DNA of 64,000 nt, from positions 372,001 through 436,000 of the forward strand of contig NZ_MWPH01000003.1 in NCBI RefSeq assembly GCF_002177135.1, read 5' to 3'. This stretch comes from Natronolimnobius baerhuensis (GTDB lineage Archaea; Halobacteriota; Halobacteria; Halobacteriales; Natrialbaceae). Position numbers and translations under genes: made by a program. The notes beneath the pieces were generated by a model. It was not told the DNA's origin. It saw nothing but the letters and a program-made list of their open reading frames with translations, and ran no database searches. Positions 1 through 64,000 of the stretch are shown here, one piece after another (within the stretch, counting starts at the first letter, position 1; each line of letters begins with the position of its first letter).

Positions 1-617
1 CGCTCGACGAGTGGGTCGTAGTAGTTCTCGAGATAGTCCTCGAGTTCGGCTTCGGTGAACGCGACGGGCTGTGGCGGCTGCATCGCCCGGCGGTTGTCGC
101 GAATCGCGTCCGGATTCTCGATGTCTGGTGCCTCTGGACGCAGGTTGCCGTTGTCGTCGAAGTACTCCGGACCGGCGTGTCCCATCGGGTGTTCGCCGAT
201 GTCCTGTGGCTGGGCGGGCAGGCGAATGGCGCGTGGATACCAGCCCCGGTCGTTGTTGGTCATCATGTCGAGCAACTGCATCGGGGTTTTCCCGCGCAGT
301 TGGCTCGTCCGGTCGAGTCGCTTCGGATCGGGAATGCTGACGCCCCGCATCTTGAACGGCTCGCCCGACTCGTTGACGATTCGGTTCTGGCTATCGATTG
401 TCAGGTCGTCGAACTCGCTGATGTTGCCGGCGACGCTGCCGGTAATGCCTGCACCCAGTCCGAGCGCGGCCATGCTTGTACCAGCCGTTGCTCGCATCAT
501 CGACCGGCGCGACATGTTGATCGTCGGTCGCTCACTCGCACGGTCTAACGCGCGTCGTCTTGCGCTTTTGTTCGTCGATTCGCCCGTCTGCTGTCTGCTG
601 TCGTTGTTGTCGTTCAT
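1..617 (-). CDS. GH5-family glycoside hydrolase, Tat-exported, N-terminal part only
   Basis: This gene runs off the left edge; about 205 N-terminal residues are visible, starting at the ATG ending at 617. A long polar N-terminus leads to the Tat motif SRRSMMR (about residues 36-42) and a Gly/Ala-rich hydrophobic stretch, so export by the Tat pathway is expected. The next segment (NRIVNESGEPFKMRGVSIPD, then RGWYPRAIRLPAQ) aligns by eye with the start of the GH5 enzyme at 5409-7289 (NKIVDPSGNEVILRGVNIAD, RGW-like GWYTNIVRIPVQ). The two are therefore paralogues, and this one is probably a cellulase or mannanase-like GH5 enzyme. The catalytic glutamates and any dockerin module would lie outside the window. 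A GAGG element about 6 nt upstream of the ATG may serve as ribosome binding site. It has its own AT-rich promoter at 671-726. Confidence 0.75.
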   Translation of the reverse strand, partial: MNDNNDSRQQTGESTNKSARRRALDRASERPTINMSRRSMMRATAGTSMAALGLGAGITGSVAGNISEFDDLTIDSQNRIVNESGEPFKMRGVSIPDPKRLDRTSQLRGKTPMQLLDMMTNNDRGWYPRAIRLPAQPQDIGEHPMGHAGPEYFDDNGNLRPEAPDIENPDAIRDNRRAMQPPQPVAFTEAELEDYLENYYDPLVE

Positions 618-670
618 TGTCGCCTCATCTGGTTTGTCGCTGGCTGTCCCGCGTTCGCTGCGAAGACATT

Positions 671-726
671 CAATATTACAGTATAGATTATATTAAAACT
701 AACTACTACAAAGTGAAATAATATTG
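671..726 (-). promoter_or_regulatory. AT-rich promoter island of the edge GH5 gene, bracketed by an inverted repeat
   Basis: An AT-rich tract of about 55 bp stands out from its GC-rich surroundings and contains TATA-like words. It is bounded by the perfect 8-bp inverted repeat CAATATTA (671-678) and TAATATTG (719-726). It lies 50-110 nt upstream of the ATG at 617, so the transcript would have a leader. Promoter activity is inferred from composition only. The other three genes of this locus have similar bracketed AT islands. Confidence 0.5.
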
Positions 727-774
727 GCAAAGGGGGTGACTCAGCCCGCCCCTCTGAGCGCCGCTATACTCGTT

Positions 775-2526
775 CTACACGTCGTAAAGCAGTTCGACGA
801 CGTCCGCAAAGCCGACCTCGTCGGTACCAGCGAAATCGAAGTCCGCCCAATTCTGCTGGATCGCATCGTCCTCAAGGTTCTCGAAGAAGGCGGTGACGTC
901 GTCGTGGGTCGTCTGGCCGTCACCGGTGAAGTCGTTCCGGAGGCCATCGCCGGTCGTATCCTCGGGTGTGTAGTCGCCGACGACTGGGTCGTCGTCGCCG
1001 TTTCCGTCGCCATCGACTGTGAGTTCCAACTGCACGGGCCCGTCGGCGTCGGTCACGGAGACCTGCTGGGTCGCCGACTCGCCGTTGACAGTGACAGTAA
1101 CCTCGTGGTCCCCGTGGAACACAGCTGTCTCGAACTCGCCGCTGGAATCGGTCGTGCCGGACTCGTCGGTCCACCACTCGTCGAAGACCAGATCGACGTA
1201 CTCGTCGTAAGCCGGCTTTTCGGTCCAGTCCTCTTCGTACAGCGGCGCGTCCGGATCGTCGCCCATTTCCGGGCCCCAGTGGACTGGATCCCAGTGGCCC
1301 CACATGAGGAAGTCCTCGGCTTCGGGATGGCTGAAGAACGTCTTGAGGAACCGGTGGAGGTAGTCGGCCTGCATCTGTCGGTCCCAGCCGTCGCCGAACA
1401 TATCGAACTCGGTGACCTTGAGGCCGGCACCGTACTGGGCGTACTCATCGAGCCGGGTCATCATCTCGTCGTAGCTGATCCGCTCGTCGGCGTAGTGGTG
1501 GGACTGCATCCCGATGCCGTCCAGATCGATCCCGCGCTCGTTCATCAGATAATCGATCTGGTCGTGGTACTGGTCGCGGGCGTAGCCGTGGTTGCCGTTG
1601 AGCGTGTTGTAGTCGTTGACCGCAATGTCGATGTCGTACCGGTCGGCGACCTCTTCACCGAACTCGTACCAGTCGCCCAGGATTTCTGCGGTCTCCGGAG
1701 TGGTTCCCTGCCCTTCGATGGCTTCGATCATCGCTGGCTCGTGGAAGACCTCATTGACGATCTCCCACTCCGTAATGTCGTCGCCGTAGTGTTCGATGAT
1801 CGTCTCGATGTGATCCATCGACTCCTCGACGACGTAGTCGGGGTCGTGATCCGGCTCACCAGCTTCTTCCCAGTCTTCACCCATCGCTTCGACGACCCGC
1901 GGCGGAATCGCGTGCGCGTCGATGTTCCCCCACAGTGCGACGTGACCGCGCACGTCCATATCCCGCTCGCGAGCCCACTCGACCGCCTCGTCGGCGATCT
2001 CGGTGTTGTCTTCCCACAGGTTCCACTTGTGGACGTTCTCGAGGACGATCATGTTGAAGTGCTCCTCGAGGGTTTCGGCGTAGCGCTCCTGATCTTCGTC
2101 GGTGTAGATATCCTCGCCCCACTCGCTGCCCCGCGTGAGGAACTCGGCGTGGGCCATACACCCAAAGCCAAAGTCGTGTCCCTGTTGTTCGATTTCGACC
2201 GTTGCATCCGTCACCGCCGCGCCGTCGTCGGTCTCGACGACGACCTCGAGGTCGCCCATTCGGTACTGCTCGATTCGCTCGTCGGCCGCGGCCTCCCACG
2301 ACTCCTGTGCGAGCGCACTCCCGGTCGCACCAGCACCGAGGCCGAGTCCGCCAAGTCCGCCGGCCAGCCCCGCGGCTCCGATTCCGCGAAGGTAGTCTCG
2401 CCGCTCGAGCGCTGTCGTCGACTCTTGCTCGTTGCTCGCTTGCGACTCTGTCCCCGCTGCCCGTTGGTCATCCGATGCTGTTCGCTCGTCGTGCTCCCCT
2501 GGCGTTGTCTCGGTATTCCGTGTCAT
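775..2526 (-). CDS. GH10 endo-xylanase-like enzyme with C-terminal dockerin-like module, Tat-exported
   Basis: The 583-residue protein has a Tat motif (RRDYLRG, residues 42-48) followed by a hydrophobic segment ending near ALAQ (71-74). After a short beta-rich stretch (about 90-118) comes a GH10 TIM barrel (about 120-450). The acid/base glutamate lies in WEIVNEVF (E259) and the nucleophile in VTEFDMF (E373), so the expected reaction is endo-hydrolysis of beta-1,4-xylan outside the cell. A small beta domain (about 462-504) and an Asp/Gly linker precede a dockerin-like module (about 517-583). The module has one clear calcium-loop repeat (DFTGDGQTTHDDV) and a second, poorer one (DFAGTDEVGFADV). 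GGAG lies about 10 nt upstream of the ATG. The neighbouring gene encodes cohesin-like modules, which suggests docking. Xylanase specificity is inferred from family. Confidence 0.88.
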   Translation of the reverse strand: MTRNTETTPGEHDERTASDDQRAAGTESQASNEQESTTALERRDYLRGIGAAGLAGGLGGLGLGAGATGSALAQESWEAAADERIEQYRMGDLEVVVETDDGAAVTDATVEIEQQGHDFGFGCMAHAEFLTRGSEWGEDIYTDEDQERYAETLEEHFNMIVLENVHKWNLWEDNTEIADEAVEWARERDMDVRGHVALWGNIDAHAIPPRVVEAMGEDWEEAGEPDHDPDYVVEESMDHIETIIEHYGDDITEWEIVNEVFHEPAMIEAIEGQGTTPETAEILGDWYEFGEEVADRYDIDIAVNDYNTLNGNHGYARDQYHDQIDYLMNERGIDLDGIGMQSHHYADERISYDEMMTRLDEYAQYGAGLKVTEFDMFGDGWDRQMQADYLHRFLKTFFSHPEAEDFLMWGHWDPVHWGPEMGDDPDAPLYEEDWTEKPAYDEYVDLVFDEWWTDESGTTDSSGEFETAVFHGDHEVTVTVNGESATQQVSVTDADGPVQLELTVDGDGNGDDDPVVGDYTPEDTTGDGLRNDFTGDGQTTHDDVTAFFENLEDDAIQQNWADFDFAGTDEVGFADVVELLYDV

Positions 2527-2626
2527 TGTCGTGGTCTCCGTTGCTGGTCGCTCGAGTGATCGATCACGCCGGGTGTACCCGGTGTCTGGTCACCACTTCA
2601 GGTGCACTCGTGATTGGCTCACTCGG

Positions 2627-2696
2627 CTGTCTGACTATATTTCACAGTAATTAGTATAAATATTATCTAGATAAAAATAGAATAGTAGGCAGACAG
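2627..2696 (-). promoter_or_regulatory. AT-rich promoter island of the GH10 gene, bracketed by inverted CTGTCTG repeats
   Basis: The tract contains ATAATATTTATA-like words on the minus strand and lies 100-170 nt upstream of the GH10 ATG at 2526, giving a long leader. It is bracketed by CTGTCTGACTAT (2627-2638) and its imperfect inverse ATAGTAGGCAGACAG (2682-2696). Similar CTGTC-containing arms bracket the island of the cohesin-like gene. Function is inferred from composition and symmetry. Confidence 0.5.
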
Positions 2697-2817
2697 TTCA
2701 GCCGACCTCGTCGACTGACAGGTAGGTCGGTTGGGTTCTGTCCGGTGGCTGTGTACCGTGGCGCGTCGTGATCCCAACAGGGTGATGCCAGTTTCCCTGC
2801 TATCGGTGCGTCTCCGA

Positions 2818-5178
2818 TCAGGAGACGGTGATTTCGACTTCGTCAGTCGACTGACGGTCGAGTTGGTCCGTCGCGGTGAGTGTCACCGTGTACGTGCCAC
2901 TCGAGTCGTAGGTGTGGTCGTTCCACCAGCCACTGGCGGTCGTGCCGTCGCCGAAGTCCCACTCGAGGGACGTAATCCAGGCGTCGTTCGGGGAGGTATC
3001 GCTGACGCTGAACTCGAGGCGCTCGCCGGCCGAGGCGGACGTACTCGAGGGCTGCAGTTCGGCCAGATCATCCTCGAGCGGAATCTCTCCCTCGAGTGGT
3101 TCCCAGGTACCGTTGACATCGTATTCGGGTTCCTGACCCTGGTTCGTCCACTTGGCTTCCCAGTTCTCGCCATCCCAGGAGACGCGCTCGCCTTGCTGGT
3201 AGAGGACGTCCGACTCCCAGGTTGGGTAGTCGCCTGGTGCTGGTTCGTCTTCTTCGTCGGTCGTCGCCGTCACCGTCGCGGTGTCGGTCTCGTCGCCGTC
3301 GTCGCCAACAGCGCTGACGCCGATTTCGTAGGTCGTGTCGTCGTCGAGACCCGTGATCGTCGCGCTGGTCATCGTGGTATCGCTGTCGAGGCTGCCGTCG
3401 AGGTAGACGTTGAAGCTGGCCGCGTTGGCGTCGGCGCTCCAAGAGACCTCGATGGAGCTCTCAGTCGTCGAGACGACCTCGAGGGCTTCGGGGACGACCG
3501 GCGGTTCCTCAACCGGTTCACCCACGACGGAGAGGGTTGCGGATTCGGTTTCTGCCGGGATATCGTCGTCGTCGAGATCCTCCATGCGGACGATTTCGAC
3601 GTCGATGTCGGTGTCGCCGTTGGCCTGCCCCTCGAGTTCGACGTGACCGAAGTCGATATCGGTCGTGCCGGGGTCGAGCGGCTCGATGGCGCTGAGGCGG
3701 ACAGTGTCGCCCTCAATGTCGACGTAGCTGATTGGCTGGGACGTATCAGGGAACGGCTCGCTGATGTCGGCATCGGTGATCTCGACGATGCTGTCGTCGA
3801 TGGTGAGATCGACGGTAAAGCCGAGCAGGCCGTCGGGTGCCTCCGTGAGGCCGAGGTCGACGGTCGTCGTCTCGCCAGTGTCGATCTCGTCGTCGGCTGG
3901 GTCGACCGTAACAGTCGGCGTTTCCGGCGGCTCCTCACCAGTGACGGTCAGCGATTCGGACTGGGTTTCTGCCGGGATATCGTCGTCATCGAGGTCCTCG
4001 AGACGGACAACTTCGACGTCGATGTCGGTGTCGCCGCCAGCCACGCCCTCGAGTTCGACGTGACCGAAGTCGATGTTGGTCGTGCCGGGGTCGAGGGGTT
4101 CGATGGCGCTCAGGCGGACGGTATCGCCGTCGATATCGACATAGCTGATCGGGCTGGAGGTGTCTGGGAACGGCTCGCTGATATCTGCGTCGGCAATCGA
4201 GACGACGCTGTCGTCGATGGTGAGATCGACGGTAAAGCCGAGCAGGCCGTTCGGTGCCTCCGAGAGGCCGAGGTCGACGGTCGTCGTGTCGCCAGGCTCG
4301 ATCTCACTGTCTGCAAGATCGACCGTGACCGTCGTCGTTTCCGGCGGCTCGTCGTCTTCGGCGTCGGTCGTTGCCGTCACCGTCGCGGTACTCGTCTCGT
4401 CGCCGTCGTCACCGACAGCGCTGACACCGATTTCGTAGCTGGTGTCGGCGTCGAGACCCGTGACCGTTGCACTCGAGGTGGTCGTTTCGTCCTCGAGACT
4501 GCCATCGACGTAGACGTTGTAGCTGGCTGCGTTCGAGTCGGCGCTCCAGTCGACTTCGATGGAACTCTCGCTCGTCGAGACGACCTCGAGGCTCGTCGGC
4601 GTACTCGGTGGCGATGGGCCGTCGTCGGGCTCGCCAACGGTCAGCGTTGGGGCGTCGTAGTTGGCTTCTCTGACGACGTTGCTGTCCGGGTCTGTGAGTG
4701 CGAAGTCTTGAAGCTCGAGCGTCGTTTCGCCGTCACCCTGTGCTTCGAGGTGATAGGTTCCGACTTCGACGCTAGACTCTTCGATATCGGCGATCCGCGG
4801 GAGCAAAATCGAGTCGACCCCGCCGCCTGCCTCCTCGATTTCGTCGTTGAGTTCGAGTTCGAGCAGCGAGTTATTGATGTCGATTTCGGTGATCAGTGCA
4901 ACGTCGGGGTCGACCTCGAGCGTGACGTTGACGCCGGCTGAGCCGACTGGAACGTCCTCGAGTGAAACCGTTGCGGTTGTCGTTTCGCCGGGATCGAGTT
5001 GGTCGTCAGCGAGTTCGGTGACGATGGTTGGGACGTCCTGTGCGGATGCCGCTGTGGCACCGAGTGTAAGCGCACCTGCGCTCGCGCCGGCGGCTTTGAT
5101 GAAGGTCCGGCGTGAGGTCGGTGTACGGTCGTTTTCGGCCGCTTCGTCTGTGTTGTGGTGTGTTGTATCGTCGTTCAT
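2818..5178 (-). CDS. Scaffoldin-like secreted protein: three cohesin-like, two FN3, one CBM5/12-like and one PKD module
   Basis: The start at 5178 is chosen because AAAGGAG sits 9 nt upstream; an in-frame ATG at 5265 lacks this and would precede the Tat signal with unlikely sequence. The protein has 786 residues. In order: Tat signal (SRRTFIK, about 22-47), cohesin-like 1 (about 50-182), FN3 (about 193-272), cohesin-like 2 (about 283-412), cohesin-like 3 (about 422-552), FN3 (about 563-641), a Trp-rich CBM5/12-like module (about 651-694) and a PKD module (about 706-786, EWDFGDGT core). Cohesin-like 2 and 3 are near-duplicates sharing GLLGFTVDLTIDDS and VRLSAIEPLDPGTT. The modules fit the cohesin pattern of two PG-type beta strands, an early FTVDLTID strand and a late IDFGHVEL strand. 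No catalytic domain is visible. Next to dockerin-bearing GH10 and GH5 enzymes, the likely role is a carbohydrate-binding scaffold. The cohesin call rests on pattern and context and needs a profile search. Confidence 0.72.
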   Translation of the reverse strand: MNDDTTHHNTDEAAENDRTPTSRRTFIKAAGASAGALTLGATAASAQDVPTIVTELADDQLDPGETTTATVSLEDVPVGSAGVNVTLEVDPDVALITEIDINNSLLELELNDEIEEAGGGVDSILLPRIADIEESSVEVGTYHLEAQGDGETTLELQDFALTDPDSNVVREANYDAPTLTVGEPDDGPSPPSTPTSLEVVSTSESSIEVDWSADSNAASYNVYVDGSLEDETTTSSATVTGLDADTSYEIGVSAVGDDGDETSTATVTATTDAEDDEPPETTTVTVDLADSEIEPGDTTTVDLGLSEAPNGLLGFTVDLTIDDSVVSIADADISEPFPDTSSPISYVDIDGDTVRLSAIEPLDPGTTNIDFGHVELEGVAGGDTDIDVEVVRLEDLDDDDIPAETQSESLTVTGEEPPETPTVTVDPADDEIDTGETTTVDLGLTEAPDGLLGFTVDLTIDDSIVEITDADISEPFPDTSQPISYVDIEGDTVRLSAIEPLDPGTTDIDFGHVELEGQANGDTDIDVEIVRMEDLDDDDIPAETESATLSVVGEPVEEPPVVPEALEVVSTTESSIEVSWSADANAASFNVYLDGSLDSDTTMTSATITGLDDDTTYEIGVSAVGDDGDETDTATVTATTDEEDEPAPGDYPTWESDVLYQQGERVSWDGENWEAKWTNQGQEPEYDVNGTWEPLEGEIPLEDDLAELQPSSTSASAGERLEFSVSDTSPNDAWITSLEWDFGDGTTASGWWNDHTYDSSGTYTVTLTATDQLDRQSTDEVEITVS

Positions 5179-5281
5179 CGTGGGTGTCTCCTTTCTGTGC
5201 TGTCTCCGATTCCATGCTGGTGTGTCGTCGCTACCGTTCGTGCCCGCCAGCGATGGAAGGGACACATATTACAGCTCTATT

Positions 5282-5343
5282 CCGACAGATAATAAGATTT
5301 TTTATTGACTGAATAAATTAATATTAACTCTATTTTCTGTCGG
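5282..5343 (-). promoter_or_regulatory. AT-rich promoter island of the cohesin-like gene, bracketed by CCGACAGA/TCTGTCGG
   Basis: A 46-bp AT tract with TTTATTGA-type words is bracketed by a perfect 8-bp inverted repeat, CCGACAGA (5282-5289) and TCTGTCGG (5336-5343). It lies 100-165 nt upstream of the ATG at 5178. The arms share CTGTC with those at the GH10 promoter. A regulatory role is inferred. Confidence 0.5.
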
Positions 5344-5408
5344 TGTTGTGCCCTCCCGCTGTTGCTGGTGCGGACGGACCAGCGGTGGAATGGGATCGCT
5401 GTTCCGGA

Positions 5409-7289
5409 TTAGATGCGGTTGAGCATATTGACGACATCCGCAAAGCTGACCTCACCGTCTCCAGCGAAGTCGAACGCGTCAGGGTTGCCCTGCACGTTTT
5501 CATCCTCGAGGTTTTCGAAGAAGGCGGTCACGTCGTCGTGGCTGGTCTGTCCGTCGCCGGTGAAGTCGTTGTGCAGACCGTCGTCGGTGGTGTCTTGTGC
5601 GTTGTAGTCGCCGACTTGGATGCCATCACCGGTCTCGCCGATTGGGCCAGGTCCGACGTGCAGCGGGTTCTTGCCGTTGTCGGCGTCCGGATACGGCTCG
5701 TCTCCGGGTGCGAACTCGTCTCGGTCGCCAGCCATCTGCTGGTTCCATTCGTGCCACCAGACACCGGGCGTGTCGTCGTTCAGGTAATCCATCCAGTCGT
5801 CGGCGTCGGGTGCGCCGGATGCGCCGCCCGGGCCGGGGTCGCCGTGTTCAAACATGTGTGGCTCCCAACTGTGGTCGAAACACCAGGCCTGTGGATGCAC
5901 GTCGTACTCCGTGAGGAACTCCTCGTAGCCCTCGATAAACGGCTCACAGTCCGCATCTTCTGGATCCTGGTCTGGATCGGTCGTACAATCCATCCACGGC
6001 GTGTCGACTTCCTTGCCGCCGCCTTCGATCCAGCCGAATTCGCTGAAGAAGATCGGCACGTGCTCGGATGGCTCACCGATGTAGTCACCCAGTGGCCGCA
6101 TGTCCTGTTGCGTGTAGACGTGGGCCGTGTAACACATATTCGTCGCGTCGAACTCGTTGTACGGTGCCCAGTAGGCGTACTGACTCCAGCGTGGGCTGCC
6201 AATCGTGATGAGGTGGCCGGGTGCGTTCTCCTCGACCGTATCGACCCACGGCTGCGCACGGTCGCGCCAGAGGTCGTACCAGCCTTTCATTTCGTCGAGT
6301 CGAACGTCGTAGTCGCCTTCGGCCTCGCCCGGTGCTTGCTCTGGGAACGAGAGTTCGCCGGCCTGGCGCTCTGGGCCGCCCCAGTCGCCGCCGTACGGGC
6401 CGGTTGGCTCGTTGTAGACGTCGAAGATGACGTGGTCGTCTCCCGCGTAGCGATCCGCGATAACCTCCCAGAACGTGTGCAGTTCCTCATCGAGCGCGTT
6501 CGACACTTCCGGTGGCTCGAGGTAGATATCGTCCTCGTCGAGGTCGAACGCTTCGACGATGTTCTGGTCGTCGATCAGTGACCAGATGTCGTCAATCTGG
6601 TCCTCACCGTGCCAGAGCGGGCCGCGTTCGCCACAGACTTCGGGATTTCGCCAGCTTTCGCCGCCGTCGGAGTCACACTGCCACGTATCGTATGGAATGT
6701 CGTGGCCCGCGTGGTCTTCCTGATGGAAAACGGGATAGTGGCGGTGATAGTCGATCATCACGTAGGCGCCGCGTTCGGCACCCATGTCGACGAGTTCGTC
6801 GAGATACGTTTCACAGTACCACTCGACGTCGCTCGCGTCGAACGAGCCAGGCAGCAGTGGGCCCCAGTCGTCGCCGTGGGGCATCTGTCCAGGTTCTGGC
6901 GCGCTCGTTCCAGCGGCAATGAACTCGGCTTGGACCGGGATACGGACGATATTCGTGTACCAGCCTTCGCTCTCGTCAGTCGCCAGTTCAAACGTTTCGG
7001 GTGCAGTCTGTCCGCGCCACTCACGGCTCTGCTCGCCGGGATCGGCGATGTTGACTCCGCGGAGAATGACCTCGTTCCCGCTCGGGTCGACGATCTTGTT
7101 TCCGTCACGCGCAAGCGGCGGCAGATCTGCGGCCTGCCCCGCCGCGCTGCCGGCGACCGCCCCAAGGCCGCCGACTGCGAGGACGCTTGCACCGGTTGCT
7201 TTCATAATGGACCGTCGCGACGTCGAGACCCCTCGACGTCCGCCAGTTGCCTGTTCTGCTCGGTCAGATGGATTTGTGTTCTTGGTCAT
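5409..7289 (-). CDS. GH5-family glycoside hydrolase with C-terminal dockerin-like module, Tat-exported
   Basis: The start at 7289 gives a compact N-terminus before the Tat motif (TSRRSIMK, about residues 23-30); longer in-frame starts add unlikely sequence. The protein has 626 residues. The GH5 barrel begins near GNKIVDPSGNEVILRG. It has the acid/base glutamate in FDVYNEPTG (E294) and the nucleophile in FFSEFGW (E417), as expected for a retaining beta-glucanase or mannanase. After a linker, the last 68 residues form a dockerin-like module. It has two calcium-loop repeats, DFTGDGQTSHDDV and DFAGDGEVSFADV, both with good loop residues. This module is very close to that of the GH10 enzyme at 775-2526, so both enzymes probably bind the same partner. 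The substrate (cellulose, mannan or mixed glucan) cannot be settled from the sequence. Confidence 0.87.
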   Translation of the reverse strand: MTKNTNPSDRAEQATGGRRGVSTSRRSIMKATGASVLAVGGLGAVAGSAAGQAADLPPLARDGNKIVDPSGNEVILRGVNIADPGEQSREWRGQTAPETFELATDESEGWYTNIVRIPVQAEFIAAGTSAPEPGQMPHGDDWGPLLPGSFDASDVEWYCETYLDELVDMGAERGAYVMIDYHRHYPVFHQEDHAGHDIPYDTWQCDSDGGESWRNPEVCGERGPLWHGEDQIDDIWSLIDDQNIVEAFDLDEDDIYLEPPEVSNALDEELHTFWEVIADRYAGDDHVIFDVYNEPTGPYGGDWGGPERQAGELSFPEQAPGEAEGDYDVRLDEMKGWYDLWRDRAQPWVDTVEENAPGHLITIGSPRWSQYAYWAPYNEFDATNMCYTAHVYTQQDMRPLGDYIGEPSEHVPIFFSEFGWIEGGGKEVDTPWMDCTTDPDQDPEDADCEPFIEGYEEFLTEYDVHPQAWCFDHSWEPHMFEHGDPGPGGASGAPDADDWMDYLNDDTPGVWWHEWNQQMAGDRDEFAPGDEPYPDADNGKNPLHVGPGPIGETGDGIQVGDYNAQDTTDDGLHNDFTGDGQTSHDDVTAFFENLEDENVQGNPDAFDFAGDGEVSFADVVNMLNRI

Positions 7290-7356
7290 GGTCAGTCGAA
7301 CGCATCCCGCCGCGACACTGAGTCGCGGCACACGAAGGGCCGTCAACGACCCTCTC

Positions 7357-7440
7357 GACATACTTACAACCCATACAATATGAAATTTACTTCTAGGAGA
7401 ATAAATATTATATTTTTACTACTGGCTGTAATACCCTCGA
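7357..7440 (-). promoter_or_regulatory. AT-rich promoter island of the dockerin GH5 gene
   Basis: An AT tract (about 7378-7425) containing AAAAATATAATATTTATT on the minus strand lies about 90-135 nt upstream of the GH5 ATG at 7289. The flanks form a loose inverted repeat: reversed, the left flank reads GGGTTGTAAGTATGTCGAG and the right reads GGCTGTAATACCCTCGAG. This is the fourth such island in the locus. Promoter function is inferred. Confidence 0.45.
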
Positions 7441-7725
7441 GTGCTCGCGTTGTGGTGGCACGGAACAGTATTCCTCTACGACCGCCAAGACGGCACACTG
7501 AACTGGGGCGCACCGATTGGCGATTCGGCCATCGGCAGACCGGTGTTTCCCGTCGCGGACGAGCGACGCGTTTACGCAACCTATCGGGGCCACCTCGCGT
7601 GTATCGAACCGCGGTCAGACCGACTGTGGAATCTCGAGGTCGACTGCGGAAACGGAACCATCGCCATCATCGACGGCGCGCTGTTCGTCGCCACGACAGG
7701 TGGCCGCTGCTACGCGGTCGCCTGA
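7441..7725 (+). pseudogene. PQQ-type beta-propeller fragment, 5'-truncated
   Basis: The open frame encodes about 94 residues with a PQQ-like/BamB-like blade pattern: FLYDRQDGTLNW, then RRVYATYRGHLACIEP, then DGALFVATTGGRCYAV. It opens at a GTG only two codons after an in-frame stop (TAA at 7429-7431) and has no signal peptide or earlier blades. Its upstream sequence is the AT island of the divergent GH5 gene. A complete propeller needs six to eight blades and this has about two, so I read it as the 3' remnant of a larger gene cut off by rearrangement. It could still be expressed as a small protein. Confidence 0.55.
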
Positions 7726-7743
7726 CCCCCGAACCCGCGTCGC

Positions 7744-7749
7744 ATTTAT
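7744..7749 (+). promoter_or_regulatory. TATA element for a leaderless GTG-start gene
   Basis: TTTATA is centred about 28 nt upstream of the GTG at 7775. This is the spacing of a haloarchaeal promoter whose transcript begins at the start codon. It decides the start of the DUF460 gene, since the frame stays open further upstream. Confidence 0.6.
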
Positions 7750-7774
7750 ACCTTGTTCGCCCCTAGGGCCGTCC

Positions 7775-9748
7775 GTGAGTACGCGAACGAGTGCGCTCGA
7801 TGCAGTCGTCTACGGCGTCGATATCCAGAGTGGCGACGTACGCGGCGATGCTCCCTCCTACGCCCTGGTCCGATACGATGGCGAGGAACTCGAGCGGGAT
7901 GTCGTCAGCCACCGCAAGCTCCGACGACTGATCGACGACGAGGAGCCGGCGATCATCGCGACGGACAACATGTACGAGCTGGCCGCCGACAAGGACCAGT
8001 TGATTCACTTTCTGGGTTCGCTGCCGAGCGGGACGAAACTCGTCCAAGTGACGGGGGCCGAACAGCCCGAACCGCTCTCTCGAGTCGCGAAACGCCACGG
8101 AATCTCCTACGGTAAGGAGCCGATGAAAGAGGCCGAGGCCGCCGCCCGCCTCGCCGCGCACAACGTCGGCCACGAAGTCTCCGCGTTTACCGACACGACG
8201 GAAGTCAAAGTCGCCCGCGGGCGCTCGACCGGCAGCGGCGGCTGGAGCGAGGACCGCTACACGCGGCGCATCCACGGCTCGGTTCGCAAACGCGCCCGCG
8301 AGGTCGAATCCGAACTCGAGGACGAAAACCTCGCCTACGAGAAAGACGTCCGCGAGTCCTACGGCGGCTTCGCGAACGCCATCTTCACCGTCGAAGCGAA
8401 ACCCAGCGAGATTCCCGTCTCGCGGAATCGCTCGGGCGACGTACGCGTCGAAATCGAACGGGAACGCCGTGATGGCATCGAGTTCCGCCCGCTCGCAAAA
8501 CGCCGCGATCACGTCATCGTCGGCATCGACCCCGGGACGACCACCGCCGTCGCCATCGCCTCACTCGAGGGTGAGGTCCTCGATGTCTGGAGTTCACGCA
8601 TGAGCGACACCGCCGACGTCATCGAGTGGATCGTCGAGCGCGGCCGGCCGATCATCGTCGCGGCAGACGTGACGCCGATGCCCGAGACGGTCGAGAAATT
8701 CCGCCGTAGTTTCGACGCCGCGGGGTGGACGCCAGAATCAGATCTTCCGGTCGACGAGAAACAACACCGCACGCGCGAAGAACCATACGATGACGACCAC
8801 CAGCGTGACTCGATGGCGGCCGCCCTGTACGCCTTCGACGACCACGAGGATCAGTTCGAGCGCATCGCGCGAAAGCTCCCGCCGGGACTCGACCGCGGCG
8901 AGGTCACCGCCCGCGTCGTCGCCGGCGAAGAGAGCGTCGAGGCCGTCCTCACCGACCTCGAGGACGACGACCAACCAGAGGAGAACTCGACCGAACACGA
9001 ACCCCGCGAACTCTCCCCGGAGGAACGCCAGATCAAGGACCTCAAGCGCCAGGTCGAGCGCCTCCAGTCCCACGTCGAAACTCTAGAGGGTCGCCTCGAG
9101 GCAAAAGACGACCGGATCGACGACCTCGAGTCCGACCTCGAAAGTGCCCGCAGCGACCAGCGAAAGGAGGTCCGTCGCGACCGGGAAGTGACTCGCCACC
9201 GCCGCCGCGCGGAGCGCCTCGAGTACGAACGCGACGAGGCCCGCGAGGAAGTCGACCAGTTAGAGCAGAAAGTCGACCGAATGAAAGCCCTCTGGAAGCT
9301 CGATCACTCGAACTTCAGCGATGTGTCGGCCAAAAAGGAAGGCCTCGTCCCGGTCAAAGTGATCGAGAAGTTCACCAAGGGTGCGATTCGCGAGGCGGAC
9401 GACCAGTACGGGATCGCACCCGGCGATGTCGTCTTCGTGCGCGACGCAAGCGGTGCGGGTCGCTCGACCGCTGAACTACTAGCGGATTTCGGCCCGCGCA
9501 TCGTCCTGAAGAAAGGCGGCCTTTCAGAAATCGCCGACGAAATCCTCTTCGACGAGGACATTCCGGTCGGCCCCGCCGACGACGTCGCCATGCAGGAAGT
9601 CGACGAACTCGCCGTCGCCCGCGAAGACGACGTCGAAGCCGTCATCGACGACTGGCACGAACGCGCTCGAGACCGTCGCCTCGACCGGAAAGCCGAGATG
9701 GTTGATCAACTCATCAGCGAGCATCGTGCCGGCGATAACGAAGTGTAA
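7775..9748 (+). CDS. DUF460-type protein with tandem RNase H-like folds and a coiled coil
   Basis: The GTG at 7775 is taken as start because of the TATA element at 7744-7749. The product has 657 residues. The second fold (about residues 247-365) has RuvC/YqgF-like acidic positions: GIDPGTTTAVA, IIVAADVTPMPE and HQRDSMAAALYA. The N-terminal part (about 8-125) seems to repeat the plan with YGVDIQSG, IIATDNMYEL and PMKEAEAAARLA. A charged coiled coil follows (about 415-510, with segments such as LKRQVERLQSHVETLEGRLE). A C-terminal domain (about 520-620) contains the glycine-rich GDVVFVRDASGAGRSTAELL. This matches the archaeal DUF460 family, which has no firm function known to me. A nuclease or nucleic-acid-binding role is plausible from the fold but unproven. 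Confidence 0.8.
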   Translation: MSTRTSALDAVVYGVDIQSGDVRGDAPSYALVRYDGEELERDVVSHRKLRRLIDDEEPAIIATDNMYELAADKDQLIHFLGSLPSGTKLVQVTGAEQPEPLSRVAKRHGISYGKEPMKEAEAAARLAAHNVGHEVSAFTDTTEVKVARGRSTGSGGWSEDRYTRRIHGSVRKRAREVESELEDENLAYEKDVRESYGGFANAIFTVEAKPSEIPVSRNRSGDVRVEIERERRDGIEFRPLAKRRDHVIVGIDPGTTTAVAIASLEGEVLDVWSSRMSDTADVIEWIVERGRPIIVAADVTPMPETVEKFRRSFDAAGWTPESDLPVDEKQHRTREEPYDDDHQRDSMAAALYAFDDHEDQFERIARKLPPGLDRGEVTARVVAGEESVEAVLTDLEDDDQPEENSTEHEPRELSPEERQIKDLKRQVERLQSHVETLEGRLEAKDDRIDDLESDLESARSDQRKEVRRDREVTRHRRRAERLEYERDEAREEVDQLEQKVDRMKALWKLDHSNFSDVSAKKEGLVPVKVIEKFTKGAIREADDQYGIAPGDVVFVRDASGAGRSTAELLADFGPRIVLKKGGLSEIADEILFDEDIPVGPADDVAMQEVDELAVAREDDVEAVIDDWHERARDRRLDRKAEMVDQLISEHRAGDNEV

Positions 9749-9762
9749 CGTCCGGCGAGCAC

Positions 9763-9942
9763 TCAAAACATCCCGAAACTCTGGAGCACGCTCGAGACGA
9801 GTGACTTGACGACTAGGCCGAGGCCGGCAAGGACGAGCGCGATCCCAGCCGCGATAATCCAGTCTGCATACGCGATCAGTCCGATACCGGCGAGCAACAC
9901 CACAATCCCGACGAAACCAAGCGGGCCAATCTTATCGATCAT
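9763..9942 (-). CDS. Small two-helix membrane protein
   Basis: The 59-residue product has two hydrophobic helices (about 8-25 and 27-45, GFVGIVVLLAGIGLIAYA and IIAAGIALVLAGLGLVV) and a short polar tail. The ATG at 9942 gives a compact protein; the frame stays open far upstream but through sequence that looks non-coding. It is convergent with the DUF460 gene, ending 14 nt from it. I recognise it only as a type of small conserved haloarchaeal membrane protein; the function is unknown. Confidence 0.7.
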   Translation of the reverse strand: MIDKIGPLGFVGIVVLLAGIGLIAYADWIIAAGIALVLAGLGLVVKSLVSSVLQSFGMF

Positions 9943-9987
9943 ACGCTGAGTGGCCAGTCGACCGAAATAAACGACGTGGTTTTGTGA

Positions 9988-10065
9988 TACTGCCGGACAA
10001 AACGAGTTACAGACTTTCGACCGAACGGTTGGTCGAAAATCTGTACTGACTTTTGTCTGGTATAG
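9988..10065. repeat. Long imperfect palindrome, about 78 bp
   Basis: The two halves mirror each other around an 8-bp centre (10023-10030). The inner arms TTTCGACC (10015-10022) and GGTCGAAA (10031-10038) are perfect. The outer arms share GACAAAA and TACAGA words with small mismatches, out to TACTGCCGGACAAAA on the left and the reversed TATACCAGACAAAA on the right. There is no coding capacity. The shape resembles a MITE-like element or a large hairpin. Confidence 0.65.
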
Positions 10066-10144
10066 TAGCCACTGAAAGTCAGTGCACACCTGATCGCCAG
10101 ACAGATCGGCGATCAGTGTGTGAATCGTTTCAGTTGTTACTATA
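10061..10144. repeat. Second long palindrome, about 84 bp, MITE-like
   Basis: Left arm TATAGTAGCCACTGAAAG... (10061-10098) and right arm, reversed, TATAGTAACAACTGAAAC... match for about 37 bp with a few mismatches. The innermost TGATCGCC/GGCGATCA arms pair perfectly around a short loop. The ends carry TATAGTA termini. It abuts the palindrome at 9988-10065, overlapping by about 5 bp. The pair lies between divergent genes upstream of aIF-1A. Family unknown to me. Confidence 0.65.
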
Positions 10145-10251
10145 GTATGACTCGCCGCTGGCTCGAGGGTCACGGCTCGAGTCGGGGTTTCGGCTGGGTG
10201 GCGCGAGAAAATCGATAAAGGGTTAAACACCTCCACCGCGAATTTCAGGGT

Positions 10252-10542
10252 ATGAGTGACGACGGAGACGGCGGTCGAAAGAACCTCCGGATGCCAGAGG
10301 ACGACGAGGTCTTCGCGACCGTCACCGATATGCTCGGGGCGAATCGGGTTCAGGTACGCTGCGCAGACGGCCAGGAACGCACGGCGCGTATTCCAGGCAA
10401 GATGCAAAAGCGCGTCTGGATTCGCGAGGACGATGTTGTCCTCGTTTCCCCGTGGGACTGGCAGGACGAGAAGGCCGATATTACGTGGCGGTACGAAAAG
10501 AGTGACGCCGATCAGTTGCGTGAGGAAGGCCATATCCAATAA
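10252..10542 (+). CDS. eif1A: Translation initiation factor aIF-1A
   Basis: The 96-residue product matches archaeal IF-1A, the OB-fold factor that binds the A site of the small ribosomal subunit during start-site selection. Visible features are the strand pattern [22 protein letters not shown], the basic [21 protein letters not shown] core and the short acidic C-terminal tail. Length is normal for archaea. A TTAAAC element lies about 25-30 nt upstream of the ATG, so the mRNA may be leaderless. The upstream region contains two large palindromes and the 3' flank a long hairpin array. Confidence 0.93.
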
Positions 10543-10548
10543 AACGAA

Positions 10549-10925
10549 CTTTTGCGCTGTCGTTCGAAAGACGCAAAGCGTCTTTCGTGATGACGAGAGA
10601 GCTTCGCTCTCTCGAACCACGGGCGCGGCAAGCCGCGCCCTCGGCAAAATCTTCAAAAGAGCGCGCAGCGCTCTTTTGGACCTCGCGGGATCAAAGATCC
10701 CGCTTAGCTTCGATGAAAAGCACTCCTCCTTCCGTTTCCTCCCTGTGGAGCGACGCAAAGCGTCGCGTCCTCGCTCGTTCACATCAGTCGTCGGCCCGCG
10801 AGCGCCGTCGGCGCTCGCGGTGAACAGCTTCGCTCACGGTTCACTTCGTTCACCGTTCGCTGGTCGCGGTTCTCGCCCTCCGGGCTCCGAACCGCGCTTC
10901 GCTCGGGTTTTTCAAACCACTCGCT
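10549..10925. repeat. Triloop-hairpin array, element 1
   Basis: Starting 7 bp after the aIF-1A stop, this non-coding stretch packs perfect hairpins almost end to end, most with a 3-nt loop closed by C-G. They lie at 10565-10587 (10-bp stem, AAA), 10594-10614 (9 bp, TTC), 10621-10640 (9 bp, AA), 10654-10678 (11 bp, GCA), 10685-10703 (8 bp, AAA), 10751-10765 (6 bp, AAA) and 10796-10820 (11 bp, GTC). Between them lie blocks shared with the element at 13520-13660: CTTTTGCGCTG, CGGCAAAATCT, AAAAGCACTCCTC and CACATCAGTCGTCGGCCC. From 10821 to 10925 the sequence contains further partial repeats (GTTCAC/TTCGCTC words). Repeat class unknown. Confidence 0.75.
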
Positions 10926-11020
10926 CGCCGATACTATGTCGTGGGTAGTTTGGTAGCTGAGGTACTCCGGCGCTGTGCTCTGCCTTCGATGGTTTCCCTT
11001 CGTCAGCCTGCCCTTCCCCG

Positions 11021-11118
11021 TTGAGCGAAACCGAAGGTTTCGCGAGATTCTCGGCGCTTTGCGCCGACTGCTCGAGGGACCTTTGGTCCCTCGCTGCTCG
11101 GAAGCGCTTGCGCTTCCG
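11021..11118. repeat. Triloop-hairpin array, cluster B
   Basis: Four perfect hairpins lie in under 100 bp: 11025-11043 (8-bp stem, loop GAA), 11051-11067 (7 bp, TTT), 11073-11093 (9 bp, TTT) and 11099-11118 (9 bp, TT). They follow element 1 in the same 716-bp gene-free interval (10543-11258) upstream of the subtilase gene. I saw no coding sequence there; a promoter element (AGCTTATT, about 11228-11235) lies just before the subtilase start. Confidence 0.7.
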
Positions 11119-11258
11119 TTGGTTCGTGCGCTTCTCGAGATTCTCGGAGCGCACTCACAGCCATGATATTGGTGGCTCAACTCGTCGATCATGAGACGCA
11201 GACACGTCCAGCACCGTCGTACAGAAAGCTTATTCCTTTCCTTGACTTTCCAGCCGGC

Positions 11259-12638
11259 ATGACTCTCAGTCGACGCCAGCTCCTGCAGGGTGTCGGAGCC
11301 GGCGTTTCCGTCGGCGTGCTCGGGAACACGGCATCGACGCCGGCAGCCGCGTCGACAGCGCCGTCGGGGGACGACACGCGACGCGTGCTGGTCCATCCGG
11401 ACAACGGACTGCTCGGCGGGCTCATCGACGTGATCGAGCAACTCGGGGGAACGAAACTCCTCGAGTTCGAGCACTTCGAGTTCGTCGCCGCGGAGGTGCC
11501 CGAAAGCCGACTGGACGACCTGCTCGGTGCATCGGGCATTGCCCACGTCGAAGACGACGAGGAGACGGGCATTCCCGACGACTGGTCGCCCGACCTGCTC
11601 GAGTTTTTGTTGCCGCCAGATCGGTCGGACTGTTCGACCCACCCCGACGAGCAGGCATCGTGGGGCCTCGAGCGAATCGGGGCTGACGAGGTCGAGGCGG
11701 ATGGCTCGGGCGTTGATATCGGCATTCTCGATACGGGGATTCAGACCGATCACTGTAGCGTCTCGGTCGCTGGCGGGCGCAATTTCACGGCCGACGGACT
11801 GGCTGGCGACTACGAGGACCGACACGGCCACGGTACCCACGTCGCCGGTATCGCGGGCGCACTCGAGAACGATCTCGGCGTGGTCGGAACCGCTCCGGAG
11901 GCGACTCTCCACGCGGTAAAGGTGCTCGACGACGAGGGCCGGGGCCGCTACAGCGAGTTGATCGCGGGCATCGACTGGTGCATGTCGAACGATATCGAAC
12001 TCATTTCGATGAGCCTCGGCGGCGAGGAGGAGAGCCGCGCGGTCGACGACGCGGTCGAGGCCGCACACGACGCGGGCCATCTGCTGCTCACCGCGGCCGG
12101 AAACGCCGGGAACGCCGGCGACGGTGCCTGCAGCGAGGAGACCATGTCCTATCCGGCGACCCACGAAAAGGTGCTTGCGGTCGCAGCGATGGACGAGGAC
12201 GACACGCTGGCGTCCTACAGCAGCGTCGGCGAGGCCATCGATCTGCTGGCTCCGGGTACTGACATCGTCTCGAGCGTCGTCGACAACGAGTACGCCGAAG
12301 CCAGTGGGACGAGCATGGCCTGTCCGTTCGTCACCGGCGTTGCCGCGCTGGTCTGGGAAAATGGCGAGGGTAACGGTCCCGGTCCGAACGAGACCGTCCG
12401 CGAGGTGCTGACGGTGACCGCCGAACCGGTCCTCGAGACCTGCGAGGAAGGCGCGGGCCTCGTCGACGCCCGCGCAGCGCTCGGTGCGGATATGGCTGGT
12501 GACTCGGACGGCACCCCACGGAGCGGCAGCGGTCAGGACGGCGGCCTCGGCGGCGGCGGGCGCATCGGCTCGGCGCTCGAGTGGGTTTCGGACGCGGTTA
12601 CGGGCCTTCTCGAGTGGATTCGGGGTCTCTTCGGCTAA
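11259..12638 (+). CDS. Subtilisin-like serine protease, Tat-exported
   Basis: The start at 11259 places the Tat signal at the N-terminus (LSRRQLLQGVGAG) and lies about 28 nt after AGCTTATT, consistent with a leaderless transcript. The product has 459 residues. A propeptide-like region (about 40-110) precedes the S8 peptidase domain. The catalytic Asp is in GILDTGIQTDH, His in RHGHGTHVAG and Ser in EASGTSMACPF, with the oxyanion Asn in TAAGNAG, so the triad is complete. After a Gly/Ser linker the C-terminus is short and Trp/Leu-rich (EWVSDAVTGLLEWIRGLFG), perhaps a membrane-associating helix. It would be an extracellular halolysin-type endopeptidase. Its stop overlaps the stop of the convergent gene by 3 nt. 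Confidence 0.9.
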   Translation: MTLSRRQLLQGVGAGVSVGVLGNTASTPAAASTAPSGDDTRRVLVHPDNGLLGGLIDVIEQLGGTKLLEFEHFEFVAAEVPESRLDDLLGASGIAHVEDDEETGIPDDWSPDLLEFLLPPDRSDCSTHPDEQASWGLERIGADEVEADGSGVDIGILDTGIQTDHCSVSVAGGRNFTADGLAGDYEDRHGHGTHVAGIAGALENDLGVVGTAPEATLHAVKVLDDEGRGRYSELIAGIDWCMSNDIELISMSLGGEEESRAVDDAVEAAHDAGHLLLTAAGNAGNAGDGACSEETMSYPATHEKVLAVAAMDEDDTLASYSSVGEAIDLLAPGTDIVSSVVDNEYAEASGTSMACPFVTGVAALVWENGEGNGPGPNETVREVLTVTAEPVLETCEEGAGLVDARAALGADMAGDSDGTPRSGSGQDGGLGGGGRIGSALEWVSDAVTGLLEWIRGLFG

Positions 12639-13294
12639 TCAGTGGTCGGGGTGGCGAGGTAGCCAATGCTGAACGGCACGATTGCCATGGCTGCTGTTCC
12701 AACAAACGTCGTGACGCCGGTCTCAATTCTCGAGATGGGGGACAGTAAGAGCAACGCGAACCCAATCGGGAGGAGGGCACTCACGAACGCGTCGCGCCGG
12801 CCGCGTCGGGTTGCGACTGACCCAACAATCATCGCCGAGACAGCAGTGAGTGCGATGAACTGCGTCCCGGTTACCTCCCGCAGGACAATTTCGGACACCG
12901 ACGGGTCGACAGTCGTCGGCTGGGTGTCGCCAGCTACGAACGGGGTTTCCTGCACCCATTCGTAGGTATATCGCGCAATTCCAGCCACGCTCACGAGGAC
13001 GCTGAGAAGCAGCGCGAGAAGCGACCGACGCGGTGTCAGCGGTCTCCGTGTTTGCTGTCGCATCGCGAACGCACCCCACGTGAGAAGTATCGGGCCAGCG
13101 ATTGCGCTGGTATACACAACGAACGGGTGGGCACTTCTGATCCCTCCGTAGGGGAGCGAGTCGCTACCCGGAATAACGTCAGCGGGGGACAGCGGATACG
13201 CCATCATGCAGGCGATTCCAATGACACCCATAGCCGCACCGAGTGCGCGAGTTCGTCTCGCTTTGAGTCGGCTCACGCGGGTGCGTTTGGGCAT
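12635..13294 (-). CDS. Predicted multi-pass membrane protein, unknown function
   Basis: The 219-residue product begins with a basic N-terminus (MPKRTRVSRLKARRTR) and has about five or six hydrophobic helices, for example AMGVIGIACMMAYPLS, FVVYTSAIAGPILLTWGAFAM and SLLALLLSVLVSVAGIARY. No catalytic or binding motif is visible and I do not recognise the family. The gene is convergent with the subtilase and its stop codon overlaps the subtilase stop. An AT-rich stretch at about 13315-13345 probably holds its promoter. Confidence 0.65.
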   Translation of the reverse strand: MPKRTRVSRLKARRTRALGAAMGVIGIACMMAYPLSPADVIPGSDSLPYGGIRSAHPFVVYTSAIAGPILLTWGAFAMRQQTRRPLTPRRSLLALLLSVLVSVAGIARYTYEWVQETPFVAGDTQPTTVDPSVSEIVLREVTGTQFIALTAVSAMIVGSVATRRGRRDAFVSALLPIGFALLLLSPISRIETGVTTFVGTAAMAIVPFSIGYLATPTTD

Positions 13295-13441
13295 AGCGCT
13301 TGCTCATTCGCCGATTGTATAATTGTTCCGCCGTTGAATTAAACAGAGACGACTTCGATTAATTCCAGCCTGCAAACCGCCTGCCTGCAAATCGGTCGCG
13401 GTGCGAAGCGCTCGCCGCTGAGTCGTGACTGCGAACGCTGC

Positions 13442-13516
13442 CTACAGACCCGCGATGTCTTCGATTGCACCGGTCAGGGCTTTGATCGACTCGAGGTCGT
13501 GTTCGCCCATATAGGC
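13442..13516 (-). pseudogene. Detached duplicate of the 3' end of the class V aminotransferase gene
   Basis: Read on the minus strand from ATG at 13510, this encodes MGEHDLESIKALTGAIEDIA then GL and a TAG stop. The true gene tail at 13702-13770 encodes the same 22 residues with only two changes (D for G, V for I). The remaining base differences are synonymous, apart from a TAA/TAG stop difference. Homology ends a few bases beyond the ATG, near 13516. There is no start region or body of the gene, so this is an orphaned gene tail, not a functional copy. Confidence 0.85.
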
Positions 13517-13519
13517 CCA

Positions 13520-13660
13520 CCTTTTGCACTGCGGGCCGCCTTCGGCGTCCGTCGGCAGAATCTGGACCAAAAGCACTCCTCTTTCCGTTTCGGGTGCTTT
13601 GCACCCTCCACATCAGTCGTCGGCCCACTCACTCACGTCCGTTCGTTCGCGGTTGAACGT
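13520..13660. repeat. Triloop-hairpin element 2, between two copies of the aminotransferase tail
   Basis: This carries the same ordered blocks as element 1: CTTTTGCACTG (13521-13531), CGGCAGAATCT (about 13553-13563), AAAAGCACTCCTC (about 13570-13582) and CACATCAGTCGTCGGCCC (about 13609-13626). A perfect GGGTGC-TTT-GCACCC hairpin lies at 13592-13606 and a short CGCC-TTC-GGCG hairpin at 13537-13547. The spacers differ from element 1 while the blocks are kept, so the two are members of one repeat family. It has no coding capacity that I can recognise. Confidence 0.7.
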
Positions 13661-13701
13661 CCTCGACAGAGACTCCAATCCGGCGATGTCCTCGCCAGTG
13701 A

Positions 13702-14814
13702 TTACAGTCCGGCCACGTCTTCGATTGCATCGGTCAGGGCCTTGATCGACTCGAGGTCGTGTTCGCCCATGTGGCCGATGCGGAACGTTGTCTCGCCAAG
13801 TTGGGAGCCGTAGCCGTTCGAGAAGACGAAGTCGTACTCCTCGCTGACGGTCTCGATGGTGTCGGCCACGTCGATTCCCTGCGTGTTCTCGATGCAGGAG
13901 ACGGTCTGGGACTCGTAGCCTGCCTCGGGGAACATGTCGAAGTGCTCGCGGGCCCACTCCTGGGTGTATTCGGCCATCTCGCGGTGGCGCTCGTCGCGAG
14001 CATCGTGTCCCTCCTCGAGCATGTGTTTCATCTGCGTGCGGTAGGCGAGCATGATCGGGATGGCGGGCGTCGAGTGGGTCTGGCCCTTCCGGTCGTAGTA
14101 GTCGATGGTGCGCTGGAAGCCGCCGTACCACGAGGCCGAATCGGACTCGAGTTCGGCGTCGTAGGCGTCCTCGCTGACCGTACAGATGGCGAGTCCCGGG
14201 GGCATCGCGAATGCCTTCTGGCTCGAGGCGAACAGGACGTCGATGTTGTGCTCGTCGATATCGACGTAGTCACCGCCCAGCGCGGAGACAGCGTCGACGA
14301 CGAAGTAGGTGTCTGGATACTCAGCGATGACATCGCCGATTTCCTCGATTGGGTTCCGAACGCCGGTCGAGGACTCGTTCATGACGGTTGCGACGACGTC
14401 GTAGTGTGTGTCGCTCTCCTCGAGGGTTTCGCGGATGTCTTCGGGTTTGATCGCCTGGCCCCAGTCGTACTCGAGGCGATCAACGTTTTTCCCGAGTCGT
14501 TCGGCGACGTTGGCGTGGCGCTCGCTGAAGCTGCCACAGGTCGGAACGAGGATGTTCTCGTCGACGAGGTTGAGCGTCGAGGCCTCCCAGAACTCGGTGC
14601 CCGAACCCGTCAGGACGATCACGTCGTTGTCCGTGCCGAGGAACTCCTTCGTGTCCTCGACGATGGTCGTATAGAGGTCGGTCATACGGTCCATGCGATG
14701 GCCGAACATCGGCTCGCACATGGCCTCGATGACGTCCTCGCGCACTTCGGTTGGCCCCGGAATGTACAGCGTCTTGTCGGGATAGTCGCCCGTATACTCG
14801 CGTTTGTTGGTCAC
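13702..14814 (-). CDS. Class V aminotransferase (alanine-glyoxylate / serine-pyruvate type)
   Basis: This PLP enzyme of about 370 residues is related to alanine-glyoxylate and serine-pyruvate aminotransferases. The N-terminus has LYIPGPTEVREDVIEAM, the cofactor lysine lies in ASSQKAFAMPPGL, and the Asp contacting the pyridine nitrogen is in VVDAVSALGGD. GTG at 14814 is preferred as start because AGGTGA precedes it by 4 nt and matches the 16S anti-Shine-Dalgarno end. A TTG at 14847 is also in frame. It is a cytosolic enzyme; the exact amino donor is not decided by the sequence. The last 22 codons are duplicated at 13442-13516 beyond a hairpin element. A short further echo (GEDIAGL) can be read at about 13680-13700 on the minus strand. 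Confidence 0.88.
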   Translation of the reverse strand: MTNKREYTGDYPDKTLYIPGPTEVREDVIEAMCEPMFGHRMDRMTDLYTTIVEDTKEFLGTDNDVIVLTGSGTEFWEASTLNLVDENILVPTCGSFSERHANVAERLGKNVDRLEYDWGQAIKPEDIRETLEESDTHYDVVATVMNESSTGVRNPIEEIGDVIAEYPDTYFVVDAVSALGGDYVDIDEHNIDVLFASSQKAFAMPPGLAICTVSEDAYDAELESDSASWYGGFQRTIDYYDRKGQTHSTPAIPIMLAYRTQMKHMLEEGHDARDERHREMAEYTQEWAREHFDMFPEAGYESQTVSCIENTQGIDVADTIETVSEEYDFVFSNGYGSQLGETTFRIGHMGEHDLESIKALTDAIEDVAGL

Positions 14815-14952
14815 GAAATCACCTGATACAGTGTACTGACGTGCCAACCAGTATGGTACTTTTGATGCCCTGCCGGACTCGAGACTGCTCGCACTCGAAA
14901 CTACCCACTCTCAGGACAGCAAAAAAGAACCGCACAAACGAACGGTGTCGGC

Positions 14953-15432
14953 TTACTGAACGTCGATGTCGCCGGCCATCGACCCTTCGTGTGGGTCGCA
15001 GACGTATTCGACCATCTCCGTACTGGCTTCAAACTCGAGCCACTGGTCGTCGTCAGGGTCGCTGACTTCGTCGGTCTCGAGGTCGTCGACAACGTCGCCG
15101 TCGTCGTTTCGAATCTCGATGTTGTGGTCCTGACCGTCGCCCTCGGACCAGCCGAGTTCGTAGCTCTCGCCCTCCTCGAGGACGAGCGTTGGGTTGGTCT
15201 CGCCAGCGATGGCGTCGGGTGCAATACCCTCCCAGCCGGCCGTCTGGCCGTCGAGTTCGATTTCCGTGCCTGGCTCGAGTGCTTCGGCCTCGTCGCCGTT
15301 GTCGTCGCCGTTTCCGTTGCCGTTTCCGTTGCCGTCGTCATCGTCGCTACAGCCAGCAACGAGTGCCGTTGCAGCAGCCGCGCCGGTGAGCTTCATCGCA
15401 GTTCGGCGGGAGACCGATTTGTCTCGTGTCAT
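14953..15432 (-). CDS. Cupredoxin (halocyanin-like) lipoprotein
   Basis: The 159-residue protein starts at 15432. It has a Tat motif (VSRRTAMK) and a lipobox (ALVAGC), so it should be anchored to the outer face of the membrane by the Cys after processing. An Asp/Gly/Asn-rich linker leads to a plastocyanin-like domain. Type-1 copper ligands are visible: His in GQDHNIEI, then Cys, His and Met in YVCDPHEGSMAG. It probably carries electrons between membrane complexes like halocyanin. AT-rich TTAATTTTTATG lies about 30-40 nt upstream of the ATG. The redox partner is not evident from the neighbours. Confidence 0.88.
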   Translation of the reverse strand: MTRDKSVSRRTAMKLTGAAAATALVAGCSDDDDGNGNGNGNGDDNGDEAEALEPGTEIELDGQTAGWEGIAPDAIAGETNPTLVLEEGESYELGWSEGDGQDHNIEIRNDDGDVVDDLETDEVSDPDDDQWLEFEASTEMVEYVCDPHEGSMAGDIDVQ

Positions 15433-15620
15433 CAGCTGTGAGTTAGGGCTGAGCACATAAAAATTAATACCCTCCATTCCTTCCCAGACATGCGTTCACA
15501 TGCCACAATTTTACCCGCCGTTTTTGTGAATCTGTATATTTTGTTGTGTAGGAAACGCCATTGTGCACTCGTTATTGCGCGAACCACGCAGTTCGTGTTC
15601 GATAGCCGTCGCTTTTCCCG

Positions 15621-16865
15621 TTAGTCACCAGATTCGCTGCTCTTCCGACCAACGAGTCCGTCTTGCTCGAGCGAGAGACGCAGAAAGATTGGAATGGTGA
15701 CGAGTGCAATTGCAATCTCGAGGCCGCCGACGGTGAGGAAGGCCAGATCGTAGCCGTAGCTGCTGGCGACGGTACCGCCGATGAGGAAGCCCCCGAGGAA
15801 GCCGAGGTTGCCGGCAAGGTTGAACCCGGCCATCGCGAGGCCGCGTTCGCTCTCGTCGGCGAGGTCGGTCACGAGTGCCATCGTCGTCGGCGAGACAAGT
15901 GCGCCGAGGATGCCGATGGTGATCATCGCGATGGCGGCGGTCGAAACGGTGGGTGCAGCGCCGACGAGCAGAATACCAACCCCGTAACAGATCGATCCGA
16001 CGACAATCGGTGCCGTGCGACCGATTCGGTCCGAGAGCGTCCCCATCGGATACTGCAGCAAAGCAAAGGGGGCGAAAAAGCACGCCAGCAGGAGTCCCGT
16101 CGTTCCGGCGTCAATGTTGAACGTTTCCTGAAAATATAGCGTCCCGACGAGTGCGAAAAAGCCGGCCGTCATCCGGTCGACGAACCCGAAGGCGTACGGA
16201 ATCGAGAGCGTGGGTCGTCGGCTAATCCCCTCGAGCAGCGCGCGTGCGGTCCGGGTCTGGGTTGGCGTGCGGTCCGGGACGAACGAGACCAGCACGCCGC
16301 CGACGACGAGCAAGCCGCTGGCGACGGCAAGCGGTGCGAGCGGGTTGACCTCGGTGAGTTGGCCACCAATTGGCGCGCCCATCGCAGCGCCGAGTCCGAT
16401 TGCGATGCCAGCCGCGCCCATGTTGCGGCCGTGGCCGCCCTCTAAGTCCATCAGCATCGTCATCGTCAGCGAGAGCGCGCCGATAGTCATCGCGCCCTGC
16501 AGAACGCGCAACAGGAGGACGCCCTCGAACGAGATCGAGCCGATAGTCGGGACGAGTGCAAGCGCCGCATAGCTGGCCGCACCGGCGAGTGCGCTGACGA
16601 TAATAAATGGCGTTCGACGGCCCGTCACGTCACTGAGCATCCCCCAGACGCCGACGAAGGCGACGTAGGCGGCGAACTCACTGACAAGAAACCACATGCT
16701 CGCATCGAGTGCGGTCTGGGCGAACGGCGAGGCGGTCGCGTCGGCACCGAGCGTCTCGACCAGCGTCGCGATACCGGGATAGAGCAACAACTGCGAGAAC
16801 AACACGGCGAAGACGACCGCTGCGAGGACCAGCCGGTCGCGGTCTCTCGAGTGCACGTCGGCCAC
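15621..16865 (-). CDS. Major facilitator superfamily transporter
   Basis: A 12-helix MFS carrier of about 414 residues. The family signature loop between helices 2 and 3 reads GMLSDVTGRRTPF, and its second-half counterpart is GTLSDRIGRTAP. Cys and His are rare, helices are Gly/Ala-rich and the substrate is not evident; drug or metabolite efflux is the usual guess for this subgroup. The start is uncertain. GTG at 16865 is used here, with another GTG at 16856 and a TTG at 16904, 24 nt after the hisA stop. Same strand and close spacing suggest cotranscription with hisA, without an obvious functional link. Confidence 0.82.
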   Translation of the reverse strand: MADVHSRDRDRLVLAAVVFAVLFSQLLLYPGIATLVETLGADATASPFAQTALDASMWFLVSEFAAYVAFVGVWGMLSDVTGRRTPFIIVSALAGAASYAALALVPTIGSISFEGVLLLRVLQGAMTIGALSLTMTMLMDLEGGHGRNMGAAGIAIGLGAAMGAPIGGQLTEVNPLAPLAVASGLLVVGGVLVSFVPDRTPTQTRTARALLEGISRRPTLSIPYAFGFVDRMTAGFFALVGTLYFQETFNIDAGTTGLLLACFFAPFALLQYPMGTLSDRIGRTAPIVVGSICYGVGILLVGAAPTVSTAAIAMITIGILGALVSPTTMALVTDLADESERGLAMAGFNLAGNLGFLGGFLIGGTVASSYGYDLAFLTVGGLEIAIALVTIPIFLRLSLEQDGLVGRKSSESGD

Positions 16866-16928
16866 TACGGGTCGGAGTCCTATCAAGCGTCCGACTTCGG
16901 CCAAGTAGCGGGGCGTCTCTCGACCGCC

Positions 16929-17684
16929 TTACTCCGAGACAGCGGCCTGTGCCTCCGCGAGCGTGAAGTTCCCTTCGTAGAGTGCGCTGCCGACGACGAC
17001 CGCAGCCGCGCCTGTCGCCTCGAGCGCCTGGACATCCTCGAGCGTCGCGACGCCGCCGCTTGCGATCACTGGAATGTCAGTCGCTTCGACGAGTTCGCGG
17101 ACCGGCTCAGTTGCGACGCCCTCGAGTTGGCCTTCGACGTCGACATTTGTAAAGAGAATCGCTGCGGCTCCGAGGTCCTCGTATCGCTCGGCGGCTTCGA
17201 CGGGCGAGATGCCCGCGCCCTCGGTCCAGCCCTCGACGACGACCTCGCCGTCTTTGGCGTCGAGACTGACGACGACGCTGTCGGGGTAGTCCGCGCTAAT
17301 CTCCGCGACAATGTCGGGGTTTTCGACTGCCGCTGTGCCGAGGATTACCCGGTCGAGACCGCGCTCGAGCAGGTCTGCGGCGTCGTCAGCGGTTCGGATA
17401 CCACCGCCGAGTTGGGTTGGGACATCGACGGCCTCGAGCACGCTGTCGATTGCCGCGCCGTTTGCGCGCTCGCCGTCGAATGCGCCGTCTAAGTCGACCA
17501 GGTGAAGCGACTCGGCACCGGCGTCGATCCACCGTGTTGCGGCCTCGACTGGCTCGCCGTAGGTCGTCTCTGTGCCGCGTTCGCCCTGGACCAACTGGAC
17601 GACCTCGCCGTCCTGAATGTCGACTGCTGGAATCACGTCGAACTCCTCGAACTCGTCGCTGCCGTTCGCGTTTGCATCGTTCAT
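16929..17684 (-). CDS. hisA: HisA, phosphoribosylformimino-5-aminoimidazole carboxamide ribotide isomerase
   Basis: The 251-residue (beta/alpha)8 protein catalyses the fourth step of histidine synthesis, opening the ribose of ProFAR to PRFAR. The general acid and base Asp residues are in VIPAVDIQDGEVV and VVSLDAKDGEV, and the phosphate-binding motifs are GGGIRTADD and ASGGVATLED. Both halves of the barrel show the internal symmetry typical of HisA. Length is normal with a short acidic N-terminal extension. hisB is also in this window but 24 kb away (41150), so the pathway is not one operon. Confidence 0.95.
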   Translation of the reverse strand: MNDANANGSDEFEEFDVIPAVDIQDGEVVQLVQGERGTETTYGEPVEAATRWIDAGAESLHLVDLDGAFDGERANGAAIDSVLEAVDVPTQLGGGIRTADDAADLLERGLDRVILGTAAVENPDIVAEISADYPDSVVVSLDAKDGEVVVEGWTEGAGISPVEAAERYEDLGAAAILFTNVDVEGQLEGVATEPVRELVEATDIPVIASGGVATLEDVQALEATGAAAVVVGSALYEGNFTLAEAQAAVSE

Positions 17685-17817
17685 ACGCGTGTGGGCGCGG
17701 TCAACTCGAGTAAAGGCGACGGTTTCGCGCTCGGCGTTGCGTTGTGCGAACGAGCAATGGCCATCGACAGCGTGCTCGAGAGCAACATCGGACCCACTCG
17801 CAGACAGTGTCCAGTAC

Positions 17818-17826
17818 TTATTTTAT
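17818..17826 (+). promoter_or_regulatory. TATA element of the first Pit permease gene
   Basis: TTATTTTAT is centred about 27 nt upstream of the ATG at 17850, indicating a leaderless transcript. The divergent hisA start (17684) lies in the same 165-bp interval. Confidence 0.6.
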
Positions 17827-17849
17827 CGGTATTGGTGTATGTGTGATCG

Positions 17850-19028
17850 ATGGTCGAAACCGTGCTGTTGGTTGGTGTTGTGGCCTCGGTTTTCGTCGGG
17901 TTCAACATCGGTGGCTCCTCGACGGGGATTACGTGGGGGCCGTCGGTGGGGGCTGGAATTGTGTCGAAGACGACCGCTGCGGCAGTGATGACGGTGTTCG
18001 TCTTCCTCGGTGGGATGACTGTCGGCCGAAACGTGATGGATACGCTTAGCGAGGGGATCATCGATGTCGAACTCACGCTCGCAGCGGGCGTTGCGATCCT
18101 CTTTTTCATCGGTCTGGGGATGCTCATCGCCAACATCTTCGGTGTTCCCGTCCCGACGTCGATGACGACAGTCGGGGCAATTGCCGGTCTCGGACTGGCG
18201 ACTGACACGCTGAACTACGAGATGATTGCCGGTATCATCACGTGGTGGATCGTTACCCCAATTATCGGTCTCTGGGTTGGCGTGTTGATCGGGCGCTACG
18301 TCTACCCGTGGGTCAACGAGCAGGTGACGATCACAAAATCCGACGGGCCGTTGCTCGCACTCGAGCGCGGCGACAGGGTGCCGAAGCCGACCCTCGGCCC
18401 GAATACGACGAGTACCGAACTCGCGACGACGATTGCTGTCCTCGTGATTGGCTGTTACATGGCGTTCAGCGCAGGTGCGAGCAACGTCCCGAACGCTGCA
18501 GCCCCGCTTGTGGGGACCGCAGACGGTCTCGAGGACACGACCGCGATTATCGTTGCCACACTCGCGATCAGTCTCGGCGGGTTCACAATCGCTCGCCGAA
18601 CGATGGACTCGGTCGGCGGCGAACTCAGTGATATTCCGCTGCTCGCGGCGCTGTTCGTCATGGTGACTGCCTCGACGATCACCACCGTGCTCTCGTGGGC
18701 TGGCATTCCGATCAGTCTCGTGATGGCCACCGTGATGACTATCGTCGGCATCGGCTGGGGCCGGGCAACACGTCCAATCACTGTCCGTGAGGCGGTTACC
18801 CGCGACCCCGAGACAGCGGACATCGAACTCGGTGCGATTGTTTCCGAGGAGAAAGTCGACGAGGCCGCCCCCGCTATCGGTGAACCCGAATCCGAGGACG
18901 TGCTTCGCGGTGACGAACTGTTTAACCCGCGCGCGATCATCAAATACGTCTCGATGTGGGTTATCGGTCCCTCGATGTCGACACTCCTCGCGTACGGCTT
19001 CTTCGCTGTCGTTCCCGGTGTCGCCTAA
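17850..19028 (+). CDS. Pit-family inorganic phosphate permease
   Basis: The 392-residue membrane protein has two homologous halves of the Pit/PF01384 family, low-affinity phosphate carriers driven by cation gradients. The halves share NIGGSSTGITWGPSVGA in the first part and GASNVPNAAAPLVG in the second. About ten hydrophobic helices surround a central hydrophilic loop. A charged C-terminal loop (EEKVDEAAPAIGEPESEDVL) precedes the last helix. A UspA gene follows 34 nt downstream and a second Pit gene lies 1.5 kb further on. Phosphate is the family substrate; sulfate has been proposed for some relatives. Confidence 0.88.
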   Translation: MVETVLLVGVVASVFVGFNIGGSSTGITWGPSVGAGIVSKTTAAAVMTVFVFLGGMTVGRNVMDTLSEGIIDVELTLAAGVAILFFIGLGMLIANIFGVPVPTSMTTVGAIAGLGLATDTLNYEMIAGIITWWIVTPIIGLWVGVLIGRYVYPWVNEQVTITKSDGPLLALERGDRVPKPTLGPNTTSTELATTIAVLVIGCYMAFSAGASNVPNAAAPLVGTADGLEDTTAIIVATLAISLGGFTIARRTMDSVGGELSDIPLLAALFVMVTASTITTVLSWAGIPISLVMATVMTIVGIGWGRATRPITVREAVTRDPETADIELGAIVSEEKVDEAAPAIGEPESEDVLRGDELFNPRAIIKYVSMWVIGPSMSTLLAYGFFAVVPGVA

Positions 19029-19062
19029 ATAGACCTTTGGGGCTGGGCGTTGTCGTACGCCT

Positions 19063-19491
19063 ATGCTCTCGAATATTCTCGTCCCAATGGACGACTCCGA
19101 CCACGCCGAACACGCCCTCGAGTACGCCCTCGAGAACTACCCAGACGCCGAAATCACCGTCTTGAACGTCGTCGGCGTCCCCTCGATGATGATGGGTGAT
19201 GCAGTCGGTCTCACGCTCGAGGATGATCTTGATGCGGCTGCAACAGACCATGCACAAGCAGTGTTCGACCGTGCGCACAAGTGTGCCGAGGAACGGGACC
19301 GAGACCTCGAGACGGTCGTCGGTATCGGACATCCGGCGCGGAACATTATCGACCGTGCTGCTGACTACGATGCAGTCATCCTTGGGAGCCACGGCGAAGA
19401 CTGGAGCCGTGCGACACATCGGTTTCTCGTTGGCAACGTCGCAGAGACGGTGTCAAAACGGGCACCAGTTCCAGTAACGATTGTCAGATAA
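19063..19491 (+). CDS. Universal stress protein, UspA family
   Basis: The 142-residue protein has the single alpha/beta Usp fold: N-terminal NILVPMDDSDHAEHAL, a central VVGIGHPARNIIDRAADYDAVILGSHG and the C-terminal nucleotide-loop GNVAETVSKRAPVPVTIV. The GSHGxxx-SxxTxRFLVGNVAETV region is of the ATP-binding type. It follows the Pit permease on the same strand by 34 nt and is likely cotranscribed; Usp proteins are often found with transporters in haloarchaea and may tune them. The 3' end is convergent with the repeat protein gene. Confidence 0.9.
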   Translation: MLSNILVPMDDSDHAEHALEYALENYPDAEITVLNVVGVPSMMMGDAVGLTLEDDLDAAATDHAQAVFDRAHKCAEERDRDLETVVGIGHPARNIIDRAADYDAVILGSHGEDWSRATHRFLVGNVAETVSKRAPVPVTIVR

Positions 19492-19501
19492 AGACAGGCC
19501 G

Positions 19502-20323
19502 TTACGAGTCCGCTTCCTTCTCACCGGATTCTTTGTCTTCGTCGTCTTCGTCTTTGTCTTCGCGCGGATGCTGGTGTTCGTCGACGGCTTCGAACTGCGC
19601 CTGAACTTCTCCGACCTGTTTTCCAACGGTCTCTTCGACGGTTTCACTCACCGTTTCTTCGACAGTTTCACTGACCGTTTCCTCGACGGTTTTATCGACT
19701 GCCTCGCCGACGGATTCTTCGACGGTTTCACTCACCGTTTCTTCGACAGTTTCACTGACCGTTTCCTCGACGGTTTTATCGACTGCCTCGCCAACGGATT
19801 CTTCGACGGTTTCACTCACCGTTTCCTCGACAGTTTCACTGACTGTTTCCTCGACGGTTTTATCGACTGCCTCGCCAACGGATTCTTCGACGGTTTCACT
19901 GACTGTTTCCTCGACGGACTTATCGACTGCCTCGCCGACGGATTCTTCGACGGTTTCACTCACCGTTTCACTGACCGTTTCCTCAACGGTTTTATCGACT
20001 GCCTCGCCAACAGATTTCTCGACGGTTTCACCGACGGCAGTTTCGACCGTCTCTTCCATCTGCGCCTGGACGTCATCGACTTGCTTTTCGACAGTCTCAC
20101 CGACTGTCTCCTCGACTGTCTCCTCGACAGCCTCTGTCATCCAGTTCGGATCGAATCGTGCCATCTTCCAGACGACGTGGATCACGTACGAAATAAAGAC
20201 CCCAATCCCGAACGCGAGTCCAGCGTTTGTGGTGTCGAGCACGACGATTAGAACGATTGAGAGCGCAATCAGCGCCCCATACGCGATATCAACTGCCGCA
20301 TCGACACGGACCGGATTCAACAT
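19502..20323 (-). CDS. Membrane-anchored valine-tetrad repeat protein
   Basis: The 273-residue protein has two N-terminal membrane helices (about 12-30 and 34-54). A repeat region follows (about 66-240) in which valine occurs every fourth residue. The middle part is an unbroken run of about 36 tetrads such as VEET, VSET, VEES, VGEA and VDKT. The tetrads build larger units of 28 residues. The run is bracketed by related sequences, KQVDDVQAQMEE at its start and KQVGEVQAQFEA at its end. The tail is highly acidic and polar (DKDEDDEDKESGEKE). The composition strongly predicts helix. I do not recognise the family and assign no function. It lies between UspA and Pit genes, with the second Pit gene divergent from it. 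Confidence 0.8.
   Translation of the reverse strand: MLNPVRVDAAVDIAYGALIALSIVLIVVLDTTNAGLAFGIGVFISYVIHVVWKMARFDPNWMTEAVEETVEETVGETVEKQVDDVQAQMEETVETAVGETVEKSVGEAVDKTVEETVSETVSETVEESVGEAVDKSVEETVSETVEESVGEAVDKTVEETVSETVEETVSETVEESVGEAVDKTVEETVSETVEETVSETVEESVGEAVDKTVEETVSETVEETVSETVEETVGKQVGEVQAQFEAVDEHQHPREDKDEDDEDKESGEKEADS
19604..20128. repeat. In-gene tandem repeats encoding the valine tetrads
   Basis: The DNA repeats in 12-bp steps, with near-identical longer units of 84 bp and 60 bp. These correspond to 7-tetrad and 5-tetrad protein units containing VEES-VGEA-VDKT. Identical third positions across units show that recent recombination or slippage has expanded the array. It is coding throughout and not a CRISPR array. 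Confidence 0.85.
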
Positions 20324-20542
20324 TGGTTTCGCTCACCCGACAGTGACTGGCTAGTGCCTACAGCACTATTGATGACTCGAGTCCAGTGGCACTGCTCGGT
20401 CTGCGTCTGCAAGTGCCGGCAGTGTCCGTGTCGTCGACTGTCCATCCATATCGCATACATAGTATCTTGTTGTATGGTCGGCGTTGTTGAAATGGTTTCC
20501 ATAGCGACGTACCGATCTGCCAACAGCAGATGGGTCGAATAG

Positions 20543-20555
20543 TGTTCTTTTTAGG
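20543..20555 (+). promoter_or_regulatory. Likely TATA region of the second Pit gene
   Basis: TTCTTTTTAGG lies about 25-35 nt upstream of the GTG at 20579, consistent with a leaderless transcript starting at or next to the start codon. The 255-bp divergent interval to the repeat protein gene holds no other feature that I can support. Confidence 0.45.
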
Positions 20556-20578
20556 ATCAGCCCACGTGAGTTCACAGT

Positions 20579-21817
20579 GTGAGTGAAGTACTCCTTCTCG
20601 TCGGTCTTCTCGTTGCTGCGTTCGTCGGGTACAACATCGGCGGTGCGACGACGGGTCCAGCGTTTGGGCCGGCCGTCGGCGCGAACGTCATCACGAAACT
20701 GATGGCCGCCGCACTGATGTCGGTTTTCTTCTTTCTGGGGGCGGCGACAATCGGGCCGAATGTCGTTACGACACTCGGTGAAGACCTCGTTCATACCACT
20801 GACATCTTTACGCTTCAAGCGAACGTCGCCGTGCTCTTCTTTATCGGTGGCGCGCTGTTTATCGGTAACTACGCTGGTGTTCCAGCCTCGACCTCGATGA
20901 CCGCTGTCGGCGCAATCGCTGCACTTGGACTCGCAACGGGCGAACTTGCCTGGGACGTCCTCGGGCAGATCGTCGTCTGGTGGATCGTCGCCCCAATCGT
21001 CGGCTTCTGGGTCGCCGGTGTCGTCGGCCGCTACTACTACCCACAAATCAACGAGTGGGTCGCTATCGAAGGCACCAGTGAGGGCAGACAGATGATCTCC
21101 GTGGATCGCTCCGGGCTTGCACCGCGACTCCAGTTCGGCGAGGGTGCAACCCGCCGTGAGATCACAGGCGCGTTTGTCGTCGTCGGTATCGGCTGTCTGA
21201 TGGCCTTTTCCTCGGGGACAAGCAACATCGCCAACGCAATCGCCCCCATCTACGGTGCCGATATCGACGTTCTCGAGGTGCTCGGGCTTGGCAGTGACGT
21301 CGGTGAGATTGCCGGTGTCGAACCCGACATGATGTTCCTGATCGTCATCGGATCGATTGCCGTCACAATTGGCTGTTTCACGATTGCGCGCAGAACCCTC
21401 GATACGCTCGGGAACGACATCACGAACCTGCCGCTGACGGCCGCAATCGTCGTCGCTGTCATCGCCTCAGGAATTGTCATCGGCCTCTCGTGGATCGGTA
21501 TCCCAGCGAGTTTCGTCGTCATCGCAACGATGAGCATTATCGGCCTCGGTTGGGGTCGTGCAACCCGGACAACCACGATTTCAGACGTTCGGAAAGGTGA
21601 GGAGACTCGAGTCTCTGTCGGCGCACTTACTGCCGACGAGGAAGGCGAGCCATCGCCGGAAATCGGCGAGGAAGAACCCGAAGACATCCCCAAAGCATCG
21701 GACCTGTTCAATCCGTCGACGACTGCCCGCGTCATCCTTATGCAAAACGTCGTCCCGCTCATCTCGACCGTTGGCGCGTTCATCACGTTCCGATTCATCC
21801 CCATTTTCGGCCTGTAA
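20579..21817 (+). CDS. Pit-family inorganic phosphate permease, second copy
   Basis: The 412-residue protein is a clear paralogue of the one at 17850, sharing NIGGATTGPAFGPAVGA and GTSNIANAIAPIYG half-signatures, the central loop and the C-terminal acidic loop (EIGEEEPEDIPKASDLFNP). Compared with the first copy it has an insertion near DIDVLEVLGLGSDVGEIAGV. The GTG at 20579 is used, with a TATA-like region about 28 nt upstream. Two copies this close suggest a duplication followed by divergence, perhaps with different expression. Confidence 0.88.
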   Translation: MSEVLLLVGLLVAAFVGYNIGGATTGPAFGPAVGANVITKLMAAALMSVFFFLGAATIGPNVVTTLGEDLVHTTDIFTLQANVAVLFFIGGALFIGNYAGVPASTSMTAVGAIAALGLATGELAWDVLGQIVVWWIVAPIVGFWVAGVVGRYYYPQINEWVAIEGTSEGRQMISVDRSGLAPRLQFGEGATRREITGAFVVVGIGCLMAFSSGTSNIANAIAPIYGADIDVLEVLGLGSDVGEIAGVEPDMMFLIVIGSIAVTIGCFTIARRTLDTLGNDITNLPLTAAIVVAVIASGIVIGLSWIGIPASFVVIATMSIIGLGWGRATRTTTISDVRKGEETRVSVGALTADEEGEPSPEIGEEEPEDIPKASDLFNPSTTARVILMQNVVPLISTVGAFITFRFIPIFGL

Positions 21818-21994
21818 TCGAGAATCGTTTCTCGAGTTGAGACGATCCCAGATTGCAGCTGAGATCACGCTGCATGGGCACACAGTTGGTGCGTGCTGTC
21901 GAACGAAGCACTGTCCGCCTTCGGCAGTCTGCGGGTCGTTAGACTGTCACATTCGGTGGAATTGAAACTGCCCCGTATCTTCACACAATTGGCA

Positions 21995-22048
21995 GACAAT
22001 TGTCGACTATTTTCTCCGTTATGGCGGCATTTTCTGACGATTGTCGAC
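21995..22048. promoter_or_regulatory. Direct repeats upstream of the ferredoxin gene, candidate operator pair
   Basis: GACAATTGTCGAC (21995-22007) and GACGATTGTCGAC (22036-22048) differ at one position and are 41 bp apart centre to centre. Each contains a near-palindromic core. They lie about 90-145 nt upstream of the ferredoxin start, whose TATA element is probably CTATACC (about 22108-22114). Binding of a regulator is inferred only. Confidence 0.4.
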
Positions 22049-22139
22049 ATCCTTTTCTTCTGAGCCGTCGATTCACCGGTAAAGACAATTTAGGGCTGAA
22101 CAGCAAGCTATACCAGTGCGGGACGTGAATCACCGAGTG

Positions 22140-22529
22140 ATGCCCACGGTAGAATACCTCAATTACGAAGTAGTGGACGACAACGGCTGGGACATTTATG
22201 ACGACGACGTCTTCTCGGAGGCCGCCGACGCCGGTCTCGACGACGAAGACTACGGGACCCTCGATGTCAACGAGGGCGAGTACATCCTCGAGGCCGCTGA
22301 GGCACAGGGCTACGACTGGCCCTTCTCGTGCCGTGCTGGCGCGTGTGCAAACTGTGCTGCAATCGTCGTCGAGGGCGAAATCCAGATGGACATGCAGCAG
22401 ATTCTCTCCGACGAAGAAGTCGAGGAGAAAAATGTCCGCCTGACCTGCATCGGCTCCGCTGAGACCGACGAGGTCAAAATCGTCTACAACGCAAAGCACC
22501 TCGACTACCTGCAGAACCGCGTCATCTAA
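22140..22529 (+). CDS. Haloarchaeal 2Fe-2S ferredoxin
   Basis: The 129-residue protein is a plant-type ferredoxin with the acidic N-terminal extension and insertion typical of haloarchaea ([20 protein letters not shown]). The cluster Cys residues are in [11 protein letters not shown] and the later LTCIGS. It carries electrons for 2-oxoacid:ferredoxin oxidoreductases in the cytoplasm. The start at 22140 gives [10 protein letters not shown], the standard N-terminus; an in-frame start 24 nt earlier adds unlikely sequence. CTATACC about 28 nt upstream suggests a leaderless mRNA. Confidence 0.94.
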
Positions 22530-22655
22530 ACGCGCTGCAGTTCAACCAATTACCCCATTTCGGGGATTTTTCGCCGCTCGAGCACCACGTAGCCGATGGC
22601 TCGTCAGTCCACGCGAGCCGAAAGGATAACACCCTCTCGCTCGAGAGTGGCCACT

Positions 22656-23663
22656 GTGACACTCGCTGTCGTCTCGGCGACGGGACCGGACCTCCTGCGA
22701 CTCGTTGCCATCCCCGTGTTCACCTGGGCTGCCATTCGGGATATCAAGACCAGACGCATCTCGAGTGACGTCTGGATTCCGCTCGCGCTGTTAGGCGCGC
22801 TCTTGCTCGGGTGGGAGGGCTGGCTCGCCTGGACCGCCGGGGGAGTCGCCTGGACACACGAGTTCGTGATTCCGGCGGCAGTGAGTCTCGGGTTCGTCGT
22901 CCCGATTGCGTATCTGTTCTGGTGGATCGGCGGCTTCGGCGGCGCGGACGCGAAGGCGTTGCTCGTCCTCGCGCTGTTGTTCCCGACCTTTCCGACGTAC
23001 GTCGTCGGCTCGTGGACATTCCCACTGACGGCGACGCCGGTCGGCGCGCTCTCGTTTACGATTCTGACGAACGCCGTCCTCGTCGCGGTCACGATTCCGC
23101 TCGCACTCGCCGTCCGCAACGCCGTTGCCGGTCGCATCGCGCCAGTTATGTTCATCGGTTGGCCGATCAGTTGGGACCAACTTCCCACCCGTCACGGCCG
23201 ACTGCTCGGCACGCCATCCGGTGGCGCTCGAGGCGGCCTCGATCTCGACGCCTTGCGGATGTATCTGCGCTGGCGTGGCCTCTCGCTGGCTGCCGTTCGC
23301 GACAATCCCGATTACTACCGCAATCCCGAGACGCTCCCTGACGAGCCAAACCCGCCGACAGACGGCGCTGTGGCAGCCGACGTGGCGGTCGAAGACGGCG
23401 GCACTGTCGACGCCGAGACACTCGAGAGAGCGGGAGACGCTGACGCGACGTCCGACGATCCGTGGGGTGCCGAGGCCTTCCTCAACGATATCGAGGGCTC
23501 GGCTTACGGGACGACGCCGACGGAGCTACGCGAAGGACTCGAGGCAGCCGTCGAGAAGGAGACGGTCTGGATTTCGCCTGGAACGCCGTTTCTCGTCCCC
23601 GTCTTTGTTGGGCTGCTTATCGCGCTCGTGTACGGCGACGTGCTGATCGGCGCGCTGCTATAA
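22656..23663 (+). CDS. Type IV prepilin / preflagellin peptidase, A24 family
   Basis: A membrane aspartic protease of about 335 residues. The two catalytic Asp are in WAAIRDIKTRRIS and GGFGGADAKALL, the archaeal version of the GxGD motif. Such enzymes cut the signal peptide of type IV pilins and archaellins and are needed for adhesion and motility. About six helices are visible, with a hydrophilic loop (about 185-295) before the last helix, longer than usual. GTG at 22656 is chosen because GGATAACA lies about 28 nt upstream; GTG 22647 and ATG 22596 are also in frame. The upstream extension is Arg/Ser-rich and looks non-coding. Confidence 0.85.
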   Translation: MTLAVVSATGPDLLRLVAIPVFTWAAIRDIKTRRISSDVWIPLALLGALLLGWEGWLAWTAGGVAWTHEFVIPAAVSLGFVVPIAYLFWWIGGFGGADAKALLVLALLFPTFPTYVVGSWTFPLTATPVGALSFTILTNAVLVAVTIPLALAVRNAVAGRIAPVMFIGWPISWDQLPTRHGRLLGTPSGGARGGLDLDALRMYLRWRGLSLAAVRDNPDYYRNPETLPDEPNPPTDGAVAADVAVEDGGTVDAETLERAGDADATSDDPWGAEAFLNDIEGSAYGTTPTELREGLEAAVEKETVWISPGTPFLVPVFVGLLIALVYGDVLIGALL

Positions 23664-23900
23664 TCAGTCGAAGCCGACGACTCGCTCGTAGAGCGGTACC
23701 AGCGCCGTCCAGAAGACGACGAACACGGCTCCGACTCCGATGATCACCAGCCACGGCATTCCCGCGCCGACCGGCGGACCACTCGCGAGCAGCAAAAATG
23801 TCGCGACGAACAGAAACACGCAGACAATGACGCTGCCGACCTCGAGTGTGGTCGCGACTGGATGGGCGCGAAACTGGGCGACGATGCTGGCGGAAGGCAT
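23664..23900 (-). CDS. Small membrane protein, two predicted helices
   Basis: The 78-residue product has two long hydrophobic helices (TTLEVGSVIVCVFLFVATFLL and PWLVIIGVGAVFVVFWTAL) and short polar ends. It is tail to tail with the prepilin peptidase gene, with the stops abutting. No motif points to a function; it may be a conserved haloarchaeal hypothetical. Confidence 0.65.
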   Translation of the reverse strand: MPSASIVAQFRAHPVATTLEVGSVIVCVFLFVATFLLLASGPPVGAGMPWLVIIGVGAVFVVFWTALVPLYERVVGFD

Positions 23901-23959
23901 ACTCGAGACTCACGCTGAATCGTAAAAACGGTCACGGCGACGGGGCGCTGGGATGGCGA

Positions 23960-24379
23960 TCAGACCTGCGAGTCGATATCGGCGGCGATGTCGTCGAGTT
24001 CGTCATCCGAAAGTTCGGGTGGCTCGCCCGCAACGGCGTGGATTGGGCCGCCGCCGTCGCCCTCGAACCGAGGAACGATATGGCAGTGAACGTGGGGCAC
24101 TTCCTGGCCGGCTTCTTCGCCGTTATTAAACGCAACTGTCGTCGCGTCGGCGTCGACACTTTCTTCGACGGCAGGTACGAGCCGGTGGATGGTATCGTAG
24201 AGATCGCTCGAGACGTCGTCGGGCACGTCGTTTAGCCGTTCGTACTCGTCTTTCGGGATGACAAGCGTATGTCCCGGCGCGAGCGGGTTTGCATCCAGAA
24301 ACGCAAGCGTTGTCTCGTCTTCGTACACGACGCGCGCTGGAATCTCTCCCTCGACAATCTGGGTAAAGATCGTACTCAT
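23960..24379 (-). CDS. HIT-family nucleotide-binding hydrolase
   Basis: The 139-residue protein has the HIT triad in VPHVHCHIVPRF and the N-terminal FTQIVEGEIPARVVYEDE strand pattern of the Hint branch. These enzymes hydrolyse nucleotide phosphoramidates or dinucleoside polyphosphates. The length is normal for the family. The start is the ATG at 24379. It is monocistronic as far as can be seen. Confidence 0.92.
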   Translation of the reverse strand: MSTIFTQIVEGEIPARVVYEDETTLAFLDANPLAPGHTLVIPKDEYERLNDVPDDVSSDLYDTIHRLVPAVEESVDADATTVAFNNGEEAGQEVPHVHCHIVPRFEGDGGGPIHAVAGEPPELSDDELDDIAADIDSQV

Positions 24380-24713
24380 ACGCGAGTGTGTGTCGCCTCG
24401 ACGTAAGAAGCTTACTCGCAGGTCGGCGCTGGTGCCCAGTCTCGAGGATGCAACGAGAACTGACTTTCAGCCATTCGAACCCGTTTTTGCCCAGTTGTCG
24501 TGACTAATTCTGCTAAACTCTCGGTAATAACGCTGGACAGTCGTTGAATTTCTTATACCCTCTCCCACTCTCCTCGAGTGCCTGCAAAGGCGACCGTGTC
24601 GCGGTGGCGGACCACCTCACGCAGTGACACACCACCACACCACACCCACCACCTTTCCGCCATCGCTCCAGTCATTCCGTTTCATACCGCACGATCACCC
24701 TCGAGTGACAGAC
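24380..24713. other. Gene-free interval of 334 bp
   Basis: It separates the HIT gene start from the uracil-DNA glycosylase stop. A TTCTTATACC element at about 24548-24557 could be a plus-strand promoter, followed by a C/A-rich stretch with CACCACACC runs (about 24625-24655). No coding sequence or convincing RNA fold was found, so a small RNA is possible but unsupported. Confidence 0.35.
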
Positions 24714-25397
24714 TTACTCGTCCTCGAGCGCACACAACTCGTCGATTGTATCGCCGATTTCTGCGAGGTACTCGTCCGGCTCGTACCCCAGCCGCCCGAT
24801 CCAGACATCCTGATACGACGGGTGAAAAATCGGCACTAGCCACGTTTCCAACCCGGGACAGCGGATCGGCTCGAGCACGCTGTCGACGAATCCCTCGAGT
24901 GTCTCCCCTTCTGCAGCCAACACCGTCTTCGTCGCGTGTTTTCCGGTCGCAAGGATGACGTTCGGATCGACTGCCTCGAGTTCGGTGAGCAGATGTGTTC
25001 GGCAATTCGCGCGTTCCTCAGGAGTCGGCTCACGGTTGCTCGATGGCTCTTCTGGGTCTGCTGGGAAGCACTTGACCGCATTTGTATAGTAGGCGCCCTC
25101 GCCATAGCCAACGTCGGCGACCATCCGGCGGATTCGCCGCCCGGAGTGTCTCGAGGTGTAGGCTTTGCCGGTCCAGTTGCCGCCCTGCCAGTGCTCTGCG
25201 TCGGGGTTTCCAGCGCCGGGTGCTTCGCCGATGACGAAGACACTTGCCTCGAGCGAGCCAGTCCCCCACGAGATGCACTCGCGAGTGTCTGTGAGGGCGG
25301 GACAGCGCGTGCAGTCGGACTCGAAGACGTGGCGAGAGTCGGGAAACGCGGGCGTTGCACTGTCGTCGGCGTCGGCCGACGATGATGGAGGGGACAC
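24714..25397 (-). CDS. Uracil-DNA glycosylase, Fe-S type (family 4/5)
   Basis: The 227-residue protein has the UDG motif GEAPGAGNPDAEHWQG near the N-terminus and IFHPSYQ near the C-terminus. Cysteines in CTRCPALTDTREC, AVKCFP and RANC are consistent with the iron-sulfur cluster of thermophile/archaeal UDGs. It removes uracil from DNA arising by cytosine deamination. The start is a GTG at 25397; a TATA-like GCATATACT (about 25417-25430) lies about 28 nt upstream, so the mRNA is probably leaderless. Confidence 0.88.
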   Translation of the reverse strand: MSPPSSSADADDSATPAFPDSRHVFESDCTRCPALTDTRECISWGTGSLEASVFVIGEAPGAGNPDAEHWQGGNWTGKAYTSRHSGRRIRRMVADVGYGEGAYYTNAVKCFPADPEEPSSNREPTPEERANCRTHLLTELEAVDPNVILATGKHATKTVLAAEGETLEGFVDSVLEPIRCPGLETWLVPIFHPSYQDVWIGRLGYEPDEYLAEIGDTIDELCALEDE

Positions 25398-25502
25398 GCT
25401 CGAGGGTCAGGTGTCGAGCAGTATATGCTGCCCGGCTCTCACTGGCGATCTGTCCCTCGGGGAGGGACAAGTTTACCTTGCCTGGGGCGCTCTGTGGCGA
25501 TA

Positions 25503-25748
25503 ATGTCGTCACTCAGTCCGGAACTGCTCGTTGAAGCAGCGCAGGTAGTCGTCTACCTCGTCGTCGCTGTCGTCCTCACGGCTGGCGGACTCGCCGCGGA
25601 ACTCGCCAGCGTTCAACAGTTCGGAGCCGGCGAGATGGCCACCGCGCTGTGGCTCGCCGCAATCGGCGGCGTCATGCTCTATGCAGGCATCTACGGGATT
25701 GCTTACAAGAAAGTCCTCGCGCGAGCGATGGTCTCGAGACAGCGGTGA
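25503..25748 (+). CDS. Small membrane protein, two predicted helices
   Basis: The 81-residue product starts at 25503, about 28 nt after AAGTTTACC, a plausible TATA element. Helices are VVVYLVVAVVLTAGGLAAEL and ATALWLAAIGGVMLYAGIYG, and the end is basic (KKVLARAMVSRQR). The function is unknown. It precedes ileS by 95 nt on the same strand, but ileS has its own promoter-like element. Confidence 0.65.
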   Translation: MSSLSPELLVEAAQVVVYLVVAVVLTAGGLAAELASVQQFGAGEMATALWLAAIGGVMLYAGIYGIAYKKVLARAMVSRQR

Positions 25749-25843
25749 GGTCGCAGTTGATTTAGTCAGTCCCTGTGGTGCTGGGTGAAATGCCCTCGCA
25801 CAGGACCGATTCTCCTTTACTCTCGGAGCGAATCACTGCAGGT

Positions 25844-28800
25844 ATGAGCCGGTTTGGTGAGGTCGACGATCAGTACGATCCCCACGATCTCGAGCAGCGG
25901 GTGTTCGAGTACTGGGATGACGTCGACGCCTACGAGCGGACGGTGGAGCATCGATCCGACGGTGAGTCGTTCTTCTTCGTCGATGGCCCACCGTACACGT
26001 CGGGGTCGGCCCACATGGGAACGACCTGGAACAAGACGCTGAAAGACGTCTACCTGCGCTTCTGGCGGATGCAGGGCTACGACGTGACGGATCGACCGGG
26101 CTATGACATGCACGGCCTGCCGATTGAGACTCGCGTCGAGGAACGCCTCGGCTTCGAGAACAAGAAAGACATCGAGGAGTTTGGCGAGGAGAACTTCATC
26201 CAGGAGTGCAAAGACTACGCGAACGAGCAACTCGAGGGACTCCAATCTGATTTCCAGGATTTCGGTGTCTGGATGGACTGGGACGACCCGTACCGCACGC
26301 TGACGCCGGAATACATGGAGGCCGCCTGGTGGGGCTTTTCGAAGGCTGCCGAACGCGGCCTCGTCGAGAAGGGCCATCGCTCCATTTCGCAGTGTCCGCG
26401 GTGTGAAACCGCGATTGCGAACAACGAAGTCGAGTACGAAGACGTCGACGATCCGTCGGTCTACGTCAAATTCGATCTGACCGACCGCGGGGCCGATCAG
26501 AGTGAGGCCCCGGACAAAGCGAACGGGGACGACGGACCCGTGAGCAGCGACGGCAAGATCGTCATCTGGACGACGACGCCGTGGACGATTCCCGCGAACA
26601 CGTTCGTCGCCGTCGACGAGGACGGCGACTACGTTGGCGTGCGCGCGGAAAAAGACGGTGAGGAGGAACTCCTCTATCTCGCCGAGGCCAAACACGAGGA
26701 CGTCCTTCGGGAGGGGCGCTACGACGACTACGAGGTCGTCGAAGAACTCACCGGCGAGGACCTGATCGGTTGGTCCTACGAGCACCCGCTCGTCGAGGAG
26801 GTTCCAGACCACGTCGACGCCGACGGCACCCACGAGGTCTACGCCGCCGACTACGTCGACACCGAGGGAGACGGCACAGGGCTCGTCCACTCCGCACCCG
26901 GCCACGGTGAGGAGGACTTCGAGCGCGGGCGCGAACTCGAGTTCCCGATCTTCTGTCCCGTCGGCAGCGACGGCGTCTACACCGACGAAGCAGGGAAATA
27001 CGAGGGCCAGTTCGTCAAGGACGCAGACGACGAGATCATGGCGGATCTCGAGGCCAACGGAGTCCTTCTCGCCTCGGGCACCGTCAACCACAGCTACGGG
27101 CACTGTTGGCGCTGTGATACGGGCATCATCCAGATCGTCACCGACCAGTGGTTCATTACGATCACGGACGTCAAAGACGAGTTACTCGAGAACATCGAGG
27201 ACAGCCAGTGGAACCCCGACTGGGCCCGCGACAATCGCTTCCGCGATTTCGTCAAAGAAGCGCCGGACTGGAACGTCTCGCGACAGCGCTACTGGGGCAT
27301 CCCGCTACCCGTCTGGACGGCCGAGGACCGCGAGGACGATCAAGATCGTCTCGTCATCAGCGACCGCGAGGAACTCGCCGAACGCGTCGATCAGGAGATC
27401 GATCCCGAGGACGTCGATCTGCACAAAGACACCGTCGACGACCTCACCATCACCGAGGACGGGACAACGTACACGCGCGTGCCTGACGTGTTCGACGTCT
27501 GGCTCGATTCCTCCGTGGCGTCGTGGGGCACGCTCAACTTCCCCGAAGACGACAGCCGCTTCGACGAACTTTGGCCCGCCGACTTCATCCTCGAGGCCCA
27601 CGACCAGACCCGTGGCTGGTTCTGGTCCCAGCTTGGGATGGGCACGGCCGCACTTGGCGAGAGTCCCTACACGGAAGTCCTGATGCACGGCCACGCGCTC
27701 ATGCCCGACGGCCGGGCGATGAGCAAGTCCAAGGACATTCTGATCGACCCACACGAGGCCATCGACCGCCACGGCCGGGACACTATGCGGCTGTTCTTGC
27801 TGTCGAACAACCCGCAGGGCGACGACATGCGTTTTGACTGGGACGGCATGCAGACGATGGAGAACCACCTCCGGACGCTCTGGAACGTCTTCCGGTTCCC
27901 GCTACCGTACATGCGCTTGGACGGGTTCGATCCACAGGAAACGACTCTCGAGGACGTAGACGAGAACCTCGAACTCGTCGACGAGTGGGTCCTCGCTCGC
28001 TTGCAGTCCACGAAGGCCGAGATGACCGAGCACTTCGAAGACCGCCGTCAGGACAAGGCTATCGACGCACTCATCGAGTTCGTCGTCGAGGACGTCTCCC
28101 GGTTCTACGTGCAGGCGGTCCGCGAGCGCATGTGGGACGAAGACGACAGCGACTCGAAAGCGGCCGCCTACGCGACGATCTATCGCGTCCTGCGCGAGAC
28201 GGTCACGCTGCTTGCGCCGTACGCGCCGTTCATCTCGGAGACGATCTACGACACGCTCACCGACGAGGACGGCTACCGCACCGTCCACATGGAAGACTGG
28301 CCGGAGGTCGACGAGTACTGGCAGGACGACCAACTCGAGGAGGATGTTGCCTTCCTCCGCGCCATCGAGGAGGCTGGGGCACACGCCCGCCAGCAGGCCG
28401 GTCGAAAACTGCGCTGGCCGGTCCCACGCGTCGTCGTCGCCGCGGACGACGACCGCGTCGCTGCTGCGGTCGAACGCCATGCCGACTTGCTCGCCGACCG
28501 GCTCAACGCCCGCGAGATCGAACTTGTCTCCACCGAGAATCGGTGGGAGGAACTCGCCTACAGCGCCGAAGCCGACATGAGCGAACTTGGACCCGCCTTC
28601 GGCGGTCGCGCCGGGGAGGTCATGAACGCGCTCAACGAGGCTCGGATCGACGAGCCATCGCTCGAGGCACTCGAGGAAGCCGTCTCGGACGTACTCGAGG
28701 ACGGCGAATCGATTGAGGAGTCGATGGTAAGCTTCGTCACGGAGACGCCCGACGACATCGCCGGCACCGCGTTCGGTGTGGACGGCGACGACCACGGTGT

Positions 28801-29116
28801 CGCCTACGTCGACGCCTCGCTCACCGAAGACATCGAAAGCGAGGGCTACGCCCGTGAGGTCATCCGCCGCGTTCAGGAGATGCGCAAGGATCTCGATCTC
28901 GAGGTCGAAGAACGGATTTCCCTCGAACTCGCCATCGACGACGACCGCGTTGCCGACCTCGTTGGCGACCGTGAGGGCCTGATCCGTGAGGAAGTTCGTG
29001 CTGACGAACTTGGAGACCTCGAGGTCGCTGATGGGAACCGCAAGGAATGGGAGGTTGAGGGTGTGACGATGGAAATTGCACTCGAGCCGCTGGCGGCGAC
29101 TGAAGCGTCCGACTAA
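25844..29116 (+). CDS. ileS: Isoleucyl-tRNA synthetase
   Basis: The 1090-residue class I synthetase has the HIGH signature as HMGT (residues 57-60) and KMSKS as AMSKS (about 625-629), with WTTTPWTIPANTF of the CP1 editing domain between them. The GYDMHGLPIETRVEE segment and the WFWSQL motif support Ile over Val or Leu specificity. The C-terminal half has the anticodon-binding domain. The start at 25844 gives MSRFGEVDDQYDP and is preferred to an in-frame ATG at 25790. Internal acidic insertions, for example near residue 225, are typical of halophiles. Confidence 0.96.
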   Translation: MSRFGEVDDQYDPHDLEQRVFEYWDDVDAYERTVEHRSDGESFFFVDGPPYTSGSAHMGTTWNKTLKDVYLRFWRMQGYDVTDRPGYDMHGLPIETRVEERLGFENKKDIEEFGEENFIQECKDYANEQLEGLQSDFQDFGVWMDWDDPYRTLTPEYMEAAWWGFSKAAERGLVEKGHRSISQCPRCETAIANNEVEYEDVDDPSVYVKFDLTDRGADQSEAPDKANGDDGPVSSDGKIVIWTTTPWTIPANTFVAVDEDGDYVGVRAEKDGEEELLYLAEAKHEDVLREGRYDDYEVVEELTGEDLIGWSYEHPLVEEVPDHVDADGTHEVYAADYVDTEGDGTGLVHSAPGHGEEDFERGRELEFPIFCPVGSDGVYTDEAGKYEGQFVKDADDEIMADLEANGVLLASGTVNHSYGHCWRCDTGIIQIVTDQWFITITDVKDELLENIEDSQWNPDWARDNRFRDFVKEAPDWNVSRQRYWGIPLPVWTAEDREDDQDRLVISDREELAERVDQEIDPEDVDLHKDTVDDLTITEDGTTYTRVPDVFDVWLDSSVASWGTLNFPEDDSRFDELWPADFILEAHDQTRGWFWSQLGMGTAALGESPYTEVLMHGHALMPDGRAMSKSKDILIDPHEAIDRHGRDTMRLFLLSNNPQGDDMRFDWDGMQTMENHLRTLWNVFRFPLPYMRLDGFDPQETTLEDVDENLELVDEWVLARLQSTKAEMTEHFEDRRQDKAIDALIEFVVEDVSRFYVQAVRERMWDEDDSDSKAAAYATIYRVLRETVTLLAPYAPFISETIYDTLTDEDGYRTVHMEDWPEVDEYWQDDQLEEDVAFLRAIEEAGAHARQQAGRKLRWPVPRVVVAADDDRVAAAVERHADLLADRLNAREIELVSTENRWEELAYSAEADMSELGPAFGGRAGEVMNALNEARIDEPSLEALEEAVSDVLEDGESIEESMVSFVTETPDDIAGTAFGVDGDDHGVAYVDASLTEDIESEGYAREVIRRVQEMRKDLDLEVEERISLELAIDDDRVADLVGDREGLIREEVRADELGDLEVADGNRKEWEVEGVTMEIALEPLAATEASD

Positions 29117-29209
29117 CGCTGACCGGCTATTTTCGATCAGGCGGTACCGTCGTTCTGTATTTGCGTTTATCTCTCCGAGTGTCCGTTCTCTCTGTTCAGC
29201 CATCCAAAT

Positions 29210-29223
29210 ACTGACTAGTCAGT
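29210..29223. promoter_or_regulatory. Perfect 14-bp palindrome upstream of the halogenase-like gene
   Basis: ACTGACTAGTCAGT is a perfect palindrome, followed by a partial extra half-site (CA after CAGT). It lies about 60 nt upstream of the ATG at 29282 and just upstream of a TATA-like GCTATGATAA (about 29247-29258). The position and symmetry suit an operator for a dimeric regulator such as a TetR-family protein. No regulator gene is adjacent. Confidence 0.55.
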
Positions 29224-29281
29224 CAACGCCCACATTCGATGGGCTTATGCTATGATAATCCATCCCACCACATGGGGTTGC

Positions 29282-30859
29282 ATGAATAATTATCAAGATT
29301 CGGAAGAGATTGATTCAATCGGTATCGTCGGTGCAGGCGATGCCGGATTGTTCGCCGCGCTCGCCCTCGAGAAAGGACTCGAGGACGTTGACGTGTTCAT
29401 CGTCGATGATTTCAGTGAGCCGGTGCCACAGGTGGGGAAGAGTACGCTTCGGTACGTTCTCACGTTTTTACATGACCGACTCGAGATCAGCCAGCCGCGG
29501 CTATTAGAGGAGGTAAAGTTGGCGTTTAAGACGACGGTCTATCTCGAGGATTGGTGCGGGCAGGAGTTTCATAGCCCGCTCGGGAAGCCGATTCCGACGG
29601 TCCAACAGGCCGACCTCTCGCCAGCAATCGAACCGACGGTCCATCAGGAGACGCTGACGAAGACAAACGAAGCGGTGTTTGATGAGTTTTACTACCGATA
29701 TCACGAAGACGAGTTCACGACGCTGTACAACGAACTCGCAGAGACACCCGGAAAGTCCCCGATGGTTATCGATCCGCAGAACATCTCGAACATTCAGAAG
29801 GGGCTTCCCGATGCCGCGTATCACTTCGATGCAACCGGTCTGAATCAGTTCCTGCGGACGATCTGTGCGGAACGCGGGATCGAACTGATTGATGACCGGC
29901 TCACCGAAATCGAGATTGCGGATGGACAGATCGACCGTCTCGAGAGCGAGGACTCAACTTACGAGGCAGATCTCTACGTCGACGCCTCGGGCTTTCGCCG
30001 ACTCTTGATGAGCGAACTCGACAATCCACTGCAGGAGTTCGATCTGCCGGTTGATTCGGCGGTCGTCGCGACGACCGATATCGACATGTCGGACGTTACC
30101 TCTGCGACCGTCGTCACCTCGGGCGATGCGGGCTGGTTCTGGCAGATCGACACGATTGAACTCCGGGACCTTGGCTACGTCTACTCCTCGGACCATATCT
30201 CCGACGAGGACGCGCTCACGGAGTTCATCGAGACGCGCGATGAACCGATTGACCCCGACGAGGTGCGCCAGTACCGCTTCGATTCGGGCGTCCTCGAGAC
30301 GCCCTGGAAGGGCAACTGTGTCGCAATCGGGAACGCGGTCGGGTTCGTCGAACCGCTGCAGTCGACCGCACTGACGACGTCGGCAAGACTGGCGGATCGC
30401 CTCGCGATGTTCCTCGGGATGCACGGCCGCGTCAACCATCAGGGCGTCCGTGACCTGTACAACGAGACGACCCATGCAACCTGGGAGGAGGTCTATGACT
30501 TCGTCAGCCTCTACTACAAGTACAACTCGGGGACGACGCCGTTCTGGGAGGACGCCCGCGAGGTCCATCCCGAGCCGATTCAACACGTCGAGACCTATCG
30601 TGCGTCGGGCTTTTGTGCACCCGAAACGCGGGCCGGCCTCACGCGGACGCGAACCGACCTGAACAACTACTACCTGTACTACCTCGTCTTGCACGGGCTG
30701 GGCGTCGAGTCGCCGTTTTACGAGAATCTCGAGCACGAACCCGACCCGGCCGTCCTCGAGCGTATCGAGGAGTACACCGACAGCGTCTTCGACCGACTCG
30801 ATGACTGTCTGAGCTACGACGAGGTCTACGGGGTATTCCATCCAGGGTTCAAAACGTAG
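29282..30859 (+). CDS. Flavin-dependent tryptophan-halogenase-like protein
   Basis: The 525-residue protein belongs by pattern to the FAD-dependent tryptophan halogenase family (PF04820). It has the FAD-binding GAGDAG (17-22) and a lysine in EVKLAFKTTVYLEDW (K83), which aligns with the catalytic Lys of PrnA-type enzymes. It also has the GYVYSS segment and GFVEPLQSTAL near residues 354-363. Two signatures differ from classic members: WxWxIP reads WFWQID, and EPLEST reads EPLQST. The start at 29282 is preferred over 29252 because TATA-like sequence lies about 28 nt upstream. No flavin reductase gene is adjacent. It could be a halogenase with another substrate, or a related oxidoreductase. Confidence 0.75.
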   Translation: MNNYQDSEEIDSIGIVGAGDAGLFAALALEKGLEDVDVFIVDDFSEPVPQVGKSTLRYVLTFLHDRLEISQPRLLEEVKLAFKTTVYLEDWCGQEFHSPLGKPIPTVQQADLSPAIEPTVHQETLTKTNEAVFDEFYYRYHEDEFTTLYNELAETPGKSPMVIDPQNISNIQKGLPDAAYHFDATGLNQFLRTICAERGIELIDDRLTEIEIADGQIDRLESEDSTYEADLYVDASGFRRLLMSELDNPLQEFDLPVDSAVVATTDIDMSDVTSATVVTSGDAGWFWQIDTIELRDLGYVYSSDHISDEDALTEFIETRDEPIDPDEVRQYRFDSGVLETPWKGNCVAIGNAVGFVEPLQSTALTTSARLADRLAMFLGMHGRVNHQGVRDLYNETTHATWEEVYDFVSLYYKYNSGTTPFWEDAREVHPEPIQHVETYRASGFCAPETRAGLTRTRTDLNNYYLYYLVLHGLGVESPFYENLEHEPDPAVLERIEEYTDSVFDRLDDCLSYDEVYGVFHPGFKT

Positions 30860-30925
30860 GGCTGTCCGACAGCGACAGGTCGAGAGACCACAAGAGACTT
30901 GACTGTCTGTTTCGAGCGCCAGTTT

Positions 30926-33070
30926 GTGGACGCTCGACTCGTCGGTCTCGTTGTCGTCATTGGACTGCTCGTTGGCTCGCTTCCAGTCGGTATCGCGGTC
31001 GCGACAGCCAGTGGGCCGTCTCACCCCTCGAGTACCCTCGAGACCGACCGGGGAGCGTCGATGCAGCCCGCTGTCCAGACACCGGCAGCAACACATGCGG
31101 CCTGGCCCGACTCGAGCATCAGCGATACCCTCGAGTATCGAACCGAACTCCGCCAACTTCCCGACCAGCCTGGTGAGTTCGAAGCCGAGTTCCAGTTTGC
31201 GATTCCGGAGAGCGTGACCAAACTCGAGATCGACCTCGAGTCAGGGGCAACCGTCGAGGGTGCGGACGGCTTTGAGGAAACCGACGACGGGCGCTATCGC
31301 TGGACAGAGACGAGCGAATCGCCGACCATTCGGACGACACTATCGGCGAATCGAAGCGCTGACGGTGGCCATCACGCCCCAGCTCACACTCACGCACACG
31401 ACGTTGGCGCAGATTCAGCCGGCGACGAAACCGGATACGCGTTCCTCGAGACCGGTGAGTGGGGCGTTGTGCAGGTACCGCACCTCGGACTCTCGTTCCA
31501 ACGAACTGAACCAGTCGGTCTCGAGAAGTCCGCCGTCGTCGATGGACCCGGCGCAACCGGCGGCGATATCGCCTTCTTCGGGCCGGTCACCGAACACGAA
31601 CGCAGTACCGCTGGGGAGACGATCCGACTCGCAGTTCCCGAGGCGGCGACACTAGACGAGGACCCAGCCGACGTCCTCGAGGCACTTACTGGAGGCAGCG
31701 AAACCCTCGAGATTGGTGCCCGAAACGACGAAACGTTCATGGTCGCAGTCCCGGCAGACGCTGACTTTGGCCCCGAGGGAGTGCAGTACGGACAGGCTGA
31801 CGCCTGGGTTAGTGCCGACGCATCGCTGTCTGAACCGGGATCCGTCTGGTTTCACGAGTACGTCCATACCAGACAGGAGTACGCGAACTCGGCCGACGGA
31901 ACGACAGCCGAAACGGCCTGGCTCATCGAAGGCCAGGCCGAGTACGAAGCCGCCCGACTCGGCCTCGAGACGGGGCTACTCGAGTTTGATGCGTTCAGTC
32001 GGTTCCTCGCTGGCGGCGAGCGCTCGCCCTATGCGGATGGCGTACTCGCCGATCAGACGACGTGGACCGACGACCGAACGGATTACGTCAAGGGTCGCCT
32101 CGTCTATGGCGACCTCGACCGCCAGATACGGACGGCAACTGATGGCGACCGCTCGATAGAGTCCGTCTTTCAGCGACTCAACGCAGCCGACGGGCCAGTA
32201 ACGGGTGCAACGTTCCTCGAGTCACTCGAGGCGGTCGGCGGCGAGGACGTCCGAGCCACAGCCGAGCGCTACACCAAGACAGCTGAAACGCCCGACATGT
32301 GGGATACGGCCGCTCACGAGGCGGCGTTCGGGCACTCGAGTACCGATATGACGGTCGGCCTCGAGCCGGAGACGACGTCGATCACAGCCGGCGACTACGA
32401 GTGGCCCTTCCTCGAGTCTCACTCGAGCGAGTCAGCGGGAGAACCGGCGGTACTGGCTGTCCCGGCCGATGAGCCACTGACGATTCCAGTCGCTGTCGCA
32501 AACGACGGCGACGCTGCGGGCACATACGATGTGGCCCTACAGGCCGACGGCAAGACTGTCGCATACGAACACGACCGGCTTGCTGCCGGCGAAACGGCGA
32601 CTGAAACGCTGTCGTGGACACCGCCGACGCCCGGTGAGTACACGCTTCGCGTCGGCGACGAACAGGTCCCAGTTGTCGTCCGTGCACCCTCGAGCGTGGC
32701 TGTAACCGATCTCTCCCTCGAGTCCGAGCCGCTCGAGGCCGGCGAGTCGGTGACGGCAACGGCGACGGTCGAGGCGACGGATGACCGGCCCGGGGCGACG
32801 CTGGTTCCGTTCCGAACCGCGTCTGCGACCGACAAACAGCCCGTTTCGGTCCCTGCCGGCGGCGTCACGACTGTTGAACACGAATTCATGTTCGACGAGG
32901 ACGGCCAGTACGAAGTCGCAGCCGGCGAGAAATCCGCGATGGTGACCGTCGGGCACAACGCGCCCGCAGAACTCGAGAGCGTGCCCGGCTTTACCGGGCC
33001 TGCAGTGCTCGTTGCGGCCGCGCTTGTGGGTGGCGTGTTGCTACTTCGTCTCCGCCGCCACAGCGTCTGA
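30926..33070 (+). CDS. Surface zinc metalloprotease with PGF-type C-terminal sorting tail
   Basis: A protein of about 714 residues with an N-terminal signal or anchor (LVGLVVVIGLLVGSLPVGIAVA). A metalloprotease domain carries HEYVH (about residue 310), followed after about 25 residues by WLIEGQAEY, giving the HExxH plus downstream Glu of gluzincins. After the catalytic part comes a CARDB-like beta domain region (about 490-680). The C-terminus ends PGFTGPAVLVAAALVGGVLL then LRLRR, a tripartite PGF-CTERM-like signal for archaeosortase processing and lipid attachment to the cell surface. GTG 30926 is used; TTG 30899 is an alternative. The substrate is unknown. It follows the halogenase-like gene on the same strand. 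Confidence 0.78.
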   Translation: MDARLVGLVVVIGLLVGSLPVGIAVATASGPSHPSSTLETDRGASMQPAVQTPAATHAAWPDSSISDTLEYRTELRQLPDQPGEFEAEFQFAIPESVTKLEIDLESGATVEGADGFEETDDGRYRWTETSESPTIRTTLSANRSADGGHHAPAHTHAHDVGADSAGDETGYAFLETGEWGVVQVPHLGLSFQRTEPVGLEKSAVVDGPGATGGDIAFFGPVTEHERSTAGETIRLAVPEAATLDEDPADVLEALTGGSETLEIGARNDETFMVAVPADADFGPEGVQYGQADAWVSADASLSEPGSVWFHEYVHTRQEYANSADGTTAETAWLIEGQAEYEAARLGLETGLLEFDAFSRFLAGGERSPYADGVLADQTTWTDDRTDYVKGRLVYGDLDRQIRTATDGDRSIESVFQRLNAADGPVTGATFLESLEAVGGEDVRATAERYTKTAETPDMWDTAAHEAAFGHSSTDMTVGLEPETTSITAGDYEWPFLESHSSESAGEPAVLAVPADEPLTIPVAVANDGDAAGTYDVALQADGKTVAYEHDRLAAGETATETLSWTPPTPGEYTLRVGDEQVPVVVRAPSSVAVTDLSLESEPLEAGESVTATATVEATDDRPGATLVPFRTASATDKQPVSVPAGGVTTVEHEFMFDEDGQYEVAAGEKSAMVTVGHNAPAELESVPGFTGPAVLVAAALVGGVLLLRLRRHSV

Positions 33071-33079
33071 CTGGTCGCG

Positions 33080-33619
33080 TTACTCGAGTGTTACCGAAAA
33101 CTGACAGCAGTCGTCACCGTCGTGGAGACACGCCTCTTTGGTGACGGTAGCATCCGCCTCGAAGACGGTACTGAGTCCCTCGAGAATGCCGTGTGCGAGG
33201 TGACAGTAGTGTTGTTCACGTGGTGTTCGATATCTTACGAGTACCGTCTCACCGTCGCGTTCAGTCGAAATGTCGGGCAGTCGCAGGTCATCGTTTGCGT
33301 TCCCGATTTCCGCGTAGACGGCCTCGAGATTCGTGAGTAACTCGAGAATTCCCCAGTCGGCTTTGCTGTATGCACCAAAGGTCGACCGAATCGCTGGCGC
33401 AAGCGAGCGTCCAAAATCCCGTTCGATGGCCGGTCGATCCTGTGTTGCCATCGAGGACAGCGTCTCGAGGATGGCCTCGAACTCGTCGTCGTCGTAGTGT
33501 GACACCTGCAGATACAGCGTTGGCTCGAGGTCCGCCCGTTCCCGGATCGTTTCCCAGGTGTCCTCGTCGGTGCGGTCGATGATGTACTCCTCTAAGGTCT
33601 TGTGGAGGATGCCGTGCAT
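33080..33619 (-). CDS. H-NOX-fold / V4R-like sensor protein lacking the usual heme histidine
   Basis: The 179-residue protein begins MHGILHKTLEEYIIDRTDED, matching the start of heme-NO-binding domains, and continues with TYLQVSHYDDDEF-like elements. The proximal-His helix of H-NOX proteins aligns with LELLTNLEAVYAEIGN (about 92-107), which has no His. The C-terminal third (about 128-179) resembles the HNOB end and V4R domains, with Cys in EACLHDGDDCCQF (C164, C171, C172). It may thus be a heme-free sensor or bind another ligand. It is tail to tail with the metalloprotease gene. No partner kinase or cyclase is adjacent. Confidence 0.68.
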   Translation of the reverse strand: MHGILHKTLEEYIIDRTDEDTWETIRERADLEPTLYLQVSHYDDDEFEAILETLSSMATQDRPAIERDFGRSLAPAIRSTFGAYSKADWGILELLTNLEAVYAEIGNANDDLRLPDISTERDGETVLVRYRTPREQHYCHLAHGILEGLSTVFEADATVTKEACLHDGDDCCQFSVTLE

Positions 33620-33798
33620 TGGTGAATTCTGTCGGTCCCGGCGGCGTGTGTCTGACCGATACTCGAGTGCGCTGTCGATCAGCGGCCTCTCTGATTCTAG
33701 CGCTTTTGAGCCAACCCGCTTCGTTCTATCGGCTTGTCCGTCACTGCGCTTGCATGTTCGCTGTTGGGCGATTGACGTCTATACTGTTTCGGATCTGA

Positions 33799-34653
33799 TT
33801 AGAGCGCATCGGCGAGTACTGGCGCGACCGAAACCGCGCTCGCTTCGCGTTCGATGGTGTCCGTCCCGTAGACGGCTTCGACGCCCGCTCGAGCGAGTTT
33901 TGTCGAGGCATTGCGCGCGAGCAGTGGATGGACGCAGGTGACGAAGACGCGACCAACGTCGCGGTCACCGAGAACGCCGATTGCCTCGCTCATCGTCGAG
34001 CCAGTTGCGATAATATCGTCCGTGACTACCACATCGCGCCCGGCGACATCGACGTCGCTCGGGGTGATTTCGACCTCAGTGCCGGAGTGGCGGACCTTCT
34101 CGAAATAGTCTGTTTCGCCCGAGCCGTAGTGCTTGCGAACGGTCTCTGCAAGTTCGATTGCACCGGCATCGGGCGAGAGGAAAACGGGATCTGTGAGGTC
34201 TGCAGGCAGCGGTTCCGCGAGTCGACCCGCTGCGTTGACGGCCGTCGCCGTCGGCTCGAAGAAGTCACAGACGGCCTCCTCGTGTGGCGAAACCGTCAGC
34301 ACACGGTCCGTGCCGGTCGAGATCGCCTTCGCGACCGCACGCGCTGAGATCGGATGGCCCGACTCGAAGGCAGCATCCTGGCGACCGTAGCCCATGTACG
34401 GCAGGACGGTGATTACCTCGTCTGCGCCCGCCTCTCGAGCGGCATCTTGCAACTGTAACACCTCGAGATGGGCGTCACTCGAGATAGTCGAGGCGACGAT
34501 CACGGCTCGGTCGGCGTCGGCCGGAAAGTCAGGCACAGCCGCGAGTAGTTCGCCGTCGGGGAAGCGGTCGTACTCGACGGCGGCGAGTGGCTCCTCGAGT
34601 TCGGCCGAGAGTGCCGCAGCAAGCGTCTGTGATGCGGATCCGCTAACGATCAT
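33799..34653 (-). CDS. prs: Ribose-phosphate pyrophosphokinase
   Basis: The 284-residue enzyme makes PRPP from ribose 5-phosphate and ATP for nucleotide, His and Trp synthesis. Visible are RFPDGE near the N-terminus, the flexible-loop area LPYMGYGRQDAAFESGHPIS and the PRPP signature VVVTDDIIATGSTM. The length fits the short archaeal type. The start is the ATG at 34653. The 180 bp downstream hold no feature that I can support. Confidence 0.94.
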   Translation of the reverse strand: MIVSGSASQTLAAALSAELEEPLAAVEYDRFPDGELLAAVPDFPADADRAVIVASTISSDAHLEVLQLQDAAREAGADEVITVLPYMGYGRQDAAFESGHPISARAVAKAISTGTDRVLTVSPHEEAVCDFFEPTATAVNAAGRLAEPLPADLTDPVFLSPDAGAIELAETVRKHYGSGETDYFEKVRHSGTEVEITPSDVDVAGRDVVVTDDIIATGSTMSEAIGVLGDRDVGRVFVTCVHPLLARNASTKLARAGVEAVYGTDTIEREASAVSVAPVLADAL

Positions 34654-34752
34654 ACTCGAGGGGACAGCCTGTGGGGTAAACCCGTTTTCGTTCTCCGTTT
34701 CGCGTTGGCCCTCGTTCGTCGACGCATAGTCATCCAGCAGCCGACGTGCCGA

Positions 34753-35310
34753 TTACTCCTCGGGTTCATCGAACGCGGCGTCACCATCGCCGCAGTGGCC
34801 GCCGTCAGTGTCGCCCAGCATCGTGAGTTCGCCATTGCGATTGACCAGTGCAAACAGGCTGAGACAGTCCTGTCCGTTCCACTGGGCTGGCTCGACTTGC
34901 GTGAGTTCGTCATCATCGAGGCGCGCCAGCACGCGGAACGACCCCGGATCGCTCGGCCAGTCTTGCTCGAGTGTCGTTCCGTCACCGGCCTCGAGTTCGT
35001 GTGTCGTCCAGTGTTCGATCTCGCCGTCGAATTCGACGATGATATCGACGGTGTGGGCTTCGCTATGGACGTTTTCGATACTGATCCCGCCAAGAACTGT
35101 TTCCTGGTTGTCGGCGTCGTCCGCGGTTTCGTCTGGTGATTCGGTTTCGGATTCGGTGTCCGTCTCGGCCGGTTCGCCCTCGTCTTCGTTTTCGTTGTCG
35201 GTGCCATCTTCGGGGTCGTCATCGGTTGCACCGTCCGAGCAGCCAGCAAGTGCAACTGCCAGCGTCGCTCCGGAACCGGCAAGGAGCCGGCGACGTGTGA
35301 GCCCTGTCAT
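34753..35310 (-). CDS. Tat lipoprotein with acidic linker, unknown function
   Basis: The 185-residue protein has a Tat motif (TRRRLLAG) and lipobox (VALAGC), so it is expected to be a membrane-anchored external lipoprotein. A Glu/Asp/Thr-rich linker (about 25-70) leads to a beta-rich domain (TVLGGISIENVHSEAHTVDI to the end) with two cysteines (NGQDCLS, GGHCGD) and an HTVDIIVEFDGE strand. I do not recognise the family of this domain. Confidence 0.75.
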   Translation of the reverse strand: MTGLTRRRLLAGSGATLAVALAGCSDGATDDDPEDGTDNENEDEGEPAETDTESETESPDETADDADNQETVLGGISIENVHSEAHTVDIIVEFDGEIEHWTTHELEAGDGTTLEQDWPSDPGSFRVLARLDDDELTQVEPAQWNGQDCLSLFALVNRNGELTMLGDTDGGHCGDGDAAFDEPEE

Positions 35311-35395
35311 CTATCCCGATAGCAGGAAAGCCGACCAGATAACTTCCCGTCAGACGCGCGGCAGACGCCAGCGCAAACGGGTCGCCCCTCACGCA

Positions 35396-36304
35396 CTACT
35401 CGAGTGCGGAAATCGCAAGCGCACTGACGTCGTGAACGCCGAGCGAGCGACAGCGCCATTCAAGGTCGGTGCGCTCGTGAGTATCGACGCCTTCGCGCTC
35501 ATCGATTTTCTCACGTTCGTCAGCGCGTGTGTCGCCAGCCAGCGCACAGAACGTCCCCTGTTCGGTGACGGCATACACCGTCTCGCCGTACTCGAGCGCG
35601 ACGACCGACTCGTCTGTTGGCGCGGCCACCTCGACCCACTCGTTTCCGATGAACGCGGTGAGCGTCCCATCAGCCGCGACGGCGTGCGCTCGAGACAGTT
35701 GTCCGGGCTCGGTCACCGGATCGGCAGCGACGGCCGTCATTGGCTCCTCGAGACAGTCCATCCAACCGTTTCCGAGTTTGAACAGTCCCTCGTCGGTTGC
35801 GGCGAGCGGGACGCTGGCAGCGGCGACGTCTCGCACGTCCGTTAGGCCGACGTGATCTAGCCCGCCATCGTGGACGCGGTAGACGCCGCTGTCGGTCCCG
35901 ATGAGGCCGCCATCGATTGCTCGAACCGTCGCGATAGATTGCTCCTCGAGTGGGACCCAGTCGCCGCCGACGATGGGACGACGCGCGACCGTTCCGTCGG
36001 GGGCCGCCGCGATCAGTTCCTCGTGAGTCACACCGACGGCGACAGCCGGACCAAAGCCAGTCTCGGTCGCCGTCATCTCACCGTCGGAGTCGCGCTCGAG
36101 GATGACGATGTCGTCATCGCTCGCAACGACAACGCCATCTGCTGTCGTTGCGAGATCACGAGCAGTACAGCGCTCACAGAGATCGAACTCGCCAACCGTG
36201 TCGCCGGCAACCCGGACGCGAACGACGCCGAGGGCGCTCGCCACGTAGGCCTCGAGTGCGCCCTCGCGGTCGCCGTAGACACGTTTCTCCTCGATTGAGT
36301 CCAT
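35396..36304 (-). CDS. Predicted beta-propeller protein, HVO_0234-like
   Basis: The 302-residue protein has repeated short beta motifs of a propeller, such as GVVVASDDDIVILER, EELIAAAPDGTVARR, GGLIGTDSGVYRVHDGGL and ETVYAVTEQGTFCAL. There is no signal peptide, so it is probably cytoplasmic. A CxxC pair (DLCERCTARDL) lies near residue 43. It resembles a haloarchaeal family I recall as HVO_0234-like; no enzymatic role can be read. The start is 116 nt from the divergent glmM start. Confidence 0.68.
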   Translation of the reverse strand: MDSIEEKRVYGDREGALEAYVASALGVVRVRVAGDTVGEFDLCERCTARDLATTADGVVVASDDDIVILERDSDGEMTATETGFGPAVAVGVTHEELIAAAPDGTVARRPIVGGDWVPLEEQSIATVRAIDGGLIGTDSGVYRVHDGGLDHVGLTDVRDVAAASVPLAATDEGLFKLGNGWMDCLEEPMTAVAADPVTEPGQLSRAHAVAADGTLTAFIGNEWVEVAAPTDESVVALEYGETVYAVTEQGTFCALAGDTRADEREKIDEREGVDTHERTDLEWRCRSLGVHDVSALAISALE

Positions 36305-36419
36305 ACAGCGTAGTCGGTGTCGGCGGTTGAAAGGGTTCTGTCTCCACAGTCCGTGAGGTCCGTATCGGGGGCGAACGGCTCCGGAATCCCTTTGAGGTAT
36401 CCGGTGTGACTAGCGCCTA

Positions 36420-37784
36420 ATGGAAGTGTTCGGATCGAGTGGGACACGCGGGGTCGCAAACGAGGAACTGACGCCCGCGTTCGTCTTGCGCGTCGCGAAA
36501 GCGGCAGCAACCGCCTGGGGGGTCGACCGGGTCGCCATCGCACGCGATACGCGATACACCGGCCGGATGCTCGCTGATGCGGCGGTCAGCGGACTCACGA
36601 GTACGGGAACGGACGTCGACCGGCTGGGCGTCATCCCAACACCAGGGGCGCAGGCCTACGCCGAGCGCGAGGGTGTGCCGGTTATGGTCATCACTGCCTC
36701 GCACAATCCGCCACAGTACAACGGCGTCAAACTCGTCGGCAGCGATGGGGTCGAACTCGCCGTTGCCGACCTCGAGGACATCGAGGAAACGCTTCTCACG
36801 GAACGATTCACCGTCGCATCGTGGGACGAAACTGGCCGGGTCCGAGAAATCGACGACGCAACGGACACCTACATCGACGAACTGCTCGCAACGGTCGACC
36901 GCGAGCGGATCGCCGACGCCGAGTTGACGGTTGCACTTGACCCCGGCCACGGGTCGGGTGCGGTGACGAGCCCTGAATTCTTCCGCGCACTCGGCTGTCG
37001 TGTCGTCACCGTCAATGCCCAGCCCGACGGGCACTTCCCCGGCCGTGATCCCGAACCCGTCCCCGACAATCTCACGGATCTCGGCCGTCTCGTCCGAGCG
37101 ACCGACGCCGACGTTGGCATCGCCCACGACGGCGACGCCGACCGCGCGATTTTCTACGACGAACACGGCGAGTACGTCCAAGGCGACGCCACCCTCGCTG
37201 CACTCGCTGCCGCCAAACTCGAGGCTGGCGACACGACCGTCTCTGCGGTCAACGTCTCACAGCGTCTCGTCGATGTCGTCACGGATGTCGGCGCAACCCT
37301 CGAGTTGACGCCCATCGGCTCGACGAACATCATCACACGCATCGAGGAACTCGAGGCAAACGGCAACAGCGTGCCGGTCGCTGGTGAGGGCAACGGCGGC
37401 ATCTTCTTCCCTGACTACCGGCTCTCGCGAGATGGCGCGTTCACCGCCGCAAAATTCCTCGAGTTAGTCGCCGACCACCCAGTCAGCGAAATCGTCGCCC
37501 CCTACGACGGCTACGCGAACGTCCGGCGCAACCTCGAGTACGAGTCGACCGCAGAACGGGATGCAATGCTCGATGCAGCCGCCAACCACGCCCAGGCCGC
37601 TGATGCGGAACTCAACACACGAGACGGCTACCGGCTGGATTACGGCGACGCCTGGGTGCTCGCTCGCCCGTCAGGAACCGAGCCACTCGTTCGCGTCTAC
37701 GCCGAAGCCCGCGACGAAGCCCGCGCACAGGAACTGGTCGAAGAACTCGGCGAAACCCTCGAGAACGCACGCGCAGACACCTAA
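36420..37784 (+). CDS. glmM: Phosphoglucosamine / phosphohexomutase
   Basis: The 454-residue alpha-D-phosphohexomutase has the phosphoserine in TASHNPPQYNG (S94), the metal loop DGDADRA (about 237) and the phosphate-binding RPSGTEPLVRV near the C-terminus, giving all four domains in order. It probably converts glucosamine 6-phosphate to glucosamine 1-phosphate for surface glycan precursors. Archaeal members may also use glucose or mannose phosphates, so the substrate is not certain. Confidence 0.88.
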   Translation: MEVFGSSGTRGVANEELTPAFVLRVAKAAATAWGVDRVAIARDTRYTGRMLADAAVSGLTSTGTDVDRLGVIPTPGAQAYAEREGVPVMVITASHNPPQYNGVKLVGSDGVELAVADLEDIEETLLTERFTVASWDETGRVREIDDATDTYIDELLATVDRERIADAELTVALDPGHGSGAVTSPEFFRALGCRVVTVNAQPDGHFPGRDPEPVPDNLTDLGRLVRATDADVGIAHDGDADRAIFYDEHGEYVQGDATLAALAAAKLEAGDTTVSAVNVSQRLVDVVTDVGATLELTPIGSTNIITRIEELEANGNSVPVAGEGNGGIFFPDYRLSRDGAFTAAKFLELVADHPVSEIVAPYDGYANVRRNLEYESTAERDAMLDAAANHAQAADAELNTRDGYRLDYGDAWVLARPSGTEPLVRVYAEARDEARAQELVEELGETLENARADT

Positions 37785-37794
37785 TCGGCTCTTT

Positions 37795-38307
37795 TCATTT
37801 TGACTTCCAGTCTTCGGTATAGCGAACGCCAAGCCGTTCAGTCGCGAGCAAGAGTCGGTGTGTCACGACAAGAACCACGACTGCGAGAATAATTATCGCC
37901 CCCTCGAGTAGCGTCGAGAGCAGGCCGAGCGAGACGATCAGCGTCGTCGCACAGGCCGGCGGATGGCGCGTATCCGTTGCGAGCATGCCGCCCGCTGTGA
38001 GTGTTGTCGCAAGCACGCCGCTTGCGGCAAGGCGTAGCCCCTCGAGCGAGCCGGGATCGGTCGTCCCTGTCATACTGATTCCCGTCGCAAACAGCAGGTA
38101 GGCGGCGAGCCCGGCCACAACGCCGATTGTATGGCCGCCGATCACCCGCCGCGGTGCGGTCGCGTCGCTGTCCTGAAAGAGCGCAAGAACGAACGCAGAG
38201 GGGCCGAGACTCGGAAACAACAGTGGCAGTCCCGACAACCAGGCCAGTGCGGCCGTCGTCGAGATGAGAACGCCAGTGTGCAGCGTTGTTCCCGTTCGGT
38301 CGTCCAT
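37795..38307 (-). CDS. HPP-family membrane protein
   Basis: The 170-residue protein has about five helices and the HPP motif in ATDTRHPPACATTL, plus LPLLFPSLGPSAFVL near the N-terminus. HPP proteins are integral membrane proteins, some linked to nitrite uptake; the substrate here is unknown. The gene is convergent with glmM, 10 nt apart. Confidence 0.85.
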   Translation of the reverse strand: MDDRTGTTLHTGVLISTTAALAWLSGLPLLFPSLGPSAFVLALFQDSDATAPRRVIGGHTIGVVAGLAAYLLFATGISMTGTTDPGSLEGLRLAASGVLATTLTAGGMLATDTRHPPACATTLIVSLGLLSTLLEGAIIILAVVVLVVTHRLLLATERLGVRYTEDWKSK

Positions 38308-38386
38308 ACAAGGTGGTTCCGTTCGGGCGGGAAAACCGCGCTGGTTCGGTTGTCGGTCGTGTGCTCGAGGCCTCCGCCGTCAGCAG

Positions 38387-38788
38387 TTAGCGCTCGTGCG
38401 GAACAATAGTCACCGGCACCGACGCGCGCCGCGTCACGTTCTCGGCGACACTTCCGAGAAGCATTCGCGAGACGCCAGCACGGCCTTCGCTGCCCATCAC
38501 GATCTGATCAATACCGTGCTCGTCGACGTACTCGAGAATTGCGTCTGCTGGCGTCCCTTCGACGACCTGCGTCTCGAGGTGGCGGTCCGCAGCGCGTGTC
38601 TCGACGTCGTCGAAGAACGCCGGCTCGTGATCATCGGCCGTCGGCCCGCCGCCGTAGCCACTCTCGAGGTCATCAACGACGTGAATCACCGACACCGCTG
38701 TTTCCGGATCGAAGACGGTAAGCGCGTGCTCGAGGGCCGCTCGAGCGGGGTTGGAGTCGTCAATCGGGACGAGCACCTGTCGAGTCAT
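38387..38788 (-). CDS. Universal stress protein, UspA family
   Basis: The 133-residue protein starts MTRQVLVPIDDSNPARAALE and has the ATP-binding-type loop VMGSEGRAGVSRMLLGSVAENV. The length is short and normal for haloarchaeal Usp. It follows the TrkH gene by 50 nt on the same strand. The pair is probably cotranscribed and the Usp may regulate the K+ channel subunit, as proposed for such pairings. Confidence 0.9.
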   Translation of the reverse strand: MTRQVLVPIDDSNPARAALEHALTVFDPETAVSVIHVVDDLESGYGGGPTADDHEPAFFDDVETRAADRHLETQVVEGTPADAILEYVDEHGIDQIVMGSEGRAGVSRMLLGSVAENVTRRASVPVTIVPHER

Positions 38789-38838
38789 ACTGGTGCCTAC
38801 GGCCGCCCGTAGGGTAAACTCGAGGGTCGGGTATACCG

Positions 38839-40344
38839 TTACGAGCGCCAGTACGCCGGCGTCAGCAGGACGAGCACGGGAATGATCTCGATGCGGCCGA
38901 TCCACATCATGACGATCATGACCGCTCTCGAGGACGTCGGGAAGCCGGCGTAGTTGTCCATCGGCCCGGCGAGTTCGAACGCAGGGCCGATGTTCAGGAA
39001 GATCGAGGCCGCAGCACCCAGCGCGGCAAACTCGTTGAAATTGCCCGTCCCAGCGCGCGTTGCATCGACGACGAGAAAGATCGTCAGCAGGAAGAAGATG
39101 ACGAGAGCCAACAGGACGTAGGAAAACACGTCGTTGACCGTCTCCTCGTCGACGACGCTGTCGCCGAGACGAAGCGGCCGGACCGCCTCGGGGTGGACCA
39201 CCGTAAACAGGTTCCGTCGGAACGCTTTCAGGACGATCACCCAGCGTAGCGACTTGATCGAACAGGTTGTACTCCCAGCCATTCCGCCCAGAAACATGCA
39301 CAAAAACAGCATGTGCTTTGCACCGACGGTCCACGTGTCGAAGTCAGTCGAGGCATACCCCGTCGTCGTAATCAGCGAGACGACGTTGAACAACCCGTGA
39401 CGAACCGTCGCCTCGAGGTCGCCGTCAAGCCCTGGATTCGAATCGAGAAGGAGGATGGCAACGACGATGGTTCCGAAAACAACAATCGTGCCGAGATAAA
39501 AACGCAGCTCCTCGGACTGCAGCGGGCGCTCAAAGTCGCCTTGCGTGATGTAGTACAGCAGGACGAAGTTGGTCGAGCCGAGGATCATGAACGGCATCAC
39601 CGACCACTGGACGACCGGCGAAAACGCGCCAACACTGTCTGGTTCGGGCGAGAATCCGGCGGTTGCAACGCTCGTGAGTGCGTGTGAGACGGCATTAAAC
39701 AGGTCCATGTTTTCCGCGACCCCAGCGACGTGTAAGCCATAGAAGACACAGATAGCGAGCACCGTCAGCCCGACGTACAGCCCCCAGATGAGCCGTGCGG
39801 TCTCAGAGATGTGTGGCCGGAGTTTTGTGACGTTTCGTGTCTGGGTTTCGGTCTCCATGAGCTGTGCCCCACCGACCATCAGGTGCGAGAGCAGACCGAT
39901 TGCGACGATCAGGATTCCCAGCCCGCCAAGCCACTGGATGAGTTGTCGCCACAGCATGATCGCTCGAGAGTGGGCCGAAAAGTCTTCCATGACGGTCGCG
40001 CCTGTCGTCGTCAGCCCACTGACGCTCTCGAACAGGGCGTTAATGGGATGTGCAATTGAGCCAACACCGGCGACGACGAATGGAATCGCACCGACGAATC
40101 CGATGCTGAACCAGATGAGCGCAACGACCAGAAACGACTCTCGCTGGCCGAGTTCGCGCTCGTCGGTGATCTGCTCGAGGGCGAGTCCGACGGCGATAGT
40201 AACTGCGATTGCGACGAGAAATGGAAGCGGATCGTCGCCATCGAGAATCGCAAGGAGTAACGGTGCCGTCAGTGGCACAGCGAGCCATTTAAGCACCGTT
40301 CCGGTCAGACTACAACTTGCTCGCCACTCGACGCGAATCCTCAT
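38839..40344 (-). CDS. trkH: TrkH-type potassium uptake protein
   Basis: The 501-residue protein has four pseudo-repeated pore loops of the TrkH/KtrB family: SVSGLTTTGAT, TSVATAGFS, SLITTTGYAS and the fourth region around AAASIFLNIGPAF. About ten or more helices are visible. It forms the K+ path of a Trk/Ktr transporter that loads potassium as a compatible solute in halophiles. No TrkA-type cytosolic gene is adjacent; the UspA protein downstream is the only neighbour on the strand. The start ATG at 40344 begins MRIRVEWRASCSLTG. Confidence 0.92.
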   Translation of the reverse strand: MRIRVEWRASCSLTGTVLKWLAVPLTAPLLLAILDGDDPLPFLVAIAVTIAVGLALEQITDERELGQRESFLVVALIWFSIGFVGAIPFVVAGVGSIAHPINALFESVSGLTTTGATVMEDFSAHSRAIMLWRQLIQWLGGLGILIVAIGLLSHLMVGGAQLMETETQTRNVTKLRPHISETARLIWGLYVGLTVLAICVFYGLHVAGVAENMDLFNAVSHALTSVATAGFSPEPDSVGAFSPVVQWSVMPFMILGSTNFVLLYYITQGDFERPLQSEELRFYLGTIVVFGTIVVAILLLDSNPGLDGDLEATVRHGLFNVVSLITTTGYASTDFDTWTVGAKHMLFLCMFLGGMAGSTTCSIKSLRWVIVLKAFRRNLFTVVHPEAVRPLRLGDSVVDEETVNDVFSYVLLALVIFFLLTIFLVVDATRAGTGNFNEFAALGAAASIFLNIGPAFELAGPMDNYAGFPTSSRAVMIVMMWIGRIEIIPVLVLLTPAYWRS

Positions 40345-40545
40345 CTGCTCTCAACCTGTGTGGCGAGGGCTATAATGGATTCGGACAGCAGCCACTGGCG
40401 TCACCCTCGAGAGAGGAGCATATGCGAAGACAGAGTGGCCGGTGGCGCAGTCGTCTGGAGGCGAGCAGAGACGACAGTCCATCCACCGGGGGAGGAGTCC
40501 GCGAGGCCGCGGCCTCGAGTGGAATCCGGCTCCGTTTCGGGTTGG

Positions 40546-40809
40546 TCAACTTTGGTTGTGGCCGTGGCCGGCGTATAACGCGACGACGTTGACTGCGAGC
40601 AGTGCGAGGAACGTGAGTGTCACACTCGGATCGCCAAGCCCCTGCATGAGTAACGGCAGATGGATGAAGGGGAGAGCAATCGCAATCCAGAACGAGAGGA
40701 ACTGTGCTGGACCTTTGAGAGAGCGGACGAGAGGGCGTCCCTGGTTACGGTCCGCTTCAGCGCTGGACGGACCGATCGATTCGTTCGAGAGCGGGGAATG
40801 GTTCGACAT
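40546..40809 (-). CDS. Small membrane protein ending in GHGHNQS
   Basis: The 87-residue product has a polar N-terminal half (about 1-32) and two helices (FWIAIALPFIHLPLLM and LTFLALLAVNVVALYAG). The end GHGHNQS could bind metal. AGGTGA lies about 15 nt upstream of the ATG and a TATA-like CTTATATGAT at about 40853-40862, so this transcript has a leader. Function unknown. Confidence 0.65.
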   Translation of the reverse strand: MSNHSPLSNESIGPSSAEADRNQGRPLVRSLKGPAQFLSFWIAIALPFIHLPLLMQGLGDPSVTLTFLALLAVNVVALYAGHGHNQS

Positions 40810-41149
40810 CGTGGACGGTTCACCTTTGCGTATTCACGACATTCACTGTCGGGATCATATAAGGGGCTGAATATTGGTCTTGTTTCGCCTCGTTTCACCG
40901 TGGTAACCGATAGCTGGATCCGTTTTGAAACGGCCTGAAATCGCGTTTAAAATTTTAAAACTGTCTCTCTGTCCGTAGTTTCGATAGTCGGTGAAGATCG
41001 GTCAGTCCGTCTGGTCGCCGGTCAAACGAACCGGATTCGTTCACCAGAACGCGACATCGCTCGCCCACTCACCAGCCTGCTCGAGTATGCTGTCACTTTT
41101 TCGAGAGTCGAGCGCAATCCCCTTGTACTGTCGCTGCAATCGATGCGAC
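40810..41149. other. Divergent promoter interval of 340 bp
   Basis: It lies between the small membrane protein (minus) and hisB (plus). An AT-rich TTTAAAATTTTAAAAC stretch (about 40946-40964) is symmetrical and could be a promoter or terminator-like site. The hisB start itself has only a weak CTTGTACT element about 28 nt upstream. No further gene is seen. Confidence 0.4.
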
Positions 41150-41743
41150 ATGAGCGAGCGAACGGCGACGGCAACCCGTGAGACTGCCGAAACGACGATT
41201 GAGTGTACACTCGGCGTCGACGGCACCGGGTCGGCCACAATCGACACTGGCATCGGCTTCTTCGATCACATGCTCGAGGCACTCGCCAAACACGGTCTGT
41301 TCGACCTCGAGGTCGACTGTGACGGCGATCTCGAGATCGACGATCACCACACGGTCGAGGACGTCGCAATCGTACTTGGGACGGCACTCGATGAGGCACT
41401 GGGTGATCGAGCGGGAATCGTTCGCTATGCAGATCGCCGAGTGCCCCTAGACGAGGCCGTCGCCGGCGCTGTCGTCGATCTCAGCGGGCGTCCGCGATTT
41501 TACTTCGACGGCGAGTTCTCCCAGGCATCGGTTGGTGGCTTCACGAGTGATATGGCACGCCATTTCTGTGAAACGCTTGCGATGAACGCCGGAATTACAC
41601 TTCACGTCGATGTCGAGGGCGAAAACGCCCACCACGAGGTCGAGGCGCTGTTCAAGACGCTGGCGCGGACGCTCGACGACGCGACGCGACTCGACGACCG
41701 ACGCGAAGGAACGCCGAGCACGAAGGGGACGCTTAACGGCTAA
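41150..41743 (+). CDS. hisB: Imidazoleglycerol-phosphate dehydratase
   Basis: The 197-residue enzyme catalyses the sixth step of histidine synthesis, converting IGP to imidazole acetol phosphate. The two metal-binding repeats are visible: [12 protein letters not shown] with [11 protein letters not shown], and the second copy [13 protein letters not shown] with [12 protein letters not shown]. The start at 41150 gives [18 protein letters not shown], the expected N-terminus. The gene is convergent with the zinc-finger-like gene. hisA of the same pathway is at 16929. Confidence 0.95.
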
Positions 41744-41763
41744 GTACAGTTCTCACGCCCGCT

Positions 41764-42546
41764 TCAGGCCCGTCGTAACTCGCCACCGTCCTCGCGAAAC
41801 TCCCCGTTTTCGATGGCGTGATCGAGAATTGTGGTGACGTCGGCCTCCTCGAGGTCGTAGGCCCCGCTTGCGAGTGCTTCGACGGCGGTTCGGTCCATCG
41901 GGAGATCACGGTTGCGAAGCAGGCGAATGACCTTGCCGTAGGCCTGTGGCGGGCGGGGTTTGTCGGTGCTCGTGTCTGTGTCTGTTGCTGTCGCCGTCTC
42001 TGCGTCTCTTTCCGCAGTCGTGTCTGCATCCGTTTCCGTCGCTGTGTCCGTCTCCGATGCTGTCTCTCCCGTCGCACTGGTGTCAGTGTCGGTTTCATCG
42101 GCTGTCTCATCACTGCTCGAGTCTGTGTCGACTGTGTCGTCGGCATTGGGAGTCTCCTCAGTGGCGTCAAACGACGACACGGAGCCGCTTGTCGTGGACG
42201 GCTCATCGGTCGTCGCATCCACTGCCGCGTTGTCCGTCGCTGCGTCTCCATCGGCGGTAAACGTGATGCCGTCATCTGACTCGAGCGTTTCAGCCGACGC
42301 TGTCTGTGCTGGTGTGGTCTCGGTGTGCTCAGTGCTCGAGGCAGTCTCTCCAGCAGACTCAGTTGCTCCATTGGCCCCAGCGCGGGCGAGCAACGGCTCG
42401 AGGAGGTGCTCGAGGTGGTCCTTACAGTCCGAACAGAGGACGACGCGGCGCTGTTCGGCCTCGGTTGGCTCGAGTTCGGGTGAAAGGAGTTCGAACGTGC
42501 CGACTGCGGTTGCCTCACAGAATTCACAGGTCCGGAGTGCGCGCAT
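41764..42546 (-). CDS. Zinc-finger-like protein with long acidic Thr/Ser/Asp linker
   Basis: The 260-residue protein has an N-terminal four-Cys module (RTCEFCEATAV and VLCSDCKDHL, about 6-45) likely to bind zinc. A linker of about 130 residues follows, dominated by Thr, Ser, Asp, Glu and Ala with imperfect SSD/TDT repeats (about 60-190). A C-terminal domain (about 195-260, YGKVIRLLRNRDLPMD and EEADVTTILDHAIENG) looks like a small helical, perhaps winged-helix, unit. The layout suggests a nucleic-acid-associated protein. I do not know the family. The ATG at 42546 is preferred to an earlier GTG at 42561. Confidence 0.65.
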   Translation of the reverse strand: MRALRTCEFCEATAVGTFELLSPELEPTEAEQRRVVLCSDCKDHLEHLLEPLLARAGANGATESAGETASSTEHTETTPAQTASAETLESDDGITFTADGDAATDNAAVDATTDEPSTTSGSVSSFDATEETPNADDTVDTDSSSDETADETDTDTSATGETASETDTATETDADTTAERDAETATATDTDTSTDKPRPPQAYGKVIRLLRNRDLPMDRTAVEALASGAYDLEEADVTTILDHAIENGEFREDGGELRRA

Positions 42547-42662
42547 GGCTGGTGATAGCACGCCGGCGTGTAAAAACGCACGTCAGACAGCGTGGGCGGG
42601 GACGGACTGACAACCACCGATAATTATACCCCCGCAGTCGTATATTCGCCAGCGAATCGCGA

Positions 42663-43166
42663 ATGTTTGACGAAATTATGGAGAAGTTCGAGGGCTCGCC
42701 GAGTCAGCAGGCAGTGATTCGCCTGCTCTTAGAGCGGGGCTTCTCCGTCAACGACGACGGACGGGTCGTATCGGGCGGAATCGAGATTCCGAACACCGGA
42801 ATCGCACGCGAGATCGACGTCGACCGGCGGGTCGTCGACTCGACGACCGACGCGATTCTCGAGGATCCCGAGTTGCGTCGGATCTTCCAGAACATCTCGC
42901 AGGTGCCGAGTCTGATGGATCTGGCACCGGTGTTGGATCTGACGGTGCTGTCGATTGCGGTCGATGACGCCGAGCGCGAGGGAATCGTCTCGCAGGTGAC
43001 CGGCACGCTGGCGGACAACGGCATTTCGATCCGCCAGACAATCAGCGAGGACCCGGAGTTTACCGACGAACCGCGGCTGTATCTGGTCACTGATGAGAAT
43101 CTGTCGGGCACTGTTATCACTGATCTCCGGGCGCTCGAGTTCGTCCGTAAAATCGAGATTCAGTAG
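42663..43166 (+). CDS. ACT-domain amino-acid metabolism regulator
   Basis: The 167-residue protein has an N-terminal helical region with HTH character (QQAVIRLLLERGFSVND, REIDVDRRVVDSTTDAIL) and a C-terminal ACT-like domain (DLTVLSIAVDDAEREGIVSQVTG then LADNGISIRQTISED). This matches the archaeal group COG2150, ACT-containing regulators of amino acid metabolism. TATA-like GTATATTC lies about 20 nt upstream and AATTATACC about 40 nt upstream. The effector is unknown. Confidence 0.8.
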   Translation: MFDEIMEKFEGSPSQQAVIRLLLERGFSVNDDGRVVSGGIEIPNTGIAREIDVDRRVVDSTTDAILEDPELRRIFQNISQVPSLMDLAPVLDLTVLSIAVDDAEREGIVSQVTGTLADNGISIRQTISEDPEFTDEPRLYLVTDENLSGTVITDLRALEFVRKIEIQ

Positions 43167-43544
43167 TTAGGCCTCCTCGAGGACAGTCATGAGCGCGCTT
43201 GTGAGCTCTTCGAATCGGTCCATCGACATGCTGTCCGTCGTCACCCAGACGCCGTGGTCGCCCCGGATTACCCGAGAGAGATAGCCGTTTTCGAACATCC
43301 GGACCGTCGCTTCGTAGTCGCCGAGTTGGGTCTTTCTGTAGGCTGATTGCGAGTGAAATCCGCGACGTTCGTGTTCGGCAAACCCGACGAGGTCTGCGGT
43401 TTGCTCGAGGTCTGACCGAAGGTAGAGCTGTTCGACGTCGTTGTCAGTGAAGTAGGTGATACTGCGAAGTTCGTCGCCGACCGTGGTTCGACAGATCGAC
43501 TGCAGTTCGTCTGCGAGTTCGGGATCAATCGCATCGCCGTCCAT
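43167..43544 (-). CDS. Conserved haloarchaeal hypothetical protein
   Basis: The 125-residue acidic protein starts MDGDAIDPELADELQSICRT and contains DNDVEQLYLRSDLEQTADL and the C-terminal GDHGVWVTTDSMSMDRFEEL. There is no signal or membrane segment. The pattern, a short soluble alpha/beta protein, matches a common haloarchaeal family of unknown function. Its stop abuts the stop of the ACT regulator gene. The frame stays open upstream but through sequence antisense to the next gene. Confidence 0.65.
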   Translation of the reverse strand: MDGDAIDPELADELQSICRTTVGDELRSITYFTDNDVEQLYLRSDLEQTADLVGFAEHERRGFHSQSAYRKTQLGDYEATVRMFENGYLSRVIRGDHGVWVTTDSMSMDRFEELTSALMTVLEEA

Positions 43545-43670
43545 GATGTATGCTATCTCCTGGCGTGGTAATAACGTGTGGGGTCGCCTCGTCGACGACC
43601 GACGGTCTCTTTTCGCGGCCACGCGTAGGGAACTCATGGTCATCGCGCGGGCAGCAAGAGGTGTGCGACC

Positions 43671-44279
43671 GTGAGTCGGACGTTCGAGACGATTGCTGAG
43701 CCCGCCACCGCCGAGTTCGTCGTCCAGGGCTCGGAGTTTATCGGCCACGCCCGCCCCGTCGAGTCGGTCGAGGCCGCGGAAGCGTTCGTCGACCGGGTCA
43801 GCGAGGAGTACGCCGACGCGACTCACAACGTCCCCGCCTACCGCGTTCGGGCCGACCCCGACGGCGAGTTTCTGCGGGAATACTCGAGCGACGACGGCGA
43901 ACCGTCCGGATCGGCGGGGAAACCGGCGCTGAACGTCCTCACACAACAGAATATCGAGAACTGTGTGGTCGTCGTCACGCGCTACTACGGCGGCACGAAC
44001 CTCGGCGTCGGCGGCCTCGTTCGGGCGTACTCGCAGGCGGTCAAAGACGCGGTCGACGCGGCCGGCATCGTCGAAGAGCGTCCACACGAGCAGGTTCGGG
44101 CAACCGTGGCGTACGACGACTCCGGAACGGTTCGGGGCATTCTCGAGAGCGAGGGCTACGAGTTTGATGCCGCTTACGAGGCGGACGTGTCCTTCGATGT
44201 CCGCGTCCCGATTGCCGATGCTGCGGCGCTCCGAGATCGGCTTCGAAGTGCGACGAGCGGCCGTGTCGACCTCGAGTGA
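43671..44279 (+). CDS. YigZ / IMPACT-family protein
   Basis: The 202-residue protein has the family core EYSSDDGEPSGSAGKPALNVL followed by VVVVTRYYGGTNLGVGGLVRAY, and a second small C-terminal domain (residues about 130-202). Related proteins bind nucleic acid or act in translation control (IMPACT); some have been reported as proline dipeptidase-like. The start is the GTG at 43671. It ends 24 nt before the convergent gene. Confidence 0.88.
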   Translation: MSRTFETIAEPATAEFVVQGSEFIGHARPVESVEAAEAFVDRVSEEYADATHNVPAYRVRADPDGEFLREYSSDDGEPSGSAGKPALNVLTQQNIENCVVVVTRYYGGTNLGVGGLVRAYSQAVKDAVDAAGIVEERPHEQVRATVAYDDSGTVRGILESEGYEFDAAYEADVSFDVRVPIADAAALRDRLRSATSGRVDLE

Positions 44280-44303
44280 CGACTCGCGGCACGACTCGTC
44301 ACG

Positions 44304-45173
44304 CTACACCACGCGCACGTCTCGAGAGAGTTGTCCCTCGATCACCGAGAGCACGTCTTTGGGGTCCTCGAGGGTACCCTGATCGAATCGCACGTCGAAG
44401 AAGCCACGCTCGAGGACGAGTTCGCCATCGCGCAGGCGGACGTGATCGACGTCGTCCCACGAGACGAGGGTGGCGCTGTAGGGCCGCTGTTTGACGAGCC
44501 CTGCCTCGTAGATTCGGATTTCGGGGTCGACGCCCGTGTCGCCGAGGCGAAATCGGCCCTCGATGAGGCCGCTTGTCGCCCAGAGTAGCCCAAGACCAGC
44601 CCAGATGAACGCGGAGAACCAGTCGCCGACGTACGCGTTCATCGCAGCCACCAGTGGCCACAGACCGAGCAGCAGCCAGTCGAGTGCCGGCGAGCGTGGC
44701 GGCTGCCAGCGGGCAGTTGCGAGCGCCTTGCTGCTTACAGTTGCCGCGACAGCGCGGGTCCGGGCTACGCTCGAGAGCCACTGGCCGGCGAGGACGATCC
44801 CAAATGCGGATGCAATCGCGGCGAGTCCGGTCTGACTCCCAACGGAGCCGAAAATCGCAGCGAACGTAATGGCCACAAACGGTGCTGCGAGTCCGACGAC
44901 CGCGCCGCGGCGGTATCGCGTGCGACCGATGTGGATCGGCAGTGTGGGGACTCGACTCGAGGCAACGCCACCGGCGGCGGCTCCGGCTACGAACCCGGCG
45001 AGTGTCGCACCGAGAAGAACGAGTGCGGAGGTGTTCGCCGCGACGGCTGCTGTCAGCGCGAGTGCTGCGACAACCACGCCTACGTAGCCAGCGACGGCGC
45101 GGTGAACCGTCGTATCCGACAGATCGGTGGCGTCGGCTGCGTGGGGACCCGCTCCGGACGCACTGGAGGACAT
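44304..45173 (-). CDS. Membrane protein with C-terminal PH-like domain
   Basis: The 289-residue protein has about six helices (AGYVGVVVAALALTAAVA, GLAAPFVAITFAAIFG, WLLLGLWPLVAAMNAYVGDW and others). A soluble C-terminal part follows, with a PH/bPH-like strand pattern (IRIYEAGLVKQRPYSATLVSWDDVDHVRL then GELVLERGFFDVRFD). The family is unknown to me. A second protein of similar plan is encoded at 61422. Confidence 0.65.
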   Translation of the reverse strand: MSSSASGAGPHAADATDLSDTTVHRAVAGYVGVVVAALALTAAVAANTSALVLLGATLAGFVAGAAAGGVASSRVPTLPIHIGRTRYRRGAVVGLAAPFVAITFAAIFGSVGSQTGLAAIASAFGIVLAGQWLSSVARTRAVAATVSSKALATARWQPPRSPALDWLLLGLWPLVAAMNAYVGDWFSAFIWAGLGLLWATSGLIEGRFRLGDTGVDPEIRIYEAGLVKQRPYSATLVSWDDVDHVRLRDGELVLERGFFDVRFDQGTLEDPKDVLSVIEGQLSRDVRVV

Positions 45174-45221
45174 ACGGGTTGATTCGATTTCCGCTGTAAA
45201 AATTGTATTGCTGTTGAAGGG

Positions 45222-48023
45222 TTACCCCTCGCTCGTTGCTGGCGTCGTGAACTCGGCGTCGGTCTCGAGTGCGCGCTCGCGGTTGCGCTGGGTGAGTCCG
45301 ACGAGCATGACGAGGCCGACAGCCCGCAATCCGGCGGTCACCGAGAAGATCGTCAGCATGGACGGGATTCCGAACAGGCCGAGGATCGCCTCCGTGATGA
45401 GCAGCGGGATTTCGGGGACCATCAGGAAGATCGAGGACAGCGTATAGAGGATTCGCTCGAGGCTCGTTACCTTCGCGTACTGGTAGCCGATGATGGTCGC
45501 GCCGAGTGCGTAGACGCCGAGGAACATGCCGGCGACGGGGATCACGACCTCGGGGACGAAGAAGCCGAGTTCGGCGACGTCTGCCCAGCCGATGATCCAC
45601 CAGTCGTCGCCGGACACTCGAATAAGGAGGATGCCTGGCGAGAAGACGAACGCGAACGGAACGAGGACCTTGTTCAGCGAGAGCATGAACGCGATGATCG
45701 CGGTTTGCATCTCGTCAGCTTTGGCGACGCCGGCACCGGCGAACGCGGCGACGGCGACCGGCGGCGTTACGTCCGCCATCAGCCCGAAGTAGAGCACGAA
45801 GAGGTGACCCGCGAGAATTACGATCCCGGCGTCTTCGATTGGCCCGCCGAGCATCGCGATCAGGATGATGTACATCGCGGTCGTCGGCATCCCCATCCCG
45901 AAGATGATCGACGAAATACCCATCAGAACCAGCAACAAGAGCATCGAGTCGCCGCTGACCGCGCCGATGAGCGCCGCCAGGTTCGGCCCGAGCCCGGAGA
46001 CGCTAATCACGCCGGGAACGACGCCCGCGGCGGCGACGGCGACGACGACCGTCGTCGCGGTTCGTGCACCCGAATCCATCGACGTCAGGACGAACGTCCC
46101 GAAGCGGTACGCCGAGTTCCCCGCGAGCGTCGGCCGGCCGAGTTTCGAGGCAGTGTGTTCGGCCGTGTCGTCGACCTCGTCGTCGAGTTCCAACAGTGGC
46201 GACGCAGCGCGCGGCCGAGCCAGAATAAACGCGAGACTGACGAGGATCGCAATCGTCCCGAGATCGGACGCTGCAGCGAACGCGGCGTCCTCGAGCGGGT
46301 AGGGCGTGCCAGCGGCCTCGAGTCCGGCAGCGACCTGAATCGCATGGACGAGGCCGCCACCGGTGGTTGCGAACGCGCCAGCCTGTGCGAGGGTGAGGCC
46401 GGCAATCGTCGCGAACAGCGGAATTCTCGTCTGTCTGTCGTAGGCGGTGACGACTGCTATCAGGGCGATGACTGCCACGATGGTGAACCAGCCAGCCCGG
46501 TTGACCGAGAACCGGGCGATCACGAGGAAGTACAGCAAGAGGACGATTGGTATCAGGTAGAACCAGCCCTCACGGATGCTCGAGCGCATATCGGGGAGTT
46601 CGCTCCGCGGCAGTCCACCAATTCCGCCGCGGACGGCCTCGAAGTGGACCATCACCCACATGCCGAAGAAGAAGGCGATGGCCGGGAGCGTCGCGGCGAT
46701 GATCACGTCGGCGTACGGCGTGCCCGTAAACTCCATGATCAAGAACGCGGCGGCCCCCATCACCGGCGGGAGCATCTGCCCGCCAGAGGACGAGGAGGAT
46801 TCGACCGCGCCGGAGAACTCCGGCGAGTAGCCCGAGCGCTTCATTAAGGGGATCGTAAACGCGCCCGTCGTGACCGTGTTCGCGATTGAAGAGCCCGAGA
46901 GCATCCCCATGAACCCGCTCGAGACGGTGCTGGCTTTCGCGGGGCCGCCCTTTCGCGTCCCGGTCAGCGAGTAGGCCAGATCGATGAACCACTTGCCAGC
47001 GCCGCTCATCTCGAGGAACGCGCCAAAGAGGATGAAGATGTAGATAAAGCGGACGCTGACGGTGACGGGCGTACTCATCACGCCCGCTTCGACGGTGTAC
47101 CAGAGGTTGTAGACGATGTTGCCCCACGATTCGGGCTGGATCGAGAGCGCGCCGATAACGGAGTCTCGCGGGATGAGATAACCCCAGTGAGCATAGACGA
47201 TGAACGAGGCGACGAGCGCCATGAGAAACGGCCCGAGCGTCCGTCTGGTCGCCTCGAGCACGAGCAGCAATCCGAGGACGCCCATCAGGAAGGCATAGGA
47301 GGTTTCATCGAGTGGGATCCCGACTGTTGCGAGCGCCATGACGACCGGCTCGGTCCACGGGTAGACCTCCTGTATCGGTCGCGCCGCGTGGATGCCGAAG
47401 ATCGGGATTTCGCGGATTTCGTCGAACTCGGTCATCGTGTAGTAGACCGGCAACAGTGCGAGGAACAGACAGCCGATGTCGATGGGCGTGATCCGGCTGA
47501 GCGACGGATCGATAGCCGCCCACCGGACGCCTGCGCGCACTCGCGCTGTTGCCCGCGTTATGGGATGTGTCGCTCCGAAGCGTCGTTCGACGGCGGGTTC
47601 GACCGCACCCAGCCGTCGCGCAACGAACCCAGTGCCCCGACTGGCCGGAAACAGCAAGAACGCAAGGACTAGCGCGAATGTCACGTGGAGTGCGTTTACC
47701 TGTAACTGCTGGAGCGAAATCGTCGTACTCTCGAGGCTCGCCTGGAGCGGCCACAGCGAGACATCCGAAATCGGCACCCAGAAGACGTAGCTCCGGGCGG
47801 CGATCCACATCTGGAACGCCGAGAACGTGATCCCGAGGAGGGCGACGATTACCGCCGCCGGCCCGCGGGGACTGCGCGTCCGCTCGACTTCCTGCAGGAT
47901 CTCCTTTTGCTCTTCCTCGGAGAGTTCTTCGCTCGAGTGAATCGCCGTCTCTGCATCCGAGGTCGGTCCCGAGTCGCCACGTTCGTCTGTCTCGTCGTCC
48001 GTATCGCGCGTCTCGTCACTCAT
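45222..48023 (-). CDS. TRAP transporter fused permease (DctQ-DctM type, TAXI system)
   Basis: The 933-residue protein fuses the small 4-helix and large 12-helix subunits of a TRAP carrier, as is usual for TAXI-type TRAP systems. Many Gly-rich membrane segments carry TRAP-M patterns: GFMGMLSGSSIANTVTTGAF, SSSSGGQMLPPVMGAAAFLI and GMGMPTTAMYII. The N-terminus is acidic and cytosolic. It is the third gene of an operon, overlapping DUF1850 by four bases (ATGA). With the solute binding protein at 48572 it should import an organic acid using the sodium gradient. Confidence 0.9.
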   Translation of the reverse strand: MSDETRDTDDETDERGDSGPTSDAETAIHSSEELSEEEQKEILQEVERTRSPRGPAAVIVALLGITFSAFQMWIAARSYVFWVPISDVSLWPLQASLESTTISLQQLQVNALHVTFALVLAFLLFPASRGTGFVARRLGAVEPAVERRFGATHPITRATARVRAGVRWAAIDPSLSRITPIDIGCLFLALLPVYYTMTEFDEIREIPIFGIHAARPIQEVYPWTEPVVMALATVGIPLDETSYAFLMGVLGLLLVLEATRRTLGPFLMALVASFIVYAHWGYLIPRDSVIGALSIQPESWGNIVYNLWYTVEAGVMSTPVTVSVRFIYIFILFGAFLEMSGAGKWFIDLAYSLTGTRKGGPAKASTVSSGFMGMLSGSSIANTVTTGAFTIPLMKRSGYSPEFSGAVESSSSSGGQMLPPVMGAAAFLIMEFTGTPYADVIIAATLPAIAFFFGMWVMVHFEAVRGGIGGLPRSELPDMRSSIREGWFYLIPIVLLLYFLVIARFSVNRAGWFTIVAVIALIAVVTAYDRQTRIPLFATIAGLTLAQAGAFATTGGGLVHAIQVAAGLEAAGTPYPLEDAAFAAASDLGTIAILVSLAFILARPRAASPLLELDDEVDDTAEHTASKLGRPTLAGNSAYRFGTFVLTSMDSGARTATTVVVAVAAAGVVPGVISVSGLGPNLAALIGAVSGDSMLLLLVLMGISSIIFGMGMPTTAMYIILIAMLGGPIEDAGIVILAGHLFVLYFGLMADVTPPVAVAAFAGAGVAKADEMQTAIIAFMLSLNKVLVPFAFVFSPGILLIRVSGDDWWIIGWADVAELGFFVPEVVIPVAGMFLGVYALGATIIGYQYAKVTSLERILYTLSSIFLMVPEIPLLITEAILGLFGIPSMLTIFSVTAGLRAVGLVMLVGLTQRNRERALETDAEFTTPATSEG

Positions 48024-48538
48024 CGTGTATCATGGGTCCACTTCAGGTGCTCGAGGCCAGTTTTGCTGTTCGAGGCCGCAGTGTCTGTGACCGAGAGGAC
48101 GACGGGGCCGTCGCTGCGCTCGACTAGATCGTATCGGTCGTCGCCGACGACGAGTTCGTGCCCGGCGATCTCCCCTGGGACGACGCCGAGGTCCTCGTAG
48201 CGTTCGTCCGAGGAGACGACGTAGCCCTCGTCGGTCTGCTCGATTGCTTCGTCCGAGGGCAGCCCAGCGCCGTGCGAGCGAAATACCATCCGATCCATTT
48301 GCAGCGTCGTCTCTTCGATGACGTAGACGTCCTCGATTGGCGTCTTCTCGACGCTGTGTGTGTACGCCAGTGTGACCTCGTCGCCGTCTTCGACCGGAAT
48401 CTCGAGGAGGTTCTCGCCGGTCTCCGCGTCGGAGACGACGAGTGTCTGCCCGGCGGCTGTCGGCGCAACGACGGCTGCTGTGGCTCCGACGACCGCGAGT
48501 ATGGCGATGGCGAGTCCCCAGCGTGTCAGTCGATCCAC
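48020..48538 (-). CDS. DUF1850 protein, TRAP-associated
   Basis: The 172-residue protein has an N-terminal helix (WGLAIAILAVVGATAAVVA) and an external domain with the DUF1850 pattern: VTLAYTHSVEKTPIEDVYVI, then QMDRMVFRSHGAGLPSD. Members of this family sit beside TAXI-TRAP permease genes. The start is a GTG at 48538. It lies between the binding protein gene (34 nt upstream) and the permease gene (4-nt overlap), which supports a shared transport role of unknown detail. Confidence 0.85.
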   Translation of the reverse strand: MDRLTRWGLAIAILAVVGATAAVVAPTAAGQTLVVSDAETGENLLEIPVEDGDEVTLAYTHSVEKTPIEDVYVIEETTLQMDRMVFRSHGAGLPSDEAIEQTDEGYVVSSDERYEDLGVVPGEIAGHELVVGDDRYDLVERSDGPVVLSVTDTAASNSKTGLEHLKWTHDTR

Positions 48539-48571
48539 TGTGAATCCGGTCGTGTGAGTGCGTTCGGAGCG

Positions 48572-49657
48572 CTACTCGTCGAAGTAGGCCTGTGCACCCG
48601 GATGGAGGTCGATTGGCATCCCGTCCTGTGCCGAGTCGACGTCGATGAAGTCCTCTTTCTGGGTGACGTCGTCGGTGTTATCGAAGATCGCAGCGGTGAC
48701 CTCCTCGACGATGTCCTCGTCGACGCCCTCGTGGGTCGCGATCATTGCCTGGACCGACACCGTCTCGACGTCGTCGTCGACGCCGTCGTATGTGCCGCCC
48801 GGAATCGTATCTTCGGCGAACCACTCGGCGTCGTCCATCACGTCGCCGCGCAGGTCCTCCGAGACCTCGACGAGCGCGATGTCTTCGGTCGTCGCCAACT
48901 CCTCGACGGAGCCAACCGGCCAGCCGCCGACGACGAACGCAGCGTCGACGTCACCGTCGCGAATCTGATCCGCTGCCGTGTCGAAGTCCGCATTTTGCTC
49001 GTCGAAGTCGTCCTCAGAGATCCCCGCCGTCTCGAGGATCTGCAAGGCGTTGACCTGCGTCCCGCTGCCGAGATCTCCGGTGTTGACCGTCTCTCCCTCG
49101 AGATCCTCGACCGTCTCGATACCCGAGTCCTCCTGAGTGATGATGTGGATCGTTTCGGGGTATAACGTCGCGACGCCGCGGATATTCTCCATTTCGTTGC
49201 CCTCGAACTCCTCGAGGCCGGTGCCGTTGTACGCGAAGTACGCGATGTCGTTCTGGATCAGCGCGAACTCGGCTTCCTCGCGATGGAGGCTGCCGACGTT
49301 CTCGACGCTGGCCCCGGTCGACTGGACCTGCAGCCCGTGGGGCGTGTGCTCCTCGACGATACTCTTGAAGTCACCCGACAGCGGGTAGTACGTGCCACCG
49401 GTGCCGCCGGCGTGCCAGGAGAGGACTTCCCCGCCTTCGTCAGGCTCGGCTTCCTCGAGGTCCTCTTCCTCTTCTTCCTCCTCGTCACCGTTGTCGTCGG
49501 GGTCGTCTTCGGCCGCGTCGTCGTCGCCGTTTCCATTGCCGTTTCCGTTGCCGTTCCCATCGTCCTCGGCGTCGTCACCAATACAACCAGCCAGGCTGGC
49601 GAACCCAACAGTCCCACCGACTGCGATGAATCGTCGTCTGTCAATCTGTCGCACCAT
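48572..49657 (-). CDS. TAXI-family TRAP solute-binding lipoprotein
   Basis: The 361-residue protein has a Tat motif (DRRRFIA) and a lipobox (SLAGC), then a highly acidic Gly/Asn/Asp linker to about residue 75. The TAXI binding domain follows, with GTYYPLSGDFKSIVE, QSTGASVENV, EFALIQNDIAYFAYNG and GDLGSGTQVNALQILE. It captures an organic acid such as a dicarboxylate or glutamate-type ligand outside the membrane and delivers it to the permease at 45222. First gene of the operon; an AT-rich upstream region lies at about 49680-49745. Confidence 0.92.
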   Translation of the reverse strand: MVRQIDRRRFIAVGGTVGFASLAGCIGDDAEDDGNGNGNGNGNGDDDAAEDDPDDNGDEEEEEEEDLEEAEPDEGGEVLSWHAGGTGGTYYPLSGDFKSIVEEHTPHGLQVQSTGASVENVGSLHREEAEFALIQNDIAYFAYNGTGLEEFEGNEMENIRGVATLYPETIHIITQEDSGIETVEDLEGETVNTGDLGSGTQVNALQILETAGISEDDFDEQNADFDTAADQIRDGDVDAAFVVGGWPVGSVEELATTEDIALVEVSEDLRGDVMDDAEWFAEDTIPGGTYDGVDDDVETVSVQAMIATHEGVDEDIVEEVTAAIFDNTDDVTQKEDFIDVDSAQDGMPIDLHPGAQAYFDE

Positions 49658-49915
49658 GACGCACTATCACGAAGATTGTCGTCATAGTTACTCATATCAT
49701 TGCTGTTGTTGGAAATATTTTGGTGACAATTACACAAACCTATCATAACCAACGATCTGCGTTGAATGTTATACGGCCGGCTTACGAGTCAACGCGCCAA
49801 CACGGTGTTGGACTCCGCTATCTCCCTGAAGGCGGGCTGTTCGGGCAGCCAAACCCAGCCGATGCCGGTAGTAGGCCACCCGAACGTCTTTCTCGCCGCC
49901 CTCGGTACTGGTGAT

Positions 49916-52015
49916 ATGAACGGTATTGCTGCAGCCGACTATCACGAGCTGGTCCATGCCGAAGCGCCGCAGTTGTCTCCGTCCGGCGAGCGCGTCGCGT
50001 TCGTCCGGCGCGGACCCGACGACGGCGAGTCGTATACAGCGACAATTGATGTCGTCCCCGTCGGCGGCGACGAGCCGCGCCAGTTCACTGTAAGCGACGG
50101 CGTCGACAGTTCGCCCCGCTGGAGCCCCGACGGCTCATACCTGGCCTTTGCCAGCACCCGCGGCGAGGGCGACCGCCAGCAGCTTTGGGTGCTCCCCACC
50201 GACGGCGGCGAAGCCCAGCGCGTGACGAGCGTCGTCGGTGGTATCGGCGACCTCGAGTGGAGTCCGGACGGTTCCCGACTGCTCGTCACCCAGCAGGTCA
50301 CGGCCGCAGATCGCGAGTCCGAACGGGACCGCACAGTTGACCCGGACTACGAACCCGACGCACCCGATCCACGGGTGATCGACCGCTCGATCTACCGCGC
50401 TGGGACCGAGTACCTCGACGGGCGTCGAAGTCACGTCTACGCGCTGGACCTTGAGTCCGCACTCGAGGACGGAGCGGACAGCGGCGATGCGATCACCCGG
50501 CTCACCGACGGCGACCGCGATCACGTCGCGCCGACCTGGGGTGACGACGAGACGATCTACTACGCGCGCAAGCTCCCCGAAAACGGCGATCCGGACGACT
50601 CGCTTCGGTACGAACTGCTCGAGTACGACCTCGAGGAGGGGTCCGAACAGGCGTTTACGGAGACGACCGGCTGGCTCGGTCCCGGTGCGATTGATGCGAC
50701 CGAGGACGGCCGCGTCGCGTTCGCGTTCACGCCCGAAGAGAACGCGTCGATGCGCCAGACGGAGATTCGAGTCCACGACCGCACGGACGGGACGGAGGGA
50801 ACGCCAACTGCGCCGCTGGATCGAACGATTGGCCATCGCTGCGGGTTCGAGTGGGCACCGGGGGGTGACCAGCTCTACGTTACGACACCCGATTCGGGGG
50901 CGCGAACGCTCTGGTCGGTGCCCGGCGACGGGAGCACGGAGCCGACGGCGGTCTACCGCGACGGCACAATCGCAGGGTTTTCAGTCGGCACCGACGCCGT
51001 CGCGTTCGTCCAGAGCGAGTGGGACCATCCCGGCGACGTGTTCGTGACGACCCGCGCCGGCGCGGAAACGCATCGACTCACGCGGGTCAACGACGACTAC
51101 CTCGCGGATCGGGCGGTCCGCCAGCCCGAGGAAGTTCGATTCGAAAGCGATGACGGCACGGAGATCCAGGGCTGGGTGCTCACGCCGCCCGCGTTCGACG
51201 CCGACGCCTCGCCCGGTGAGACGTACCCGCTGGCGGTCGAAATCCACGGCGGCCCCCACGCCCACTGGACGACGTCGGGAACGATGTGGCACGAGTTCCA
51301 GTCGCTCGCAGCAGCGGGCTACGTCGTCTTCTGGTGTAACCCGCGGGGGTCGACGGGCTACGGCGAGGACTACGCCATGGCAATCGAGCGCGATTGGGGA
51401 GCTGTCACGCTCGAGGATGTCCTCGCCGGCGTCGATCACGTCTGCGAGCAAGAGTACGTCGACGACGAGGAGGTGTTCGTCACCGGCGGCAGCTTCGGCG
51501 GGTTCATGACCGCCTGGGCGGTGGGCAACACCGACCGCTTTACGGCCGCCGTCTCCCAGCGTGGCGTCTACGACCTCACGGGTTTCTACGGCTCGACGGA
51601 CGCGTTCACACTGATCGAAGGCGATTTCGGGACGACGCCGTGGGACGAACCCGAGTTCCTTTGGGAGCGCTCGCCTGTTTCCCATGTGCCCGAAGTCGAC
51701 ACGCCGACACTCGTGATGCACTCGGATCAGGACTACCGGACGCCCGCGAACACGGCCGAACTGTTCTACCTCGGCCTCAAGAAACACGGCGTCGACACCC
51801 GTATGGTCCGGTATCCTCGAGAGGGCCACGAACTCTCCCGCTCGGGCGAACCCGCCCACGTCGTCGACCGCCTCGAGCGAACCACCCGCTGGTTCGACGG
51901 CTACTCCGAGTACAGCGACGCCCCGCCGGCGCTCGAGCGCGGTCGTGGCGACGGCCTGTCGGCCGCTGAAACCGATGACGGCGATGAGAGCGACGGCAGC
52001 GACTCGAGCGAGTAG
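49916..52015 (+). CDS. S9-family prolyl oligopeptidase / acylaminoacyl peptidase
   Basis: The 699-residue enzyme has a beta-propeller N-terminal part with WD-like TolB repeats (LSPSGERVAF, RWSPDGSYLAFAS, EWSPDGSRLLVT) and a C-terminal alpha/beta hydrolase domain. The triad is complete: Ser in GGSFGGFMTAW (S526), Asp in HSDQDYRTPA and His in PREGHELSRS. Substrates are probably short or N-acylated peptides in the cytoplasm, since no signal is seen. The start at 49916 gives MNGIAAADYHELV; the open frame further upstream looks non-coding. The C-terminus is Asp/Ser-rich. Confidence 0.9.
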   Translation: MNGIAAADYHELVHAEAPQLSPSGERVAFVRRGPDDGESYTATIDVVPVGGDEPRQFTVSDGVDSSPRWSPDGSYLAFASTRGEGDRQQLWVLPTDGGEAQRVTSVVGGIGDLEWSPDGSRLLVTQQVTAADRESERDRTVDPDYEPDAPDPRVIDRSIYRAGTEYLDGRRSHVYALDLESALEDGADSGDAITRLTDGDRDHVAPTWGDDETIYYARKLPENGDPDDSLRYELLEYDLEEGSEQAFTETTGWLGPGAIDATEDGRVAFAFTPEENASMRQTEIRVHDRTDGTEGTPTAPLDRTIGHRCGFEWAPGGDQLYVTTPDSGARTLWSVPGDGSTEPTAVYRDGTIAGFSVGTDAVAFVQSEWDHPGDVFVTTRAGAETHRLTRVNDDYLADRAVRQPEEVRFESDDGTEIQGWVLTPPAFDADASPGETYPLAVEIHGGPHAHWTTSGTMWHEFQSLAAAGYVVFWCNPRGSTGYGEDYAMAIERDWGAVTLEDVLAGVDHVCEQEYVDDEEVFVTGGSFGGFMTAWAVGNTDRFTAAVSQRGVYDLTGFYGSTDAFTLIEGDFGTTPWDEPEFLWERSPVSHVPEVDTPTLVMHSDQDYRTPANTAELFYLGLKKHGVDTRMVRYPREGHELSRSGEPAHVVDRLERTTRWFDGYSEYSDAPPALERGRGDGLSAAETDDGDESDGSDSSE

Positions 52016-52092
52016 CTGTCCAGTTGCACGTCCCGCCGCGAGCCATCCAGTGACGGGGTAACGACTACGGTCTCGAGTCAGCTATATGTGGT

Positions 52093-52293
52093 ATGGACAA
52101 GAACGTCGGCGGCTACGACCGGCCGCTGCGATTCCTCCTCGGTGCGGCGTTACTCACGTACGGCTATCAGAATCGGGAGCGAACGATTGGGACGCTCGCG
52201 TTCGTCGCCGGCAGCGACATTTTCGCGACCGCTGTCATCCAGCGCTGTCCGCTGAACGCGCTCTTTGGGATCAACACCTGCGGCGAGACATAG
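52093..52293 (+). CDS. DUF2892-type small membrane protein
   Basis: The 66-residue product begins MDKNVGGYDRPLRFLLGAAL and ends with CPLNALFGINTCGET, the usual DUF2892 / YgaP-like inner membrane pattern, with two helices and the CP...C end. In other proteins this unit is fused to rhodanese domains. No partner is adjacent here; the function is unknown. Confidence 0.85.
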   Translation: MDKNVGGYDRPLRFLLGAALLTYGYQNRERTIGTLAFVAGSDIFATAVIQRCPLNALFGINTCGET

Positions 52294-52353
52294 GAGGAGA
52301 GAGTAGTGTGAGTTCTGTATTCAGGAGTGCAGTTGAAATTGAGTGAGGCAGTC

Positions 52354-52502
52354 CGGTCACTACACGCGCGAATCGAACACGAGCATTCGCGCGAACGAGC
52401 GGTCCGAAGGACCCGGTAGTGAGAGCGATTCCCCGGTCGAGCGAAGCGAGACCGGCTTTTTGGCATGAACGGGTTTTCGTCAAGCGGTGCGCGAAGCGCA
52501 CC
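52354..52502. repeat. Triloop-hairpin cluster C with nested stems
   Basis: The cluster holds an outer pair TCACTAC/GTAGTGA (52357-52363, 52416-52422). Inside it lie a GCGCGAAT/ATTCGCGC stem (52366-52373, 52385-52392) and a GGTCC-GAA-GGACC hairpin (52401-52413). Next to it are a 10-bp stem with two mismatches and a GAA loop (52433-52455) and a perfect GGTGCGC-GAA-GCGCACC hairpin (52486-52502). All short hairpins use a GAA loop closed by C-G. The 356-bp gap between genes here (52294-52649) holds nothing else that I can support. Confidence 0.65.
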
Positions 52503-52649
52503 CGAGGCGAAAAGAGGTTCGCCTATACTGATCGCGAGTTGTAGGCCACACTGAACACCGAACCCGTACTCCACGCTCCTGTTCAGACGAGTGACTCCCT
52601 CGAGTGCCGTTTCGAAACACCGATACCACCAGCGCAAGACCAGTCGGCT

Positions 52650-53597
52650 ATGGATCCAACCGTAATGCTGCCGCCAAAGCCGGACGAGCGCTGGACGATT
52701 GCCAAGCAACTCGGCCTTGACACGGCCGTCGTCCGCTTCTGGGGCCACGACGGCGAGTGGTGGGACTACGAGACGCTCATGCAGACGACGACGCGATTCG
52801 AGGACCACGGCTTTTCGCTGGATGTCGTCGAAGACCGCCCGCCGATGAACAAAACGGTGCTCGGCGAGGAGGGTCGCGACGAGGAGATCGAGACCGTCAA
52901 GACGCTCATTGAGAACATGGGCCGACTCGGCATCGACACCTACTGCTGGGTCTGGACCGAGAACCCGGTCGGCGTGATCCGCACCTCCGATTCGATGCCC
53001 GGTCGCGGCGGCTCCCAGCGCATCGGCTACGACAACGAGTGGATGGACCGTGCGCCCGAACACCCCGCAGCCGATATCACCGAAGACGAGCTGTGGGAGA
53101 ACCTCGAGTACTTCCTCGACGAGGTCGTCCCCGTCGCAGAAGAGTACGGTGTCAACCTCGCGTTGCACCCCGACGACCCGCCACGCTCGCCGGTTCGTGG
53201 CGTCCCGCGGATCGTCAAATCCGCCGAGGACTACCGCCGAATTCTCGATCTGCACGACAGCCCACGCCACGGCGTGACTTTCTGTCAGGGCAACTTCTCG
53301 GCGATGGAGACTGACACCATCGAGGCGATCCGCGAATTCGGCGACCGCATCCACTTCGTCCACTTCCGCGACGTCGAGGGCGACGCTGACTCGTTCGTCG
53401 AAACCTGGCACGACGACGGCCCAACCGACATGCGTGCTGCGATGGACGCCTATCAGGAGGTCGGCTTCGACGGCCCGATCCGACCCGACCACGTCCCGCG
53501 AATGGTCGGCGAGGACGACCGCGAGGACGCCATGTCCGGCTACACCGACATGGGACGGCTGTTCTCGATTGGATACATTAAGGGCCTGCTCGAGTAA
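52650..53597 (+). CDS. uxuA: Mannonate dehydratase
   Basis: The 315-residue enzyme dehydrates D-mannonate to 2-keto-3-deoxygluconate in hexuronate breakdown. It has UxuA-type motifs: CWVWTENPVGVIRTSDSMPG, the metal site LALHPDDPPRSP, GVTFCQGNF, HFVHFRDVEGD and the C-terminal GPIRPDHVPRMVGED. It is shorter than the bacterial enzymes, as in many archaeal and gram-positive homologues. No other uronate genes are adjacent, so the pathway context is incomplete in this window. Confidence 0.9.
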   Translation: MDPTVMLPPKPDERWTIAKQLGLDTAVVRFWGHDGEWWDYETLMQTTTRFEDHGFSLDVVEDRPPMNKTVLGEEGRDEEIETVKTLIENMGRLGIDTYCWVWTENPVGVIRTSDSMPGRGGSQRIGYDNEWMDRAPEHPAADITEDELWENLEYFLDEVVPVAEEYGVNLALHPDDPPRSPVRGVPRIVKSAEDYRRILDLHDSPRHGVTFCQGNFSAMETDTIEAIREFGDRIHFVHFRDVEGDADSFVETWHDDGPTDMRAAMDAYQEVGFDGPIRPDHVPRMVGEDDREDAMSGYTDMGRLFSIGYIKGLLE

Positions 53598-53686
53598 CGC
53601 GGTTCACCTCTATCTGCCGTCGAAAATACTCTCTCGTTGTCTCCTCGCTGTGGCGACTCCGAATGTGCACATATCTGCGAGGTGCG

Positions 53687-53696
53687 AAGATATATT
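53687..53696 (+). promoter_or_regulatory. TATA element of the HTH gene
   Basis: AGATATATTG is centred about 28 nt upstream of the ATG at 53721. This gives a leaderless transcript and rules out a longer in-frame start at 53637. The promoter would drive both genes of the pair. Confidence 0.6.
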
Positions 53697-53720
53697 GTGC
53701 ACGGTTGCGTACAGTCAGCT

Positions 53721-54251
53721 ATGACTGCGTTCGATCCCGCTCCAGAATCCGACGCTGCCACGCAGCGGTGGCAAGCGGGCACGGATACGTTCGGCCGGGT
53801 CTACAATGTCGCACTCGGCGTTACCTCACCTACCGCGTACACCGAAATCGCAACCCTCGCAGATTGCTCTCCAAACGCTGCCAAAAAGCATCTCGAGCGG
53901 TTAGCCGAGATGGGGATCGTTCGCGCAGACGTCGACAGTCGTCCCGCCCAGTACGAACGAAACGACGGCTATCTCGAGTGGCAAGACACCAGCCGGATTG
54001 CCGACGAACTCACGACCGACGAAATCATTGATCGCGTGGCGACGCTGGAAGCGGAACGTGCGGCGTACGAGGACCAGTTCGGAACGACCGACCCGACTAG
54101 GGTCTCCGTGTTCGACGACGACCACGACGACCATGCCGTCCACGAGCGAATGACTGCGATCTCCGAATGGCAGGGAATCATTCGCGATATTCGGCTGTAC
54201 GAACTCGCTCGACAGCTCGCAGAGAACGACGGGCATTTGCTTCCAGCCTGA
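53721..54251 (+). CDS. Winged-helix HTH regulator, upstream member of a gene pair
   Basis: The 176-residue protein has an HTH core PTAYTEIATLADCSPNAAKK then HLERLAEMGIVRADVDSRPA (about 34-75). A helical C-terminal part follows (DELTTDEIIDRVATLEAERAAYEDQF, then MTAISEWQGIIRDIRLYELA), probably for dimerisation or partner contact. It resembles a haloarchaeal HTH family commonly placed before a small partner gene. The next gene starts directly after its stop. In such pairs the HTH gene is the usual antitoxin or repressor. Confidence 0.78.
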   Translation: MTAFDPAPESDAATQRWQAGTDTFGRVYNVALGVTSPTAYTEIATLADCSPNAAKKHLERLAEMGIVRADVDSRPAQYERNDGYLEWQDTSRIADELTTDEIIDRVATLEAERAAYEDQFGTTDPTRVSVFDDDHDDHAVHERMTAISEWQGIIRDIRLYELARQLAENDGHLLPA

Positions 54252-54698
54252 ATGACGCCGCCCGACTCGGAGTCCCCACCCGACTCGACAGGACCGCTGG
54301 ATCGCCAGACGTTGCAATTGCTCGAGCGTCAGCTTGCGTCAGATCCGCTCGTTGCGACGACTGCCCTCGACCCAGATTCGTACGAACCGCGGCTCCTCAG
54401 TGCATCGCTCGAACAGGACCGCTATCCGAAGTCGATAGCAGCGGCTCGAGTTGACATCCGCTGGTTCACGACGGCTGATTTTACATTCCACTATATCGAG
54501 GACCACGACGATGGAGACCAGTGGGAATGCCGCTGGGATCGCCACCCCAACACGCACAATTCCCGGTTGCATTTCCATCAGCCACCAACTGCAACCCAGG
54601 TCACTGATCTCGACCTTCCCTCGCTTCACCCACTCGAGGTATACTCGACAGTACTTACTGCAATCGAACAGCGCCTCGAGAAAGTCTGGTCCGAATAA
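54252..54698 (+). CDS. TumE-like small protein, candidate toxin of an HTH pair
   Basis: The 148-residue protein has a polar N-terminus (about 1-25), a helical stretch around LDRQTLQLLERQLA and a compact beta part. The beta part reads ARVDIRWFTTADFTFHYIED, then ECRWDRHPNTHNSRLHFHQP. That last motif resembles the RxDxxPHH...HHH region of TumE/DUF6516 toxins. The ATG abuts the TGA of the HTH gene, so the two are translationally coupled. Toxin function is a proposal from the motif and the pairing only. Confidence 0.55.
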   Translation: MTPPDSESPPDSTGPLDRQTLQLLERQLASDPLVATTALDPDSYEPRLLSASLEQDRYPKSIAAARVDIRWFTTADFTFHYIEDHDDGDQWECRWDRHPNTHNSRLHFHQPPTATQVTDLDLPSLHPLEVYSTVLTAIEQRLEKVWSE

Positions 54699-54710
54699 AA
54701 TCCGCGCTGG

Positions 54711-55388
54711 TCAGGTCGTCCGGAACGCTCGGTCGCCAGCGTCGCCAAGTCCCGGTACGATGAAGCCGTCGTCGTCCAGATGGTCGTCAATCGAGACCGT
54801 CAGCAGGTCGACCTCGTCGAACTGGTTGTCGACGCGCAGCAGGCCCTCGGGTGCCGAAACCGCCGAGAGGACGATCATGTTCTCCGGGTCAGGCGAGTTC
54901 TCGATGACGTGCTCGAGGACGGTACACATCGTCGACCCGGTCGCGAGCATTGGATCGGCGATGATCACGGTGTCGTCTTCGGTGATCTCGGGCAGTTTCA
55001 CGTAGTCGACGGAGATCGGGAACGAGCCGTCGTCCTCACGCCCGGCTTCCTCATCACGACTCGCGCTGATGACGCCCTGGCGAGCGCGCGGGAAGGCTTT
55101 CAGGAGTCCTTCGACGAACGGTGTTGCCGCGCGAAGCACGTTGATAATCACGACGTCGTCGAGACCCCGAACCTGCTCGCCCATCGTGGGCTCGAGTGGG
55201 GTGTCGATCTCGACGTATTCGGTTTCCATGCGTCCATCGATGATCTCGTAGCCACAGATGCGCCCGAGTTTGACGAGGCCCTTTCGGAAACTCACCTGCT
55301 CGGTCTCGACGTCACGAAGTTGTGAGAGCGTGTGTTTTGCGAGCGCGTGCGTGACCAGATACGCGTCATCCCGGTCTTCGATGGTCAT
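54711..55388 (-). CDS. upp: Uracil phosphoribosyltransferase
   Basis: The 225-residue enzyme salvages uracil with PRPP to UMP. It has the PRPP-binding site [13 protein letters not shown] and the uracil-specific C-terminal [17 protein letters not shown], plus [10 protein letters not shown]. The start at 55388 gives [18 protein letters not shown]; an earlier in-frame ATG at 55430 is less likely. prs in this window supplies the PRPP. Confidence 0.95.
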
Positions 55389-55587
55389 ATATCTATGCGC
55401 ACGCGCCGGGACTTTTACGGTATCGATCACCGCTGGGAGATGTGTGGTGGGTTCGTTTCACACGATTTGGGGCTGTTGCAGCGTGCTGGCTGTATTTGTG
55501 TGTTCGTGTCTGTCGTGAACTGGCCCTGGCAGTCGCACTCCGGCGAAGAGGTTTATAACAGTCCGCGCCATACCACAGCCACGTCGA

Positions 55588-56307
55588 ATGGAAGAGAGTA
55601 TCTCGGGATTCAAGGTCCGCGGTGACTGGGGTGACGTCGTCGAACACGGCGAACGCATCACACACGCCCTGCGGGACGCCGGTACCCACGACGAGGCGCT
55701 CGAGGATGCATCGCTCGTCGATGCCTACGAAGAGTGGGACGAGTGGCGACCGAAGGCACACGAAACGCTCGAGAGCGACGTCAGCGAGAAAACGGCCGAC
55801 CAAGCAAGCGTCGAGGAAGGCAAAGGGGAAAAAGCCGGCAAGAACCCGGACGAAGACATCAAAACTGCGGGTGAGAAGCTCTCGGAGTCCTACGAGCAAC
55901 TCGAGGAGGATGATCCTGATGCAGCCGTCGACAACTGGAAGGAGTCAATCGATTACGTCGCGCGCGCGGCCGACTCGGCCAGCCGCAAGGCGCTTCGACG
56001 GGTCGAGGACACGGTGTATCAGAACGTGATGACCCAACTCGCACCCTACTATTTCGATAACGAGCTGGTCAGTGCGAATATCCAGCAGTCAGCGCGCGGC
56101 GTCGACAACGGCGAGCAGTTCGTCTTCGAGGTCAACGTCAACGACGACGAATTGAAAGACCACGTCTCGGATCGACTCGCCGAGTACGACGACGAGATCG
56201 ACCGCTGGCACGTCGCCGTCGAGAAAGATACCGACGCAGCTGAAGCAATCGAAGGCGCAGAGCCGCCGCCGGAACCAGACGAAGAATCGCAGTCGACGAC
56301 GAACTGA
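55588..56307 (+). CDS. DUF5828 haloarchaeal protein
   Basis: The 239-residue very acidic soluble protein begins MEESISGFKVRGDWGDVVEHG and has a helical mid-part (AGEKLSESYEQLEEDDPDAA and YVARAADSASRKALRRVEDT) and a compact C-terminal part with VFEVNVNDDELKDHVSDRLA. It matches what I recall as DUF5828. TTTATAAC lies about 30 nt upstream, so leaderless. Function unknown. Confidence 0.8.
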   Translation: MEESISGFKVRGDWGDVVEHGERITHALRDAGTHDEALEDASLVDAYEEWDEWRPKAHETLESDVSEKTADQASVEEGKGEKAGKNPDEDIKTAGEKLSESYEQLEEDDPDAAVDNWKESIDYVARAADSASRKALRRVEDTVYQNVMTQLAPYYFDNELVSANIQQSARGVDNGEQFVFEVNVNDDELKDHVSDRLAEYDDEIDRWHVAVEKDTDAAEAIEGAEPPPEPDEESQSTTN

Positions 56308-56313
56308 GACGGA

Positions 56314-57312
56314 TTACTCTGCACCACCCTGTTGTCGACCCTCCGCGCCGCCGATTCCAGGGACAGAAACGCGACGCTCGACGTACTCCATGAGGGTCGT
56401 CGCCGAGAGCACGATGCCGATGTAGACGAGCGCTAACAGCGCGTAAATCGGCATGTACTCGAACGTCGAGGAGGCGATCCGGCTCGCGCGATAGTACAGT
56501 TCTGGCACCGTGATGAATCCGGCCAGCGAGGAGTACTTGATCAGGTAGACGAGTTCGTTTGTCCATGCCGGAATCGCATAGCGCAGCGTCTGCGGGAGCA
56601 CGACGTAGCGAATCCCCTCGAGTCGCGAGAGGCCGATGGCTCGAGCGGCCGTCAGTTGTCCCTCGTCGACGCTCTCGAGTGCGCCGCGGATGTACTCGGC
56701 TTGGTAGGCCGAGCCGTTGATAGTAAAGCCGACGATGGCGATCCAGAAGGCGTACTCGGGGACGAAGCCCTGCCCGACGACCGAGACATCGTTGAGCCAG
56801 ACGGCAAGTGGCAGGCCGTAGTAGAGGACGAACAACTGCGCGAGCAACGGCGTCCCGCGGATCAGTTCGGTGTAGGCGAGCGAGAGCCAGCGGAACGGCC
56901 CGCCGTAGACGCGCAGGACGGCAACGGGAACGGCGATGAAAAAGCCGAGCCCGATGCTGACGCCCGTTAGGACGATGGTGTACCACGCGCCAGCCGCAAG
57001 CGCCGGCGAGATGTCAATCGCCAGCGCGATGCCATCGAAGATCGTCCCAACCCACCCCATCGGGATATCAATCGGGCCGATTGGGGCAACTGTTCCCTCA
57101 AACGTCGCGGCTGCTGACTCGAACGGCGCACTCGGGAGGAAGCTTTCGCCCGCGCCGGGACCGATACCGACGCGAGCGAGCGTCCAGTCGTAGAGCCAGC
57201 GCCCGACCAACCAGCCCCAGAAGGCGACGCCGACGAGCACCATCAGCCCGCGGCCGGTGTCGTCGAACGACGCACGCAGCCGGTCGCTTCCAGTGGCTTT
57301 TGCCCCGCTCAT
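56314..57312 (-). CDS. Amino acid ABC transporter permease, distal copy
   Basis: The 332-residue permease has the HisM/GlnP-type EAA loop (SAYQAEYIRGALESVDEGQ, ARAIGLSRLEGIRYVVLPQT) and RGTPLLAQLFVLYYGLP. About five or six helices are visible. It is the last gene of the operon of 59906-56314 and lies 33 nt from the ATP-binding gene. It probably forms a heterodimer with the other permease (58146). The substrate is likely a polar amino acid. Confidence 0.9.
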   Translation of the reverse strand: MSGAKATGSDRLRASFDDTGRGLMVLVGVAFWGWLVGRWLYDWTLARVGIGPGAGESFLPSAPFESAAATFEGTVAPIGPIDIPMGWVGTIFDGIALAIDISPALAAGAWYTIVLTGVSIGLGFFIAVPVAVLRVYGGPFRWLSLAYTELIRGTPLLAQLFVLYYGLPLAVWLNDVSVVGQGFVPEYAFWIAIVGFTINGSAYQAEYIRGALESVDEGQLTAARAIGLSRLEGIRYVVLPQTLRYAIPAWTNELVYLIKYSSLAGFITVPELYYRASRIASSTFEYMPIYALLALVYIGIVLSATTLMEYVERRVSVPGIGGAEGRQQGGAE

Positions 57313-57345
57313 CGACCGCCCTCCGCTCGAGTCGGTGTCGTCTTC

Positions 57346-58149
57346 TCAGTCATGGCGAATGCTCTCGAAGAAGCGTTCGGTTCGCTCGTGGGTTGGATTC
57401 TCGAACAGCTCGTCGGGTGGCCCTCGCTCGACGATTTCGCCATCCGCGAGGAACGTAATCCCGCTCGCGCCGCCGCGTGCAAACCGCATCTCGTGGGTGA
57501 CGACGACCATCGTCATCCCGTCAGCGACGAGTTCGGCCATCACCTCGAGCACCTCGTTGCTCAGTTCGGGATCGAGCGCGCTGGTTGGCTCGTCGAACAA
57601 CATTACTTCGGGGTCCATCGCGAGCGCGCGGGCGATGCCGACACGCTGTTTCTGGCCGCCCGAGAGCTGTGCCGGATACGACTCTGCCTGATCCGCGAGG
57701 CCGACGCGCTCGAGTTCGGCGTCGGCTCGATGGCGGGCCTCTTCCGCGCTCATCCCGCGAACCTTGCGGAGACCGAGCGTAATGTTCTTGCGAGCGGTGA
57801 GATGCGTGAACAGGTTGATATCCTGAAACACCATGCCGATCTGCTGGCGGACGGTGTCTGGGTTGGTGTCTGCAGCCGTCACCTCGAGATCCTCGAGATA
57901 GATTTGTCCCTGATCGACCTCGGTGAGTCGGTTGAGACAGCGAAGCAGTGTCGACTTGCCGCTGCCACTCGGACCGACGAGCACCTCGACGTCGCCGCGG
58001 TCGACCGTGAGGTCGATGCCGCGAAGGACCTCCTCGTCGCCGTAGGATTTCCAGACGTCCTCGATTCGGAGCAGCGGCGTCTCGCCCGTCTGGTCGGTCG
58101 TCTCGTGGCCCGGTTCGTCAGTCGTCTCAGTTGGGTGGTGTTCGGTCAT
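57346..58149 (-). CDS. Amino acid ABC transporter ATP-binding protein
   Basis: The 267-residue ATPase has Walker A in GPSGSGKSTLLR, the Q loop in MVFQDINLFTHLT, the signature LSGGQKQRVGIARAL and Walker B in EVMLFDEPTSALDPE, with the switch His in VVVTHEMRFA. It is of the GlnQ/HisP type. It overlaps the permease at 58146 by four bases (ATGA). The N-terminus has an extra acidic His/Thr-rich stretch. Confidence 0.94.
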   Translation of the reverse strand: MTEHHPTETTDEPGHETTDQTGETPLLRIEDVWKSYGDEEVLRGIDLTVDRGDVEVLVGPSGSGKSTLLRCLNRLTEVDQGQIYLEDLEVTAADTNPDTVRQQIGMVFQDINLFTHLTARKNITLGLRKVRGMSAEEARHRADAELERVGLADQAESYPAQLSGGQKQRVGIARALAMDPEVMLFDEPTSALDPELSNEVLEVMAELVADGMTMVVVTHEMRFARGGASGITFLADGEIVERGPPDELFENPTHERTERFFESIRHD

Positions 58150-58979
58150 GACGATTCACCTGGGATTGCAAAGTGAGTACTCAACGCATCGAGCATCCGA
58201 TTCGTTGTGAACGTCAACACGAAGTAGATGAGGCTGATGAAGATGATGACCTCGAGTACGGCAGTCGTTTGCTGTAAGAACAGGTCCTGGCTGCGCCTGA
58301 GCAGTTCGCCAAGCCCGATGGCGAAGGCAATCGAGGTGTCTTTGAGCACAATCGTAAACTCGTTCTGGAAGCCGGGCACGCTCCGACGCAGCGCCTGTGG
58401 CATAATCACGTGTCGAATCGCCTCGAGTCGGCTCATGCCAATCGAGCGAGCGGCTTCCATCTGTCCGTCGTCAATGCTCTGGAGCGCCCCACGGAAGATC
58501 TGTGACTGGTAGGCTGCGCTCCGAAAGCCGAGTGCAATCGTCGCCGCGATGAAGGCATCGGGGACGTCCGGGCCCGTAAACGGCGTCGGCCCGAGAACCA
58601 CCTCGAAGGCGTTGACGCCCGCCTGAACCGCGTTGTACACTGGCTCGAGCGGGAGCGCGAAGTACGTAAACAGCATGATGACCAGAATCGGCGTTCCGCG
58701 GAGCAAGACGCCAAATTTCCGGACGAACGAGTGGACGTACCCGCTTCCGTACGTTTCGATTACGCCGGCGGGAAATCCTGCTAGAAAGCCAAGCAAGATA
58801 CTGGTCAGCGTCAGTGCGATGGTAACGATGAGGCCCCAGAACAGATATTCTCGATTCCGGTAGACGAACGCCCAGTCCTCACCGAGATACTGTTCGATCA
58901 GGGCGTCGTTGATCGCCACCAGCTGGTGCTGGTCGGCCAAAAGCGCTGTACTCTCCGCGAGCGGGACGGCGAAATCCAT
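58146..58979 (-). CDS. Amino acid ABC transporter permease, proximal copy
   Basis: The 277-residue permease has RGTPILVIMLFTYFALP and the EAA loop (SAAYQSQIFRGALQSIDDGQ, ARSIGMSRLEAIRHVIMPQA). It follows the binding protein gene by 30 nt and overlaps the ATPase gene. With the second permease it makes the usual two-subunit channel. Substrate class inferred from family and the binding protein. Confidence 0.92.
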   Translation of the reverse strand: MDFAVPLAESTALLADQHQLVAINDALIEQYLGEDWAFVYRNREYLFWGLIVTIALTLTSILLGFLAGFPAGVIETYGSGYVHSFVRKFGVLLRGTPILVIMLFTYFALPLEPVYNAVQAGVNAFEVVLGPTPFTGPDVPDAFIAATIALGFRSAAYQSQIFRGALQSIDDGQMEAARSIGMSRLEAIRHVIMPQALRRSVPGFQNEFTIVLKDTSIAFAIGLGELLRRSQDLFLQQTTAVLEVIIFISLIYFVLTFTTNRMLDALSTHFAIPGESS

Positions 58980-59009
58980 ATGTAGTGAGAGAGCCGCAAC
59001 CGGCGAGGG

Positions 59010-59906
59010 TTACTCGCCGAACCACTCCTGGGTAATCTCGTCGTACTCGCTCGACTCCTCGACGGCGGCGATCCCCTCGTTGAGGGCCGCCTGCAGGTCG
59101 TCGTCGCCCTGACGGATCCCGAGGCCGTACTGCTCGTCGGTCTCGTAGGTAAAGGCGACTTCGACCTCGTGGTCGTCCTGGAACGAGTTCCCGACTGGTT
59201 CGTCGATGATGATGGCGTCGATCAGTCCGCGCTCGAGGTCCTGAATCGCATAGACGTAGTTATCGTAGGATGTGTAGTCGTCGTCCTCGATGAGTCCCTC
59301 GTCGATCAGTTCGTCCTGAACGATTCCTTCGCCGGTCGTCCCCGATTGCGCACCGACCTGGCTTCCCTCTAAGTCCTCGAGTGACTCGGGTTCGAAACCA
59401 GCGCCCGTTTCGACGAGCACCGACTGGTCTGCGCTGTAGTACGGATCGCTGAACGCAATCGACTCCTCGCGCTCCTCGGTGATCGTCATCGCCGCTGCGA
59501 TCACGTCGATCCTTTCGTTCTCGAGGGCCGGAATCAGCGAGTCGAACTCGTACTCCTCCCACTCGACCAGTTCGTAGTCGGTCTCTTCGACGACGGCCTC
59601 GAGGTGGTCAATGTCGAAGCCGACGAGTTCGCCGTCGCGGGTCATCTCGAACGGCTCGAAGCCAGGTGCGGTGCCGGCGATGATCTGGTTGTCCTCGGTG
59701 TCGTCACCGTTACCAGTGTCCTCGTCGCTGGCGTCGTCGCCGTTGCCGTCATCGGTGTCGTCGCCGTTTCCGTTGCCAGCATCGGCATCATCGTCACCGT
59801 TGCCAGCATCCTCGAGACAGCCGGCAAGTGTCGTGAGCGCAACGCCTGATGCCCCAGCCGCTTTCAAATATGCTCGTCGGTTCAGTGGTTCGCGCTTTTT
59901 TGCCAT
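59010..59906 (-). CDS. Amino acid ABC transporter substrate-binding lipoprotein
   Basis: The 298-residue protein has a Tat-like start (LNRRAYLKAAG) and a lipobox (TLAGC), then an acidic Asp/Gly/Asn linker to about residue 72. The SBP_bac_3 domain follows with GTAPGFEPFEMTRDGELVGF, NERIDVIAAAMTITEEREES and GAQSGTTGEGIVQDELID. It binds a polar amino acid outside the cell. First gene of the four-gene operon. AT-rich sequence upstream (about 59930-60000) probably contains its promoter. Confidence 0.93.
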   Translation of the reverse strand: MAKKREPLNRRAYLKAAGASGVALTTLAGCLEDAGNGDDDADAGNGNGDDTDDGNGDDASDEDTGNGDDTEDNQIIAGTAPGFEPFEMTRDGELVGFDIDHLEAVVEETDYELVEWEEYEFDSLIPALENERIDVIAAAMTITEEREESIAFSDPYYSADQSVLVETGAGFEPESLEDLEGSQVGAQSGTTGEGIVQDELIDEGLIEDDDYTSYDNYVYAIQDLERGLIDAIIIDEPVGNSFQDDHEVEVAFTYETDEQYGLGIRQGDDDLQAALNEGIAAVEESSEYDEITQEWFGE

Positions 59907-60145
59907 TGCTCTACGTACTACTCCCGTGGCAGCGGTTTATGTCTTAAGATGTATTGCCGGTGTTTCGACTGTATGACCGCGAAAATAATCTACAAAACTG
60001 AACATACTGTTTCTTCTGATCGCCCGACGTTTACGTAACCCCGCAGTCAGTTCTGGGACTCACAGTGAATCGACGCCCTCGAGCGCATTTGCGACAACTG
60101 CAGGTCGGCACACACTTGTAGCATCGGCCAGTAGGAGTCCCGTAG

Positions 60146-61339
60146 ATGGTCGATCCCGCGACGATTGCGACGTTTCTCGTAGCTGCAGTTGCCAGCCTCT
60201 TTATGGCCTGGGCAATCGGCGCAGGCTCGAGCGGGTCGACTCCGTTCGCGCCAGCGGTTGGGGCAAACGCGATTTCGGTGATGCGGGCCGGCTTTCTCGT
60301 CGGGTTGCTTGGCTTTGCTGGTGCAGTGTTACAGGGAGCGAACGTCTCCGAAGCGGTTGGAAACGATTTGATCGGTGGCGTCGTCCTGTCGGCACCGGCA
60401 GCGACGATTGCGCTCGTCATCGCGGCGACACTGGTCGCGATTGGCGTCTTCGCGGGGTATCCGATTGCGACGGCATTTACCGTCACCGGTGCGGTAATCG
60501 GTGTCGGGCTCGCAATGGGCGGCGATCCAGCGTGGCCGAAGTATATCGAAATCGCGACGCTGTGGATTTTGACGCCGTTCGTCGGTGGTGGACTCGCCTA
60601 TGTGATTGCCCGATTATTACGCAGCGAACCAATCTCTGAAGAAATCTCAATCATGGTCCTCGCCGGATTTGTCGGCATTCTCATCGCAAACATCGAGTTC
60701 GCCATCCTGGGCTCTGCTGATGCCGGGGGCGAATCGATTGCACAGTCGACGAGCGAGTTCCTTCCGATTCCCGAGTTCGCTGGTATCCTTGTCGTCACAG
60801 CGGTGATGGCTGGTCTCTGGGCAGGCGCGATTGGCGTTGACCTTCGCAAGGGTACCGAACGCGGCGAGCGACACTTCCTCTTAATTCTCGGTGCACTGGT
60901 CGCGTTCTCCGCCGGTGGGAGTCAGGTTGGACTGGCGATTGGGCCGCTGATTCCGCTGTCTGGCGACCTCGAGTTGCCACTGCTCGCACTTCTGGTCGGC
61001 GGCGGATTCGGGCTGCTCCTTGGCTCGTGGACCGGCGCACCACGGATGATCAAGGCGATTTCGCAGGACTACTCCTCACTCGGGCCACGCCGGTCTATCG
61101 CCGCGTTGATCCCGTCGTTTCTCATCGCACAGACGGCTGTTCTCTACGGCATCCCCGTCTCCTTTAACGAGATTATCGTCAGTTCGATCATCGGGAGCGG
61201 CTACGCGGCAGCCGGTGCCGGCGGCGGCGTCAGCGCCCGTAAAATGGGCTACACCGTCCTCGCGTGGATCGGCTCGCTCGCCGGCTCGATCATCATCTCG
61301 TTTGTCGGCTTTTACGGATTCGCTTTGCTCTTTCTCTGA
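60146..61339 (+). CDS. Pit-family inorganic phosphate permease, third copy
   Basis: The 397-residue protein has the Pit half-signatures GAGSSGSTPFAPAVGANAIS and AGGSQVGLAIGPLIPLSGDL. It is more distant from the two at 17850 and 20579 than those are from each other, and has a shorter central loop. AGGAGT about 8 nt upstream of the ATG is a good ribosome binding site, so unlike the other two the mRNA has a leader. It lies divergent from the amino acid ABC operon. Confidence 0.86.
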   Translation: MVDPATIATFLVAAVASLFMAWAIGAGSSGSTPFAPAVGANAISVMRAGFLVGLLGFAGAVLQGANVSEAVGNDLIGGVVLSAPAATIALVIAATLVAIGVFAGYPIATAFTVTGAVIGVGLAMGGDPAWPKYIEIATLWILTPFVGGGLAYVIARLLRSEPISEEISIMVLAGFVGILIANIEFAILGSADAGGESIAQSTSEFLPIPEFAGILVVTAVMAGLWAGAIGVDLRKGTERGERHFLLILGALVAFSAGGSQVGLAIGPLIPLSGDLELPLLALLVGGGFGLLLGSWTGAPRMIKAISQDYSSLGPRRSIAALIPSFLIAQTAVLYGIPVSFNEIIVSSIIGSGYAAAGAGGGVSARKMGYTVLAWIGSLAGSIIISFVGFYGFALLFL

Positions 61340-61421
61340 GCGCTCGAGGCCGGTTTCGACGCTCGTACCACTGTAGTTCCAGACCGAACGGGCTTTACCG
61401 ACTGGGCGGTCAGGTTCATCT

Positions 61422-62225
61422 ATGGACGCGGATTCGCCCGTCGACCCGGACGACCCCGGCACGGTCCAGTGGCGACGTGATGCCACCACCTCGAGAACGC
61501 TTCGGTTGCTGTGGTCGTTCGGTGTCGGGACGCTCTTTGCGATGGTATTGATCATCGCCGTCTGGCGGCTGTACGATATTGCAGGGCAAGCCGGTGATGT
61601 GTTTCAAGCCGTTATCCTTGCAGCCGTCGCCGCGACTATCGTCACCATCCTCGCGGTGGTACTCAGTAGTAACTCGGCGGCCCAACTCGAGCGACTACTG
61701 GCTCCGCTGCCGGTACCGATGCCCGATCACAGTGGTCTCGACCGGGTGCTGAACGCGGCACTTGGCACGGTCATCATGGCAGTGTTCATCGCGACACTGA
61801 TGGTGATGGGACGAATCGCCGCCCAGCCTGAATTCCTTGGAGCGGGTGGTGAAAGCCCCTTTACCGGCCTCGCTGCGGCGACGATTCCCCTTGCGCTGAT
61901 CGGCCTTGCGCTAGCGTCGTTTTTGCACTCCGTTGGCGCGTTCGACCGCAAAGACGAAACGATCTACCTCTACGACCCGGATCAAGCAATCGACCTCGCC
62001 GACATCAACGCCGTCTCGAGTCGGACGGTCGGTGACACGGCCATCCTCACGCTCGAGTACGCCCAGCCGGATGGGCAGTATGTTGCCGGCCCGCGTCGCA
62101 TCGTCGTTCCACCCGCAGTCGCTGACGATGTTCGGTCGACTGTCGACGCTCGGCGACTGCGATTCTCCGAGAAAGTCCGCCAGCGGATTCGCGGGTGGCT
62201 CCCATCCCGCTTTCGCTCGTCGTAG
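61422..62225 (+). CDS. Membrane protein with C-terminal PH-like domain
   Basis: The 267-residue protein has four helices (LLWSFGVGTLFAMVLIIAVW, AVILAAVAATIVTILAVVL, VLNAALGTVIMAVFIATLMV and ATIPLALIGLALASFLHSVG). A C-terminal beta part follows (ETIYLYDPDQAIDLADINAV, then YVAGPRRIVVPPAVAD). The layout recalls the protein at 44304. Function unknown. A GGCTTTACC element lies about 28 nt upstream of the ATG. Confidence 0.65.
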   Translation: MDADSPVDPDDPGTVQWRRDATTSRTLRLLWSFGVGTLFAMVLIIAVWRLYDIAGQAGDVFQAVILAAVAATIVTILAVVLSSNSAAQLERLLAPLPVPMPDHSGLDRVLNAALGTVIMAVFIATLMVMGRIAAQPEFLGAGGESPFTGLAAATIPLALIGLALASFLHSVGAFDRKDETIYLYDPDQAIDLADINAVSSRTVGDTAILTLEYAQPDGQYVAGPRRIVVPPAVADDVRSTVDARRLRFSEKVRQRIRGWLPSRFRSS

Positions 62226-62249
62226 GCGTTTGCGTATACGTTTTAGCCT

Positions 62250-63659
62250 CTAGCCGTTCTGTTGGTCCGCCGTCCCGTTTGTGCCACCGTCTTCACCGTT
62301 CTCTGCCGACGTCTCCGTGTCCATGTCCTCGAGCTTTCGCAGTCGAGCCATCATGATACGGGTGTTTTCGACGTCTTCAACGGTGATCCGGACGCCGTCG
62401 TAGGTAATTTCCTCACCCTCTTCGACGAGGCGGCCAGCCCGGTTGAAGATGAAGCCTGCAAGCGTTTCGAACTCCTCGCCTTCGGGCAGATCGATCTCCA
62501 TGGCCTCGTTGACGTCCTCGATGTTGACTTCGCCGCGGACGAGGACAGTTCGGTCGTCGATTTCCTCGATTGGCTGTTCCTCGCCGCCCTCGAGAATTTC
62601 GCCGATGATCTCTTCGACCATGTCCTCCATCGTGACGAGGCCCTCGGTGGTGCCGAACTCGTCGATGACGATGGCCATGTGCATCCGATTCTCGCGCATT
62701 TCGGTCAGGAGTTCGTCGACGTTTTTCGATTCGGGGACGTGTAGTGTCGGCTGGATCAGATCTGCAAGCTCGAGGTCTTCGGCTTCGGTTTCGCCGTAGT
62801 TGAGATCGCGGACGAGATCGCGGATGTGGACCACGCCCTGAACGTTGTCGAGGCTGCCTTCATACACGGGAATCCGGGCGTGGCCGCTCTGGATGCAGGT
62901 TTCGATAGCTTCGTCGATACTCGCGTCTTTGGGTACCGCGGTCATATCGAGTCGCGGCGTCATGACTTCCTTGACGATGGTGTTGTTGAACCGGAAGATG
63001 CGGGTCAGCATCTCGTGTTCTTCTTCCTCGAGAACACCCTCTCGCTCCCCGGATTCGATCATTTCCTGGATTTCGTCGCGGGTGACGTATGGTGACTCGA
63101 TGGCTCCCGTCGAGCCGATGAGCTTGTTCACCTGCCGAGTAAGGTAATCGAACAGAACGATCAGTGGAAAGAGCAGGTACTCCGTGGCTTTCAGTGGTTT
63201 TGCGATACGCCGAGACCACGAATCCGTGTTCTCGACCGCGTAGGATTTGGGGACGCTTTCGCCGAACAGGAGGACGAGCGCGGTGATCCCGAACGTCGCG
63301 AGCAACACGCCGACCAGCCCCCCGAAGTGCATCGACAGGATCGCCGTTGCAATCGATGACATCGCGATATTGACGATGTTGTTCCCGACCAGAATCGTTA
63401 CGAGCAGCCGATGCGGGTCGTCTTTGAGTTCCTTGACGAGGGCCGCGTCTTTGATGCCGTCCTCGACCATCCCCTCGAGTCGGTGTTTCGGAAGATTGAA
63501 CATCGCAATTTCTGACGAGGAGAAAAACCCAGACAGCAAGATGAGAACGGTAACTGCGACTACGCCGAGGATCGTGATCGTCGAGTCCTCGAGTTCGAGC
63601 CCGACTACTGATAGCTCGGGGGCAGTGAGCACGGCCTCGAACAGCAGAGATAACGCCAT
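62250..63659 (-). CDS. CNNM/CorC-type membrane protein (DUF21, CBS pair, CorC_HlyC)
   Basis: The 469-residue protein has an N-terminal DUF21 domain with about four helices (ILGVVAVTVLILLSGFFSSSE, SGFFSSSEIAMFNL being diagnostic). A CBS pair follows (TPRLDMTAVPKDASIDEAIE and LHVPESKNVDELLTEMRENR), then a CorC_HlyC domain (EGEEFETLAGFIFNRAGRL). Such proteins take part in Mg2+ or other cation export and are often misnamed hemolysins. The start ATG is at 63659. The C-terminus is Gly/Asn/Asp-rich. Confidence 0.9.
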   Translation of the reverse strand: MALSLLFEAVLTAPELSVVGLELEDSTITILGVVAVTVLILLSGFFSSSEIAMFNLPKHRLEGMVEDGIKDAALVKELKDDPHRLLVTILVGNNIVNIAMSSIATAILSMHFGGLVGVLLATFGITALVLLFGESVPKSYAVENTDSWSRRIAKPLKATEYLLFPLIVLFDYLTRQVNKLIGSTGAIESPYVTRDEIQEMIESGEREGVLEEEEHEMLTRIFRFNNTIVKEVMTPRLDMTAVPKDASIDEAIETCIQSGHARIPVYEGSLDNVQGVVHIRDLVRDLNYGETEAEDLELADLIQPTLHVPESKNVDELLTEMRENRMHMAIVIDEFGTTEGLVTMEDMVEEIIGEILEGGEEQPIEEIDDRTVLVRGEVNIEDVNEAMEIDLPEGEEFETLAGFIFNRAGRLVEEGEEITYDGVRITVEDVENTRIMMARLRKLEDMDTETSAENGEDGGTNGTADQQNG

Positions 63660-63760
63660 TGATGGAGACGATTGGGCCCGTATCGGTTAACCGTTTTCCA
63701 TTTCAGGGGTAACTCACCGCTAACGACACGCTTTCCCGGGCCGTTACCGAACGAACGTGT

Positions 63761-64000
63761 ATGGAACCTGCCGAGACTCCGATTACGTTCTATCGGTTGC
63801 ACGGGTGTCCGTTCTGTGAGCGCGTTGCCCGCCTGCTCGGCGAGTTCGACCTCGCCTATCAGTCGCGCTTCGTTGAGCCGTTACACTCGAAACGTGACGT
63901 GGTCAAGCGCGTCGCTGGCGTGCGAACGGTGCCGGTGATCGTCGACGAGAACACTGGCGTCACGATGGCCGAAAGCGGAAACATCGTCGAGTATCTCGAG
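63761..64000 (+). CDS. Glutaredoxin / GST N-terminal-like protein, 3' end beyond the window
   Basis: About 80 residues are visible and the frame is open at the right edge. The thioredoxin fold starts ITFYRLHGCPFCERVARLLG with a CPFC redox site, and has the cis-Pro in VRTVPVIVDE and the GSH-type MAESGNIVEYLE. It fits glutaredoxin-like proteins of haloarchaea, about 80-90 residues, so only a few residues may be missing; a longer GST-like protein is also possible. Confidence 0.82.
   Translation, partial: MEPAETPITFYRLHGCPFCERVARLLGEFDLAYQSRFVEPLHSKRDVVKRVAGVRTVPVIVDENTGVTMAESGNIVEYLE

Follow-up and report, generated by a model that had tools for sequence, protein, structure and literature searches.

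Organization of the locus

The window, i.e., the whole 64,000-nucleotide stretch that was analyzed, was located at G000:C3:372001-436000 in the 3.9 Mb genome of Natronolimnobius baerhuensis. At its left end, four genes lay on the minus strand, ordered from right to left as GH5 (5409-7289), scaffold (2818-5178), GH10 (775-2526), and a GH5 cut by the window edge (1-617). Their features were as follows.

1-617, minus strand: 5' part of a cut Tat-exported GH5 (open frame of 739 aa including the part outside the window)
G000:C3:370479-370685, beyond the window edge: C-terminal dockerin-like module of the cut GH5 (profile match)
775-2526, minus strand: Tat-exported GH10, 583 aa, with a C-terminal dockerin-like module (PF00331, Glyco_hydro_10, 9.7e-39; dockerin profile E 6e-37)
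778-984 (C3:372778-372984), minus strand: dockerin-like module of the GH10 enzyme (genome profile search)
2818-5178, minus strand: non-catalytic scaffold (ATG at 5178; open frame from 5265)
2824-3060, minus strand: C-terminal PKD module (PF18911, 9.2e-17)
3103-3222, minus strand: CBM5/12-like module (under the Pfam cut-off in this scaffold)
3223-3510, minus strand: FN3 module 2 (PF00041, two stretches; limits approximate)
3511-3930, minus strand: candidate cohesin module 3 (82% identical to module 2)
3931-4347, minus strand: candidate cohesin module 2 (AlphaFold2 model, pLDDT 87, predicted cohesin fold)
4348-4617, minus strand: FN3 module 1 (PF00041)
4621-5040, minus strand: candidate cohesin module 1, divergent
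5409-7289, minus strand: Tat-exported GH5 with a C-terminal dockerin-like module, directly upstream of the scaffold (Cellulase, 1.8e-18)
5412-5621 (C3:377412-377621), minus strand: dockerin-like module of the GH5 enzyme (genome profile search)

An earlier, sequence-only reading of this DNA described a non-catalytic Tat-exported protein with three cohesin-like modules plus FN3, CBM5/12-like, and PKD modules. All of them were present, in the order Tat signal, cohesin 1, FN3, cohesin 2, cohesin 3, FN3, CBM5/12-like, and PKD. The CBM5/12 match was weak in this scaffold (19.9 bits) and scored 23-24.5 bits in relatives, with a cut-off of 26.2. The proposed position of the scaffold between a GH10 and a GH5 with dockerin-like C-termini was confirmed by the Pfam domains and by the dockerin profile of the genome, and the third GH5, noted as truncated, indeed continued past the edge into its own dockerin. 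Farther left of this gene, the cluster continued with three more genes (GH5, GH12, and the pectate lyase PL1), whose products all ended in a dockerin-like module. The term "operon" was not retained: the intergenic gaps beside the scaffold were ~230-290 bp, and the locus was therefore counted as a same-strand cluster.

Cohesin and dockerin modules

The three cohesin units proposed earlier were all found, at ~136 residues apiece, but they were not alike throughout. Cohesins 2 and 3 shared 82% identity, whereas cohesin 1 was only ~25% identical to either. Pfam Cohesin (PF00963) scored 16.1-16.9 bits on the scaffold (cut-off 24.1), and Dockerin_1 (PF00404) scored 15.9 bits on the window GH5 (cut-off 22.9). 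The suggested check against these two families thus gave matches on the scaffold and the GH5, all below the cut-offs, and for the GH10 dockerin Dockerin_1 was absent from the Pfam matches at E ≤ 1.

The predicted structure was clearer. Cohesin 2 gave an AlphaFold2 model with a pLDDT of 87 and a pTM of 0.78, and its leading PDB matches (Foldseek, VIA) were cohesins, including 6kgc (TM 0.83) and 6kgd (Z 17.2). The top match was CohA2 of Clostridium acetobutylicum (Z 17.2, rmsd 1.9 over 132 residues). The model therefore places cohesin 2 in the cohesin fold, a nine-strand jelly roll; the sequence-only reading had made the finding of such a fold its own test, and the model passed clearly. By sequence, a profile of 23 haloarchaeal cohesins matched the cohesin of Ruminococcus scaffoldin C in the PDB (E 2.4e-4), which points to homology with known cohesins.

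The profile of the scaffold units hit three places in the genome, all in the scaffold, and the broader profile of 23 diverse units found no further cohesins of the scaffold type in the genome at E ≤ 10. The only cohesin of the genome above the Pfam cut-off was a single cohesin with a C-terminal membrane span at C3:698785. It was considered as an anchor and rejected, since hhalign gave a probability of only 0.4% for a match to the cohesins of the scaffold.

A profile built from ten C-termini detected exactly 13 dockerin-like modules in the genome, and the weakest had an E-value of 1.3e-33, indicating that these modules were not chance matches. Nine of the proteins were encoded on contig C3 (five GH5, GH10, GH12, PL1, and one unknown 242 aa protein), two on contig C1 (GH9 and GH10), and two on contig C2 (GH43 and a putative esterase). 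All five genes of the genome with a Pfam GH5 domain carried a dockerin, and most dockerin-bearing enzymes had recognizable Tat signals. With 13 enzymes for three cohesins, these proteins need not form one complex.

PF00404 was the family matched by most dockerin members (8 of 10 at E ≤ 0.1), and its best score in the source genome was 21 bits, short of the gathering score of 22.9. Against the PDB, the dockerin profile retrieved one dockerin, 6kge, at E 0.054, and other EF-hand proteins matched better. The identification as dockerins rests on sequence similarity below the Pfam cut-off. Residues D10, D14, D19, D30, D51, and D62 were invariant in 112 modules from 11 genomes (one counted twice), and the pairs D19/D30 and D51/D62 outlined two 12-residue loops, 32 residues apart. 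A single-chain model was made from the Natrinema salsiterrestre locus (L089), in which an adjacent in-frame dockerin gene and the scaffold were read through the stop codon. A helix followed each Ca loop in this model, with a pLDDT of ~70-77 for the dockerin module, and the matches listed by its fold search fell on the cohesin and FN3 parts, with none on the dockerin part. Sequence and model together suggest the tandem Ca-binding loop-helix motifs of type I dockerins.

The modules might also be vestigial, a degenerate and non-functional cohesin-dockerin set kept by linkage. The variable position 3 of the second Ca loop and the far divergence of the cohesins from bacterial ones would suit such decay. 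Against it stand the invariant residues listed above and the number of intact copies, 13 in the source genome and likewise 13 in its congener, and we regard this explanation as extremely unlikely.

Distribution and divergence among haloarchaeal genomes

Among 125 genomes of the family, 53 contained cohesins and 58 contained dockerins, and all 53 lay within the 58. A multi-cohesin scaffold was present in 12/12 genomes with at least six dockerins and in one of the 113 others (Fisher, p = 7e-16, a value that is too small because the genomes are kin). G057 had a scaffold despite only two dockerins. At the level of the order, the association held in 392 genomes, with 106 containing both modules and four containing cohesins only; the dockerin and cohesin counts at this level are lower bounds.

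The commonest form in the family was a PhoX phosphatase that combines a cohesin and a dockerin in a single chain, encoded beside a protein with one cohesin and a membrane span at its C-terminus; a few of these pairs were looked at in detail. Because such PhoX proteins bear the two modules together, part of the overlap in the family is trivial, and the co-occurrence across all genomes (p 6e-30 and 2e-52) was not taken as main evidence.

Scaffolds of the window type were found in G001, G012, G053, G057, G061, G068, G070, G071, and G074, and most of those in relatives stood amid at least five dockerin enzymes. An orthologue of the GH5 adjoined the scaffold in nine genomes, and its catalytic part was 72-94% identical to that of the window GH5. 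Larger architectures also occurred: G009 encoded a 2104-residue protein with a GH5 and ten cohesins, and large proteins were likewise found in G008 and G087. Outside the family, scaffolds with two to five cohesins and a dockerin were present in G336, G267, G180, and G413, and in three of these genomes sugar-oxidizing and keto-sugar enzymes bore dockerins. Halococcoides cellulosivorans, a cultured cellulose grower, had many dockerin candidates as well as a protein that combines two cohesins with a dockerin. A scan for related loci returned a single locus among genome contigs, that of Natrinema salsiterrestre, and none in viral contigs; among plasmid records, four had a dockerin, and the cohesin gave a single weak match.

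Dockerins on unrelated enzymes were 65-83% identical within a genome vs. 48-58% between genomes (11/11 genomes), as would be expected if they all shared one receptor. In nine genomes, cohesin distances correlated with dockerin distances (r 0.86) more strongly than with distances of the rest of their own scaffold (0.65). The partial correlation between cohesin and dockerin was 0.71, a value reached in 0/20000 permutations. The dockerin correlated as well with a rapidly evolving segment near the N-terminus of the scaffold (partial r 0.48-0.63), so part of the signal may reflect evolutionary rate; the correlated divergence is suggestive of cohesin-dockerin pairing, not proof of it. Docking was attempted with the read-through model described above, which was of low confidence (pLDDT 63, pTM 0.34) and gave no usable interface information.

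These comparisons bear on a different explanation, in which polysaccharide or the S-layer would be the direct target of the dockerin-like modules. The scaffold would then be an adhesin unconnected with them, and its cohesin-like modules would be generic beta-sandwich spacers. Published studies assign haloarchaeal dockerins a role in substrate binding (PMC10963439, PMC13260240), and Pfam scored some of the cohesins as the generic Big_12. However, the structural matches of the model were overwhelmingly cohesins rather than generic Ig folds, the multi-cohesin scaffold accompanied the dockerin expansion in every one of the 12 genomes, and the divergence of the cohesin tracked that of the dockerin. 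We regard this explanation as improbable.

A putative haloarchaeal cellulosome

The earlier suggestion of a cellulosome-like locus gained support from the predicted fold, the co-occurrence, the dockerin on every GH5 gene of the genome, the gene order, and the correlated divergence. We consider it very probable that the locus encodes a haloarchaeal cellulosome-like complex, which in the source genome would be of the "simple" type. This reading is based on gene content, architecture, predicted fold, module restriction, co-occurrence, gene order, and correlated divergence. Once the diverged modules are recognized, the gene content agrees with the published genomic criteria for cellulosomes: one protein carries three cohesins, and dockerins occur on at least 10 GH or PL proteins. 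A screen with Pfam would leave these modules uncounted, as both types fall below the cut-offs. The two marks of a two-tier (complex) cellulosome were absent from the source genome: the scaffold had no dockerin in the genome-wide profile search, and no anchored cohesin of the scaffold type was found at E ≤ 10.

In the proposed mechanism, the enzymes would leave the cell folded, via Tat, each ending in a dockerin of paired Ca-loop/helix motifs. A single scaffold, exported by Tat as well, would present three cohesins along a backbone spaced by FN3 modules and equipped with a candidate carbohydrate-binding module. Dockerins would fill the cohesins, giving up to three different enzymes per scaffold molecule, and the CBM/FN3 scaffold could keep this mixed enzyme set attached to plant polysaccharide in the brine outside the cell. 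We infer secretion, calcium dependence, cohesin-dockerin binding, complex formation, and synergy on cellulose. Because no anchored cohesin of the scaffold type was found in the genome, the complex probably occurs free of the cell or is retained through the CBM and the substrate, by analogy with "simple" cellulosomes.

Relatives add giant scaffolds, dockerin-bearing scaffolds, and membrane-anchored cohesins. In some of them, a single-cohesin protein with a PGF-CTERM-like tail (NCBIfam PGF_CTERM, 16.8 bits, below the cut-off) lay beside the scaffold, and such a membrane-anchored protein could display dockerin enzymes on the cell. If this were the main role, dockerins would chiefly hold individual enzymes on cohesins anchored in the membrane, leaving the multi-cohesin scaffold an accessory part. 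Several relatives do have anchored single-cohesin genes adjoining their scaffolds, and the commonest haloarchaeal pair, the PhoX one, includes an anchored cohesin. The source genome, however, combines a three-cohesin scaffold with no anchored cohesin of that type at E ≤ 10, and surface display as the chief function is quite unlikely. More broadly, we lean towards cohesin-dockerin assembly being a general extracellular organizing principle of haloarchaea, one module pair serving cellulosomes in cellulose growers, PhoX phosphatases in many species, and large sugar-oxidizing or keto-sugar enzymes in other families. The scaffolds of this system would have 2-10 cohesins, and its receptors would be anchored by PGF-CTERM. 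If so, cellulosomes would not be confined to anaerobic bacteria and fungi.

Cellulosomes have been described from certain anaerobic bacteria and fungi (PMC12484212). Simple cellulosomes comprise a multi-cohesin, CBM-bearing scaffold without a dockerin, clustered with dockerin-bearing glycoside hydrolases (PMC11557425). The source genome shares this layout at the level of genes, its candidate CBM scoring below the Pfam cut-off, with Clostridium acetobutylicum and Ruminiclostridium cellulolyticum, and C. acetobutylicum CohA2 and C. cellulolyticum cohesins were the best structural matches of the cohesin 2 model. Unlike the simple cellulosomes, the haloarchaeal locus has an archaeal host, Tat export, and strongly diverged modules below the Pfam cut-off, and its scaffold carries CBM5/12-like, FN3, and PKD modules instead of CBM3 and X2. 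Haloarchaea are also generally aerobic, unlike the bacteria with simple cellulosomes.

Archaeal cohesin-dockerin pairs were already known. The non-cellulosomal cohesin of Archaeoglobus fulgidus (2xdh) has the same fold as the cohesin 2 model (Z 15.7). The haloarchaeal PhoX-cohesin-dockerin protein and its anchored cohesin resemble the A. fulgidus arrangement, and no cellulases are known among the A. fulgidus cohesin-dockerin proteins. According to the part of PMC9012536 that cites Peer et al. (2009), A. fulgidus is without a multi-cohesin scaffold. In ANME, archaeal proteins with up to five cohesins and a dockerin have been described, with unknown role, and there the dockerins are on transporter-binding and S-layer proteins (PMC9012536), not on plant-polysaccharide enzymes as in the haloarchaeal locus. 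That study noted in 2022 that archaea had been thought to be without large scaffoldins (PMC9012536).

No report of an archaeal cellulosome was found in the open-licence (CC0/CC BY/CC BY-SA) literature. The sequence-only reading knew of no described haloarchaeal scaffold-enzyme cluster, and this held for the same literature, except that a similar cluster, its cohesins unrecognized, had been reported in Natronoglomus mannanivorans (PMC10963439). In that cluster, GH5/GH10 genes accompany a Tat-exported protein of 815 aa assigned to the "Dockerin/PKD family", and dockerin domains are present; the dockerin was taken as substrate binding, and cohesin, scaffold, and cellulosome are absent from the text (PMC10963439). 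A comparative study of haloarchaeal cellulose use mentioned neither cohesin nor dockerin. A screen of 305,693 prokaryotic genomes with CDD and Pfam models recovered bacteria only (PMC11557425), an outcome that may be explained by haloarchaeal cohesins falling under the Pfam cut-off.

If the cellulosome reading is true, it would show that such assembly can function in saturated brine, from parts folded for Tat export. It would also provide salt-stable cohesin-dockerin pairs for protein engineering. The vague annotation that the dockerin binds substrate becomes a testable binding claim in culturable strains. Two members of Natronolimnobius clear amorphous cellulose (PMC10267330).

Cohesin and dockerin proteins elsewhere in the source genome

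Besides the cellulosome-like cluster of the window, the source genome (G000) encoded a further cohesin protein and a further dockerin protein, found at the following loci:

L001:1360-2115 (G000:C3:698785), single cohesin at Pfam level (34.4 bits), C-terminal membrane span
L027:7271-7999 (G000:C3, about 329.3-330.0 kb), dockerin protein of 242 residues

The profile built from the scaffold cohesins did not match the single cohesin. The 242-residue protein, in which no recognised domain other than the dockerin was found, adjoined dockerin GH5 genes and was kept in the congener G001. A putative protease gene, recognised by eye alone, was located close to the cluster:

window 11163-12638, plus strand, serine protease resembling subtilisin, Tat-like signal

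Multi-cohesin and giant dockerin proteins in other genomes

L071:1156-7470 (genome G009), N-terminal GH5 and ten cohesins, 2104 residues
L090:7318-11427 (G127, probably Halococcoides cellulosivorans), two cohesins along with GLUG repeats and one dockerin, 1369 residues

The G009 protein combined enzyme and scaffold in a single chain. Giant dockerin proteins at L094-L098 (G267, G180, G413) adjoined scaffolds of 2-3 cohesins plus a dockerin, and their domains were of the 3-keto-disaccharide hydrolase, glucose/sorbosone dehydrogenase, ThuA, malectin or multicopper oxidase kind. These giants and scaffolds are possibly an oxidative counterpart of the cellulosome.

The PhoX-like phosphatase pair

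A PhoX-like phosphatase with terminal cohesin and dockerin, adjoining a single-cohesin protein, was widespread in haloarchaea:

L087:2173-4848 and 4286-5614, phosphatase/single-cohesin pair (also L088, L102 and L103)

The PhoX-like assignment was checked by Pfam in L087. The single-cohesin neighbour had a PGF-CTERM-like tail in L087 and L088, and the two proteins could form cell-anchored chains.

Follow-up and report, generated by a model that had tools for sequence, protein, structure and literature searches.

Seven perfect hairpins crowd together directly behind the gene for translation initiation factor 1A (aIF-1A) in the haloarchaeon Natronolimnobius baerhuensis, and they raise the question of what kind of sequence could produce so many similar folds from different stems. 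An earlier note on this DNA saw in them the preservation of a fold rather than of a sequence, and suggested either a DNA-level process, such as palindrome formation by template switching, or a structured RNA or chromatin element. We find that the hairpin block is a single member of a dispersed family of haloarchaeal structured elements that had so far escaped annotation. The best explanation, to which we give a probability of a little under 60%, is that it is a 3'UTR element of housekeeping genes that combines a scaffold acting at the RNA level with palindromes that move at the DNA level.

The hairpin block behind aIF-1A

The aIF-1A gene occupies positions 10252 to 10542 on the plus strand of the window (the whole 64,000-nucleotide stretch analyzed here), as an open reading frame that matches Pfam PF01176 (E value, 7.8e-26) and ends with TAA at 10540-10542. 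All seven hairpins reported downstream are present as described, and every one is closed by a C-G pair: 10565-10587 (10-bp stem, loop AAA), 10594-10614 (9 bp, TTC), 10621-10640 (9 bp, with the 2-nt loop AA), 10654-10678 (11 bp, GCA), 10685-10703 (8 bp, AAA), 10750-10766 (7 bp, AAA), and 10796-10820 (either 12 bp flanking a single central base or 11 bp with loop GTC). The array had been confined to about 260 bp, but four further hairpins lie directly downstream (11025-11043, 11051-11067, 11073-11093, and 11099-11118), so that the block, at 10545-10935 and continuing to 11163, extends over about 600 bp.

Hairpins with a 3-nt loop and a stem of at least 8 bp number 7 in the 64-kb window, compared to 1.0 in dinucleotide shuffles, and 6 of the 7 fall within the block. 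Folded as RNA, 10540-10830 reaches -142 kcal/mol (z = -8.3). The shuffles and the fold z-score together rule out a chance origin. The excess is local, as a 400-kb sample of the same genome contains 15 such hairpins versus 9.3 expected, and a genome-wide excess of triloop hairpins is not supported. The view that this is not a CRISPR array holds, as the stems differ, the spacing is irregular, and regular repeats are absent. A virus origin was rejected on finding zero matches in 50,697 phage records. A coding function was also rejected: the two reading frames that overlap the block (10256-10948 on the plus strand, 230 aa, and 9763-10782 on the minus strand, 339 aa) look spurious by position and run into the hairpins. 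These frames may nevertheless be annotated automatically as hypothetical proteins.

Other repeats lie close by. Upstream of aIF-1A, positions 10061-10146 hold a MITE-like repeat with inverted ends CTATAGTARCCACTG..., and relatives of this repeat with an insert of the GCGGTTCGGAGYGA type occur at seven other loci (L005, L008, L009, L012, L013, L015, and L016). Directly before it, at 9993-10060, is a long imperfect palindrome with 30-nt arms that are 77% complementary, separated by an 8-nt spacer. Two further loci (L053 and L073; G000:C3:159920-160033) have another terminator-like motif nearby, in which a perfect G+C-rich hairpin is followed by GGCCTTTTTCATC or a close variant.

Distribution, architecture, and placement of the element

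Used as a query against its own genome, the block gave about 20 partial matches, a portion of which belonged to other repeat families. What had been described as a stand-alone array after one gene proved to be one of many copies of a dispersed family. A 17-nt core pattern occurs in 103 of the 125 genomes of the host's family, with reversed-pattern controls near zero. Across the order, a covariance model (R1) built from 12 clean copies matches in 236 of 392 haloarchaeal genomes and in 64 of 95 genera, with up to 48 matches per genome. The named records that carry the element are mostly from Natrialbaceae, and there are copies on plasmids, also without annotation. R1 found no match in any of the bacterial contigs that contain the 17-nt core by chance. 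Rfam at its gathering score gave zero matches in the window, and the block and three clean copies yielded only chance-level ones; this absence, clean copies included, excludes a described Rfam RNA family.

The 5' part of the element can be written as a stop codon, 0 to 5 nt, and then CGAAXTTTTnC-KCTG-[HP1]-CTCGG-n'AAAA-YTTCG-ATZ-AAAAGCACTCCTCC-YTCC, and the 3' part as [HP2]-CATCRGTCGTCGGCCCGC-[HP3]-GCGGT followed by a 3' domain of either type A (CCTGCCCTYCCCCG...CTCCCGGCC) or type B (CGGTGAACGGC...GCCGATGCT). The scaffold is thus a long P1 helix capped by the hairpin HP1, a conserved core (GATNAAAAGCACTCCTCC), HP2, a second conserved segment, HP3, and the 3' domain. In the copy behind aIF-1A, on the plus strand throughout, the 5' strand of P1 (CGAACTTTTGC, 10545-10555) begins 2 nt past the stop codon and has a covarying partner in the family alignment. 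The inner 3' strand of P1 (GCAAAA, 10644-10649) pairs with TTTTGC, and G-C, A-U, C-G, and U-A are all observed at its variable position, while the outer 3' strand and the conserved core (CTTCGATGAAAAGCACTCCTCCTTCCG) together occupy 10708-10734. HP1 (GGGCGCGGC-AA-GCCGCGCCC, 10621-10640) is conserved in position, with its sequence class swapped between orthologs. It is followed by HP2 (GCGACGC-AAA-GCGTCGC, 10750-10766), the second conserved segment (CACATCAGTCGTCGGCC, 10780-10796), in which a Y/R position covaries with the core (columns 156/295 of alignment A2: C-G 34, U-A 26), and HP3 (CCGCGAGCGCC-GTC-GGCGCTCGCGG, 10796-10820). Positions 10820-10935 hold a type B 3' domain that contains an additional hairpin-rich stretch, and the same domain follows the element at six other loci (L047, L049, L051, L103, L106, and L123). 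A type A domain (CCTGCCCTTCCCCG ... GCGCACTCACAGCCA) follows at 11006-11163, enlarged by the four nested downstream hairpins; type A domains are present in 33 of the 68 stop-adjacent copies considered below.

The window contains a second copy of the element on the plus strand, at 13518-13653 (C3:385517-385653; R1 score, 112.7 bits; E value, 4.3e-22), which carries neither of the cassettes, M1 and M2, described in the next section. It adjoins the duplicated 3' end of a class-V aminotransferase gene: about 75 nt occur at both 13440-13517 and 13700-13770, flanking the element, and the duplication looks as though a truncated paralog had been left behind. In some relatives, for example those represented by L259 and L264, the class-V aminotransferase gene is directly convergent to aIF-1A.

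That the fold is kept rather than the sequence is borne out by the covariation counts. In the 12 clean copies, 43 cells are double-changed, compared to 14.5 after shuffling and at most 7 in slid controls. In A2, with 69 distinct rows, 324 cells are double-changed versus 96 after shuffling (sd 10) and at most 43 when slid, and 93.9% of cells pair versus at most 45.4% when slid; A2 was fitted to the model, so its counts lean towards structure and the 12-copy count is the less biased. G-U outnumbers A-C by 35 to 18 in P1 and the inner helix (p = 0.03), whereas the ratio is 5 to 8 in HP1 and HP2, which have almost no G-U intermediates. The strand specificity of RNA-level selection is weak.

Position relative to genes is strikingly constant. 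With the MITE-like form excluded, the element starts 0 to 5 nt past the same-strand stop codon of an open frame with 60 or more codons in 68 of 81 copies, compared to 84 of 3240 random positions (2.6%; p = 8e-85). Among loci from distant families the figure is 12 of 17, which is preliminary because some of these loci lack a P1 recognizable under the simple pattern. A gene-adjacent position on the same strand and a conserved, covarying fold, both features of a cis-acting 3'UTR element, are therefore found together, and they uphold the structured-RNA reading for the scaffold. The stops before the 68 copies are TAA in 41, TAG in 24, and TGA in 3 (65 of 68 TAA or TAG), whereas long background open reading frames end with TGA in 98, TAG in 59, and TAA in 58 cases (117 of 215 TAA or TAG). 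A C precedes the stop in 51 of the 68 element copies but in only 51 of 162 background TAR stops. At TFS, orthologs with the element end with TAA (3), TAG (3), or TGA (1), that is, 6 of 7 with TAA or TAG, and orthologs without it end with TGA in 14 of 14 cases; the simplest reading would be that gain or loss of the element and the change of stop went together.

Of 29 relatives, about a dozen have the element behind aIF-1A, its location never varying, and decayed copies were seen in two. Element-bearing genes recur across genera, and we take the others to include L10e, TFS, PAN, thermosome, GyrB, PurF, and an acyl-CoA dehydrogenase, names given from the sequence. The next gene is convergent for 38 of 63 element copies versus 58 of 141 background gene ends (p = 0.015), a modest excess based on heuristic gene calls, and facing pairs of elements are found between convergent genes.

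One form of the element behaves differently. This MITE-like form occurs as identical, multi-copy sequences (L078-L088) with imperfect short inverted ends (TCACTACAGG / CCTGTACTGA), and none of its 13 copies is stop-adjacent; hence the scaffold can also travel. No clean empty site for the whole element was found at TFS between genome G000 and its sister G001, because the two loci differ over the entire downstream region; the right boundary of the element is not fixed. The strongest rival to a 3'UTR function is that the element is purely selfish mobile DNA, resembling REP, SMR, or PATE sequences and without RNA function, whose position would reflect insertion into a short target sequence (CT^GA or CTAR) that overlaps the stop, with other insertions having been purged. 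It would account for the identical copies away from stops, the preference for a C before the stop, the switch from TGA to TAR at TFS, and the clear mobility of the cassettes. However, the same orthologous genes bear the element across many genera, the scaffold covaries, and simple selfish spread does not demand placement after genes on the sense strand only. We consider this reading unlikely, while giving it more credit than the other rivals discussed below.

Nested cassettes and turnover of hairpin arms

The long-stem hairpins of the block are of two kinds: arms of the element (HP1, HP2, and HP3) and inserted double-hairpin cassettes. Cassette M1 (10560-10619, plus strand) consists of the hairpins at 10565-10587 and 10594-10614, joined by the linker TGATGA, and sits between CTG and the first hairpin of the element. 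It scores 87.9 bits with its own model (R2), and most element copies are without it. Cassette M2 (10650-10707, plus strand; hairpins at 10654-10678 and 10685-10703) sits between GCAAAA and CTTCG, at a P1 mismatch, a point at which some element copies have M2 and others do not. Further cassettes occur inside the M1 or M2 linkers of other copies (L030, L031, L033, L283, L303, and L329). In the copies read, M1 is 54 to 64 bp in length, with terminal inverted repeats TCGTTCG...CGAACGA or TCGTTCG...CGAACCA. R2 detects M1 in 18 of 20 genomes, its counts being inflated because M1 also matches on the opposite strand. No transposase was found linked to M1 or M2. A genome of another family (G133:C1, L393-L401) has 56 R2 matches, among them several 58-bp copies with identical scores, which suggests recent cassette activity there.

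An IS200/IS605 element in the genome that holds the block (L014) contains two M1-type insertions of exactly 54 bp each, neither of which shows a target duplication relative to empty sites. One lies in frame inside the tnpA reading frame (1571-1969, minus strand), to which it adds 18 codons; it is present in Natrinema versiforme and Haloferax larsenii, and the empty site is seen at L358, L359, and L361. This in-frame insertion resembles palindromic elements that live inside proteins. The other insertion occupies the loop of the end hairpin of the IS, the same loop in which M1 is found in four other IS end hairpins (L378, L386, L387, and L392). Cassettes enter unpaired positions in the scaffold and in other palindromes and leave no target duplication. 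The statement that the block is not an IS end needs qualifying, as its M1 cassette also occupies the end-hairpin loops of IS200/IS605 elements.

The 94 elements contain 161 perfect triloop hairpins, and C-G closes 160 of these. Their loops are GNA in 64, the reverse complement TNC in 60, and other in 37 cases, and on the sense strand TTC (34) is matched by GAA (32) and TCC (12) by GGA (14). Of 157 background hairpins in the 400-kb sample, 40 are C-closed and 31 have GNA or TNC loops. Hairpins of M1 copies, a set that partly overlaps the elements, are C-closed in 44 of 45 and GNA or TNC in 36 of 45 cases, and hairpins of other families in 20 of 20 and 15 of 20, respectively. Within the window, GNA and TNC account for just 3 of 10 triloops, with AAA and TTT dominating. 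The minihairpin C(GNA)G is known for its extraordinary stability as DNA (PMC4686876 and references therein), and it can be supplied by either strand. Single stems carry both triloop orientations, and in the orthologous tnpA insertions the loops are flipped (GGA/TCC and GAA/TTC) while the stems stay constant. Of 24 congeneric ortholog pairs, only 5 share the class of HP1, a proportion not above that in non-orthologous pairs (31 of 197). Two TFS loci from different genera match exactly through the gene end and the first ~105 nt, after which HP2, HP3, and the 3' domain differ.

A DNA-level process, as the earlier note had surmised, is clearly involved, since identical stems carry triloops in two orientations, whole arms are replaced, and cassettes have precise empty sites. 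From these comparisons of sequences, we conclude that the arms are replaced and flipped as DNA; that the scaffold is held mainly as RNA is the weaker claim. If the element were an ordinary structured 3'UTR or terminator RNA, with hairpins evolving by stepwise compensatory mutation under RNA selection only, the covariation, the adjacency to stops on the sense strand, the convergent neighbors, and the hairpins known upstream of 3' ends in Haloferax volcanii (PMC7237163) would all fit. As the sole process, stepwise compensation is contradicted by the strand symmetry of loops on identical stems, by an HP1 that is wholly different between congeneric orthologs, and by the near absence of G-U intermediates in HP1 and HP2; the precise empty sites of the cassettes also count against an RNA-only account, which we regard as improbable. 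Even less credible is a DNA structural element (a cruciform or a nucleoid or replication landmark) that acts on both strands irrespective of transcription, for although the palindromes are perfect, GNA and TNC loops are strand-symmetric, and A-C is as common as G-U in the arms, placement is strictly on the sense strand 0 to 5 nt past stop codons and the core segments are orientation-specific.

A proposed 3'-end element with mobile palindromes and its relatives

In the explanation that we favor, a 3'UTR element with an RNA-level scaffold and DNA-level palindromes, the scaffold would form a structure at the mRNA 3' end that blocks readthrough and/or 3'-exonucleases, especially between convergent genes. 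The role would be one in termination or protection. The claim that the array is no terminator lacks a firm basis, given that the scaffold most likely functions at 3' ends. A bacterial-type intrinsic terminator was not found: T runs are absent after HP1, HP2, and HP3, and the scaffold's only T4 run is in P1, ahead of the hairpins. As DNA, the palindromes may move, flip, and exchange through single-stranded hairpins, either mobilized by HUH transposases of the IS200/IS605 type or copied by ectopic gene conversion among copies; in Haloferax volcanii, gene conversion is reported to be highly efficient (PMC11276520). The shared product would be exceptionally stable C(GNA)G minihairpins, whichever strand carries them. 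A bolder version, which we offer tentatively and consider doubtful, is that haloarchaea possess an active hairpin-writing system. A trans-acting activity, probably HUH-type or repair-coupled, would insert, flip, and exchange C(GNA)G minihairpins at unpaired hairpin positions, and the resulting nested palindromes would have been adopted as stop-codon-fused 3' ends of housekeeping mRNAs.

The closest known kinds are the SMR-A and PATE repeats and REP-like palindromes. SMR-A of Haloquadratum walsbyi is short, too short to hold a transposase; it has inverted ends, makes no target duplication, inserts inside near-terminal palindromes of IS605-type elements, and is present in tens of copies in a genome (Dyall-Smith et al. 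2011, PMC3119063). M1 agrees with it in all of these points. Compared by features, M1 shares three of four with SMR-A, namely, the lack of target duplication, the prominent terminal inverted repeats, and insertion in near-terminal IS605/PATE palindromes (as in L014, L378, L386, L387, and L392), and differs in length (54 to 64 bp versus ~110 bp). Unlike SMR-A, M1 is built from a pair of triloop hairpins whose stems vary, and it also inserts into 3'UTR elements and the tnpA frame. PATEs (palindrome-associated transposable elements) have near-terminal palindromes and no terminal inverted repeats or target duplication; like the element studied here, they are transposase-free haloarchaeal repeats that are palindrome-rich, vary in length, and receive nested insertions (PMC3119063). 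In contrast to PATEs, the element has a covarying P1, conserved cores, and a start at stop codons, and IS605-like boundaries are not shown for it. As its ends are not fixed, we claim no REP or PATE membership for the scaffold.

Mobile hairpin units that accumulate in intergenic DNA are also known as mitochondrial double-hairpin elements and GC clusters (PMC4478555, PMC2800124); these are organellar, and no fusion to stop codons is reported for them. In Haloferax volcanii, hairpins lie upstream of mapped 3' ends, and in a test of one hairpin (S12), termination reached 59% of transcripts (Berkemer et al. 2020, PMC7237163). Between genes, the principal signal in that species is a T stretch, and no conserved family like the element appears to be described in that study.

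The mode of life of the element is similar to that of the REP and BIME sequences of enterobacteria, dispersed 3'UTR hairpins with proposed links to mRNA stability, termination, and HUH transposases. The element differs in its domain of life, its longer multi-domain fold, its nested cassettes, and its position, which is fixed 0 to 5 nt past TAA or TAG.

An unannotated family thus sits directly on the stop codons of core genes in most haloarchaeal genera. C(GNA)G on either strand, with both loop orientations on a given stem, is a specific and testable signature of DNA-level turnover, and covariation alone should not be read as RNA selection. The element is a natural experiment on the origin and movement of short palindromic repeats that lack a transposase gene, and on how haloarchaea define the 3' ends of their mRNAs. 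It may show DNA palindromes in the course of spreading and reshaping mRNA ends.

Follow-up and report, generated by a model that had tools for sequence, protein, structure and literature searches.

What fold and what function can a protein have in which valine recurs at every fourth residue, without a miss, over 145 residues behind a membrane anchor? The question is raised by a gene, here called the tetrad gene, in a stretch of 64,000 nucleotides from the haloarchaeon Natronolimnobius baerhuensis (the window). We confirmed the open reading frame on the minus strand (20323..19502), which codes for 273 residues, and also the run of about 36 uninterrupted tetrads noted in the preliminary description of this DNA: valines occupy residues 66, 70, 74, 78 and 82 and then 93, 97 and every fourth position to 237, so that the main array comprises 37 valines or 36 tetrads. 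The register changes once before the array, along residues 82-85-89(M)-93 (steps 3-4-4), and leaves it along 237-240-244(F)-247 (3-4-3, a heptad). Valine runs reached at most 10 when the tail sequence was shuffled 20,000 times, compared to the 37 observed. Hydropathy backs two transmembrane segments, as expected for the proposed membrane anchor, and gives no hydrophobic window past residue 64 of this protein. Table 1 lists the features of the locus. An open frame on the plus strand (19481-20251) was rejected as a gene, being a by-product of the repeat.

Table 1 Features of the tetrad gene and its neighbours, in window coordinates
Feature	Position	Strand	Evidence or remark
Tetrad-protein gene, 273 aa plus stop	19502..20323	-	Orthologues in 270/391 Halobacteria genomes
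Membrane hairpin of two helices (residues 13-54), both termini predicted in the cytoplasm	20162..20287	-	Hydropathy, positive-inside counts, AF2 helices
Juxtamembrane motif WKMARFDPxWMT, residues 52-63, nearly invariant	20135..20170	-	Invariant columns, alignments A1, A2, A3
First five V tetrads, residues 66-82	20078..20128	-	
KQVDDVQAQM, residues 80-89, single register 3-step	20057..20086	-	Motif recurs every 15 residues in L024
Main array, residues 93-237: 37 V in an unbroken four-residue register	19613..20047	-	DNA repeats 12, 60, 72, 84, 144 bp
KQVGEVQAQF, residues 235-244, opens C-terminal heptad (3-4-3) block	19592..19621	-	
Acidic C-terminal tail	19505..19582	-	Relatives: DERVDRRPREDEVEELIEES at same place, degenerate in window's genus
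Universal stress protein (UspA type), convergent neighbour	19063..19491	+	Pfam PF00582 E 2.6e-24
PHO4/PiT-family transporter 1	17850..19028	+	Pfam PF01384 E 5.4e-45
PHO4/PiT-family transporter 2, divergent from tetrad gene	20579..21817	+	Pfam PF01384 E 5.1e-39; synteny

The gene belongs to a widespread family. When we searched with a profile restricted to the membrane anchor (A2), 270 of the 391 Halobacteria genomes contained it, mostly as a single copy, and these cover 69 of 86 genera. A sample of 393 genomes from the phylum gave 59 anchor matches, every one of them in the window's own order. Relatives occur in genera that include Natrialba, Natronorubrum, Halorubrum, Haloferax, Halogeometricum and Halosimplex; the architecture recurs in dozens of genera and is therefore neither a chance product nor a sequencing artefact. 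No model in Pfam or NCBIfam extends over the membrane anchor, and matches to these collections are confined to the low-complexity tail, where CdrL_M scores 27.7 bits (cut-off 27) without any passing stretch. Copies on plasmids are annotated as 'hypothetical protein', our literature searches found no description of the family, and no member was found in phage records. A sequence search of the PDB returned chance matches only, among them the unrelated 9ikm, whose aligned chain reads SXTASXTAS; a fold search with a short orthologue, for which the query model was weak, gave no match.

A second, divergent group (clade 2: L146, L148, L149, L150 and L152) was first met among matches to the full tetrad protein. 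Its anchor reads ..FYIDLxYG..GGLVxGYFLRVWEKM.. and, in a comparison of anchor profiles, aligns with that of clade 1 at E 2.6e-8 and a probability of 95%. Strong matches occur in roughly 23 of 242 genomes, and none was found in the window's own genome. The residue before valine (d position) is E, Q or R in clade 2 versus T in clade 1, and the tail steps of clade 2 comprise 419 fours, 33 threes, a single five and 38 eights. Across the clades it is the spacing, and not the letters, that is conserved. L173-L195 belong to clade 2 as well, all of it made up of two-transmembrane proteins with V tetrads and the anchor motif of this clade.

The spacing follows a simple grammar. Counting the distances between successive hydrophobic tail residues in 109 distinct relatives of 117-361 residues, we obtained 3,454 steps of four, 226 of three and 10 of five. 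The commonest numbers of fours between two threes are n = 1, 3, 4 and 5 (3+4n units), where n = 1 corresponds to heptads, mostly in the C-terminal block, and n = 3 to 15-mers. Exact 15-residue (3-4-4-4) units (VEKQVEGVQTQVEET) make up most of L024 and L112; this pentadecad repeat is partly present in L015 and absent from the window protein, in which KQVDDVQAQM is probably a remnant of the 15-residue form. The longest pure V runs of the proteins have a median of 22, ranging from 3 to 55 (L095, Halobaculum litoreum). Spectral peaks lie at 3.978 for the window protein, 3.76 for L024 and 4.00 for L095 and L138. With the heptads and 15-residue units of some relatives included, the family covers a range of 3.5 to 4.0 residues per turn. 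The preliminary description had named a disrupted repeat in close relatives as a counter-argument; the relatives keep the spacing and change the number of tetrads. It had further taken two KQVxxVQAQ sequences as brackets of a functional unit. Both copies exist (residues 80-89 and 235-244), but they do not bound a unit: the motif equals the 3-4 steps of the repeat grammar and occurs one to eight times per protein, also in mid-array. Tetrads starting with VG are almost never adjacent (0.016 versus 0.30 in shuffled sequences), and this avoidance, seen at window positions 19613-20047 and in relatives, produces a faint eight-residue super-period.

In the window, the tetrad gene lies between two PHO4/PiT-family transporter genes and a UspA gene. 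Among 80 named clade 1 loci, 49 have PHO4 within 5 kb (49 of 53 when Halorubrum is left aside; 27 of the 31 loci without nearby PHO4 are from Halorubrum), as do all four plasmid loci examined, where the transporter is adjacent. A rough estimate of the chance of a nearby PiT gene, with four such genes and 11 kb allowed for each in 3.9 Mb, is about 1%. At 16 loci the two genes run in the same direction with the tetrad gene first, and at 12 of these stop and start overlap by 1-10 bases, with start codons picked mechanically and two of the 16 transporters checked against PF01384. In clade 2, PHO4 is found within 1.5 kb in 17 of 26 distinct loci, the transporter usually just upstream. These counts are not independent, because the sequences are related, yet several different arrangements recur. 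Co-occurrence of anchor and PHO4 is uninformative, since PHO4 is present in 390 of 391 genomes; more than 100 genomes carry it without a clade 1 protein. PF01384 takes in sulfate permeases too; the NCBIfam CysP model gives 113-144 bits, below its cut-off. As its gene usually adjoins that of a phosphate-type transporter, the tetrad protein is probably an unrecognised partner of this transporter. Against this reading stand Halorubrum, without a nearby PiT gene, and those PiT genes that have no tetrad neighbour, for example the third PHO4-family transporter of the window (60146-61339). In the Halorubrum loci the tetrad gene appears relocated, PHO4 being absent from the flanks; at the one examined for secY (L044, 5001-5834) it is convergent with that gene. 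The third PHO4 gene of the window is followed by an unannotated membrane protein (61422-62225) with no Pfam match.

Topology and secondary structure were predicted. K+R counts over 109 relatives are 0.99 at the N-terminus, 0.06 in the loop and 2.52 after the second transmembrane segment; as the loop is almost free of the positive charges that both ends carry, both termini are predicted to be cytoplasmic. AF2 places the hairpin helices at residues 4-28 and 31-56 and predicts nearly the whole tail as helix. Structure prediction of the monomer, proposed earlier as a check, thus delivered the helix across the tail but not the confidence, as pLDDT is 65-80 in the anchor and below 50 in much of the array. 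The same secondary structure is predicted for L030, an orthologue of 118 residues, with a mean pLDDT of 64.

Taken together, we favour, with an even chance of being right, a helical, probably self-associating rod that acts on the PiT transporter. The protein would be a membrane-anchored accessory protein of haloarchaeal PHO4/PiT-type anion transporters, held in the membrane by a two-helix hairpin with both ends in the cytoplasm. Its tail would form a rigid, strongly acidic helical rod with one valine per turn, and the valine stripe may let copies associate side by side in a right-handed coiled coil that reaches the limit known for coiling or passes it. The length of the tail, 3 to 55 tetrads in a row, is set by tandem duplication, and the rod might bring the neighbouring transporter into clusters, set its spacing or gate it from the cytoplasmic face, as gene neighbourhood suggests. 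Within this proposal, the evidence for the helix and that for the transporter partnership are each stronger than the evidence for continuous coiling. Among the closest known systems is PitR/PhoU2 (PhoU/DUF47), an accessory protein encoded in the S. aureus pit operon (PMC7326077). It resembles the tetrad protein as a small protein encoded directly with a PiT transporter; PhoU/DUF47 proteins are, however, soluble helical bundles, whereas the tetrad protein would be a membrane-anchored repeat rod, in which we found no Pfam or NCBIfam match to a PhoU-type domain.

The period of the tail (3.98 in the window protein) is neither that of a heptad nor of a hendecad coil, as the preliminary description had held, and its suggestion of a right-handed helical supercoil has become the best fit, because relatives (L024, L112) contain exact 15-residue 3-4-4-4 units and the steps are threes and fours with almost no five. 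Such steps mark an alpha-helical core, and the relatives at 3.75 fit known right-handed coils. Tetrabrachion-type stalks are 15-residue right-handed coiled coils. With pentadecad and 19/5 coiled coils, L024 and L112 share exclusive steps of three and four and a spectral peak near 3.75, whereas most family members differ from them in running at 3.95-4.0 with long pure stretches of 20-55 consecutive four-residue steps. Core steps of only three and four at a mean period above 3.63 are found here (peaks 3.76-4.00), but the accessible period of a coiled coil, up to about 3.9, is exceeded by the window protein and by many relatives at 4.00. This limit of about 3.9 residues per turn is the published one, which leaves 4.0 outside, and the most extreme coiled coil described is YadA at 3.8 (PMC4786415). 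For a period of 4.0 we computed a right-handed twist of 9 degrees per residue, a pitch near 59 Å and a pitch angle of 28 degrees. The tail therefore either exceeds the published limit, or has a helix that is underwound in places, or makes intermittent contacts. Coiling is further opposed by composition: V and T are beta-branched and G makes up 28% of b positions, both poor helix formers.

A rival explanation, which we consider unlikely, takes the tail for a charge-stabilised helical monomer or a loose helical bundle: the valine stripe would wind round the rod with intermittent contacts, and the rod would serve as a ruler and not as a coiled coil. Single alpha-helix (SAH) domains are long, highly charged and variable in length, and the tetrad tail is likewise long, charged, probably helical and variable in length. 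The valine stripe of a straight helix shifts with each tetrad by about 37-40 degrees, the AF2 models show long single helices, b and c positions are rich in E and K, and length varies strongly between conserved ends. A charged rod, however, would need no hydrophobic residue at 98% of register sites, every fourth position of an SAH domain carries no such conserved residue, and the tail contains mostly E and little K or R, so that few i to i+4 salt bridges are available; its 15-residue and heptad variants resemble coiled-coil cores. Rather unlikely is a bolder version of the rod itself, a natural, selected fold of exactly 4.0 residues per turn relative to its partner, stabilised in molar salt and tunable in length, that regulates PiT either as a tighter supercoil or as a helix underwound to a form between alpha and pi; as a supercoil it may have the pitch computed above, far tighter than in the coiled coils we found described. 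We consider it quite improbable that the tail forms an intrinsically disordered acidic brush or tether, selected for its length and charge. Such tails are common in haloarchaeal proteins, and the low AF2 confidence, a net charge of about -63 over 210 residues, the glycine beside beta-branched residues, the low-complexity sequence and repeats that turn over rapidly would all suit one, but not the strict hydrophobic register, the near-absence of five-residue steps and a spacing common to clades with different letters. Beta-solenoids with four-residue faces were rejected, because three- and four-residue steps are interchangeable with heptads and 15-mers, and because such a fold would force charged residues into its interior.

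Very improbable is an amphipathic helix lying on the membrane or another surface, the lipid- or surface-binding helix of the preliminary description, which we judge unlikely along the whole tail. The lipid-binding helices of apolipoproteins and alpha-synuclein have 11-residue repeats with a period of 3.67; the tail shares with them a repetitive V/T/E/K helix near a membrane, the anchor and periodicities of 3.67-3.75 suit a surface helix, and PF01442 (Apolipoprotein A1/A4/E) has a weak sub-threshold match to L024. Yet this score (25 bits versus a cut-off of 90) is far below threshold, the window protein has no match to the model, the tail is strongly acidic, and at a period of 4.0 instead of 3.67 the hydrophobic face circles a straight helix about every 36-40 residues, or roughly every nine tetrads.

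The array grows by tandem duplication, and selection holds the valine and the grammar of three- and four-residue steps. At sites flanked by in-register valines we counted 2,766 V and 51 other residues (2,817 in total), 43 of the 51 being I, M, L or F; D and G were never seen, though each is one base from GTC. Valine codons comprise 2,179 GTC, 348 GTG, 176 GTT and 63 GTA, and their third bases differ between tetrads by a mean of 0.36 in pairwise comparisons within genes. Rare, mostly hydrophobic replacements and freely varying third positions indicate that valine is selected and not a by-product of slippage. Neutral slippage of a 12-nt unit, yielding a protein pattern without function, is accordingly barely credible and was rejected on this codon evidence (1.8% non-valine), despite clear tandem DNA units of 60, 84 and 144 bp, the 84-bp unit 96% matching.

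The family also has a wider use. In its homologous natural tails the repeat passes from heptads by way of 15-residue units to pure tetrads by the dozen, with the hydrophobic register selected throughout, so that the limit of alpha-helix underwinding becomes directly testable with natural sequences; and a widespread, unannotated haloarchaeal family becomes a candidate partner of PiT-type transporters. Elsewhere in the window, a tandem-repeat finder reports a 417-bp tandem duplication at 3540-4350 (1.9 copies, 85% matching). A V-tetrad scan of viral contigs yielded, among the matches listed, mostly antisense or V-x-V noise. One viral contig (L303) carries on its plus strand a predicted frame of 172 codons with a strongly basic V tetrad array (VDKKVAKRVVKK...), in charge the mirror image of the haloarchaeal array.
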